Positions 1 through 40,973 of a DNA stretch of 40,973 bases are shown in pieces. Position 1 is the first letter of the stretch. Each line of letters opens with the position of its first letter. Made by a program: the position numbers and the translations under genes. This DNA is from Rhodospirillales bacterium (GTDB taxonomy: Bacteria > Pseudomonadota > Alphaproteobacteria > BOG-932 > Roseiterribacteraceae): NCBI GenBank assembly GCA_003165335.1, contig PLTD01000121.1, positions 53,790-94,762 of the forward strand, written 5' to 3'. The notes beneath the pieces are model-generated. The model was not told the DNA's origin and searched no databases. It saw nothing but the letters and a program-made list of their open reading frames with translations.

Positions 1-39
1 ATCCGTAGTCAGATGCTCTATCCGTTGAGCTACGGGCGC
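1..39 (-). tRNA. tRNA-Arg(ACG), 5' part only, cut by the window edge
   Basis: The complement of bases 39 to 1 reads as the 5' half of a tRNA: a 7-nt acceptor strand GCGCCCG, TA, a D arm GCTC/GAGC closing an 8-nt loop, then an anticodon stem beginning TCTGA and the 7-nt loop CTACGGA. The anticodon ACG lies at window bases 6-4 and decodes arginine CGN codons. The 3' side of the anticodon stem, variable loop, T arm and CCA lie beyond base 1. The tRNA is on the same strand as the following MAPEG gene, about 20 nt beyond its stop. Confidence 0.9.
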
Positions 40-60
40 GGCGGCATGGATATAGCAGGG

Positions 61-465
61 TTACATATCAACAAGGAACAGGCGGATCACGCCCACGAGG
101 CTGCCAAGCAACAGGATCAGCGTCGGGAAAATTCCCAGCCCGAAGCCAAGGCTGCGCTTCGCCGGATCGGCGGCATAGGCGGCCGAGTAGAGAATCCGGC
201 CGATAACAAAAACGAGGCCCAGCGCAGCGCCGACCAGCGGCTGGATGGTCAGGCAGAATATCCACAGCGACGGCAGGAACACGATCAGCTGTTCGATCAT
301 GTTTTCCTGCACACGCAGCTTGCGCTCGAATTCGGGATGACCCGTGGTCGCCGGAGCCTGAATCTTATGCTTACCGCGCGCCTGGCCGGCGCTCATGAAA
401 TTCCAGGCATAAACCAGCAGGGCCAGAACGGTGACCAGAGCCGGATAGAGATCGCGATGCTGCAT
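61..465 (-). CDS. MAPEG family membrane protein
   Basis: A 134-aa protein of the MAPEG family (membrane-associated proteins in eicosanoid and glutathione metabolism, PF01124). It shows the family pattern: an N-terminal membrane helix (about residues 5-24), a polar stretch ending in the signature RVQEN (51-55), and three further hydrophobic helices with GRILYSAAYAADPAKRS between the second and third. Bacterial members are mostly uncharacterised; some act as membrane glutathione transferases. The start at 465 is chosen because GGGGAGGGAA (480-471) sits at proper spacing. A longer reading from 519 would add residues with no such site. It is the last gene of a minus-strand run after the lyase gene (gap 96 nt). 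The family call is firm; the substrate is unknown. Confidence 0.88.
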   Translation of the reverse strand: MQHRDLYPALVTVLALLVYAWNFMSAGQARGKHKIQAPATTGHPEFERKLRVQENMIEQLIVFLPSLWIFCLTIQPLVGAALGLVFVIGRILYSAAYAADPAKRSLGFGLGIFPTLILLLGSLVGVIRLFLVDM

Positions 466-561
466 TGAAGTTCCCTCCCCAAAATCCCAGGCGGCGGCCG
501 ATTCGGTGCCGGCCGCCATTACCTGGGCATTTGAGGCGTGAACCTCCCGCCTGTCCAGCGT

Positions 562-1491
562 TCAAATGACGCCGAGTTCGCGCGCCCAGGCCAGGTTCTT
601 GCGGGCCGATTCGACATGGGCGCCATGAACGACATGCGCTTCGCCCTGGCTAGGGTCGCCGTCGATGACCCTGTCGGCGCCGGTCTTCTCCGCCTCGATC
701 AAAAGCCGGTCGAGACGCTGCCAATAGGCGATCTCTTCCTTCGACGGGGTGAATATCTCATGCACTGTCGGGATCAGCGACTTGTTGCCGATCATCATGC
801 CGTAATAGCCGATGTTGCGAAGCTCGGTGCACCAGTTGCGCAGGCCTTGGTTGTCGTCCAGCCTGCCCGTCCACATGCCGCTGATCGGGTAGCGGATGCC
901 GGCGGCCCGGGCGTCGATCAGCACCTTGGAGCGCAGATAAAGCGTCTCGCGCGCATCCGGCGTGACACGAAAACCGACTGCCTGGTGAATGTCGCCGAAG
1001 CGCGAGATCGCCCCGCCCATGAAGCTCACCCGGTCCGAAGACACGGCGATGTCATAGGCCAGCCGCAGTGCCTGGGCGGTTTCCAAAATGGGATAGATCA
1101 TCGTCTTGCCGATCGGTAGGCCGAGGTCGGCCTCCATACAGTTCAGCAACCCTTCGACCATGTGAACGTCGGCGGGATTGTCGATCTTGGGAATCAATAT
1201 GCCGTCAAGGCGCGCGCACATGACAGCACGCAGATCCTTAAGTGTTTGGCCCGTTCGCGGGTTTTGTACGCGCACGAACACAGTCGGACCGGTCGGGGGC
1301 AAGGAGGCCAGGAAAGCTTTTACCAGGGCGCGCGCATCGTCTCGCTGCGCTTCTGAAAAGGGCGTGCGCGGTTCCTCCAAATCGATGACGATCGAATCCG
1401 CACCCGAAGCGAATCCCGACCTAATATCGTCCTCTTCACTGCCGGCGCAGAAGAGAACAGTGCGCAACGGTTTAGCGCTTTCCTTGGTCAT
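562..1491 (-). CDS. HpcH/HpaI aldolase / citrate lyase beta-like (CitE-like) protein
   Basis: A 309-aa cytosolic TIM-barrel protein of the HpcH/HpaI aldolase and CitE family (PF03328). Visible family positions are the metal-site strand IVIDLEEP (D37, E39), the substrate arginine in FVRVQNP (R74), a lysine in ILIPKID (K102), the glutamate of PILETAQAL (E137) and an aspartate in FGDIHQ (D167). Family members cleave or form C-C bonds in 3-hydroxyacyl-CoA or 2-keto-3-deoxy acids with Mg2+. Its length fits stand-alone CitE-like acyl-CoA lyases rather than the three-subunit citrate lyase, and no CitD or CitF homologue lies nearby. A good site, GGGGAAAAATC, precedes the ATG. It sits 112 nt downstream of the amidohydrolase on the same strand, so a shared catabolic transcript is plausible. 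The exact substrate cannot be inferred. Confidence 0.87.
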   Translation of the reverse strand: MTKESAKPLRTVLFCAGSEEDDIRSGFASGADSIVIDLEEPRTPFSEAQRDDARALVKAFLASLPPTGPTVFVRVQNPRTGQTLKDLRAVMCARLDGILIPKIDNPADVHMVEGLLNCMEADLGLPIGKTMIYPILETAQALRLAYDIAVSSDRVSFMGGAISRFGDIHQAVGFRVTPDARETLYLRSKVLIDARAAGIRYPISGMWTGRLDDNQGLRNWCTELRNIGYYGMMIGNKSLIPTVHEIFTPSKEEIAYWQRLDRLLIEAEKTGADRVIDGDPSQGEAHVVHGAHVESARKNLAWARELGVI

Positions 1492-1603
1492 GATTTTTCC
1501 CCTATGAGTTCGCTTCTGATTGTTGGTCAGCCGTCGGCCATCGCCTTACGCGTGGCCTTTTCCACTACCGTGCCGAAAGCGGCCTTACCGCTTAAGTGCC
1601 GCT

Positions 1604-3046
1604 TTATTTAGCGCCTCTCGCTAGCACAGCTGCCGCCTGTTTCTCTACCACAGTCCCCTCAAAAAATTTCGGGTTCATCCCGGCGTGCAGTTCGACGGGG
1701 TTGCTGAAGGTGAAATCACGGAAATTGTCCGCTGTGATTTGGCCATGCTCGACCATTTCATAGGCTTCCTCTACCGGCTCGGTCATGTCGACGACGTCCC
1801 AATGCGAAATGTCTGACCCGATCATCGCACGCAGCTTAGCCCCCATCGGATTGACCTTGTCGGCGAAAGCCCAAGCGACGAGTGGATCGTCGGCTTCGCA
1901 ACCGAAGAAGAAATTCGGTACGAATAGATCCCGAATGTCCTCAACTTTCTCGATCACTGCGCGGGAGAATTCGTCCAATTGCGCGGGGCGGGCGGCAGGC
2001 TTGGCGAAATGCTGGCGAATCTTGTCGATGCTCCCCAGTACCTTTTCGTCGCCATATTTTTTGACAAACCCCATTAGCGCATCAACGTCCAGCCGGTCCG
2101 GATCAAGATCGTGGATCGCCTTCCCATTCCGCTTGGACCAATGACCGATTAGATCGGCGTAGAGGCTACAGGCCCAGGAAACACCGCCTTCCAAAAAGCC
2201 GACGCGAAGTTCCGGGAAACGGCGCGTGACGCCACCCAGAAACAACGATTTGGCCAGCGATTCATGTGCCGTCGCGAGGCCTCCTATGTGGTTATACACG
2301 TAGCTGGAAACCGAGCGGGAGATGCGTTCGCGCTGGTGCGAACCGTGTACCAGCGGAGCAATACCCACCTCGACGCATTTCGCCCAAAACGGGTCATAAT
2401 CATATTCGCTGTCGATACCGTATGCGTCGAGCCGGTATGCCTGTGGTCCGTTAGCAGGTTTTTCACCCAAATAGCGCCTGACATAAGAAGCCATGATCGT
2501 GGTTTTGAGGCCCAAGCTAACTGCGTGCTCTATAGCGGCGATTCCCACCTGGGGCGTATTCATCGGAATTATACCGCCAACCGCCATGCGGTCCTTATAG
2601 GGCGCAAAGATAGAGGCCAGCCAACGATTCGCGGCATGAGAAAGTGCGCCGGCCACCTCGCCGTCCTCGACATCCAGCAGGCCTAGAACCGTGGAAGGAT
2701 AAACGAGCATAAAATCGATGCCCAACTCATCCATTCGCTCATACATCAGCTTGGGCAAATGCGCTGTCGCCCGGTCATAGGTATTCTTGGTCTGCCAACC
2801 CCACCAGGACGGCATCGACCGCCAATTCTGCTTCACTGACGGGCTGTCACGATCGGAAAGCACGGTTGAAGTGTCGAAAGGCTTTCCGACACCAGACAGA
2901 TAGCGGTCCCGCATCTGGCGACCACCAGCGTCTTCGAGATAGGTCAGAAGTTCCTCTTCGAGAACGGGCCCAATTTCGACGAAATGCCCATCGGCATCGA
3001 TGATCGGATGATCGACTAATTTACGAACGTCTGCGGCCTTCGTCAC
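1604..3046 (-). CDS. Amidohydrolase family (amidohydrolase 2) metal-dependent hydrolase or decarboxylase
   Basis: A 480-aa protein of the amidohydrolase-2 group (PF04909, ACMS-decarboxylase-like TIM barrel). The N-terminal metal motif reads IIDADGH (D17, D19, H21). Further family landmarks are LVYPST, the helix with SHAANRWLASIFAPY, PLVHGSH, FLEGGVSW and the C-terminal GSDISHWD, whose aspartate is the expected metal and catalytic residue. Relatives hydrolyse or decarboxylate ring-cleavage products of aromatic compounds, and this longer subtype is common in sphingomonad and mycobacterial catabolic regions. Translation starts with GTG at 3046, preceded by GAAGGAA. There is no signal peptide. 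It heads the minus-strand run amidohydrolase - lyase - MAPEG. The family is sure; the reaction is unknown. Confidence 0.88.
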   Translation of the reverse strand: MTKAADVRKLVDHPIIDADGHFVEIGPVLEEELLTYLEDAGGRQMRDRYLSGVGKPFDTSTVLSDRDSPSVKQNWRSMPSWWGWQTKNTYDRATAHLPKLMYERMDELGIDFMLVYPSTVLGLLDVEDGEVAGALSHAANRWLASIFAPYKDRMAVGGIIPMNTPQVGIAAIEHAVSLGLKTTIMASYVRRYLGEKPANGPQAYRLDAYGIDSEYDYDPFWAKCVEVGIAPLVHGSHQRERISRSVSSYVYNHIGGLATAHESLAKSLFLGGVTRRFPELRVGFLEGGVSWACSLYADLIGHWSKRNGKAIHDLDPDRLDVDALMGFVKKYGDEKVLGSIDKIRQHFAKPAARPAQLDEFSRAVIEKVEDIRDLFVPNFFFGCEADDPLVAWAFADKVNPMGAKLRAMIGSDISHWDVVDMTEPVEEAYEMVEHGQITADNFRDFTFSNPVELHAGMNPKFFEGTVVEKQAAAVLARGAK

Positions 3047-3308
3047 GGCTGAGTTCCTTCCCGATGAGGCTTCTTGCTGATTTCGCAGCTCATCTGCAAT
3101 TCTGAGCCTGCCTCAATAAGAAAGCGGCAGTTCTAGCCTGTCAACCGGAATAGAAGCAGCTAACTGCGCGATTTCGGCACGCCCCTGCTTTCATTCGGGC
3201 GTGGCCATCCCCATATTACGATTAAGGCTCGGACACCGTCCTTTTTCCTGCCCGATGCGACAGTCCATACAGCGGCGCCAACCAGCGCGTCGCGAAAGAA
3301 AGACAATA

Positions 3309-3524
3309 ATGACGACTCAACGGCAGACCGGTCCCCGTTACCGGATCGATGAAAGCGTGTTCTTTTCGAGCCAATCGATGAAACTTCATACTCAGCAGCC
3401 AGCTGAGCGCTTTGTGGTTGTCTCGATCATGCCAGCCGACAATACCGGCATCTACCAGTACCGCATTCGGCCGACTGGCGCCGGACCGCAGCGCGTGGCC
3501 TCAGAACTGGATTTAAAGCGCTAA
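3309..3524 (+). CDS. Conserved small protein of unknown function (71 aa)
   Basis: A small basic protein of 71 aa with the pattern RYRIDESVFF, then FVVVSIMPADNTGIYQYRIR and a final ERVA-like segment (QRVASELDLKR). I recall many alphaproteobacterial genomes carrying short proteins of this style (VxxILPxxxGxYQYRIKS), with no assigned function. The ATG at 3309 is preferred over an upstream start at 3201: conservation-like sequence begins after it and the extra N-terminus is arginine-rich and unlike the family. The ribosome site is weak (GAAAG). A strong terminator follows 18 nt after the stop, which supports a real single-gene transcript. Confidence 0.65.
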   Translation: MTTQRQTGPRYRIDESVFFSSQSMKLHTQQPAERFVVVSIMPADNTGIYQYRIRPTGAGPQRVASELDLKR

Positions 3525-3542
3525 ACGAAATTTCGCACCAAT

Positions 3543-3579
3543 AAAAAGCCCGGCAGGATAAAGTCCTGCCGGGCTTTTT
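3543..3579. terminator. Bidirectional rho-independent terminator
   Basis: A perfect 16-bp inverted repeat: AAAAAGCCCGGCAGGA (3543-3558), a 5-nt loop TAAAG, and its complement (3564-3579) ending in TTTTT. It has an A tract on one side and a T tract on the other, so it can stop both the small plus-strand gene ending at 3524 and the convergent Rieske oxygenase gene ending at 3600. Confidence 0.95.
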
Positions 3580-3599
3580 ATGATGAAATAGACTACAAT

Positions 3600-4787
3600 C
3601 TATTCCGCCGCTGCAGCCATGTTGGTGTGGCCTAAAGCTTCTGCCGCATCATGTCCGATCAGACGATCGTGGTTCTGGTGCATTCGGATAAGGTTGACCT
3701 CACGTCTGCCCAATACGATCGACGGTACGGCGCCCGCTTCCATCTGGATCTGCGAACTTGACTGAATCGCCATATCCTCTTCAAGCGCCGTCTTCATCAG
3801 AAGGTCGGTCATATATTGCGCCATGGCCCGTGTTTCGTCGGTGGCATTCTTATGAGGGCCATAAGTGCGGAATATATAGGTGCACGTGCCTGGCTCTTCG
3901 CCGGGCTCGCTACGCTGAAAAAACATAATATGCTTGCTTCCGCCCACGACTGTGTTCGGAAAGATGGCGTTGGTAAAGCCATAGGGCAGCGTCTCCGGCC
4001 ACTCCTCTTCAGGAACATTCTTGAGGTCGAGTATCTGCTTCATCGGGGAAACAAGCGTCTGATGCAGACCGTAATCGAGATGCAGAAACTGACGTAGCAC
4101 GCCGGGTCCGACGGTAGTCGGATGCAGATAGGGGACGTGATAGCCCTCAAGCCCACCGTCGACCGCATGCTTCCAATTGATCCGGGCCGGGGCGCGGTAT
4201 TCGCCTACCAGTCGGAAATCCTCAAGGTTGTAATCGGCAATAATGCCGCCCATCTCGGCGCCAAAAAATTCGTCATAATCGACATGGCCGCTTGGCTGCG
4301 GATGGACCAGAACGACACCGTGCTTTTCGACTAGCGGCAACTCAATCAAGCCGCGCTCTTTCAACTGCTCCGGTTCGAATGACTGACGGCTCGGAACGCT
4401 TGTCAGGTCTCCATTCAGGGCAAACGTCCAGCCGTGATAGGGGCAGGTGAAGCCCTTTGCGTTGCCGCAGCCTTCAGCGAGCTTCACGCCACGATGACGG
4501 CAGGCGTTGAGAAAGGCGTGCGCCACACCATCCTTGCCTCGGACAAGAAGGATTGGTCTGCCCGCAATCTCGGTCGCGTAATAGTCGCCGCTTTCAGGGA
4601 AATCGCCGCTGTAGGCGATCAACTGCGGTCGGGTCAGAAAAAATTCCTGCTTTTCGAGATCGAAACGCGCCTTGTCGGTAAAGCGCCCGATATCGGCTTC
4701 CCAGGAAACTTCGCCCATCTCGTCACGGTCTTTGTCGTAGAACTCGATAATCCGTTTGGCGATAGCGACGCGTTCAGAGCGATCCAT
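3600..4787 (-). CDS. Rieske-type aromatic ring-hydroxylating oxygenase, alpha subunit (copy 1)
   Basis: A 395-aa catalytic subunit of a Rieske non-heme iron oxygenase. The Rieske cluster ligands are C96-x-H98 (ACRHRG) and C115-x2-H118 (CPYHGW). The mononuclear iron site is H217-x4-H222 (YHVPYLH), with D338 in LEEDMAIQ as carboxylate ligand. The residue three before H217, which couples the two metal centres, is glutamate (E214) rather than the aspartate of naphthalene dioxygenase. The start at 4787 is preferred because GGAAGGAA lies just upstream; a start at 4829 would add an unconserved basic tail. No beta subunit, ferredoxin or reductase is adjacent, so electrons must come from elsewhere. 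A paralogue of identical length is encoded at 38239-39426. The substrate is unknown. Confidence 0.93.
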   Translation of the reverse strand: MDRSERVAIAKRIIEFYDKDRDEMGEVSWEADIGRFTDKARFDLEKQEFFLTRPQLIAYSGDFPESGDYYATEIAGRPILLVRGKDGVAHAFLNACRHRGVKLAEGCGNAKGFTCPYHGWTFALNGDLTSVPSRQSFEPEQLKERGLIELPLVEKHGVVLVHPQPSGHVDYDEFFGAEMGGIIADYNLEDFRLVGEYRAPARINWKHAVDGGLEGYHVPYLHPTTVGPGVLRQFLHLDYGLHQTLVSPMKQILDLKNVPEEEWPETLPYGFTNAIFPNTVVGGSKHIMFFQRSEPGEEPGTCTYIFRTYGPHKNATDETRAMAQYMTDLLMKTALEEDMAIQSSSQIQMEAGAVPSIVLGRREVNLIRMHQNHDRLIGHDAAEALGHTNMAAAAE

Positions 4788-4831
4788 AAGACGATTCCTT
4801 CCCGTTAGGCCACGCTTCAACCGAAGCATCG

Positions 4832-4861
4832 ATTAACTCGGTTGCCGGCGACATGCGTCAA
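4832..4861 (-). promoter_or_regulatory. Candidate sigma-70-like promoter for Rieske oxygenase 1
   Basis: On the minus strand TTGACG (4861-4856) is followed after 18 nt by GTTAAT (4837-4832), a fair match to -35 and -10 boxes. It would give a leader of roughly 40 nt before the oxygenase start. This is read by eye only. Confidence 0.35.
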
Positions 4862-4866
4862 TTGAC

Positions 4867-4880
4867 TAGACGAACGTCTA
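4867..4880. promoter_or_regulatory. 14-nt palindrome TAGACG-AA-CGTCTA, candidate operator
   Basis: A perfect inverted repeat with 6-nt arms lies 80 nt upstream of Rieske oxygenase 1 and 5 nt upstream of its candidate -35 box. The form resembles operators bound by TetR-family regulators (AGAC...GTCT type). The location upstream of -35 would suit an activator or a competing site. No TetR gene is in the window. Confidence 0.4.
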
Positions 4881-4948
4881 AGCGCGTACACTGTGTTCAC
4901 CCGATAAACCTACATAGCAATACCCCCTGCCCCGCTGCAAGGGGAAAA

Positions 4949-5440
4949 CTACCGGGCAATCCTTCCGGAATGCGGTGCGTCAAGCAATCCGCACTTCTCC
5001 AAAATGAATAACGGACCGATTAAAAGGAAGACGACGTCGTCGAGGAACGCTGGCTTGGCCCCTTCGATATGATGGCCGTAGAACTGGCCCAGCCATGCAG
5101 CGATCCAGATTGCGCCGCAGAACCAGGCGACAGGAACGCCGGCGTCCTGCAGCCCGGCAACGCCCGCTGTGCACACCAACAAAATGACCGCCATCAGAAC
5201 GGCGGCGCGCTGCGACAGCGTGGCGTAAAAGATCAACGCCCACGGCCCCGCGACATTGGCGGCATTCACCCAATCGCCCCATGGGCCGGTGACGCCGAAC
5301 CAGGGGCCGATCCGCACGCTCCATAGCAGCCCAAAGGTCGCGAACAGAATGATTGGCACGCAAATAGTATGCACCAGCGCGTTTGTGCGGTTGTTGTGGG
5401 TCAACCGATATTCGTCGAGAAACTGCTGCTGCGTGCGCAT
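4949..5440 (-). CDS. Mpo1-like / DUF962 membrane protein
   Basis: A 163-aa integral membrane protein of the DUF962 (Mpo1-like, YGL010w) family. Family marks are an N-terminal THNNRTNALVHTICVPI (H15, N20, H24), a long hydrophobic middle of four or so helices (27-41, 66-74, 80-98, 103-117) and the C-terminal QFYGHHIEGAKPAFLDD (H123, E126). Yeast Mpo1 is an Fe2+-dependent dioxygenase that shortens 2-hydroxy fatty acids in phytosphingosine breakdown, using conserved histidines. Sphingomonads make sphingolipids, so a related role is conceivable but not shown. No strong ribosome site is visible. The gene begins 35 nt after the stop of the ArsB-like gene and is probably co-transcribed. Confidence 0.8.
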   Translation of the reverse strand: MRTQQQFLDEYRLTHNNRTNALVHTICVPIILFATFGLLWSVRIGPWFGVTGPWGDWVNAANVAGPWALIFYATLSQRAAVLMAVILLVCTAGVAGLQDAGVPVAWFCGAIWIAAWLGQFYGHHIEGAKPAFLDDVVFLLIGPLFILEKCGLLDAPHSGRIAR

Positions 5441-5475
5441 ATTCGGATTTTGCGCGATTCAATGAGGGAAGTCGA

Positions 5476-6744
5476 TCAAGCAGTGAAGATTAACCCGGCC
5501 AACGCCAACAGCAGCGCCGGCGGCATCACCAGCGCACCGAGCTTCAGGAATTCCCAGAACCCGACCGCCTGCCCTTCGCGCCGCAATGCCATCAACCACA
5601 ATACGGTCGCCAATGAGCCGGTGATCGACAGATTCGGTCCGAGGTCGACGCCGATAAGCAGCGCATCGGTCACCGCGGCAGGCGGATGGGATTGCGCCAA
5701 AACTTGGGCGGCGATCAGGCCGGTGGACAGGTTGTTCATTAGATTGGACGCGACCGCGATTAGCGCACCACTACCGAGGGTCGCGCTTTCGACGGATTGC
5801 GCTGCCCAATGGCTGAGCGCGGTCGCAAGCCCCCCGATAACGCCAGTACGTTTCAGGCTTTCCACCAGCACGAACAGGCCGGCTACCAACGGCAACACCG
5901 ACCATGACACGCCGCGCAGTACAACCCAGGACGCTTCGCTCTTGTACAGCAACACGACCACAGCTGTCAGACCACCGGCGAAAAAAGTCACCAGGCCGAG
6001 TTGAGTGCCCAGTGCCGATGCTGTCAGCAAGGCGACTGCGGTAGCGCCGATGCCGTAAAGGGTCAGCCATCCACCCGGCTTCATCGACGGAACGACGATA
6101 TTGCGCGCCACGTCCTGGCGCAACGCCGCCCGCTGCGTGAGACGAAGCACAACGAAAGTCGCCACAATTGCTAGGAATGACGGCAAGGTGAATCGCGCGA
6201 GCCAAGCCATGAGTGGCGGCATATGGCCGCCGAACAGAACCAGATTCGCGGGGTTGGATATGGGGAGGACAAAGCTTGCGGCATTGGCGATGAATGCGCA
6301 GATCAGCAAGTAAGGTAGCGGCTTGGCGCGCGCCGCCTTGGCGGCGGCATAAACTGCCGGCGTCAACACCACCGCGGTTGCATCGTTCGACAGGAACACC
6401 GTCACCGCGATTCCAACGCAATAGAGCAGCGCAAACAGCGCGCCAGCCGACCCTTTGGCCCAGTGCACGGCCAAAGCCGCGAGAGTATCAAACAGCCCTT
6501 CGCACCGCGCCAACTCGGCCAGCAGCATCATGCCGGTCAGGAACAGATAGACATCTGTGCCGCGTCCCGCCGCCGTCAGCGCTTCCTGCCACGACATCAG
6601 CCCCGACAAGATCAATAACGCCGCACCCAGAACTGGCCAGATCGCCTCCGGCAAGCGCCACGGCCGCGCAATGACGCCGGCTGTGGCGGCGCCGGCAATC
6701 GACCAGGTCAGGCCGTCGGCATGGGCTGCTAAAATCATCTCCAT
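5476..6744 (-). CDS. ArsB/SLC13-type anion permease
   Basis: A 422-aa polytopic membrane protein with about 10-12 helices, of the ArsB / ion-transporter superfamily. It has the two inverted-repeat signatures expected there: ISNPANLVLFGG in the first half, and LMNNLSTGLIA with GVDLGPNLSITGSLATVLWL in the second. Family members export arsenite or antimonite or move other anions. No arsR, arsC or arsenite ATPase gene is nearby, so arsenite specificity is not supported by context. The ATG at 6744 is chosen because it directly precedes the first hydrophobic segment; ATG at 6738 is equally possible, and a start at 6816 would add a charged tail. It is followed at 35 nt by the Mpo1-like gene. Confidence 0.83.
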   Translation of the reverse strand: MEMILAAHADGLTWSIAGAATAGVIARPWRLPEAIWPVLGAALLILSGLMSWQEALTAAGRGTDVYLFLTGMMLLAELARCEGLFDTLAALAVHWAKGSAGALFALLYCVGIAVTVFLSNDATAVVLTPAVYAAAKAARAKPLPYLLICAFIANAASFVLPISNPANLVLFGGHMPPLMAWLARFTLPSFLAIVATFVVLRLTQRAALRQDVARNIVVPSMKPGGWLTLYGIGATAVALLTASALGTQLGLVTFFAGGLTAVVVLLYKSEASWVVLRGVSWSVLPLVAGLFVLVESLKRTGVIGGLATALSHWAAQSVESATLGSGALIAVASNLMNNLSTGLIAAQVLAQSHPPAAVTDALLIGVDLGPNLSITGSLATVLWLMALRREGQAVGFWEFLKLGALVMPPALLLALAGLIFTA

Positions 6745-6854
6745 CCGCGCGCCGTTCCAATCACTCGTCGTATCAGCCCGGGAACGTTCCGCGGCCCGGT
6801 CAACTTTCTGCTTCAACAGGGGGCAGTCGCCCCACCCTTATTGGAGAAGTTCAA

Positions 6855-7172
6855 ATGATACGGCAATTGGCAATCGCCTCGGCGGCGCTGGCGATGACGG
6901 CCGGCTTCGCAGTAGCCCAGGAAAACGAGACCACCATCGCCACTCACGAGACAAGCACGGCGTCCGCTTCCGCCGATGCTCAGGCACTAGCGCGCAGCCG
7001 CGCCAAGCCCGGAGAATCCTATGAATGGTCAGTCGATAGCACCACGACCAAGATCCCAGTGCATCCCTCTGTCGTCGAAAAGACAACGACCACGACAAAC
7101 GTCGTTCCTCCACCGGTGGTGCTGGAACATAGCACTACCAGCACGACGTCAACGACCGGTGGTGACCGGTAA
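6855..7172 (+). CDS. Small exported threonine-rich protein of unknown function
   Basis: A 105-aa protein with a clear signal peptide: MIRQ, a hydrophobic core of Ala and Leu, and a probable cleavage site AVA-Q near residues 20-22. The mature part is hydrophilic and rich in Thr and Ser, with runs KTTTTTN and STTSTTSTT near the C-terminus, and it has no cysteine. GGAGAAG (6843-6849) precedes the ATG at 6855. It is divergent from the ArsB-like gene and convergent with the SBF-like transporter, so it is a single-gene unit. I do not recognise a family. A disordered periplasmic protein is the most that can be said. Confidence 0.7.
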   Translation: MIRQLAIASAALAMTAGFAVAQENETTIATHETSTASASADAQALARSRAKPGESYEWSVDSTTTKIPVHPSVVEKTTTTTNVVPPPVVLEHSTTSTTSTTGGDR

Positions 7173-7208
7173 GGATTTTTAGGCGCCCGAACCGGCCGTT
7201 ACCGGTCA
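7163..7208. terminator. Inverted repeat spanning two convergent stop codons
   Basis: TGACCGGTAA (7163-7172) and its exact complement TTACCGGTCA (7199-7208) flank 26 nt. Each arm contains the stop codon of one convergent gene. It could form a stem at the end of either transcript. There is no T tract after the stem, so it is at best an atypical terminator. Confidence 0.35.
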
Positions 7209-8185
7209 GGCGCGCTTGCAGCATAGCGTCGTGCCAGCATGGCGCAGACCATCAGCTGCATCTGGTGGAAAATCATCAGCGGCACGATCATCGGCCCGAC
7301 GGTCGCCGCCGGGAACAGCACGCCCGCCATCGGCACGCCTGAGGCTAGGCTTTTCTTGGAACCGCAGAACACGATGGCGATCTCGTCCTCGCGGCCGAAG
7401 CCCAGCCGGCGCGCGCAGATAGTCGTGACGACCAGGGCGAAGAACAGGATCAGCGCGTCCAGCGCCGTCACCACGACCAGGTCGCCGAACGACAGCCTGT
7501 GCCATAGCCCCTCGACTATGGCTGCGCTGAAGGCGGTATAGACGACCAGGAGGATCGAGCCTCGATCGACCAGCCCGACCACGGCCCTGTGCCGTTCGAG
7601 CAAACCCCGCGTCAGCGGCCGGGACAGATGGCCGAGGATGAAGGGCGCCAGCAATTGCAGCAGGATAGCCCCCACTCCGCCGAGCGACACGCCCGCGCTG
7701 CCGCCCGCTCCGGTTTCGCTGGCCAGATACAGCCCGACCAGCAGCGGTGTGACGAACATGCCGAGCACGTTGGAGGCCGAGGCGCTACAGACCGCAGCCG
7801 GTACATTGCCCCGGGCGATCGAGGTAAAGGCGATCGACGACTGCACCGTCGAAGGCAACATGCAGAGGAACAGAATCCCATCTAACATCGGCGCGTTGAC
7901 CCAGTGATGCAGCGCCGTTCGAAGTGCGATTCCAATCAGGGGGAACATCACGAAGCTGGACAGCAGAACCACCAAATGCAGCCGCCAGTTTCCAATACCG
8001 TCCAGTATGGCGTCTCGCGACAGCTTCGCCCCATGCAGAAAAAACAGTAATGCGATAGCGACATTTGTAATGATGCCAAACAGGCTAGCCCCCCAGCCGC
8101 GGCAGGGAATCACCGATGCAAGGACAACGGCGGCGATCAGGCCTATGATGAAGGGATCGAGACTTAAACGTAGGTTAAGACGCAA
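7199..8185 (-). CDS. SBF-like (bile acid:sodium symporter family, SLC10A7-type) transporter
   Basis: A 328-aa membrane protein with about 9-10 helices of the SBF-like family (PF13593). The family pattern is visible in LLFFLHGAKLSRDAI, in the segment running through FLCMLPSTVQSSIAFTSIA, in SASNVLGMFVTPLLVG, and in the C-terminal FCGSKKSLASGVPMA. Such proteins are secondary transporters related to bile acid:sodium symporters; bacterial substrates are largely unknown. Translation appears to start with TTG at 8185, because the protein aligns from MRLNLRLSLDPF and no ATG or GTG gives a full first helix. No clear ribosome site is seen. It stands alone between a convergent small gene and the phosphoesterase. 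Confidence 0.85.
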   Translation of the reverse strand: MRLNLRLSLDPFIIGLIAAVVLASVIPCRGWGASLFGIITNVAIALLFFLHGAKLSRDAILDGIGNWRLHLVVLLSSFVMFPLIGIALRTALHHWVNAPMLDGILFLCMLPSTVQSSIAFTSIARGNVPAAVCSASASNVLGMFVTPLLVGLYLASETGAGGSAGVSLGGVGAILLQLLAPFILGHLSRPLTRGLLERHRAVVGLVDRGSILLVVYTAFSAAIVEGLWHRLSFGDLVVVTALDALILFFALVVTTICARRLGFGREDEIAIVFCGSKKSLASGVPMAGVLFPAATVGPMIVPLMIFHQMQLMVCAMLARRYAASAPDR

Positions 8186-8315
8186 TGGATCGGCCTATCG
8201 GTGTTCACTCATTCCCATTGGGCGAGCTGCCCCTGATTGTCCAGGAGGGTGCTGCTGCAGCACGGAATAGTCTTAGTGTGTTTTCGCCGGCGGCAAGCAG
8301 TGCGCCGACGAGAGA

Positions 8316-9530
8316 TTAGCCCTTTGGCTTTATGAACACATCTGGCCCAAAAGCTTTCAGGTTCTTTTGAGCCGCGTAGCCCAGGTGATCCAGACCGAAC
8401 ATGTCTTCGATTGAGCGCAATAGCGAATAGTGGTTATAGGGGGTCTTCGATACCGTGCCAGGCTTGATAAAGGGAGAAATCAAGACTGCGCCAATCCGCC
8501 CCCCACCGGGACCGACAACGCCGGGCCCTTGATCCGGCAGACTACCAAATACCTTGGAACCGTCCGATAGGTTCGGACCAGGCTGCTCGTCGCAACATGC
8601 GCTAGCATCACCCATCTCCAGTTTTACGCTCTTGGTCGCCTTGTCATATTTCGCATCGATATCCGACTCGTCGAAAGTGACGATCAGCAGTCCATCCTGA
8701 TTGAATGCGGGCGACGCTAGAATCATCGGGACCGTAGCAGCAAGGAACTTATCGGCCGACACTAGGCCCCCCGCCTGCCCATCCACACATTTGCGCCCAT
8801 TTTCGCCACCGTCGTGACCATCGTTGCAAAGATTGGGCGAAATAAAGACGTAGTTGGGGGTCGTGGCCGCTAATTGCAGATCAGTCTTTAGTGCCGGCAG
8901 AGCGACTACTCTCGTGTCGCAAGCCGGTCGGTCGATGATGCTGTGGAAATACACGAACGGATTGTGGCGCACTGCATACTGGTCGCCAACTACAGCCCGT
9001 TGAGTATCGTCCTTAGCTCCGAGCACCGGATGACCGCAGGTAGCGGCCTCGCGCGCCGAAATATTGCCCATGTCTTCCATATAGGCCTTCCAGGTCAGGC
9101 CTTTTGCTTCAAGCTGGTCGGCGACCGTTTTTATCGAGTTTGGATAGACGCACCCCACACCTATCGCCTGCCCGTCAGGCGTCACTCCTGTCTGGGCAAA
9201 TTCGGTGAAACTCTGGCAATCGCTTTGGGTCGCTGGGTTGGGAGCCTGACCGCTGACCATTGCTACGTAATTATCGAGGCTGAAGTGACCGATGCCATAA
9301 TAATTGGAGAGCAAGGCGCCTTTCTTCGGTAGGCCTTTCAGGTAAGCCGCAGGCGATGCAGGACCGAATGTGACGTGATAGCCCTCGTTCTCAAGCACGA
9401 TGATAAATATGTGACCCGGATTAACATCTAGAGCAGAACGAGCCCCAGACGCGTTATTCGGCGTATACAGCGCGCTCAAACTCAACACCGAACAGAAGGC
9501 CGCGAGCATCCGTGAGCTTGGAAAGCGCAT
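8316..9530 (-). CDS. Secreted phosphoesterase (acid phosphatase / phospholipase C family)
   Basis: A 404-aa exported enzyme of the phosphoesterase family PF04185 (phospholipase C / AcpA-type acid phosphatase, alkaline-phosphatase fold). An N-terminal signal peptide is followed by the metal motif IFIIVLENEGY (E47, N48), the nucleophile region GIGHFSLDNYVAMVSG, and later VTFDESD and a conserved NHYSLLRSIEDMFGL. It probably hydrolyses phosphate mono- or diesters in the periplasm or outside the cell. Several cysteines (DCQSF, VGCVYP, ATCGH, ACDTR, NLCND, RKCVD, ACCDE) suggest disulfides. The ATG at 9530 is chosen because GGAGAA lies 8 nt upstream; a TTG two codons earlier would be too close to it. 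Confidence 0.87.
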   Translation of the reverse strand: MRFPSSRMLAAFCSVLSLSALYTPNNASGARSALDVNPGHIFIIVLENEGYHVTFGPASPAAYLKGLPKKGALLSNYYGIGHFSLDNYVAMVSGQAPNPATQSDCQSFTEFAQTGVTPDGQAIGVGCVYPNSIKTVADQLEAKGLTWKAYMEDMGNISAREAATCGHPVLGAKDDTQRAVVGDQYAVRHNPFVYFHSIIDRPACDTRVVALPALKTDLQLAATTPNYVFISPNLCNDGHDGGENGRKCVDGQAGGLVSADKFLAATVPMILASPAFNQDGLLIVTFDESDIDAKYDKATKSVKLEMGDASACCDEQPGPNLSDGSKVFGSLPDQGPGVVGPGGGRIGAVLISPFIKPGTVSKTPYNHYSLLRSIEDMFGLDHLGYAAQKNLKAFGPDVFIKPKG

Positions 9531-9592
9531 ATACAAATTCTCCGTCGATCTTAATATTCATCGCAAGCGCCGGGCATATGGCATCCCTTCGT

Positions 9593-11944
9593 CTACGCCG
9601 CCATTTTCACCCGCAACCAAGTTGCGAGCCCGTTGGACGCCGTTTCGGCTGCTCTGTACAGCGGGGTCAGAAACGCCCGCGCCGCCTCGAGTTCCCCAGA
9701 CTTGCAGGCTGCCTCCACAGACGCAGCAAGCTTGCTGACACTCATCGCCCCAACGTTTCCCCCGACCCCAACCAACGCATGGGCATCGGCTGCCAGGGCT
9801 GCAATATCGGTTTGTTCAAGCATCCGCGGCAATCGCAATGCAATGTCGGTGCGAAACAATTCTAGGAATTCCTGAACTTCCGCCCCACTCATCACCGCTT
9901 CAAGCGTATCGATGCTGGCAGCCTCAATACCGGCCTTTGTCAGAATGTCGCTGAGAGCGGGCCCCGCAGCAGCCTCCGGTTTGGCCAGGGATACGCCCGG
10001 CTCCAACGGGGTCAATTTTCCCGCAATATCGTTCAATCTCGACAACAACGTTCCGGGGCTAACCGGTTTCGAAATATAATCGGTCATTCCCGCTGCGATA
10101 TATTCCTCGCGCGCACCGGCTAGGGCATGTGCAGTCAATGCAATGATTGGCACATCGCATTTCGGATGAGGAAGAGCGCGAATTTGCTTCGTCGCCTGAA
10201 TGCCATCCAGTTCGGGCATCTGGATGTCCATGAGAATAACGTCATAGTCCACGCGCCGGACAGCATCGACCGCCTGATGCCCATTCTCGGCAATGTCAGT
10301 GTCGTGACCTGCCTTTGACAAAAGCGCCAGCGCGAATGTTTGGTTAATCTTGTTGTCCTCAGCCAGAAGGACGCGCAACGGCCGAACGGCCTTCGTCGTC
10401 GCCTCAACTGGGACCGGTTTAGCCGGAGTAACGTTCAGCTCTGCCCGCTTTGAACGAGTTCCCCCAGCATAGATTCGCGCCAGACAGGCAAGCAAATCAC
10501 GTTGCCGGACGGGCTTGAGCAACACAGCATCGAGTATTTGCTTGGCGTTCTCGCTATGGCCGTGCTCACCCGCCGAGGAGATGAGAACCAACTTGGCTTC
10601 TCGGAATTGAGGCAGCGCTCGAATACGCGCAGCCAGTGTTTCCCCGGCAAGCCCCGGCATCATCTGGTCCAGAAATATTATATCGTGCGGAGTACCCCGA
10701 TGCCACGCGCGCTCAATCTCCGCCAGCGCATCAAACCCGTCACGACAGCAAGTTACCTCCATGCCCAGCCCTTGTAGCTGCCGCGACAATATCTCGAGAT
10801 TCATTTCGATATCATCGACCGCTAGCGCGCGAACTCCTTTTAGGTGGCCCGGCAAATCTTCGCGTTCGATAAGCGGCGCCAGCGCCGTTTCTAGCGGCAA
10901 ATCGAACCAGAAGCGCGAACCCTGGCCGAGGCGGCTTTCCACATGGATCGCCCCACCCATCAGCTCAACCAACTGCTTGCATATTGCGAGTCCCAATCCT
11001 GTCCCGCCATAACGCCGTGTGAAAGAACTGTCGGCTTGGGTAAATTTTTTGAAGAGGTTACTGCGCACCTCCTCGGTCATTCCGATCCCACTATCCTTGA
11101 CCTCAAATCGAATAGTGGAAATGCCTTCGGGTTCTGTGTTTACCGAGATTGCGGACACCTCGACGGCGACCGCACCCTTTTCGGTGAATTTGATCGCGTT
11201 GCCGATCAAATTGAAGAGTATCTGACGAATACGCCCTGGATCGCCGCGAAAGGCGCGCGCCGCGGCAGGAGCGACGAACAGGCCCAGGTCAATCGACTTC
11301 GAGTGCGCCTTGGAGGCGAGTAAAGTGACTGTGCTTTCCACAGTCTCGACCAGCTCGAATTCGATATGTTCGATATCGACTTTACCGACTTCAAGCTTGG
11401 AGATGTCGAGGATATCGTTAATTACGGTCAGCAAAGACTCGCCTGATTCCCGTACAGCGTCGGCATAGCGGCGCTGCTCATCGTCTAGAGATGTTTCAAG
11501 TAAAAGTCCGTTCATGCCGAGAACGCCATTCATCGGCGTGCGGATTTCATGGCTCATATTCGCCAGAAATTCCGACTTTGCTGCATTCGCCTTTTCAGCC
11601 TGGTCCAGGGCCAGCGCCAGCTTTTCGGTCACACCCTTTAAGGCTTGACGGGAAGCGCGCACCGATCGAACAAGATCGAGTGCATAGACAACAATTGGCG
11701 TCGCAACCAGGATCGTAACAAGAGCAGCAGCCGCCATATAGGTCGGGCCGACCGCCAAACCGATGATTAGGCCCAGCCCCCTGAACAGCACTAACGCGGC
11801 GACAACCGCGATCATCACCAACAACGATGTTGCCGGTATAAGGCCTATCCGGCCAAGAAATCGGCTGAATTTTACGAGAAGGCCGCCTCGTCGCCTAGAA
11901 AACTCGCTCACCGATTCATCCAAGGTCTGTTCTGCCGCCAACAA
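9593..11944 (-). CDS. Hybrid sensor histidine kinase with two receiver domains and Hpt (BarA-like layout)
   Basis: A 783-aa membrane-bound phosphorelay kinase. Domains: two membrane helices with almost no periplasmic loop (about 38-56 and 58-88), HisKA with H132 in [12 protein letters not shown], and HATPase with N249, DSGIGM (284-289) and GTGLGLA (314-320). REC1 has D377/D378, phospho-acceptor D426 and K477. REC2 has D530, phospho-acceptor D573 and K626. A C-terminal Hpt domain follows (about 690-780) with H722. The Hpt motif reads AHALVG, so the lysine usually found three residues after the histidine is V725. There is no PAS or large sensor domain. Start is TTG at 11944 with GGGG upstream. 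No cognate regulator is adjacent, so the output is unknown. Confidence 0.93.
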
Positions 11945-12167
11945 TGCCCCAATTATTCACAGATGAGCGATAGCGATATCATGCGCCCGAAGCTATCGCC
12001 AAGTCATTCAAAATCCTTGGCGTTAGCTGGGTTGCCGTTAAGTTGGCAGCCCTGTGAATCCGGTCAGAATCGTTGATGTGCCCAAGGCTGGGCGCAAGCG
12101 CTCATGCGATCATTCCCGTCGGGAGGCGCAGGATGAACAAGCCAGGGCAAGGCGATGGAGCCGACCG

Positions 12168-13379
12168 TTAAGGTGTCACAACCCGCCAGTAGAGCGCATG
12201 CGATCCGTCGGTTAAATCGAACAGGTCGCGTCCTAACATATCGCCCGGCTTTTTGTCCTGTGAGTTGGTATAGACCGGATAGCCCTGATAGGCCCATTGC
12301 CGTGTACCGTCGGTGCGCAATGCGATCGACCAAAATCCCGAGGGCTCGCCATCCGATCCGGCCTTGAGCGGGAGCCATGTGTGAATACAGTCGCCATCGC
12401 AACCGGACGGTCCGATCGACCGTCCTACCGCAGGTGTTGGCGGAGGTCCGTCATTAACGCTGTAGCTACCGAAACTGAAACGAAACTTGTCGCGGGTATA
12501 GAGCGTCATGCCTTGCGCGTTCGTCAGCACTGTATTGTTGCCGTTGATCCGCGTTGTCACTTGGGCGGGCATGAAATAGCGTCTGAGTGCTGCCGGATGA
12601 AACTTTGCGTCGGCTTCCATACCTTTTGCGTCACCGGGCTTGCCGTCGCCGCTGAAGGTGTAAAGCGGTTTTCCCCTAAAACCCCATTGCCGACTTCCAT
12701 CGTCGCGCAAAGTCACCGTCCACTCGCCGATTGGCTTGGCGAGTTCGGCTGCCTTCAGCGGAATCCATATCGTGGCACAAGAACTGATACAGGCAGATAT
12801 TCCCGGCTGAGTATCGCCGTCGTAGCTGTAGAGCGTCATCCCGCGATAATCGACAAACACGTCTCCCTGCGCGTTCCCAACCGGGCGAAGAGTTACTGCA
12901 GCAGGGGATGGAACCTCGTCAGGCGATTGTTGCAACGTCGCAACTTGCCATTGACCGTTATCTGCCGCTTTGCCGTTTGTATCTCCCGGATTTGCGTCTT
13001 TGGCGAAGCGATAGAGCGGCTTACCCTTATAAGACCATTGCTTCGAGCCATCAGGCCGGCTGATTATCGACCAATCGCCGGCGGGTTTTGCATCAGCGGA
13101 CGCGGCAACAGCCGGCCATGCAGACGCGCAATCGCCGGCGCAGGCCGACTGACCGGGTGTGGTATCCCCTGCATAGACATACAGCGTCAGACCATTGGCA
13201 TCCGCGAAATAGCTCTGCGTACTGCTGTTAGGCTTTCCCGCCTCCAGCGCAGCACTATGAATGGCAGGCTCGACCGTGACCCCCGGAGGAGTAGCCGGAA
13301 CAGCAAAGTCAGCAGCGTAAAGAGGAAGCGAGATAAATGCTGCGCACGTCAGTGTGCTGGTAAGACACTGCCGTATCAT
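12168..13379 (-). CDS. Exported protein with three PF03640 (COG4315) secreted repeats
   Basis: A 403-aa protein with a signal peptide (cleavage near LYA-ADF, residue 22) and three copies of the secreted repeat PF03640, at about 58-145, 172-258 and 283-384. Each has GxTLY, a C-x3-C pair (C80/C84, C197/C201, C327/C331), a W(I/L/P)PL(K/A)A stretch, RxDGxxQWxYxGxPxY and a D..PGD end. Repeats 1 and 2 keep the Yx(FWY)xxD signature (LYVYAGD, LYSYDGD); repeat 3 has LYTRDKF and a roughly 15-residue insert. There is no lipobox cysteine, so it is probably soluble in the periplasm or secreted. Its ATG (13379-13377) shares one base with the stop of the DUF1552 gene (TGATG), which implies translational coupling. 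No function is established for this repeat. Confidence 0.9.
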   Translation of the reverse strand: MIRQCLTSTLTCAAFISLPLYAADFAVPATPPGVTVEPAIHSAALEAGKPNSSTQSYFADANGLTLYVYAGDTTPGQSACAGDCASAWPAVAASADAKPAGDWSIISRPDGSKQWSYKGKPLYRFAKDANPGDTNGKAADNGQWQVATLQQSPDEVPSPAAVTLRPVGNAQGDVFVDYRGMTLYSYDGDTQPGISACISSCATIWIPLKAAELAKPIGEWTVTLRDDGSRQWGFRGKPLYTFSGDGKPGDAKGMEADAKFHPAALRRYFMPAQVTTRINGNNTVLTNAQGMTLYTRDKFRFSFGSYSVNDGPPPTPAVGRSIGPSGCDGDCIHTWLPLKAGSDGEPSGFWSIALRTDGTRQWAYQGYPVYTNSQDKKPGDMLGRDLFDLTDGSHALYWRVVTP

Positions 13380-14716
13380 CACACGAACAATTCCGTCAGC
13401 GGCCGTGCCGTGCGCATCGAGCCGACGCCCCAGGCGTTGACCGACAGGCCCAGGCATTGCTGAACCGTCAACCCGACACGCGTGCCAGGTGCCCCATCAC
13501 CGGCCACATGCAGCCCGGTCTTGATCTTGCCACTGCCCTTTCCTCCCGCGAGGAAAATCGGAATGCTCTCCAACGTATGCTGCTTGGCATAGCCGCATTC
13601 GCTGAGCGCCATGACGATGGTGCGGTCGAGCAGAGTGCCGTCCCCCTCGCGCACGTCCTTCAGCGTCTCCAGTAGGGTTGCGAAGGAAAGCATGATCTCA
13701 TTCTCGAACCAGGCCGCGCCGGGCTGATACCCCAGCTTTTCGTCGATCGGGTCTTCATGGGTATGGATATGTTGTGTCGTCGGCTCGCCACCCTTGCGCA
13801 GCGACGAGGCGCCGTCGCTGAACGAAACATTCATAACTCGCGTCTGGTCGCAGGCCAGCGCGTGAGCCAAAATCTGGGCAAACAGCTTGTGATTGGCTGC
13901 CGCCATTTCGACCTCGGTCCCGGTCGGGATTTCCGCCGGCTTCGTGCCCGTCGCGCAGGCCTGGAGCGGCTGCGGCTTTTGCAGTTGCAACTCCATCTGC
14001 TGTTCGATCTGGCGCAGGGAGGTGAAATATTCGTCGAGCCGCGCCCTGTCGGCCGCGCCCAATTGCGCCGCTAGCTTGTCGCGGGGTTCCTTGATTGCCG
14101 ACAGCACGCTCTTTTCGGCCATGACGCGCGGGTCGGGCTTGAAGTCGGCAGCATTAGGATCGCGGAAATCCGGCCCGAACAGGCGGGCGTAAAGCGCGGC
14201 AGGCGAACCTTCCGATGCGTTGATCACGCTGTTGCTGCGCCGGCTGATTGTATTGTTGGGATTGCCCATCGCCGATACTTCCAGCGACCGGAACCGCGTG
14301 TTGGCGCCGGTAGCATCGGCGATCAGCACGTCGATCGATGGGTCGTTTTCCTTACCCGTGGTGCCAGTGATGATACCGCGCTGGCCCGACACATGCGGGA
14401 CCAGCCCGTTGCCGTCCATGAATGTGTTAAAGCCGGTGAAAATGCTGAGCTGATCCTTATAGGGGGTCAGCATGACAAGTTCATCCGGCATAGCCCAATC
14501 CGTGCCCAGAGCCTTGGGTTCCCAACGGCCCCGCGTCAGACCGCAACCCCAGAACCATGTCCCGAACCGGATCGGCAGTGGCGCGCCGCTGGCCAGCGCT
14601 GTGCCGTTCGCGTTCAGAAAGCAATCGAGGAACGGCAGGGCGACACTAATCGCCGTGCCGCCCAGTATACCGCGCATGAAGCCACGCCGGCTCGCCAATC
14701 TTTGGGTTACATTCAT
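13379..14716 (-). CDS. DUF1552 protein exported by Tat
   Basis: A 445-aa protein that matches DUF1552 (PF07586), a relative of the DUF1501 / sulfatase-like alkaline phosphatase fold. The N-terminus has a twin-arginine signal, SRRGFMRG (R10, R11), with a hydrophobic stretch to about residue 44. Family features include GTWFWGCGL, HVSGQRGIITG, SIDVLIAD, a GSPAALYARLFGP-like segment, AHALACDQTRVMNVSF, THEDP and LDRTIVMALSECGYAKQH. DUF1552 genes habitually sit beside DUF1592/1588/1585 genes. The start overlaps the stop of the upstream gene by 4 nt (ATGA). Tat export implies folding, possibly with a metal, before transport. The biochemical role is unknown in the literature I know. Confidence 0.92.
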   Translation of the reverse strand: MNVTQRLASRRGFMRGILGGTAISVALPFLDCFLNANGTALASGAPLPIRFGTWFWGCGLTRGRWEPKALGTDWAMPDELVMLTPYKDQLSIFTGFNTFMDGNGLVPHVSGQRGIITGTTGKENDPSIDVLIADATGANTRFRSLEVSAMGNPNNTISRRSNSVINASEGSPAALYARLFGPDFRDPNAADFKPDPRVMAEKSVLSAIKEPRDKLAAQLGAADRARLDEYFTSLRQIEQQMELQLQKPQPLQACATGTKPAEIPTGTEVEMAAANHKLFAQILAHALACDQTRVMNVSFSDGASSLRKGGEPTTQHIHTHEDPIDEKLGYQPGAAWFENEIMLSFATLLETLKDVREGDGTLLDRTIVMALSECGYAKQHTLESIPIFLAGGKGSGKIKTGLHVAGDGAPGTRVGLTVQQCLGLSVNAWGVGSMRTARPLTELFV

Positions 14717-16434
14717 TGTTCAACTCCCTGAAGAGCAGCCGATCTGACCGGCTTGGATTCTGTGTCCGGGGTCACGACCCGAAAGAAGACATCGCTGGTT
14801 GCGATTTGCCGCATCAGCGGCTGCAGCCGGTAGCCTTCGGCGGCGAAATCCTTCATCAGTGCGCCGCGTAGCCACTCGGTCTCGCTTTTGGTGGGCGCGC
14901 GGCCGACGGCATAGGCATAGAGGCGGTTGACGAGGCAGGCCGTGGTGGCGGGATGGTCATGGACCGCCGTGCCCAGCCCCTCGGCGTCGCTGAACTTCAC
15001 GCCGTCAATGTTGCCGCTGGCGTCGATCGTCGTGCCGTTCTCGCCGGCGCGGTAGGTGCCGATGGAATCGAAATTCTCCAGCGCCAATCCGATCGGGTCC
15101 ATCATCTTATGGCAACCGACGCAAGTCGGCTGGGTTGCATGGGCAGAAAGCCGTTGCCGTACGGTCTTGTAGAGCGGATTCTTGGTGTCCTGCACGATGT
15201 TGAAATTGACGTTGCCGGGCGGGTCGGGAACCTTCTGGCAGAGGATCGTCTCGCGTAGCGCCTTGCCGCGCAAAGTCGGCGAGGTGCGGCCGGGATGGGA
15301 ATGCAGCGCCAAGAAGCTCACCTGCATAAGAATGCCTGATCTCGGATCGCCGGCCGCAAATGTGTAGGGTTGCCAGCCGTCCGGTGTCGCGCCTGGAGCG
15401 TCCTTGGGCACCGGAATGCCGTAGACCGCCCCCAACTGCCGCGACAGAAACGTGTTGCGGGTTGTGAACAGGTCGCGGTAATCGCCGCCGCGGGTCAGCA
15501 GATGGTCGGTGATGGTGCGCAGAGTCTGCTCCTGCGCGTCTGTCGCCAAGCCGAAGCTGTATTTGGGATAAATCGCCGGATCTTTGGCCAGGTTATCGAA
15601 TCCGTCGAAACCCAGCATATCGGCGAAATAGGCCCGAGCACCCGCCTCAAGCCTGGGCGACGAGAGCATTCGGTCAACCTGCTTCTCTATGCCCTTCTGG
15701 GTATCCAACTCACCCTTCTCGGCGGCGGTCAAAAGCACTTCATCGGGCGCCGTATCCCATACGAAGAAACTTAGCCGCGCGGCCTTGGAATAGCCGTCAA
15801 GCGTCGTGCCGGCGGCGCCGCCCTTCGTCACTTCCCAGTCGAACAGGAATTCCGGCGACTGCAGCATGCTGGTCAGCGCAATTTCCAGTCCGGAATAGAA
15901 GTTGCCGACTGTCTTGGTCGCGTCGCCCGCCCCCTGAACGAGGGCTCCAAGCTCGACCTGTGTCAGCGGCCGGCGATAGAGCAGCCGACCGACTTGGCCC
16001 AGGAATTGCGTGGCGCATTTATCGTCCGGCGCGCCGACCGAGGCCGGCTGGCAATCGATCATGCTGTCACGGTGTTGCTTATCGAAAACCTGCGCAGAGA
16101 TGCTGCGCGCCATCTTCGCATATTGTTCAAGCCCGGAGGCCGGGACGCTGATTTTTCCGGCACCTACCTCAATAAGTCCGCCATCGCGGATATCCGGCTC
16201 GAACCGGCCGCCGATCTTGATATCCGGGCCGAACACATCGGCGATGACATGCTTATATTGCGCCTGAGTCAGCCGCCGTAGCACCGGGGGTCCGCCGGCG
16301 GATGCAGCCAAGCCCGCGCTCGTTTCCGTTCGGTCGCCGATGATATGCTGTACGCCAAAGATCGCCGCCGACGCGACGACAATCAGGGCAACGCCACCAG
16401 CGAGAATTACACCCTTACTTGCCACGCGCACCAC
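14713..16434 (-). CDS. DUF1592/DUF1588/DUF1585 planctomycete-type protein with one CxxCH
   Basis: A 573-aa membrane-anchored or secreted protein: a hydrophobic helix at about 9-30, then the DUF1587 start RRLTQAQY (53-60), DUF1595 (CQP...CATQFLGQVGRLLYRRPLT), DUF1592 (LTSMLQSPEFLFDWE to about 340), DUF1588 (RSGILMQVSFLALHSHPGRT to CHKMMDPIG) and DUF1585 (GVKFSDAEGL to the end). CVGCH (C438, C441, H442) is a single c-type-heme-like motif at the place where this family has it. The start is read as GTG at 16434 after GAAGG, overlapping the previous gene by 20 nt; GTG at 16425 is an alternative. Together with the DUF1552 partner it may form an exported redox or hydrolytic complex, but that is inference. 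Confidence 0.9.
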   Translation of the reverse strand: MVRVASKGVILAGGVALIVVASAAIFGVQHIIGDRTETSAGLAASAGGPPVLRRLTQAQYKHVIADVFGPDIKIGGRFEPDIRDGGLIEVGAGKISVPASGLEQYAKMARSISAQVFDKQHRDSMIDCQPASVGAPDDKCATQFLGQVGRLLYRRPLTQVELGALVQGAGDATKTVGNFYSGLEIALTSMLQSPEFLFDWEVTKGGAAGTTLDGYSKAARLSFFVWDTAPDEVLLTAAEKGELDTQKGIEKQVDRMLSSPRLEAGARAYFADMLGFDGFDNLAKDPAIYPKYSFGLATDAQEQTLRTITDHLLTRGGDYRDLFTTRNTFLSRQLGAVYGIPVPKDAPGATPDGWQPYTFAAGDPRSGILMQVSFLALHSHPGRTSPTLRGKALRETILCQKVPDPPGNVNFNIVQDTKNPLYKTVRQRLSAHATQPTCVGCHKMMDPIGLALENFDSIGTYRAGENGTTIDASGNIDGVKFSDAEGLGTAVHDHPATTACLVNRLYAYAVGRAPTKSETEWLRGALMKDFAAEGYRLQPLMRQIATSDVFFRVVTPDTESKPVRSAALQGVEQ

Positions 16435-17587
16435 CTTCAGACGACATAGCGGGGGTAAGCTCAGCCCGTTGATCGGCGGCGTGCGTGATGAACGCCGGCA
16501 CCGCCTCCATCAGCCAAGCCGACGAGATCATCGTATTTTGGCCGGTCTTAGGATCTGGATAGGCATCGGCGGCATTTTTCAGGGCATAATAAAAGCCTGG
16601 CAAATCGACATTGTTGGTCGCATCCACACCCCAACCCTCAGATCCATACTGCCAGTAAAATGGGAACCAGGGATGATAGCCGCCGAGAATGGCCTTCAGG
16701 CTGCCGTCCGGCGCGATATTTATTCGCATCCGTGCTTCCTTGAAATGGAATTCCTGTATCCAAAAAGGATCCCCAAGCATGTTCATGTCGAAATGGTCGG
16801 TTGTCAGTACCCCGTCCTTGATCCGGCCATGGACGACATTATGCCATCGCGGGTTGGGGTCCGAGGTGAAGGTCAGGTTCGTTTCGACATTACCTCCGCT
16901 ATCCTTAGTCGGGGCCTCGATAGCCCGCGTAATAGTGACGGTCACATCCGGGCTGTTCTGAGGGTCTTCAATATTGCTTATCTCGACCAGCCAGGCCGGC
17001 ATCTGCTCGTAGAGAACATTCCAATAATTGAGTTGCAGCGGAGGACGATCGGTCAGCGTATGGGTCTTCAACTCATTGATGCAGCCAATGACGCGATAGA
17101 GCTGGTTATCAACACCCTTCTCACCTGTCTCAGGATCGGTGAAGTCACCCTTTTTGTCCTTGCCGTCCAGGTCGAATCCATAGCCTATCGGCCCCTCGAC
17201 CAGTTTCAGATGCGGGTCTGGCATCGACGTCGGGTCGGCATAGACGTCGGCAGGCTTGCCGTTGATGCGCCCGCGCATCTGCGCCACAGGGATCGTCTGC
17301 TGTGCCTTAGAAAGGTCTAGGAATTCATTGATGTATTTGTCGATCTGAGCTTGCGGCAGGCCGCTCTGTTTCAATTCGCGCCGGTAATAGATTTCAGGTC
17401 CGTCATTGACGCCGTGTGGACAATCCCGGTTCTGCGGGTCGGCATATTCCGCGACGTTAAACCAGCTGACCACGAAGCCCTTGGTCTCGGCCGCTATTGC
17501 ACACGGCGCGACCGACGCCAGTAACGTCAGGGCCGCAAGGCCAGCTTTCAGTCTTCCCCGCCATAGGGCGGCCCCGTTTTCACGCAT
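16415..17587 (-). CDS. Exported protein of unknown function, first gene of the DUF1592/DUF1552 operon
   Basis: A 390-aa protein with a signal peptide (core LAALTLLASVAPCA, cleavage near AIAA-ETK at 33). The mature part starts FVVSWFNVAEYADPQNRDCP and is rich in Trp, Tyr, Asp and Asn. It contains a HPWFPFYWQYGSEGW stretch and a motif MLGDPFWIQEFHFKEARM. Only two cysteines remain in the mature chain (in DCPHG and GCINE), which could form a disulfide. I do not recognise a named domain. GAGAGGAG precedes the ATG ideally. It heads the operon, with the DUF1592 gene overlapping its end by 20 nt, so it is likely a dedicated partner or substrate-binding component. Confidence 0.85.
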   Translation of the reverse strand: MRENGAALWRGRLKAGLAALTLLASVAPCAIAAETKGFVVSWFNVAEYADPQNRDCPHGVNDGPEIYYRRELKQSGLPQAQIDKYINEFLDLSKAQQTIPVAQMRGRINGKPADVYADPTSMPDPHLKLVEGPIGYGFDLDGKDKKGDFTDPETGEKGVDNQLYRVIGCINELKTHTLTDRPPLQLNYWNVLYEQMPAWLVEISNIEDPQNSPDVTVTITRAIEAPTKDSGGNVETNLTFTSDPNPRWHNVVHGRIKDGVLTTDHFDMNMLGDPFWIQEFHFKEARMRINIAPDGSLKAILGGYHPWFPFYWQYGSEGWGVDATNNVDLPGFYYALKNAADAYPDPKTGQNTMISSAWLMEAVPAFITHAADQRAELTPAMSSEGGARGK

Positions 17588-17605
17588 GGTCGGCTCCTCT
17601 CAGAA

Positions 17606-17653
17606 CCAGATATTTCATTTTCTAAAATATAAATCCGCAAGCAATAAATATCT
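17606..17653. promoter_or_regulatory. AT-rich upstream region with inverted repeat, candidate promoter or operator
   Basis: This 70-nt gap between the cupin stop and the operon start is strikingly AT-rich. AGATATTT (17608-17615) and its complement AAATATCT (17646-17653) flank 30 nt. The segment CAGATATTTCATTT (17607-17620) matches CGGACATTTCATTT (18062-18075) upstream of the cupin gene at 12 of 14 positions, at a similar distance from each start codon. Confidence 0.4.
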
Positions 17654-17657
17654 ACCC

Positions 17658-18035
17658 CTAACGCACCGCCTGAGTGGGGTTTTCCAAATAAGGCGGCGTA
17701 TAAATCACCAAAACCTTGGCCGAGCGGCTGCCGGTGACGGTAAAGACATGCGCCATGCCCTTCGGGAAGAAAGCTGCATCACCCGGCCCCATGTCGCGCG
17801 ACTGACCATCGATTTCGGCCCGCGCAGTACCGCTCAGGACATACACCACTTGGTCGAGATTTGGATGGGCGTGCGGCAGTGCGCCTTGCCCCGGTTCGAC
17901 GGTACCTTCCAGAAGCTCAAGATGATCAGACCCGACAGTTTCGGGCCCGATAAGACGGCGATTAACGGTGCCAGTGTGATTGGCCGGATGATAGCTATCG
18001 ACATCGTCAGCATTGATGAAATAGCGCCGCGCCAT
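17658..18035 (-). CDS. Cupin-domain protein
   Basis: A 125-aa single-domain cupin (cupin_2 type). Motif 1 reads GALPHAHPNLDQVVYVLSG with H55 and H57 and with D61/Q62 where a glutamate usually stands. Motif 2 reads GPGDAAFFPKGMAHVF with H96. The three histidines could bind a metal, so a small dioxygenase, isomerase or sensor role is possible. The start at 18035 is fixed by the strong site GGGAGGAAAC; a start at 18068 would lack one. It lies 70 nt upstream of the four-gene DUF operon on the same strand and shares a promoter-proximal motif with it. Function cannot be named. Confidence 0.85.
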   Translation of the reverse strand: MARRYFINADDVDSYHPANHTGTVNRRLIGPETVGSDHLELLEGTVEPGQGALPHAHPNLDQVVYVLSGTARAEIDGQSRDMGPGDAAFFPKGMAHVFTVTGSRSAKVLVIYTPPYLENPTQAVR

Positions 18036-18060
18036 GTTTCCTCCCGAGGTCCGGATAGGG

Positions 18061-18093
18061 TCGGACATTTCATTTATTGGAGCCTATGTCCGA
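18061..18093. promoter_or_regulatory. Inverted repeat TCGGACAT / ATGTCCGA between divergent genes
   Basis: Perfect 8-nt arms (18061-18068 and 18086-18093) are separated by 17 nt, in the 206-nt region between the cupin (minus) and the MFS gene (plus), starting 26 nt before the cupin ATG. This is the expected place for an operator. Apart from it and the ribosome sites, I see nothing else in this gap. Confidence 0.4.
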
Positions 18094-18241
18094 AAATTGC
18101 GATTCGCCAGCGCTTTTACCCAATCTCAGACAGCTACGACTCCAAGCACGAATTTATGCTTTGCAGATCGACCGTACTGCCGAGTAGCTTGTCGCCGGCT
18201 TTGAGACCGCAGCTTAAATGCGGCGCCAGGGAAGGATTTCA

Positions 18242-19456
18242 ATGGATTCGTTCGTAACGGCCGAGGCGCAGCTTGAGCCTGCCCTGCCCGATACCCCACC
18301 CTTGACTGTGCGCGACCGCTTAGCGATGGCGGTGATGGTGAGTGGCGGCTGGTGGATGGCGCTGATTTTCACGGCCATTGCGCCCATCCTGTCGGTGATG
18401 GGCAATGCACTGGGTGGTGAGCGGAACGGCTACTGGGTCGGCCAATTGACGATGACTGTACCTGATGTCGGCATCATCGTTGGAGGCCCATTGGTCGGCA
18501 TACTGATCGAGCGCTATGGCGCACGTTCTGTACTGTTCCTCTCCTTTGCTCTCTATGCGATCGCGGGATCGGCCGGGATGATCGTCGATGACAGTATTAC
18601 GATGCTGTCGAGCAGGCTTCTCGTCGGGTTTTCAGGCGCGGGAATTGCCACATCGACCACGGCGTTGATCGGCAACAGGTTTGAGGGGCAGACCCGGGTC
18701 AAGGCTCTTGGCTACTGGAGCGCATTCGGCGCCCTGGGCGGCGTATTGTCGGTTATGGCCGCGGGTCAGGTTGCCGCAATTGGCGGCGGTTGGCATGCAC
18801 CTTTCAGTCTCTATGGGTTAGCAATGATCCCTCTGGTCGCTGCGTTCTTCGTACTCCCAGCCCGCAGCCGTTCTGTCACCAAACCAGAAAAGGAACAGGT
18901 CCCGTCAATCTGGAATCTGTGGCCGCTCTATGCTGGAATGGTCCCGATCTATGTCGCGGTATTCATGACGGGCGTGCAGTTGTCTTTCCTGCTGGGCGCA
19001 GACCGCATTGATGATCCGGTTACCCAATCCTGGGTTATCGGATCGGCATCGGCCGGCAGTTTTCTCGGCGCTTTTTCCTGTGCCTTTCTCCGCCCGCGCA
19101 TCGGCAGCCGCGGCACGATGCTGACTTTCATAGGCCTGATGGCAGTCGGCAACGTTTTGATGCCGCTGACGGCAAACCCGGTATTGATGGGTCTCGGCGG
19201 CGCAATGAACGGTGCAGGCGGCGGTATGGCCAACCCGTTCTTTGCCGCATTGCTTATTGAGCGAGCGCCGATCAGGGCTCGCGGGCGGGCCATAGGCATC
19301 CTCTACACGACTCAATTTTTTGGCGAATTCATGAATCCGTTCGTCGTCACGCCGCTTGCCAGCCTTTTAGGCATTCGGGGTGCATTTCTAGCAGTCGCCG
19401 CACTATTGGCTGCGGGCGGGGTGAGCGTCGCGGCATACCGAAAGAGACAGTCCTGA
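18242..19456 (+). CDS. MFS transporter (copy 1)
   Basis: A 404-aa, 12-helix major facilitator protein. The loop 2-3 signature region reads GGPLVGILIERYGARSVL, and the second half has NPFFAALLIERAPIRARGRAIGILYTTQFFGEFMNPFVVTPL. That segment is closely similar to NRAPEAARGTAIGLMYT and NPFVITPL in the MFS protein at 39457-40743, so the two are paralogues. The start at 18242 follows GGAAGGA; an upstream in-frame ATG at 18218 lacks a site. The sulfotransferase gene follows after 66 nt on the same strand and is probably co-transcribed. The substrate is unknown; hydrophobic or aromatic acids are plausible from context. Confidence 0.9.
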   Translation: MDSFVTAEAQLEPALPDTPPLTVRDRLAMAVMVSGGWWMALIFTAIAPILSVMGNALGGERNGYWVGQLTMTVPDVGIIVGGPLVGILIERYGARSVLFLSFALYAIAGSAGMIVDDSITMLSSRLLVGFSGAGIATSTTALIGNRFEGQTRVKALGYWSAFGALGGVLSVMAAGQVAAIGGGWHAPFSLYGLAMIPLVAAFFVLPARSRSVTKPEKEQVPSIWNLWPLYAGMVPIYVAVFMTGVQLSFLLGADRIDDPVTQSWVIGSASAGSFLGAFSCAFLRPRIGSRGTMLTFIGLMAVGNVLMPLTANPVLMGLGGAMNGAGGGMANPFFAALLIERAPIRARGRAIGILYTTQFFGEFMNPFVVTPLASLLGIRGAFLAVAALLAAGGVSVAAYRKRQS

Positions 19457-19522
19457 TACCATTTAGGAAATCCAATTGCCGAGGCCGCAATACCAAGGCC
19501 GGCACAATACGGGGAGGATAAC

Positions 19523-20794
19523 ATGAGCCAATCATTCGATCGTCGCGAGATTTGGGAGCCGGAAAAGCGCCCCGAGTGGCTGGCGCGGTTCAACGCGCTG
19601 GGCGCTTTGATGGATATTAAAAGCGTGGTTCCTCTGGACGAAGAATCGCTCATCTCCCACGCCATGAAGAACACCGGCCTCAGCGATTTCGGTAGTGACA
19701 ATTGGCGACCGCATTTCAGCATGCTGTTGAAGTTGATCGAGGAAGAGGCCAAGCTCAATTTCTTCGGGCGTTTGTGGACCCGGTCCGACTTTCTGACCTA
19801 TCTCGAGGCCCGACTGCACATCGTCGATGCCTATAACAAGCATCCCGAGATCGACAACGAAGTCATAAAGGAGCCTGTGTTCATCGTCGGTTTCGGGCGG
19901 TCTGGCACCACGATCCTGCATGAGATTCTGTCGCACGACCCGCAGTTCCGCTCAGTCCAGCGCTGGGAGGAACTGTTCCCGGCACCGCCGCCGGAAGAGG
20001 CGACCTATACGACCGATCCGCGCATCGCCAAAGCGCAAGGTCTGGTCGACGTCATCCAGCAGGTATCGCCCGAATGGAACAAGATGCATGCCTGGGGTGG
20101 CAATATTCCAGTCGAAGACATTGAATTTACCTATCCAGCCTTCCTGTCAGAAGTTTGGCCGCTCGGTTTCCAAATTCCCTCGTGGGAGCCCTATTTCGCT
20201 GCTCAGGATGTCGGCCACCATTTCGCCTGGCACAAGAAAACTCTGAAATATCTGCAATGGAAATATAAGAAGCCGTACTGGCTTTTGAAAAACCCTACCC
20301 ATTTGCCCCGGCTTCCAAAGCTTTTGGAATTTTATCCCGACGCCAAATTCATTTTCACCCATCGCGACCCGATCACTTCGGGCGATTCGGTGGTGAATGT
20401 GCAGGGCGTCATCTTCTATTGGCGCACCGACGATGCTTTCGGCGGCGGAACGATCGACGAGTGGGTTCTGGCAGACGCACGCGCCAAGATGTGGGACGAC
20501 GTTATTCAATGGATCGAAAAGGGCATAATCAAGCCCGGTTCATACGCCAACTTCCTCTATCATGACTTTATGACCGATCCGATCGAGGCCATCGGCCGCG
20601 CCTATAAATCACTGGGCCTGCCGATGTCCGAAGAGGGGCGTAAGGGAATGCACGATTTCCTGGAAGCCCATCCTCAAGGCATGCACGGTAAGCATAAATA
20701 CAAACGTGCCGGCGATATCGAGGAAGTGCAGTCCGACGAACGCAAAAAATACAAGCGCTATCAGGAGTATTTCGGAATTCCTAACGAGGGCTGA
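19523..20794 (+). CDS. Sulfotransferase family protein
   Basis: A 423-aa cytosolic protein of the sulfotransferase family (PF13469-like). The 5' phosphosulfate-binding loop reads FIVGFGRSGTTILHE (GFGRSGTT at 123-130). The 3'-phosphate region is KFIFTHRDPITSGDSVVNVQ, with the Arg and Ser expected for PAPS binding. The C-terminal third is charged. Enzymes of this type transfer sulfate from PAPS to hydroxyl groups, but many bacterial members in catabolic loci have unknown acceptors. GGGGAGGATAAC precedes the ATG. It follows the MFS gene by 66 nt and converges on the PAS_5 pseudogene. The fold is sure, the acceptor unknown. Confidence 0.9.
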   Translation: MSQSFDRREIWEPEKRPEWLARFNALGALMDIKSVVPLDEESLISHAMKNTGLSDFGSDNWRPHFSMLLKLIEEEAKLNFFGRLWTRSDFLTYLEARLHIVDAYNKHPEIDNEVIKEPVFIVGFGRSGTTILHEILSHDPQFRSVQRWEELFPAPPPEEATYTTDPRIAKAQGLVDVIQQVSPEWNKMHAWGGNIPVEDIEFTYPAFLSEVWPLGFQIPSWEPYFAAQDVGHHFAWHKKTLKYLQWKYKKPYWLLKNPTHLPRLPKLLEFYPDAKFIFTHRDPITSGDSVVNVQGVIFYWRTDDAFGGGTIDEWVLADARAKMWDDVIQWIEKGIIKPGSYANFLYHDFMTDPIEAIGRAYKSLGLPMSEEGRKGMHDFLEAHPQGMHGKHKYKRAGDIEEVQSDERKKYKRYQEYFGIPNEG

Positions 20795-20871
20795 ACCGGC
20801 AATCCTCGCCCCAACGTCAGCGCAAAAATCGTCCGGGGGAAATGTCGACTCCGGCACGCCTGCGCCGATAT

Positions 20872-21473
20872 CTACGAAACGAAAGCTCGGCGATGGCCGA
20901 AGTTGCGGATGGCTGCGTTCTGCCATCCTGTAGCTGCAATTGCTGAGGTTCCGACCAAAAGCACCGGTGCCGAACCAGGTTCGTCCGATTCCAACGGCAA
21001 CAGCATCACCTCATGCGTGTTTTCTGCACCTAATGAAAACCGCAAGGGCATTTCCAGGGTCGCAGCGCAGGCTGAGTCGCAATCATGTAAAAGCGATAGC
21101 CCGCAGTGCGGTGCAATTCCTGTGCATAGAGATGGACAACGTTTTTCCCCGTCAGCTCGAAGCCAAGGCTGAACCGGTAAGCGGTTCCGGCCAATCGGCA
21201 ATAGGTGAGATCGGGGGCATGCACTTCAAACAGGCCGATATGCGGCAAATCACGAACCATATTCGCGGGATCGATTTCAGACCTACATGGACGCAGGCGA
21301 TCGCCACGTAACGTCTGCCAATGACGCAGAATGTTGCGACAGCGCTCGGTCCTAGGTTGCGGCTCAAAATCCGGCATTTTCTTCACGGTCGCCAACTCGG
21401 CTTTATCGCAAGGAATTCCTGCGCATTCCTGTGAGCTGTATTTTATAACAAACTCACTTCGGAATTGCCCCAC
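20872..21473 (-). pseudogene. PAS_5-type (PF07310) protein gene, frameshifted
   Basis: Two overlapping minus-strand frames together read as one PAS_5 domain protein. The first part (from 21473, or from ATG at 21377) has ILRHWQTLRGDRLRPCRSEI, LPHIGLFEVHAP, CRLAGTAYRF and FELTGKNVVHLYAQ, and ends in MIATQ. The second part (to 20872) has CAATLEMPLRFSLG, EVMLLPLESDEPG and VLLVGTSAIAA, which is the expected domain end. The join needs one base: after CAG (21074-21072) only CC remains before TGC (21069-21067), as if a proline codon CCN lost a base. Without correction the protein ends early after CPCGFH. PAS_5 proteins are alphaproteobacterial and their ligands are unknown. A sequencing error is possible. 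Confidence 0.72.
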
Positions 21474-21516
21474 ATTTCACGGCTCAACAAGCGGTCGCAT
21501 GACTTTCGCTTTACAC

Positions 21517-23142
21517 TCAGGCGGCATTCCTTTGCGAGCCGAGCCGCAACATATCCAGCGCGGCCAGATAGGCGAACACAATACTGGATCCGATTGGATT
21601 ACCGCCGCCGGGATAGGTCGTACCGCTCACTGCCGCCATCGAATTGCCCGCGGCATAGAGACCTGGGATTACCCTGCCGACAGTGTCTAATACACGTGCA
21701 TCCTGATCTGTCTTCAGCCCACCTTTAGTTCCAAGGTCCGAAAGACCGAAAGAGGCGGCGTAAAATGCGGGCCGATCCACTGGAATCAGACAAGGATTCG
21801 GACCGCCACTGCCGAATGCATCCCCGAAATCAGGGTTTTCTAGCGAGACCAAGCTTTGATCCGGCGCTTGAGAGCCGGTGAAGAAACGGTCATAGGCCAG
21901 GTCGCCGCGATGAAAATCCTCATCCTGGCCAGAGGCGGCGAAGCCGTTGAACCGCGCGACGGTTTCGGTCAGCGCGGTTGCCGGCATGCCGATCTGGGCC
22001 GCGAGCCCTTCCAGCGTTTGGGATTGCTTCCACAACCCAGCCGAAACATAGGCTTCGTTGGCCTGAAGCGCGATCGAAGCATTCATCACAGGAGGGCGTT
22101 GCCCAAACCGTGCGTCGTAGATCAGCCAGAAGGGAAGATGCCTTATGCCTGTCGCTTCCCCCCTCAACACATCGCGCCCCAGAATGTCGTAAGGTTGGGA
22201 CTCATTGGTGAAGCGTTGACCCGCACTATTTACAAACAGCCCTCCCAAAATGCCGACCGAGAAGGTTGCAGTCCCGTCAGGATGCATTAGGCCAGGTGAC
22301 CACCAGGCCTCGCCCATCAAATCGGTTGCCGCGCCGATAGCGATCCCGGCTCTGATCGGTCCGCCCAAATTTCCCGGCGCACCCATCGACCATTTGGCCG
22401 AGGCAGCGACACCGAATTCGCGGCGCATGGCGTCGTTCTGCTCAAACCCGCCGGCCGCAATCAGCACACCGCGTCGCGAATGAATGCGCAAGCTGCCATT
22501 AGACGTTTCGGCAATTGCCCCGACGACACGATTGTCCTCAACGATCAGAGAGTCCATCCGGGTATTCAAACGCAGGTCTACCCGACCAGTTCCGGTTACC
22601 GCTAGCAGCAGGCGGCCGATCAGTGCCTGGCCGCCGAACAGCAGTTCCGCCCGCGTCTGGCCCTGGCGTTCGGTGGTCAAAGTTGGTCGAAGCGAATGAA
22701 AAAGCTCTCCCAGTTCGGACTGGGGAAGGCTTTCCGCGATAATGTGGCGGCCTTCGGCTTTCGCGCAGGGGGCGCTCCCGAAATAATCCGGCCAGGGAAA
22801 AACCTGAAATCGCAACCGAGGATTTTCTTCGAGAAAGGCCACAAGTCTGGCACCCGTATTCAGATAGGCTTCCTGCAAAGCGATTGGTGTGCGATCACCG
22901 ACTACAGAGCGGTAATAGGTCCGTGCCGCCTCCAGAGTGTCGGGGGAACCACCCCGCGCCAGAACCGGGTTAGTAGGCAGCCACATACCGGACCCAGAAT
23001 AGGCGGTCGTGCCGCCGAACTTATCGGTCGCTTCGATCAGGATCGTATGTAAGCCCTGCGAAGCCGCAGTATAGGCGCCGACAAGACCGCCGCCGCCCGA
23101 GCCGACGACCAGCACATCGCATTCCAAGTCCCAAGATTTCAC
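21517..23142 (-). CDS. FAD-dependent oxidoreductase, 3-ketosteroid delta1-dehydrogenase-like
   Basis: A 541-aa flavoprotein of the FAD_binding_2 family, closest in pattern to 3-ketosteroid delta1-dehydrogenases (KstD). The dinucleotide motif is VVGSGGGGLVGA (14-19), followed by E37 for the ribose and KFGGTTAYSGSGMWLP. The C-terminal signature is GLYAAGNSMAAVSGTTYPGGG; Y510 and G514 correspond by motif to the Y487/G491 pair of the Rhodococcus enzyme. PDYFG (about 119-123) may supply another catalytic tyrosine. KstD enzymes introduce a C1-C2 double bond in 3-ketosteroids; related family members act on other cyclic ketones, so the substrate is unproven. Start is GTG at 23142 after GGGGTAGC. It lies 81 nt after zwf on the same strand. 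Confidence 0.85.
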   Translation of the reverse strand: MKSWDLECDVLVVGSGGGGLVGAYTAASQGLHTILIEATDKFGGTTAYSGSGMWLPTNPVLARGGSPDTLEAARTYYRSVVGDRTPIALQEAYLNTGARLVAFLEENPRLRFQVFPWPDYFGSAPCAKAEGRHIIAESLPQSELGELFHSLRPTLTTERQGQTRAELLFGGQALIGRLLLAVTGTGRVDLRLNTRMDSLIVEDNRVVGAIAETSNGSLRIHSRRGVLIAAGGFEQNDAMRREFGVAASAKWSMGAPGNLGGPIRAGIAIGAATDLMGEAWWSPGLMHPDGTATFSVGILGGLFVNSAGQRFTNESQPYDILGRDVLRGEATGIRHLPFWLIYDARFGQRPPVMNASIALQANEAYVSAGLWKQSQTLEGLAAQIGMPATALTETVARFNGFAASGQDEDFHRGDLAYDRFFTGSQAPDQSLVSLENPDFGDAFGSGGPNPCLIPVDRPAFYAASFGLSDLGTKGGLKTDQDARVLDTVGRVIPGLYAAGNSMAAVSGTTYPGGGNPIGSSIVFAYLAALDMLRLGSQRNAA

Positions 23143-23223
23143 CGCTACCCCGTACTTTGTATCGCCTCTTTTAGACCAGCCGCGTTTTATGGACGATCAC
23201 TTTCACCGCTAGATGTTCCTAAT

Positions 23224-24687
23224 TCAACTTCCGACAGTATTCGGATCGCGCCAAGCGCGTTCGAACGGCAAGCGCCAGGCATGAGGGGCAACCAGCTGAT
23301 GGATGGATTTCGGTCCCCACGAGCCTGGGGGATAAAGTCGAACCGGCGGCGGCGCTTCCAGCAGTGGTATCGACACTTCCCACAACCGCTCGATGCCCTC
23401 CGCTGTGGTGAACAGTGTGTGGTCGCCCCGCATGGCATCAAGGATCAGTCGCTCATATGCTTCAAGTACATCACCGATCAGACCGGTATCGCGCATTGCG
23501 AACTGGAGGCTCAGCTTATCGAGGCGCATGCCTGGGCCAGGGCGCTTTCCATAGAAGGACAGTGACATTTTCGAAGCATCGGCTAAATCGAATGTCAGAT
23601 GATCCGGTCCCTGAGCTCCCACACCGGACCCGGCAGGAAACATACTCTTGGGCGGCTCACGGAATGCGATTGAAATAATCCGTTGCCCCTCCGCCATTTC
23701 CTTGCCCGTACGCAGAAAAAATGGCACCCCCGCCCAGCGCCAATTGTCGATCGAGCATTTGAGGGCGATGAAAGTCTCGGTTTCCGACTCCGGGTCGACA
23801 CCCTCTTCAGAGCGATAGCCTGTGTATTGGCCACGCACGACATCCTTCGGGTCGATCGGCAGCATGCTGCGAAAGACCTTATTCTTTTCCTCGCTGATCG
23901 GCTTGGGTTCCAGCGATGTGGGCGGCTCCATAGCCATGAAGGCGAGGATCTGAAACAGGTGGGTCACCACCATGTCGCGATAGGCGCCGGTAGCCTCATA
24001 AAATGCCGTCCGCTTGCCCAGCCCAAGGGTCTCGGGCACATCGATCTGCACATGGTCGATGAAATTGCGGTTCCAGATGGGCTCGAACAATCCGTTGGCA
24101 AAGCGGAAGGCGAGGATGTTCTGCGCCGGCTCTTTACCTAAGAAGTGGTCGATCCGGAAAATCTGCTCTTCCTTGAAGACTTCATGCAGCTTGGCATTCA
24201 GCGACACTGCGCTCGCAAGGTCGGTGCCGAATGGCTTCTCCATGATGATCCGCGACCGTTCGACGAGTTGGGCCTCGGCCAGCAACCGTACAACCGCCAA
24301 AGCTGCAGCCGAGGGAACACTGAGATAATGCACGCGGCGGCTCTCACCGCCCAATGCCTTCTCCGCCCGCTCCACTGCGGCGCGCAGTACCTCCGGGCCC
24401 GCCGACATCGGCACATGGTCCAAAGATTCCGAAAAGGCAGACCAATCAGCCTCGGTCACCTTACGCGATGAAAACTGATCAAGAGCTTCGCGGGCAATAA
24501 CGCGAAACCCTTCGGCATCTACATTGTCGAGCGACAAGCCGACGATGCGGCAGCCGGGAATAAAACCGGCGGCGGTCAAGTGAAACAAGCCGGGCAGCAG
24601 CTTGCGTTTCGACAGATCGCCCGTGGCGCCCACGAGTACAACAACCTGTGGATATTTGGGGCCTACACCCGGAGGAATCTTCGCCAA
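23224..24687 (-). CDS. zwf: Glucose-6-phosphate 1-dehydrogenase
   Basis: A 487-aa cytosolic enzyme that oxidises glucose 6-phosphate to 6-phosphogluconolactone with NAD(P)+. It has the N-terminal Rossmann motif GATGDLSKRKL (20-30), EKPFG (150-154), the substrate signature FRIDHFLGKEPAQN (D180, H181, K185; the more usual Tyr is F182), and GAYRDMVVTHLFQ with the catalytic-base histidine. Length is normal for the family. Translation starts with TTG at 24687 after GGGAGAGG. No pgl, edd or eda genes are adjacent. Instead it lies between a SnoaL-like gene (82 nt upstream) and the KstD-like gene (81 nt downstream), an unusual setting. It could be a second zwf copy supplying reductant to oxygenases. 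Confidence 0.95.
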   Translation of the reverse strand: MAKIPPGVGPKYPQVVVLVGATGDLSKRKLLPGLFHLTAAGFIPGCRIVGLSLDNVDAEGFRVIAREALDQFSSRKVTEADWSAFSESLDHVPMSAGPEVLRAAVERAEKALGGESRRVHYLSVPSAAALAVVRLLAEAQLVERSRIIMEKPFGTDLASAVSLNAKLHEVFKEEQIFRIDHFLGKEPAQNILAFRFANGLFEPIWNRNFIDHVQIDVPETLGLGKRTAFYEATGAYRDMVVTHLFQILAFMAMEPPTSLEPKPISEEKNKVFRSMLPIDPKDVVRGQYTGYRSEEGVDPESETETFIALKCSIDNWRWAGVPFFLRTGKEMAEGQRIISIAFREPPKSMFPAGSGVGAQGPDHLTFDLADASKMSLSFYGKRPGPGMRLDKLSLQFAMRDTGLIGDVLEAYERLILDAMRGDHTLFTTAEGIERLWEVSIPLLEAPPPVRLYPPGSWGPKSIHQLVAPHAWRLPFERAWRDPNTVGS

Positions 24688-24769
24688 ATCGCCTCTCCCG
24701 TCGCTGCAAGCCAGGATTTTCAGTCTAACCGGACAAACCCCGGCAAGCTATGAGCGCAAGCGCGCAGCC

Positions 24770-25315
24770 TTAAGACCGAGGCGCCCACTGTCCCTTACGT
24801 TCGAGCATGTCGATAAGGCGTTTTTTCATCGGGAGCACCCAGTCGCGCTTCAGGTCTGGGTGCAACAGGCCGGCGTCTTCCAACTCGTCGCACAGCCGCA
24901 TCTGATGGGCGAAATCGAACAAATCATATTGTGAACTGAACTTGCCGTTACCGTCATAGGTTATGTAGGAAACGCCATGCTGCTCATAGAATGTACCATC
25001 AGGCCGCTTACCCGGGCCGCGATTAACCCAGTGAGTGATCACGAAATCGCCGTTGATGGCATAGTTGAGGATCGGGAACGACCATCCGGCCCAGCCTGAG
25101 CCGACATCCATGTCGCGCCCGTAATGGGTGCGACGGATTTCCTCTCGCCCATTGGCGACGACTGCGATTGTCCCGCCGTATGGGCAGGTATAGACGCAGT
25201 GCGGAGCATAAAACTCATCCGCGATCCAGGACCAGGTGTTGCGGCGCTCCGCTTCTACGAAAGCCTCCCTCAAGCCCAAAATCGTTTTTTCGACTTCCGC
25301 ATATGGATGCGCCAT
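24770..25315 (-). CDS. SnoaL-like / NTF2-like protein
   Basis: A 181-aa protein with the NTF2-like cone fold pattern of SnoaL-type proteins. It has an N-terminal helix with AEVEKTILGLREAFVEAERR, then WIADEFYAPHCVYTCPYG, a middle strand region FVITHWVNRGPGKRPDG with YEQHGVSYITYDGNGKF, and a C-terminal helical extension of about 45 residues. Members include polyketide cyclases, ketosteroid isomerase relatives and hydratases. Without a specific catalytic Asp/His pair that I can place, the reaction is open. It is the first gene of the minus-strand run with zwf and the KstD-like gene, and is divergent from the DUF1214 gene across a 90-nt region. Confidence 0.8.
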   Translation of the reverse strand: MAHPYAEVEKTILGLREAFVEAERRNTWSWIADEFYAPHCVYTCPYGGTIAVVANGREEIRRTHYGRDMDVGSGWAGWSFPILNYAINGDFVITHWVNRGPGKRPDGTFYEQHGVSYITYDGNGKFSSQYDLFDFAHQMRLCDELEDAGLLHPDLKRDWVLPMKKRLIDMLERKGQWAPRS

Positions 25316-25405
25316 GACCTGTCCCCCAATGAGTTTATCGTTGCTGGATTACTGTCTTCCGTTCAAAAACTTTAAGCACAGGAAAGTCCAAAGGGGAATT
25401 ACCGA

Positions 25406-26629
25406 ATGACCGACATTGCTACTGCCGCCGCCGACCGGGTTCTATCCGGGCGCGCCTGGGATGATTTCTGCGAGAACCTGCGCCGGGCCGGCCACATGGT
25501 CGACCGGTTCGGAGACGAGGCGGAGCCGCTGGACAAGGCCGAATGGTATCGCTTCATGACCCGTTTAGCCCGCAACGCCTTCGAACGTTATATGGAAAAC
25601 TCCGAGCCGGACCGGCCACGCCTGCGCGATGCCCCCTGGCGGCAGGGCATAAATTTCCAGTCGCCCGATCAAGACCATTTGCTGGCCGAATTCATCGACG
25701 GCTCGCGCGAATACAAGATCACCGGCAATCGCGGGACCATTCCCTATTTCGTGATGGCCTCTTGGAATGCAAAGCAGCCGGCCGATATCGGCGCGCGCGA
25801 CTGGGCGGAAAAAGGCGTTGAGGGCTTGAAGGAGTTCGACCCGGCGACATTGCAGACCACGGGGTTTCTGCAGAGCAACTCAATCGATTTCGACGCCGAC
25901 GGCAATTTCGAAGTGACCGTCAGCCAAAAGCCTTATCGGCAGAATTGGCTGCGCATCACCGCAGATTGCGTCGGATTGCTGATCCGCAACGTCTATCACG
26001 AACGCGGCAAGGAAACGCCGCCGACCTTCAAGATCGAGTTGCTGGGCGACGCGGAACCACGGCCCATCCGTGCCGACGAGGTCGCGCAGAACCTGGCGAA
26101 AAGCGGTCAGATGGTGCTGGGCTATGCCGAGCTTGTCCGATCCTGGTGGCAGGACAATCTATCGAAACGCCCCAACCGCGTGCGCTTTTCACAGGCTACT
26201 TATCTCAGCAACGGCGGTGTCGCCGACCGGCATTTCGGGTTCGGAACCTGGGATGTGCCGCCGACCAAGGCCCTCGTGCTCGAATTCACCCCGCCCGAGT
26301 GCGAGTACTGGATTTTCCAGCTGTGCAATATGTGGCAGGAAAACCTGGACAATTACGAAGATGGACAGGGCTATGTCACCAAATTCACCGCTCACTACGA
26401 ACCGGGTGGACTGGTACGCGTCGTCATCAGCGCGACCGACCCCGGTATAGGTGCCAACTGGGTCGAGACGTTCGGCCATGTGAAGGGCGGCATGGGGCTG
26501 AGGCTTATCAAAACCAACAACCCGCCGCCGGTGACAGTCTATCTGGTCTCACTGGATGATTTGAAGGCCAAAGGTCTTGCCAGCCTTACGGCCGAGAGCG
26601 CGATCGTGAGCGGTGAGGTTACGGATTAG
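25406..26629 (+). CDS. DUF1214 domain protein
   Basis: A 407-aa protein ending in a DUF1214 domain (PF06742), seen in YLSNGGVADRHFGFGTWDVP, LVLEFTPPECEYWIFQLCNMW and DPGIGANWVETFGHVKGGMGLR. The N-terminal half is helical and has no signal peptide, so it is probably cytosolic. DUF1214 proteins are frequent in actinobacterial and sphingomonad steroid, terpene and aromatic degradation loci, but no reaction is established that I know of. AGGGGAATTACCG precedes the ATG. It is divergent from the SnoaL-like gene and ends at a strong terminator. Confidence 0.87.
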   Translation: MTDIATAAADRVLSGRAWDDFCENLRRAGHMVDRFGDEAEPLDKAEWYRFMTRLARNAFERYMENSEPDRPRLRDAPWRQGINFQSPDQDHLLAEFIDGSREYKITGNRGTIPYFVMASWNAKQPADIGARDWAEKGVEGLKEFDPATLQTTGFLQSNSIDFDADGNFEVTVSQKPYRQNWLRITADCVGLLIRNVYHERGKETPPTFKIELLGDAEPRPIRADEVAQNLAKSGQMVLGYAELVRSWWQDNLSKRPNRVRFSQATYLSNGGVADRHFGFGTWDVPPTKALVLEFTPPECEYWIFQLCNMWQENLDNYEDGQGYVTKFTAHYEPGGLVRVVISATDPGIGANWVETFGHVKGGMGLRLIKTNNPPPVTVYLVSLDDLKAKGLASLTAESAIVSGEVTD

Positions 26630-26642
26630 GCGTCAGACGCAA

Positions 26643-26674
26643 AAACCCCTCGCCTGAGTTGGGGCGAGGGGTTT
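26643..26674. terminator. Bidirectional rho-independent terminator
   Basis: AAACCCCTCGCC (26643-26654) and its complement GGCGAGGGGTTT (26663-26674) form a perfect 12-bp stem with an 8-nt loop, between the convergent DUF1214 and SDR genes. A and T tracts lie at the stem base on both strands. Confidence 0.92.
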
Positions 26675-26699
26675 GCATAATCAAGGAAGGTTGGCTGCA

Positions 26700-27506
26700 T
26701 CAGCCGCCGTCGGCGAATTCCGGGAACAGGGTCATGCCGCCGTCGACGAACAGCGTCTGGCCGTTGACATAGTCGGAGTCGTCGGATGCCAGCCACACGG
26801 CGGCCTTGCCGATATCGATCGCTTGGCCGACCCGCTTGTAGGGGATCAGCTTCAGTAGCGATTCCAGCGCCTCGGGGGTTTCCCATGCCGGACGGTTGAT
26901 GGGCGTGGCGATGGCGCCCGGGCCGATGGCATTGATGCGGATCTTCTGCGGGGCCAGCTCCTGCGACAGGGTCTGGGTGAACATGCGCACGCCGCCCTTG
27001 GACGATGCGTAGTTGGCATGGCCGGCCCACGGAATAATCTCGTGCACCGACGACATGTTGATGATCTTGCCGATGGCGCGCGTGCCTTCAGGCGCGGTGC
27101 CGCGGCGGATGAATTCGCGAACCGCGCGCTGGGCGCAGAGGAACATGCCGGTCAGGTTGATGCCGATGACCTTATTCCACTGGGCCAAAGTCATATCGAC
27201 GAAGGGCGCGTCCTGCTGCAAGCCGGCATTGTTCACCAGAATGTCGATGGTGCCCCACTTGGACAGCATCTCGTCGAACATGCGGTCGACATGTTCCTGC
27301 TGGGAAACGTCGCCCTGGACCGGATAGGCCTTGCGGCCCAGCGCCAGAATTTCGTTGACCACCTTTTCGGCGCCCGAAAGGCTAGAGGAATAGTTGACGA
27401 CGACGTCGGCGCCGGCCTTTGCCAGCTCAAGCGCGACGCCCGCGCCGATGCCGGAGCTGGATCCGGTCACCAGCGCCTTTTGACCCAATAGCGGTTGATA
27501 GCTCAT
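26700..27506 (-). CDS. SDR family oxidoreductase, glucose 1-dehydrogenase-like
   Basis: A 268-aa classical short-chain dehydrogenase. TGSSSGIG (14-21) binds the cofactor, NNAG is at 92-95, and the catalytic residues are S153, Y166 and K170 (YASSK). The segments [21 protein letters not shown] (in part), [14 protein letters not shown] and the end [15 protein letters not shown] closely match Bacillus glucose 1-dehydrogenase in pattern. An NAD(P)-linked oxidation of glucose or a related sugar is therefore the best guess. SDR specificity is notoriously hard to read, so this stays an inference. GGGAGA precedes the ATG. It is the second gene of a pair, 46 nt after the GH63-type glucosidase. Confidence 0.88.
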
Positions 27507-27552
27507 CTGAAATCTCCCTGTTTGATTGCGTAGCTTCGGTATGTGTCTCGTG

Positions 27553-30216
27553 TCAGTGGCGGCGCCATTCGTCGATCAGGGACGCCGCCAAGCCGGTCCA
27601 GCCGGTCTGATGCGAAGCCCCGAGGCCGACGCCGGTGTCGCCGTGGAAATATTCGTGGAAGAAAATGTAGTCCCGCCACAGCGGGTCGTTCTGGAACTTG
27701 TCGATATTGCCATATAGCGGGCGTTTACCGTCCTTGCGGACGAAGATCGACATCATGCCTTCGGCAATCTGCTCCGCAACGTCGCCCAGGGTCATTTCCT
27801 TGCCCTGTTTGGTCGTGATGGTCAGGTCGTGACCATAGGCCTTGGAGAGCTTGCGCAGAGATTCGATCATCAGGAATGAGGTCGGGAACCAGATGGGGCC
27901 GCGCCAATTGGAATTGCCGCCCTTGATCTTGCAATCCGCCTCACCCGGCTCATAGCTGACCGAATTGCCGCCGAGCGAGAAGGGATGTTCGAGGTGATAG
28001 GCCGACAGGCTGCGCAGGCCGAAATCGGACATGAATTCGTCCTTGTCGCAGATCCAATCCAGCATCCGCACGAGCTGACTGCGGTCGACGATGGTCAGCG
28101 CCAGACTGTGCTCGCCCTCCTTTGAGTCGATGCGGTTGACCACATGTCCGGCAAGCTCCTTGCGGTTCTCGACGAACCAGTCGAGGCTGCCCTTGAACTC
28201 CTTGAACTGGCTGACCCACTCGAGCTCAAGCCGTTCGACGGCATAGAGCGGAATGAGGCCGACCAGCGAGCGGACCTTCACCTTTTCGAAGTGGCCGTCG
28301 GGATAGCGCAGAACGTCGTAGAAGAAGCCGTCTTCGTCGTCCCACAGATTGTAGTTGCGGCCGCCCATATTCTTCATGGCGGCGCCGATATAGACGTAGT
28401 GCTGGAAGAACTTGGTCGCCAGCGCCTCGTAGGTCTTGTTTTCCCGCGACAGTTCCAGCGCGATACGCATCATGTTCAGGCAGAACATACCCATCCAGCC
28501 GGTGGCGTCCGACTGTTCAAGCTTCGCACCGCCCGGCAGCTTTTCCGACCGGTCGAACAGGCTAATATTGTCGAGGCCGAGAAAGCCGCCCTCAAAGAGA
28601 TTGTTGCCGCTGCTATCGACCTTGTTGATCCACCAGGCGAAGTTGATCAGCAGCTTGTGGAAGCAGCGTTCGAGGAACTGCCGGTCGGCCTTACCCGTCC
28701 GCACGCGGTCCATGTTGTAGACACGCCACACTGCCCAGGGATGGACGGGCGGGTTCAGGTCCGAGAACTCCCACTCATAGGCCGGTATCTGGCCGTTCGG
28801 GTGCTGGAACTGCTCGAACAGCATGAACCAGAGCTGTTCCTTGGAGAAATCCGGGTCGATCAGGCAGATGGCGACGGTGTGGAACGCCAAATCCCAGGCC
28901 GCGAACCAGGGATATTCCCATTTGTCCGGCATCGACAGGACGCGCATCGAATTCAGATGCTTCCAGTGATTGTTGCGGATCGATTCACGCGACTTCGGCG
29001 GCGGCGATTTAGGGTTATCGCCGGTCAGCCACTTGTCGACATCGAAGATATAGTTCTGCTTCGACCACATAAGTCCGGCGAAGGCCTGACGCTGAATCAA
29101 CTTCTCATCGGCCGATGCCTTCGGCGGATGAATCTCTTCATAAAACTCATCCGCCTCTGCCAGACTCTGCTTGACGATTTTTTCGACATCGGCAAGCGGA
29201 TTGGCGAGTTCTGCATTAGTCAGACGCAGGACAATAACAGTCGACTTTCCGCGCTTTACACGCCGTTTGATATGGAAAGCCGATTTCGTCCCGGTCTTCG
29301 TCGGGTTAACCGATGCCTCCCCATTCACGATGTGACGATGAAACCCGTCTTTGACATAGAGACGACCATTCTCGGCATCGGGGCCGTAGATCTTTACGGC
29401 ATTCGTTTCATTGTCGGTGAAGATCGGCTCAGCGTCCGTTTCAGCATAGAGATAGCGGCGACCCAGCTTGTATTTGAACGGCAAGTTGGACAACCCGTCG
29501 GCGTCGGTATCGTCGGCCACCAAGCTGACGTAACCTTTGCCTGAGGGACCAACGCTGATAATCGGCTCCTTCTTACGCTCCTCGTTCCAGCCCCAAATAT
29601 TGCGAAACCAAAGCTGTGGGACGATATGCAGATCGGCGTCATCGGGCCCGCGATTGAAAGCCTCGATCTTTATGCAGATGTCCTCTGTCCCGGCTTTGGC
29701 ATATTCGACGAACACATCGAAATAACGATTTTCATCGAAAAGTCCGGTATCGAGCAATTCGAACTCCGGCCCGGTGCCGCCGCGGCTACCGTTTTCTTCA
29801 ACCAGCCAGCGATACGGATATTCAGCTTGCGGGTACTTATACAGATACCTCATGTAACTGTGTGTCGGAGTACTATCGACGTAAAAATAATACTCCTTTA
29901 AATCTTCGCCATGATTGCCTTCCGCCGGAATCAGACCAAACGGTCGTTCCTTAAGGATCGGGTCTTTACCGTTCCACAGCGCCATGGAAAAACAGAGAAG
30001 CTGATAGCGGTCACAAATACCGGCAAGACCATCCTCACCCCAGCGATAGGCCTTACTACGTGCCATATCATGAGTGAAGTAATCCCAAGCGCCGCCATTA
30101 GGACTATAGTCTTCGCGTACCGTACCCCAGGATCGTTCGCTGAGATAAGGGCCCCATTTGTGCCACTCGGCATTGCCCTCACGATATTCCGTCAAACGCT
30201 GCTTCTCACGAGTCAT
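27553..30216 (-). CDS. GH63-type (MGH1-like) glucosidase
   Basis: An 887-aa cytosolic protein (no signal peptide) of the GH63 / mannosyl-oligosaccharide glucosidase-like group. The N-terminal half is a beta-rich domain with [38 protein letters not shown] and a [20 protein letters not shown] segment that typify this long bacterial subtype. The C-terminal (alpha/alpha)6 barrel carries [11 protein letters not shown], where D442 is the expected general acid, and [20 protein letters not shown], where E855 is the expected general base. GH63 enzymes invert alpha-glucosidic bonds. TGGAG precedes the ATG. It is divergent from a GH13 gene and followed by the glucose dehydrogenase-like SDR, which suggests release and then oxidation of glucose. 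Confidence 0.9.
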
Positions 30217-30335
30217 TACGCTTGAACTCCAATTTGGATTAGGGATAACCGCACCGCGACCGCGTCGCTACGTGCGGCAAGCGCCCGCCATGTACTAGAG
30301 AGGAAACATATTTAACTGTACATAAAGTCGCACGG

Positions 30336-30349
30336 ATTTCTACAGAAAT
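30336..30349. promoter_or_regulatory. Palindrome ATTTCT-AC-AGAAAT in the GH63/GH13 divergent region
   Basis: A perfect 6-2-6 palindrome near the middle of the 262-nt AT-rich region between the two divergent glycosidase genes. It could be an operator for joint control. The rest of this gap shows only AT-rich promoter-like sequence and the two ribosome sites. Confidence 0.28.
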
Positions 30350-30478
30350 TTCCGGTCAACTCCGAAATCGCGAAATAGATAAAATGCTATATATTGATGC
30401 GTCATTGTACTGGCGTGCATAAATAGGCACGACTGGTCGGATAAGGCCTGTACATAACAAAATCGTGGGGGAACTGGG

Positions 30479-32002
30479 ATGGCCAAGAACTCAAAAAGGA
30501 CGTCCGATCTCTGGCCCATCGCATTGTCGGCACATCCACTGCTCTACCAAATCCACACCTGGGCCTGGCTTGACGATCTCTCCCGTGGAGCCGGACGACA
30601 AATCAAACTTTGCGATGTTCCCGACGTCGAGTGGGATGCACTGAAAGATCTCGGCTTCGATCTTGTCTATTTGCTTGGCATCTGGCAGCGCAGCCCGGCC
30701 GGGCGCCATATCTTCCGGACAGACGCTCCCTCGTTCCGCGTGTTCGACTACGCCCTACCCGGTTGGACGATTGAATCGGTCATCGGATCGCCTTTCTCGA
30801 TCCAGGATTACGTCCCTGACCCACGCATAGGAAGTTGGGACGACATTGCCGCCATTCGGGCAAAGCTGCACGCACGGGGCATGAGGCTGATACTCGATTT
30901 CATCCCGAACCATACCGGCCCTGACCACGGCTGGATCACAGGCCATCCAGACTATTTCATGCAAGGGACGGAGCTCGATTTTCAACACGATCCCTCTGCC
31001 TATCTGCTTGTCGAACCGGAAGGCCGGGCACCCTATTTCGTGGCCCGCGGCCGCGACCCCTATTTCGCGCCCTGGGCAGATACCGCCCAGATCGACTATT
31101 TCAACGAAAATGCACGGGCGGCATTGATCGGCGTTCTGAAGACGATCGGCGGTTATTGCGATGGACTGCGTTGCGACATGGCGATGCTGGTCTTGAACGA
31201 TGTATTCGCTACGACCTGGAGCCACTTGCTGGAATCGCGAACCTCGCCGAACCGCGAATTCTGGAGCGATGCGTTCAAAGCGCTGCCTGATGATTTCGTC
31301 TGGATGGCGGAGGTCTATTGGGACATGGAGGCCCGGTTGCAGGCTCTGGGCTTCGACTACACCTATGACAAGCGCCTATACGACCGGCTTAAGGTCGGCA
31401 ATGTCCCCGACATACGCACACAGTTGACCGCCGATACGTCCGATCAGAGCCATATGGCCCGATTTCTGGAAAACCATGACGAGGCCCGCAGCCTGACAAC
31501 TTTTGGCCGCGACCGTGTGCCGGTTCTGGCCGCTCTTATCGCAACCCTACCGGGCTTGCGTTTCTTTCATCAGGGGCAATTCACCGGCAAGGAAATCCAT
31601 CTGCCGATGCCCCTGAACCGCGCGATTGACGAACCGCCGGACCTGGTGTTGAAGGGTATCTATGAAAAGATACTGAATATCGCCAAAGAACCGGTCTTTC
31701 ATGCCGGCGAATGGGCCTTGCTGCCGATCAGCGAGTTGGACGATAGCGCAGACAATCTAATCGCCTATCGGTGGCGAGGAGACGGCGGCTACCGACTGGT
31801 CATTCTCAATCTGGCAGGGCGCCCGTCCCAGGGCCGTGTCCGACTGGACGGTGAGGTCCCTTCCTCGCAGCAGATCGATTTCGCTGACCGGCTTAACGAT
31901 CAACTCTATATCCGAGATCGCGACGACCTAACTGAAAATGGCCTCTATGTCCGGCTGGATGCCTATCACGCCCATATCTTCTCAGTGACGGCGCATGTCT
32001 AA
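30479..32002 (+). CDS. GH13 alpha-amylase family enzyme
   Basis: A 507-aa cytosolic GH13 enzyme. The four conserved regions are present: region I DFIPNHTGPDH (D140-H145), region II GLRCDMAML (R231, nucleophile D233), region III WMAEVYWDME (acid E278) and region IV FLENHDEARS (H333, D334). The catalytic Asp, Glu and Asp are therefore all intact. The N-terminus begins LYQIHTWAWL and a C-terminal beta domain follows from about residue 430. GH13 covers amylases, glucosidases, trehalose and sucrose enzymes; nothing here fixes which. GGGGGAACT precedes the ATG. Its stop overlaps that of the convergent sugar permease by 4 nt, and it is divergent from the GH63 gene. Confidence 0.92.
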   Translation: MAKNSKRTSDLWPIALSAHPLLYQIHTWAWLDDLSRGAGRQIKLCDVPDVEWDALKDLGFDLVYLLGIWQRSPAGRHIFRTDAPSFRVFDYALPGWTIESVIGSPFSIQDYVPDPRIGSWDDIAAIRAKLHARGMRLILDFIPNHTGPDHGWITGHPDYFMQGTELDFQHDPSAYLLVEPEGRAPYFVARGRDPYFAPWADTAQIDYFNENARAALIGVLKTIGGYCDGLRCDMAMLVLNDVFATTWSHLLESRTSPNREFWSDAFKALPDDFVWMAEVYWDMEARLQALGFDYTYDKRLYDRLKVGNVPDIRTQLTADTSDQSHMARFLENHDEARSLTTFGRDRVPVLAALIATLPGLRFFHQGQFTGKEIHLPMPLNRAIDEPPDLVLKGIYEKILNIAKEPVFHAGEWALLPISELDDSADNLIAYRWRGDGGYRLVILNLAGRPSQGRVRLDGEVPSSQQIDFADRLNDQLYIRDRDDLTENGLYVRLDAYHAHIFSVTAHV

Positions 32003-33270
32003 GCGCGCGAGATCAGACCGTAAGCGGTGATCCAAACATATCCCGCGGCGGGAAGCAGCAGTGCCGCGCCGAGACCGAAATGGTCAGCGACAGACCCTGC
32101 GATCAACGGAATGACCGCACCGCCGACGATGGCCATGCAAAGCAGGCCGGATCCTTGCGGCGTATCTTCGCCCAGGCCGGCGATGGCTAAGGAAAAGATT
32201 GTCGGGAACATGATCGAATTGGCCAGCCCGATGGCGATGATCGTGCCTGCCGCCAGCCACCCGCCCGATGTCGCAGAGGTGACGGCCAAAAGCGCCGCCG
32301 CTGCGCCGCAGGCAGCCAAGACCTTTCCGGGGGAATAGCGATTGAGCAGTATCGAGCCCAGGAACCTGCCGACCATTGCCCCGCCCCAATAAAGGCTGAC
32401 CAGCCTCCCCGCGTCGCGGGCGACTAGGCCCAGAATATGCGGCTGCATAAGATAGTTGGTCATAACCGACCCGATCGTGACCTCGCCGCCAACATAAACA
32501 AAGATCGACAGCACGCCCAGGCCGAGCGTCGGATGGGCCTTGAGCATCGTGAGCGCCGAGTGCCGATTGCGCGTGGCCTCGGCGGAAGGCGCGCCGGACC
32601 AATTGCGCATGATGATAAAAGCAGCTGCCAACAGGATCAGCAGGACGGCGATGCCGACGAATGGCAGTTGAACCGCGTGAGCCTCGGTGGCGCGCAGCGC
32701 GGCCAAAACGTCGGGCGCGGTGGTTTTGGGGTCCGGCGGGGTTAACGAACCGCCCAGGATAAGGGCGGCCCCGACCCAGGGGCCGACCGTCGTTCCCAAA
32801 GAGTTGAAGGCCTGAGCCAAGGTCAGCCGGCCGGAGGCTCCCTTCTCGTCACCCAGATTGGCCATAAGCGGGTTGGCCGCAACCTGGAGCATGGTGATTC
32901 CGGTGGCCATGACGAACAGGGCCAGAAGGAACAGCGGATAGGCGCCCACCGATGCGGCCGGCGAAAACATCAGGCCGCCGACAGCCATAACCCCCAGCCC
33001 GACAACGATGCCCCGCATATAACCGATCTTTGCCAGAAGCCAGGCTGCAGGCAGCGAAAAGATGAAATAGCTGAGAAAGAAGGCAAACTGAGTCAGCATC
33101 ACCTCGGCATAGCTGAGCGCGAACAAAGCCTTGAGCTTGGGGATCAGCGTATCGACCAGTACCGTCGAGAACCCCCAGGTGAAGAACAGTGCGACCACCA
33201 GGGGCACCATGCGCGAAGCTGAACTATCAGCCCTGCCGTCTTGGGTTCGGGCGGGGGGAGTTGCGATCAA
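31999..33270 (-). CDS. FucP-type sugar MFS transporter
   Basis: A 423-aa, 12-helix transporter of the fucose:H+ symporter / glucose-galactose (GluP) branch of the major facilitator superfamily. Branch-typical sequences are LVVALFFTWGFSTVLVDTLI, FFLSYFIFSLPAAWLL, GITMLQVAANPLMANLG, LTLAQAFNSLGTTVGPW, FVYVGGEVTIGS and MFPTIFSLAIAGLG. It probably imports a monosaccharide with protons. Translation seems to start at TTG (33270-33268), which overlaps the TGA of the GH3 gene as TTGA, so the two are translationally coupled. This links import to the product of the periplasmic beta-glucosidase. Confidence 0.92.
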   Translation of the reverse strand: MIATPPARTQDGRADSSASRMVPLVVALFFTWGFSTVLVDTLIPKLKALFALSYAEVMLTQFAFFLSYFIFSLPAAWLLAKIGYMRGIVVGLGVMAVGGLMFSPAASVGAYPLFLLALFVMATGITMLQVAANPLMANLGDEKGASGRLTLAQAFNSLGTTVGPWVGAALILGGSLTPPDPKTTAPDVLAALRATEAHAVQLPFVGIAVLLILLAAAFIIMRNWSGAPSAEATRNRHSALTMLKAHPTLGLGVLSIFVYVGGEVTIGSVMTNYLMQPHILGLVARDAGRLVSLYWGGAMVGRFLGSILLNRYSPGKVLAACGAAAALLAVTSATSGGWLAAGTIIAIGLANSIMFPTIFSLAIAGLGEDTPQGSGLLCMAIVGGAVIPLIAGSVADHFGLGAALLLPAAGYVWITAYGLISRA

Positions 33271-35468
33271 GGCTTCAGCCTCACCGCGCTCAACTCTGCC
33301 GCGCCGTGCTGTTTGAGATCGGTTGCCGATGCACCGAGCGCGATTTGATAGCGCCCGGCGGTAATAATCCAGCCGTGAGAGGCCTCGTCGAAATCCGCCA
33401 GAAGCCGGGGATCGACCTTGAGCGATACATGCACCGATGCGCCTGGATCGACCGTAACCCGTTCCCAGCCGATCAGGCGCATCTTGGGCTTGCCGGCTGC
33501 ATCGGTCAGATAAAGCTGAGGCACATCGGCACCGGCCACCTTCCCCGCGTTATGCACATCGAAGCCGACCGACAGCGTGTCGCCACCCTCGACCTTAAAA
33601 TTGGCATAGTCGAAATGGGTATAGGAAAGTCCGAAGCCGAATGGAAAAAGCGGCTTCTGCTTTTTGCGGGCGAACCAACGGTACCCCACATCCGCCCCTT
33701 CGATAGTGTAATCGACGTCGAACTGGGCGGCGTCGGGACCGCCCAAGCCGGGGATTTCCGGCCGCGGCAGTTGTGCGGTTGAAACCGGGAAAGTGATCGG
33801 CAGCCGCCCCGAGGGATTTACGTCGCCGAACAGCAGATCGGCGATGGCCTCGCCACCCTTCGCCCCGGGGTACCAGGCTTCGACCACTGCGCCGACCTTG
33901 CCCAACCAGGGCATAAGGACCGGCCCGCCGGTTTCCAGCACCACGACCGTCTTGGGATTTACAGCTGCAACGGCCTCGATCAGCGCATCCTGACCGTTGG
34001 GCAGGGTGAGATCGGGAACATCTTCGCCCTCGATCATCCATTGGGTGGCGAATATGACCACCGCATCGGCATCTTTGGCGAGTGCAGCAGCAGCCGAAGG
34101 ATAGGCGCCGTCGATGAAGCGAATCTCAGCGCCGGATGTTTTGGCTTTGATCGCCTTGTAAGGCGATGACGGATCGAAAACCGTCGTATGGAACGGGGCC
34201 ATAACACCCTCTCCGCCCATCGGTATCGAAACCGCAGCGCCCCCGATCGGCACGACTTGAGCCGACCCGCCTCCCGACAGCACGCCGGCATCGGCATGGC
34301 CTCCGATGATCACGATGCGCTTGGCATCATGGGAAAGCGGCAGAAGGCCTGTAGGATTGGAGAGCAGGACTGTTCCCTCCTCCGCCTCATGTCGCGCGAC
34401 CTTCGCGTCGGCGTCGGCATCCAACGGCGTTTTCTTCGGCGGATGTTCGAAGAGCCCGACCGCGAACATGGAGCGCAGTATGCGCTGTGCCATGTCGGAC
34501 ACCCGCGCCGCAGGGACGGAGCCGCCTTGCACCGCTTCGGCCAGCGGCTTGCCGAAGAACACCTTCTTATCGAACTGTTCGCCCGATTCCTGGTCCAACC
34601 CGGCAGAGATATCCTCGACGCCATGGACGGCGCCCCAATCGGACATAACCCATCCGGGAAAGCCCCAATCCCCCTTTAGAATCTTGTTCTGCAAAATATC
34701 GTTGGAACAGGCATAGACGCCGTTCACCCTGTTATAGGCGCACATGACGGAGCCCGGATGCCCACCCTCGAGCGCAAGTTCGAAAGCCAGCAGGTCGCTC
34801 TCGCGCAACGCCGCCTCGCCGATATTGGCGCTGAGCCCATGGCGGCTGGTTTCCTGATCGTTGATCGCGAAATGCTTCATCGTTGAAACGACATGCTGAT
34901 CCTGGATGCCGCGGATGCTGGCGCCGTCCAGCGTACCGGCCAGCAGAGGGTCCTCACCCAGATATTCGAAATTGCGCCCGTTGCGCGGATCGCGCGCCAG
35001 GTTGCCGCCGCCGGCCAGCAGCACATTGAACCCGCTGCGCCATGCCTCCTGTCCGATCATCGCCCCACCGGCATAGGCGGCATCCTTATCCCAGGTCGCC
35101 GCCAGTGCCAGACCGGACGGCAGCGGCGTCGCGCCTTCCCCGGGGCGGACATTGAATGGATTGGCGACCCCCAGGCTGGCATCGGATTCCTGCAATGCCG
35201 GAATACCCAGCCGTGGCACCCCCGGCACATAGCCGGCAGACCCTACGGCTCCCTCCGGTAGCTTGAGCCCGAAAACCGGCACCGCAAAAATGCCATGCAA
35301 AAGGCTCAGCCGTTCGTCCGGGGTCAGCGCCTGATCGACCAGCTTGGCGCGCTCCTCGGGCGCGAGCGCGGCATTGCTCCACGGGGCAGGAGCGTTATCG
35401 GCGGCCTGTGCGCCGACGAAGGCGCTCACAACCGCAGCAAGTGTCGATAGATGAGATATCGTGCGCAC
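33267..35468 (-). CDS. Periplasmic GH3 beta-glucosidase
   Basis: A 733-aa exported glycoside hydrolase of family GH3. After a signal peptide (core LSTLAAVVSAFVGAQA) come the TIM-barrel domain, with MKHFAINDQETSRHG and the nucleophile motif GWVMSDWGAVHG (the Asp of SDW, about D277), the alpha/beta sandwich domain (VIIGGHADAGVLSGGGSA, VVIFATQWMIEGEDVPDL) and a C-terminal fibronectin-III-like domain from PFGFGLSYTHF onward. It should release glucose or another sugar from beta-linked oligosaccharides or glycosides. GTG at 35468 is chosen because GGGGGAA lies 4 nt before it; TTG at 35480 is also possible. It is coupled to the sugar permease by a 4-nt overlap. Confidence 0.92.
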   Translation of the reverse strand: MRTISHLSTLAAVVSAFVGAQAADNAPAPWSNAALAPEERAKLVDQALTPDERLSLLHGIFAVPVFGLKLPEGAVGSAGYVPGVPRLGIPALQESDASLGVANPFNVRPGEGATPLPSGLALAATWDKDAAYAGGAMIGQEAWRSGFNVLLAGGGNLARDPRNGRNFEYLGEDPLLAGTLDGASIRGIQDQHVVSTMKHFAINDQETSRHGLSANIGEAALRESDLLAFELALEGGHPGSVMCAYNRVNGVYACSNDILQNKILKGDWGFPGWVMSDWGAVHGVEDISAGLDQESGEQFDKKVFFGKPLAEAVQGGSVPAARVSDMAQRILRSMFAVGLFEHPPKKTPLDADADAKVARHEAEEGTVLLSNPTGLLPLSHDAKRIVIIGGHADAGVLSGGGSAQVVPIGGAAVSIPMGGEGVMAPFHTTVFDPSSPYKAIKAKTSGAEIRFIDGAYPSAAAALAKDADAVVIFATQWMIEGEDVPDLTLPNGQDALIEAVAAVNPKTVVVLETGGPVLMPWLGKVGAVVEAWYPGAKGGEAIADLLFGDVNPSGRLPITFPVSTAQLPRPEIPGLGGPDAAQFDVDYTIEGADVGYRWFARKKQKPLFPFGFGLSYTHFDYANFKVEGGDTLSVGFDVHNAGKVAGADVPQLYLTDAAGKPKMRLIGWERVTVDPGASVHVSLKVDPRLLADFDEASHGWIITAGRYQIALGASATDLKQHGAAELSAVRLKP

Positions 35469-35618
35469 CGCTTCCCCCAACTCGCCGTTTACCGGTCAGT
35501 GTGATTTCTGACAGAGCAGCCGCGTTAAGTCACGGAGGAGAATGGAAGTCAGGGGATGAAAGGCGCTAACAATCAGGTTAGTGTCGAAGAAACCCATAAG
35601 ACCAGGAGCGTCTCTCCA

Positions 35619-36269
35619 ATGACAAAGCCCATGCAGATCGATTTCGTTTCGGATGTTGTCTGCCCCTGGTGCGTCATCGGTCTGGGCGAGTTGGAAAAGG
35701 CGCTCGCCCGTCTCGGCGACGAGATCGATCCCGAAATCCATCTGCAGCCGTTCGAGCTGAACCCCTCCATGCCGCGCGAGGGGCAAAACATCGCCGAGCA
35801 TATGAAGGAGAAATTCGGCCGCTCGATGGATCAATCGTCCGGCGTGCGCGAGGCGCTGCAGGCCCGGGCGGCCGACGTGGGATTTACGATGTCGATGAAC
35901 GAAAACAGCCGTGTCTATAACAGTTTCGACGCCCATCGGCTGATCCACTGGGCAGGACTTCAGGGTAAGCAGGTGGCGTTGAAGCACGCGCTTTTCGTCG
36001 CCTATTTCACCGAAAATCTGAATATCGCCGATTACGACATATTGGTCGGCAAGGCCGAGAGCGTCGGGCTGGATGGCGCCCAGGCGCGCGAGGTGCTCGA
36101 AAGTGGCCGCTATCGCGCCGAGGTCAAGGCGGCGGAGCAGAAATGGATCGGGGCCGGCATCAACTCGGTGCCGTCGGTGGTGATCAACCAGAAATATCTG
36201 ATCGCCGGCGGACAAACCGCAGCGGTATTCGAAGCAAGTCTCCGCCAGATCGCCGCCGAAAGCGCCTGA
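35619..36269 (+). CDS. DsbA family oxidoreductase (FrnE-like)
   Basis: A 216-aa cytosolic thioredoxin-fold protein of the DsbA/FrnE group. The active site is CPWC (15-18) after QIDFVSDVV, followed by a helical insertion and a cis-proline loop SVPSVVINQKY, with YLIAGGQ near the end. FrnE-like proteins act as disulfide isomerases or reductases and are often linked to stress. The ATG at 35619 is chosen because the family begins just before QIDFVSD and AGGAG lies upstream; a start at 35556 would add an unlike tail. It is divergent from the GH3 gene. Confidence 0.9.
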   Translation: MTKPMQIDFVSDVVCPWCVIGLGELEKALARLGDEIDPEIHLQPFELNPSMPREGQNIAEHMKEKFGRSMDQSSGVREALQARAADVGFTMSMNENSRVYNSFDAHRLIHWAGLQGKQVALKHALFVAYFTENLNIADYDILVGKAESVGLDGAQAREVLESGRYRAEVKAAEQKWIGAGINSVPSVVINQKYLIAGGQTAAVFEASLRQIAAESA

Positions 36270-36412
36270 CCGCCTCATCCCCAACGCCCCGAAACAACTC
36301 TATCGAGACAGTTCGACGCTGTTGCGAAAACCCGATCCTGCCGCCATTGCACAGCGTCGGGCCAATGTTATCTTGGCCAAAATACAGTAGCGACTCGTTC
36401 CGGGATGCGACC

Positions 36413-37192
36413 ATGATTCTTGGGGCAGTTTTCCAGCTTCTCGGCACAACTGCCGTAATTTACCTAATCTTGATGTCGGCCTATTTCGCCACCGGATGGT
36501 TGTTCTACTGCAACGACCCCAACCGCGCCGACAAGATCCAGAGGGGCGAGGCTCTGTCCCCGGGAAAAGTGCGGCGGGATATTCGCCAGAGCGTTCGATC
36601 CTTGCTCAGCGTCTCGCTGATGTTCTCCATCGGGCACGTGCTCTATGACCGTTTCCATATCGGCTTTGCCGCCTGGCCGACCAGCATTTGGTCGGTTGCG
36701 CTGTCGCTTCTGCTTTCCATGCTGGCTTACGATGCCTGGTTCTACTGGATGCACAGGCTGATCCATGCAAAGCCGCTCTACCGAAAGATTCACCGCTGGC
36801 ATCATCTCAGCCTGCCGTCGGTCTCCTGGTCGAACAACAGCGATACCCTGCTCGACAATCTCTTCCTTCAGTCCTACTGGATGTTCGCGCATCTGATCAT
36901 CCCGATCGCCCCGGCGGTTCTTCTGTTCAACAAGCTCTATGACCAGATCAGTGGCGTGATCGGCCATTCGGGCGTCGAACATGGGGGCGGCATGACCTGG
37001 CCGCCCTCGCCGATGATCAGCGTGACCCACCACGATCAGCATCACCGCTTTTTCAATTGCAATTACGCCACTCATTTCACCCTATGGGATCGGCTGATGG
37101 GAACGCTCCATCACACCCATGATGCGGAGCTGAAGGAAAATCTGCGCCAACGGCGACAGGAATCCGCACCCGACAACCGGTGCGATGCTTAA
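36413..37192 (+). CDS. Sterol desaturase / fatty acid hydroxylase superfamily protein
   Basis: A 259-aa membrane enzyme of the fatty acid hydroxylase superfamily. Its di-iron histidine clusters are HRLIH (H114, H118), HRWHH (H127, H130, H131) and VTHHDQHH (H206, H207, H210, H211), with H185 and H190 between. Hydrophobic helices lie at about 5-30, 62-80, 93-112 and 155-175. Family members hydroxylate or desaturate sterols, carotenoids, sphingolipids or fatty acids at the cytosolic membrane face. The start at 36413 (ATGATTCTTGG) is preferred because upstream in-frame ATGs add low-complexity sequence; 36365 is an alternative. It begins 143 nt after the DsbA-like gene, a gap in which I see no other feature. 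Confidence 0.87.
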   Translation: MILGAVFQLLGTTAVIYLILMSAYFATGWLFYCNDPNRADKIQRGEALSPGKVRRDIRQSVRSLLSVSLMFSIGHVLYDRFHIGFAAWPTSIWSVALSLLLSMLAYDAWFYWMHRLIHAKPLYRKIHRWHHLSLPSVSWSNNSDTLLDNLFLQSYWMFAHLIIPIAPAVLLFNKLYDQISGVIGHSGVEHGGGMTWPPSPMISVTHHDQHHRFFNCNYATHFTLWDRLMGTLHHTHDAELKENLRQRRQESAPDNRCDA

Positions 37193-37282
37193 GTCTCCGG
37201 CAGGGCGCTCACCTCGATCAATTTTGTGGTAACCGCCCCCTGCGCGCCTTACTCTCAGGCAACAAAATCAGGGGAGGGCGTC

Positions 37283-38170
37283 ATGGGCGTTACAATTCAC
37301 TGGCCGCGTTTTTTGATCGTCACCGTTGTCGGGGCGATCATCATGCTGGTGTTTTACGGGCTATGGACAGGCTCGGTCGTGTCCGGCTTGAACCTGGCCC
37401 CAGGCCTGCCCTCGCGGCCGCTGGCGGAGATGCAACCGCTGCTGCCCGTCCTGTCGGTGGTCTCGATCATTCAACTCGTGGTCTTCTGCTACCTGTATCT
37501 GCGCGTCTATCCGCAGCGCAGCCTGGGCAACGCACTGTGGTGGGGCGCCTGGGGCGGGTTCTTCATGGTGCTGCCGGACGGGCAGTTCTTCGTCGGCACG
37601 CCCAACCAGACCTGGAGCAATCTGTTGATGGGCTGGGCCGACGGGATAGTGACCGCGATGCTGATGACGGCTTTCTTCCAGCTGGTCTATCGTCCGAAGG
37701 ACGAGCGCTGGACTCCGGTGCCGACCGACTGGCAGCGTTTCCTGCTGATAGGCGCCTTGAGCTCCATTCTGGTCTTCGTACTGGACATCGCCTTCCATAT
37801 GCATCTGGCCCAGGTGCTGTTCAACGAATATCCGGCGCATGATTTCCCGCAGCGTCCTGCGCAGGAGTCGGTAAGGCTGATGCCCTGGTTGTTCCTGACC
37901 TATCTCGTCCAGCTCAGCCTGTTTTGCTATCTGTTTCTGCGGATCTACCCCCGGCGCGGGATGGGCAGCGCGATCTGGTTCGGTGCGTGGCTGGGCGTGT
38001 GGGTCGTGATCCCCAACATGCAGTTCTTTGTCGGGCTGGATAAATATACCTGGCATATGCTGATCATCCAGGTGCCCGAGGGCGCGATCCTGACCATGAT
38101 CATGATGGTATTCTTCGAATGGGCCTACCGCCCGCGCGCAGGTACCGTCAGGCTCGCCGCAGCGGAATAA
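37283..38170 (+). CDS. Internally duplicated membrane protein of unknown function
   Basis: A 295-aa membrane protein made of two tandem, similar halves, about residues 10-137 and 152-283, with a period near 146. The clearest matching segments start at residues 64 and 210: QLVVFCYLYLRVYP against QLSLFCYLFLRIYP, then ALWWGAW against AIWFGAW, PDGQFFVG against PNMQFFVG, and FFQLVYRP against FFEWAYRP. Each half has four predicted helices, for eight in total, and there is no signal peptide. I do not recognise a named family. GGGGAGGG precedes the ATG at 37283, 90 nt after the hydroxylase gene, and the gene ends at a terminator. Confidence 0.85.
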   Translation: MGVTIHWPRFLIVTVVGAIIMLVFYGLWTGSVVSGLNLAPGLPSRPLAEMQPLLPVLSVVSIIQLVVFCYLYLRVYPQRSLGNALWWGAWGGFFMVLPDGQFFVGTPNQTWSNLLMGWADGIVTAMLMTAFFQLVYRPKDERWTPVPTDWQRFLLIGALSSILVFVLDIAFHMHLAQVLFNEYPAHDFPQRPAQESVRLMPWLFLTYLVQLSLFCYLFLRIYPRRGMGSAIWFGAWLGVWVVIPNMQFFVGLDKYTWHMLIIQVPEGAILTMIMMVFFEWAYRPRAGTVRLAAAE

Positions 38171-38190
38171 CCCCCAGGCAGCATGAAAAA

Positions 38191-38218
38191 AGGGCGCGCC
38201 GACGAAGCAGCGCGCCCT
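38191..38218. terminator. Rho-independent terminator between convergent genes
   Basis: AGGGCGCGC (38191-38199) and GCGCGCCCT (38210-38218) form a perfect 9-bp stem with a 10-nt loop. On the minus strand it is followed by TTTTT, so it is a classic terminator for Rieske oxygenase 2. On the plus strand the T tract is short. Confidence 0.88.
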
Positions 38219-38238
38219 CGATTTTCGTCAAACGCGGT

Positions 38239-39426
38239 TCAGTTGCTGGGCGAAAGACCCATCTTGCGCTTCTGCTCTCGCACCGAGGCTTCGTTGTCGT
38301 GGCCGATGGCCGCGTCATAGGCCTTGTGCATGCGGGTCAGGTTGATTTCGCGCTTGCCGAACAGGACTGAGGGAACGGCCCCCTCTTCCATCATGATCTG
38401 CGAGCTGGTCTGAACCGGCAGGTCTTCCTCGAGAGAGACCTTCATGAAGAAGTCGACGCCGGCCAGATGGCGGGCACGCTCTTCGGGGGTGGCGTTCTTG
38501 CGGCCGTACAGCCGGAAGATATAGTCGCACACGCCCGGATCTTCGGTGTTGGGCTCGGTCCGCTGAAAGAAGAGGACCGGGTCGCCACCGCCGATGACCG
38601 TGTTTGGGAAGATCGAATTGGTCGAAGTGAAATAGCAGGAATGCGGCCATTCCGCTTCCGGAATGTCCTTCAGCTTCAGAATGTCCGGACGCGGCGCGAT
38701 CAGAGCATGATGATCGCCGAACGGCCGGTGCAACAGCTGCGCGAGGCCGCCGGTGCCAAAGGTGTTCTGATGCAGGAACGGGACGTGATAGGCCTCCAGC
38801 CCCCCGTCGACGGCATGCTTCCAGTTGATCCGCGCCGGGGCGCGATAGGCTGAGAGCAGCTCATAGTCGGGAATGTCGAAATCTTCGAGATAGGCCTTCA
38901 TCGGCCCAAAGAACTCGTCGAAATCGAGGTGACCTTCCGGGTTCGGATGGACCAGGATCATGCCCATCTCCTCGGCGATCGGCAGGGCGATCAGGTCGCG
39001 CAGCTGCTCCGGCTCGAAGGCCTGGCGGCTGGGAACGCTGATCAGCGCGCCGTCGTTGTTGTAGGTCCAGCCATGATAGGGGCAGGTAAAGCCCGCGCCG
39101 TGGCCGCAGCCCTCTGCCAGCTTGACGCCGCGATGGCGGCAGGCATTGAGAAAGGCCTTCGCCTCACCTTCCTTATTGCGCGTGATCAGGATCGGGCGTC
39201 CGGCGATGTCGGTCGCATAATAATCGCCCGGGTTCGGCAGATCGGCGGTCAGCGCGATCAGCTGCGGCCGCTCGAGGAACAGCTTGCGCTTCTCCAGCTC
39301 GAACCGGTCCTTGTCGATGAAGCGGCCGATATCGGCCTCCCAGGATTCCTCGCCAAGCTCCGGCTGGCCCTGTTCGACGAGGCGAAGCACGTCCTTCGCG
39401 ATTGCTACCCGTTTTGCCTTATCCAT
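38239..39426 (-). CDS. Rieske-type aromatic ring-hydroxylating oxygenase, alpha subunit (copy 2)
   Basis: A 395-aa paralogue of the oxygenase at 3600-4787, with the same length and domain order. Rieske ligands are C96, H98, C115 and H118. The iron site has H214-x4-H219 (YHVPFLH) and the Asp of LEEDLPVQ. The bridging position is glutamate (E211) in both copies. By eye well over half of the residues agree, with the closest match in the Rieske half and divergence around residues 220-270, where the active-site pocket is expected. A perfect AGGAGGT lies upstream of the ATG at 39426. It follows an MFS gene by 30 nt, so uptake and oxidation are probably co-expressed. No ferredoxin or reductase is in the window. 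Confidence 0.94.
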   Translation of the reverse strand: MDKAKRVAIAKDVLRLVEQGQPELGEESWEADIGRFIDKDRFELEKRKLFLERPQLIALTADLPNPGDYYATDIAGRPILITRNKEGEAKAFLNACRHRGVKLAEGCGHGAGFTCPYHGWTYNNDGALISVPSRQAFEPEQLRDLIALPIAEEMGMILVHPNPEGHLDFDEFFGPMKAYLEDFDIPDYELLSAYRAPARINWKHAVDGGLEAYHVPFLHQNTFGTGGLAQLLHRPFGDHHALIAPRPDILKLKDIPEAEWPHSCYFTSTNSIFPNTVIGGGDPVLFFQRTEPNTEDPGVCDYIFRLYGRKNATPEERARHLAGVDFFMKVSLEEDLPVQTSSQIMMEEGAVPSVLFGKREINLTRMHKAYDAAIGHDNEASVREQKRKMGLSPSN

Positions 39427-39456
39427 GAATAACCTCCTGTATTAAGTCGTTATTGA

Positions 39457-40743
39457 TTAAGCGGTTTGCCTGACATCGGGGCCGAGCGGCGTCCAGCGCA
39501 CCAGCGCCTGCCCCAAAACGAATGCGAACAGCACCATGCCGACCAAGGCGAAGACATAGTGATTGCCAACCTGCAGGCGCAGCGGCGTGATCACGAACGG
39601 GTTCGCGAAATCGCCGACATACATCATCGTATACATGAGCCCAATTGCTGTACCGCGGGCCGCCTCAGGCGCGCGGTTCAGGATGATATTGACGAAGAAC
39701 GGCGTCATGATCCCCCCGCCCAGACCCGCGACCCAGCAGCCGATCATCGAGCCGACCCATCCGTTCGACAGGCCGATGATCATGTCGCTGGTGGCGAAGA
39801 GACCGACCAGAAGAACGAATATCCAGCGACGGGTGAGCCGCGCCGCGATCCTGCCGTACAGCAGAGCGGTGACGATGTTCAGCACAAAACTGGACGCCAT
39901 GATATGGCCCTGCAGCGACCCTTTGGTAATGCCGTCGCCGGCCAAAACGAAGGGCAGATGTACCGATGTCATATAGGCGGCGAGGTTGAACGGTATCAGC
40001 GTCAGATACAGCGGCCACATCGGCAGCAGCACGCGAATGCTCGGCGTCTTGACTGTACCGTGCGGATGCTCCGCCACCGGCTGCGCTGCGACCAGCGCGA
40101 TCAGCATCATCGGTATGCCCAGCAGATAGATGGCAAAGGGCATCCGCCAGCCCATATCGGCAATCAACCCGCCGCCCTCCAGCCCCGCCAGGCCGAAGAT
40201 CATGACCAACGCCGAGGAAAAGCCCAGCATCCGTGACCGCTCCGTGCCCTTGAACCGGTCGCCGATCAGAGAATAGCAGCAGATCGAGACCGAGGCTGCG
40301 GCCAACCCGATGATGAGGCGCGACAGCAGCAGCCATTTCGGGTCGTCCAGGTAAAGCCCGGCGGAGCCCGCGACCGAATAGATGCCGAGGGCGACCGGCA
40401 GAACCCGCATATAGCCGACCCGCGCCGCGACCAGTCCCAACAGCGGCCCGGCGAACATGATCCCGATATTCAGCAGCGTGATCATCAGCTGCGTCGCAAG
40501 TTCCACTTTGAATTTGTAGCCCAACAGCGTCATCACGATGCCGTTGGCGTCGGCATGGGCCGCGAAATGCCCGGCGATCGAGGCGATGGCCGGCATGATC
40601 GCCACCAGCGCCAGCACGTTCAAAATTCCACCGGTCAGCATCACGAACACAGCCGCATTGTCGCGAAAACGCGCGATACGCCCGGGTTCCGGCGACAGGG
40701 TCAGCGATGGCGCTGCTGCCATTTCAGCATTGCTGATGCTCAT
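39457..40743 (-). CDS. MFS transporter (copy 2)
   Basis: A 428-aa, 12-helix major facilitator protein. Landmarks are GPLLGLVAARVGYMRVLPVA in the first half and GGGIMTPFFVNIILNRAPEA, then RGTAIGLMYTMMYVGDFANP, in the second. The second half is clearly related to the MFS protein at 18242-19456. GGAAGATA precedes the ATG at 40743. It is the first gene of a pair with Rieske oxygenase 2 (30 nt gap), which implies that it imports the oxygenase substrate or exports a product. The substrate is unknown. Confidence 0.9.
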   Translation of the reverse strand: MSISNAEMAAAPSLTLSPEPGRIARFRDNAAVFVMLTGGILNVLALVAIMPAIASIAGHFAAHADANGIVMTLLGYKFKVELATQLMITLLNIGIMFAGPLLGLVAARVGYMRVLPVALGIYSVAGSAGLYLDDPKWLLLSRLIIGLAAASVSICCYSLIGDRFKGTERSRMLGFSSALVMIFGLAGLEGGGLIADMGWRMPFAIYLLGIPMMLIALVAAQPVAEHPHGTVKTPSIRVLLPMWPLYLTLIPFNLAAYMTSVHLPFVLAGDGITKGSLQGHIMASSFVLNIVTALLYGRIAARLTRRWIFVLLVGLFATSDMIIGLSNGWVGSMIGCWVAGLGGGIMTPFFVNIILNRAPEAARGTAIGLMYTMMYVGDFANPFVITPLRLQVGNHYVFALVGMVLFAFVLGQALVRWTPLGPDVRQTA

Positions 40744-40844
40744 TATCTTCCGTCCCTGCCGATCGCGCCCTTATGCGCGACTGCCTTAAGACGCACCGCG
40801 ATGGACGATTAAACTACTCGTTCAGACGATACAGCGATTTTCGT

Positions 40845-40856
40845 TTCTTGCAAGAA
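40845..40856. promoter_or_regulatory. 12-nt palindrome TTCTTGCAAGAA, candidate operator
   Basis: A perfect palindrome 102 nt upstream of the MFS-Rieske 2 pair. Nothing else is recognisable in the remaining sequence to the window end (40744-40973), which probably holds the promoter. Confidence 0.3.
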
Positions 40857-40973
40857 CGATGCGACCACAAAACCCTCTCCGTTTAATACCTTCCCCCCTC
40901 GATGGGCTACGGCATTCACACATTTGCTATTGCGCGAGGACGTTCGCTTTGATTCTCTTTGCTGGTTCAGCTG

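Follow-up and report, generated by a model that had tools for sequence, protein, structure and literature searches.

An operon of four exported proteins, including a putative mono-heme DUF1592-type protein and a DUF1552 protein, as a candidate redox module multiplied in a Rhodospirillales genome

What could four exported proteins, encoded by overlapping genes, accomplish together? This question is raised by a locus in a stretch of 40,973 nucleotides from a Rhodospirillales bacterium (assembly GCA_003165335.1, contig PLTD01000121.1, positions 53,790 to 94,762; hereafter the window), the features of which are listed in Table 1. To our knowledge, no reaction is known for the DUF1592-type, DUF1552 or other families of the set, and no description of the four-gene set was found in the literature. 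The open reading frame coordinates bear out a preliminary description of four exported genes on one strand with consecutive overlaps of 20, 4 and 1 nt, all of them being encoded on the minus strand; a second GTG lies six bases downstream of the gene 2 start, and a start there would give a first overlap of 14 nt. The small cupin gene is a possible first gene of the transcript, and was not recurrent beside related operons elsewhere in a neighbour scan of the related loci.

Table 1. Coordinates of the operon and its candidate functional motifs, counted from the first nucleotide of the window
Feature	Position	Strand	Basis or remark
Gene 1, 390-aa secreted protein	16415..17587	minus	ORF; family without description
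Gene 2, PSD3-PSD5-PSD4-PSCyt3-PSD2 (DUF1592-type) mono-heme c protein (putative), exported	14713..16434	minus	GTG start; Pfam
CxxCH heme-c motif of gene 2 (C438-H442)	15109..15123	minus	exactly once in 78/78 DUF1592 homologues
Gene 3, Tat-exported DUF1552 (HXXSHH) protein	13379..14716	minus	Pfam; predicted alkaline-phosphatase/sulfatase fold
His108 codon of gene 3	14393..14395	minus	sulfatase/NPP nucleophile position by motif spacing; invariant 71/71
His316-x3-His320 of gene 3	13757..13771	minus	probable AlkP Asp-x3-His metal-motif position; 71/71
Gene 4, secreted repeat protein of PF03640 with three C-x3-C	12168..13379	minus	Pfam
Small cupin gene, 71 bp upstream of gene 1	17658..18068	minus	Pfam

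The source genome harbours nine paralogous operons, all of which carry the gene 1 family, DUF1592 and DUF1552 in this order, with PF03640 present in seven of the nine. A further 79 related loci were found in alpha- and gammaproteobacteria, mostly with the order kept; because gene 1 served as the bait in retrieving them, linkage rates among them are biased upward. The four-gene unit is found in many bacteria of soil and freshwater, e.g. with all four genes in Steroidobacter gossypii S1-65, and gene 1 relatives were found only in alpha- and gammaproteobacteria. In 46 complete operons the median gaps between the genes were 5, 3.5 and 25 nt, and the pairwise distances of the four proteins correlated at 0.78-0.86, compared with at most 0.19 in permutations, a correlation that still contains shared organismal history. 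Given nine recurrences in one genome and dozens of other loci, the four-gene set is not due to chance. Far from rarely co-occurring, the four families therefore form one conserved unit, as had been proposed, and the neighbourhood search was strongly positive in this respect. However, what had been taken for a single system is a multiplied family of systems, which indicates substrate specialisation. The order of the source organism holds four genomes in the order-level genome sampling.

Gene 2 scored above the curated Pfam cut-offs for PSD3/PSD5/PSD4/PSCyt3/PSD2 (DUF1587/1595/1592/1588/1585). Its single CxxCH, like the three C-x3-C repeats of gene 4, had been described before and was confirmed in the sequence; judged by this motif, gene 2 encodes a putative mono-heme c-type cytochrome. 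Gene 4 matched PF03640 (Lipoprotein_15) over five stretches with 205.4 bits (cut-off 24.4). It shares this membership and a resemblance to SCO0930 with the SCO0930-type lipoproteins, but differs from them in scoring below the NCBIfam equivalog cut-off (166.3 vs 275 bits) and in being embedded in a four-gene operon. The earlier idea of the repeat protein as a scaffold drew no support from the analysis. Export signals were read from the sequence of all four proteins. Proteins 1 and 4 each have a Sec signal with AxA, protein 3 has the Tat motif SRRGFMRG and protein 2 a hydrophobic N-terminus. The last had been regarded as a membrane anchor, which needs qualification: since a simple pattern detected a lipobox in 39 of 78 gene 2 homologues and the other 39 mostly have a signal-peptide-like start, this N-terminus need not anchor the protein and may serve as a signal.

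Gene 3 matched PF07586 (HXXSHH, DUF1552) with 153.8 bits against a cut-off of 30, and within the motif both outer histidines of H-x3-H are kept while the last H is replaced by E. Its structure model (pLDDT 89.3) is predicted to take the alkaline-phosphatase/sulfatase fold: all 50 structural matches shown belonged to the alkaline-phosphatase superfamily, among them Xac NPP with a Z of 17.0 over 243 residues. This predicted metal-enzyme fold lends some substance to the earlier idea of the Tat protein as a folded cofactor subunit. Compared with NPP, sulfatases and PafA, gene 3 is alike in fold (Z 15-17 over about 240 residues) and core-motif spacing, but identity is about 12 %. A DUF1552 profile search of PDB sequences gave no match, and the hhalign alignment of DUF1552 with four sulfatases of the source genome as a whole fell short of significance (E 0.12), with the C-terminal 'LDxTIVxxxS[DE]xG' segment alone aligning plausibly.

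The candidate site departs from the superfamily in several positions, which were mapped by motif spacing and fold and not by coordinate-level superposition. H108, H316, H320 and H380 are present in all 71 gene 3 homologues, so that His stands where the superfamily has its Thr/Ser/Cys nucleophile, also in the distant DUF1552 members sampled. His-x3-His, which replaces Asp-x3-His, is likewise invariant in distant DUF1552 proteins, and the first metal Asp is lost in the gene 3 subgroup, where Leu, Cys or Met is found. Gene 3 probably has a non-classical, His-rich metal site, with His-x3-His, Asp/Glu and a further His in the metal loops. Could this still be a working metal-dependent phospho-, sulfo- or other ester hydrolase with an unusual site, the heme protein being a sensor or structural partner? 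Known members of the superfamily are mostly hydrolases or transferases, Asp/Glu373 and D129 are conserved, and distant DUF1552 members retain Asn/Asp at the first metal-ligand position. Nevertheless, the histidine at the nucleophile position and the substitutions at the first metal-ligand position, together with the redox carriers linked to the operon, make a hydrolase module unlikely.

These carriers are found at several loci, where cytochrome c', cytochrome b561 or HiPIP genes flank the operon or replace PF03640, although they adjoin a minority of loci only. Sphingobium operons run on into cytochrome c' and cytochrome b561; in Sphingobium herbicidovorans MH these two accompany DUF1592 and DUF1552, while the annotation splits gene 1 into two reading frames. 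In Novosphingobium RL4 the same genes are surrounded by HiPIP, cytochrome c' and a reading frame resembling b561, and the only HiPIP gene of the source genome abuts one of its nine operons. Together with the CxxCH motif in 78/78 homologues, this upholds in outline the earlier suggestion of a heme-dependent oxidase or electron-transfer device.

With respect to other neighbours, TonB receptors were the commonest (10 of 84 scanned), and a Rieske KshA-type oxygenase, a Mo hydroxylase and alpha/beta hydrolases were also immediate neighbours, while glycosidases and a rhamnosidase lie near Sphingobium copies. A shared substrate sought among the neighbour genes of the related loci was not found, i.e. 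no common substrate is visible because the neighbouring catabolic genes vary. Tomatine catabolism was considered since tomato-root Sphingobium plasmids carry the operon, and was set aside after a term search of PMC10653915 returned no cytochromes or such genes.

The DUF1592-DUF1552 pair alone forms a widespread core, also found in Planctomyces and Pseudoalteromonas, in line with the earlier statement that these genes tend to be neighbours. PSCyt3/PSD and DUF1552 pairs of Planctomycetes, Verrucomicrobia and some Gammaproteobacteria share with this operon the Pfam domains, the order of genes 2 and 3, the CxxCH and the conserved DUF1552 His positions. In contrast, no gene 1 relative lies beside the two pairs examined, and their heme proteins are larger, one of them having additional CxxCH or an annotation for carbohydrate binding. 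Relatives are numerous: in Rhodopirellula baltica, for instance, 41 occurrences of a related PSD/PSCyt domain pair have been counted (PMC2754498).

Action on carbohydrates has been suggested for PSCyt proteins, and the redox step might accordingly consist of oxidising sugar or polysaccharide parts, e.g. to 3-keto sugars, or of priming another enzyme. This would fit the PSCyt genes of Verrucomicrobia, which carry carbohydrate-binding modules and have sulfatases nearby (PMC5615132), the Cellvibrio DUF1592 protein carrying CBM2 (PMC6004670), the Pseudoalteromonas DUF1592-type protein annotated as starch-binding that adjoins DUF1552, the 3-keto-disaccharide hydrolase following the Planctomyces pair and the glycosidases and rhamnosidase in Sphingobium. 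However, Pfam finds no carbohydrate-binding module in the window's proteins and the immediate neighbours also include aromatic/steroid-type oxygenases; this glycoside-oxidising variant is therefore improbable as well. Cbp2D/Cbp2E of Cellvibrio japonicus, exported proteins of polymer degradation of which one has a cytochrome domain (PMC12542752), offer a comparison of working principle only, their domains (X158, X183, X132, CBM2) being different and homology with the operon proteins not being claimed.

Gene 1 could indeed not be placed, as stated before, with no Pfam or NCBIfam model above cut-off. C56, C169, D341, D345 and S355 are invariant, and its predicted core is beta-rich at medium confidence (model pLDDT 71). 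The model had no Foldseek match at E<=0.001, and VIA-align rows of avidin/lipocalin type had a Z of about 6; since this is within the range of common arrangements, no fold family, lipocalin/avidin included, is claimed. A non-catalytic complex, in which surface proteins capture substrate for TonB receptors and the heme is structural or sensing only, would suit the frequency of these receptors, the weak resemblance of the gene 1 core to small ligand-binding barrels and the repeats of PF03640, but is very improbable considering that the heme motif and the His set are invariant and that genes for HiPIP, cytochrome c' and cytochrome b561 belong to these clusters.

The reading we prefer, and to which we give about an even chance, is that the operon encodes an exported oxidoreductase module of several components, that its multiple copies have specialised on different substrates, and that it performs a redox step in the catabolism of bulky organic compounds. 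Conservation, order, paralogy, the heme motif, the predicted fold and carrier linkage were computed for it, while metal binding, catalysis, electron flow and the substrate are what we infer. Gene 2 would be a mono-heme c protein, periplasmic or lipid-anchored, and gene 3 a Tat-exported folded metalloprotein with His in place of the hydrolytic nucleophile and with metal loops of His-x3-His, Asp/Glu and a further His, to which we would assign catalysis or activation of the substrate. The beta-rich and perhaps barrel-shaped gene 1 protein, which might bind a bulky ligand, and gene 4 with its PF03640 repeats would be lineage-specific secreted partners. The heme protein would exchange electrons with carriers such as HiPIP, cytochrome c' and cytochrome b561 and so connect the module to the respiratory chain, and the reaction may be a step in the breakdown of complex compounds imported via TonB receptors. 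It is tempting to speculate, though we consider it doubtful, that a new class of exported metalloenzyme is represented here, in which an AlkP/sulfatase fold was turned into a redox site with four invariant His, one of them at the former nucleophile position, that cooperates with a mono-heme c partner and the respiratory chain, in up to nine copies per genome for different substrates.

The operon appears as a compact, paralogue-rich proteobacterial version of the DUF1592-type/DUF1552 systems, to which our analysis adds electron carriers linked to the operon, an undescribed operon-bound protein family and, for DUF1552, a fold prediction with a candidate active site. What was 'unknown function' may thereby be turned into testable predictions in isolates such as Steroidobacter gossypii S1-65 and Sphingobium herbicidovorans MH.

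The four genes lie on one strand with successive overlaps of 20, 4 and 1 nt, and export signals can be read from the sequence at the N-terminus of all four proteins; together with the coordinates and domain scans, this confirms the preliminary description of four overlapping exported minus-strand genes.

Genes of the exported operon, with results of the domain scans
Gene	Position	Strand	Domains
Gene 1	16415-17587	minus	no domain match
Gene 2	14713-16434	minus	PSD3-PSD5-PSD4-PSCyt3-PSD2
Gene 3	13379-14716	minus	DUF1552
Gene 4	12168-13379	minus	PF03640

The genome holding the window harbours nine PF07631 genes (the marker for gene 2), nine DUF1552 genes and 11 relatives of gene 1, and the maps show identical gene order at all nine operon places. 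PF03640 genes are part of seven of the nine operons; in one, another gene intervenes. At C4 of this genome, the gene 1 family is present in triplicate, as a tandem array ahead of one DUF1592-DUF1552-PF03640 set (locus L045, 7133-10993), and at C205 a PF03640 protein unrelated to the operon follows apparent hydrogenase maturation genes, i.e. HypF/HypD/HypE by eye (locus L048, 1634-7195). A second genome of the genus contains seven PF07631 genes and nine gene 1 relatives; both were absent from the two sister-genus genomes searched.

Among 289 genomes of the class, gene 1 was found in five, all five with PF07631, whose cut-off was exceeded in six, and among 397 genomes of the phylum, DUF1552 was found in nine, including both genomes with gene 1. 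Therefore, in these samples gene 1 is confined to genomes with the gene 2-gene 3 pair, which is also found without gene 1. Baiting with gene 1 retrieved 79 loci, labelled mostly as Rhodospirillaceae, as well as other Alphaproteobacteria, Gammaproteobacteria, Steroidobacter gossypii, Phenylobacterium and some Marinimicrobia MAGs. Most keep the order 1-2-3-4. Across the 46 complete operons, the intergenic gaps have medians of 5, 3.5 and 25 nt, and distances between the member proteins correlate at 0.78-0.86 (permutation maximum 0.19); linkage in baited loci is biased, and the window's own genome and the class sample give the less biased figures. In a few loci (L063, L085, L095 and L098) genes 1 and 4 are adjacent without genes 2 and 3, suggesting that the operon consists of two sub-pairs, 1+4 and 2+3.

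The predicted model of gene 3, built with a 71-sequence alignment (pLDDT 89.3, pTM 0.84), matched the alkaline-phosphatase superfamily in both Foldseek, with steroid sulfatase at E 9e-6, and VIA-align. In the latter, Xac NPP (Z 17.0) matches over 243 residues at 3.3 A and is followed by PafA, ENPPs and sulfatases. By motif spacing, the invariant H108 (H-x8-TG) takes the position of the Cys in C-S-P-T-R-x4-TG of four sulfatases of the same genome, H316-x3-H320 falls at the position of the Asp-x3-His motif of NPP, and D/E373 corresponds to the Asp of the sulfatase 'SDNG'. H108, R141, H316, H320, D325, H380 and R413 are conserved in 71/71 sequences. In the final alignment of distant DUF1552 proteins, including those of Planctomyces and Pseudoalteromonas, H108, D129, H316 and H320 are present in every member, and H380 is missing from just one; an earlier alignment had a single member positioned otherwise at 108. 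With this fold match and the retained histidines, the protein probably has a His-rich metal site, and it is less likely to carry out ordinary sulfatase or phosphatase chemistry.

CxxCH occurs exactly once in all 78 gene 2 homologues, which besides this heme motif fully conserve H432, C128, C140, C399 and C500; a simple pattern finds a lipobox in 39 of the 78. Since none of their internal Met residues is fully conserved (best M273, 88 %), the putative heme may be His-ligated or open. Electron carriers are linked to several loci. In L042, L050 and L052 the operon has a neighbouring HiPIP gene that exceeds the Pfam cut-off, the first being the sole HiPIP of the window's genome, and L070 has HiPIP-like and cytochrome c'-like frames nearby (pattern only). 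On two Sphingobium plasmids, cytochrome c' (PF01322) and cytochrome b561 (PF01292) follow genes 1-2-3, replacing PF03640, and in a further Sphingobium copy the last gene encodes an exported protein of the glyoxalase superfamily. Novosphingobium RL4 has the order cytochrome c', PF03640, genes 1-2-3, glyoxalase-like protein, HiPIP and b561-like frame, with b561, PF03640 and glyoxalase assigned by resemblance only. Two findings strengthen the preliminary idea of a redox system: the linked carriers and the fold of a metal enzyme predicted for gene 3, the Tat protein.

For gene 1, a model of moderate confidence (pLDDT 70.8) shows a beta-rich core, and no relative of it was convincing. Gene 4 contains three C-x3-C and five PF03640 stretches, its homologues one to three C-x3-C.

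TonB receptor barrels (10), CHRD proteins (9) and NHL propellers (4) were commonest among the 84 immediate neighbours scanned, with no dominant catabolic family. Some of the loci, chiefly from Rhodospirillaceae MAGs (L106, at 7219-7752, L107, L110, L112-L118, L123, L126 and L127), have a small exported CHRD-domain protein beside the operon, often directly upstream of gene 1. In the window's genome, a KshA-type Rieske oxygenase lies 30 bp downstream of gene 3 at one copy, a Mo hydroxylase and its 2Fe-2S subunit adjoin another, and an alpha/beta hydrolase and a dienelactone hydrolase adjoin a further one. The window itself also encodes an HpcH aldolase, an FAD protein, glycosidases and two ring-hydroxylating Rieske oxygenases, whose alpha subunits (3600-4829 and 38239-39426) flank the region; with the aldolase and amidohydrolase genes they probably serve aromatic or polycyclic catabolism. 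Two of the nine operons have a DUF1214-related protein nearby: the one in the window (25406-26629) matches PF06742, and the one in L040 (4743-5855) resembles it by eye. A possible substrate hint comes from a Planctomyces plasmid, on which the DUF1592-DUF1552 pair has a 3-keto-disaccharide hydrolase after it (L154, 8800-9453).

To date, the pair has been recognised only as conserved neighbouring genes with no assigned function. The PSCyt3 genes of Verrucomicrobia usually adjoin a family of unknown genes, and carbohydrate roles have been suggested for them (PMC5615132). We found no description of the four-gene set in the literature covered, which leaves out most subscription papers. The operon is a real, conserved and multiplied exported system, in which the known pair is joined by an undescribed family, gene 1, and the varied neighbours of its copies fit a module reused in several pathways.
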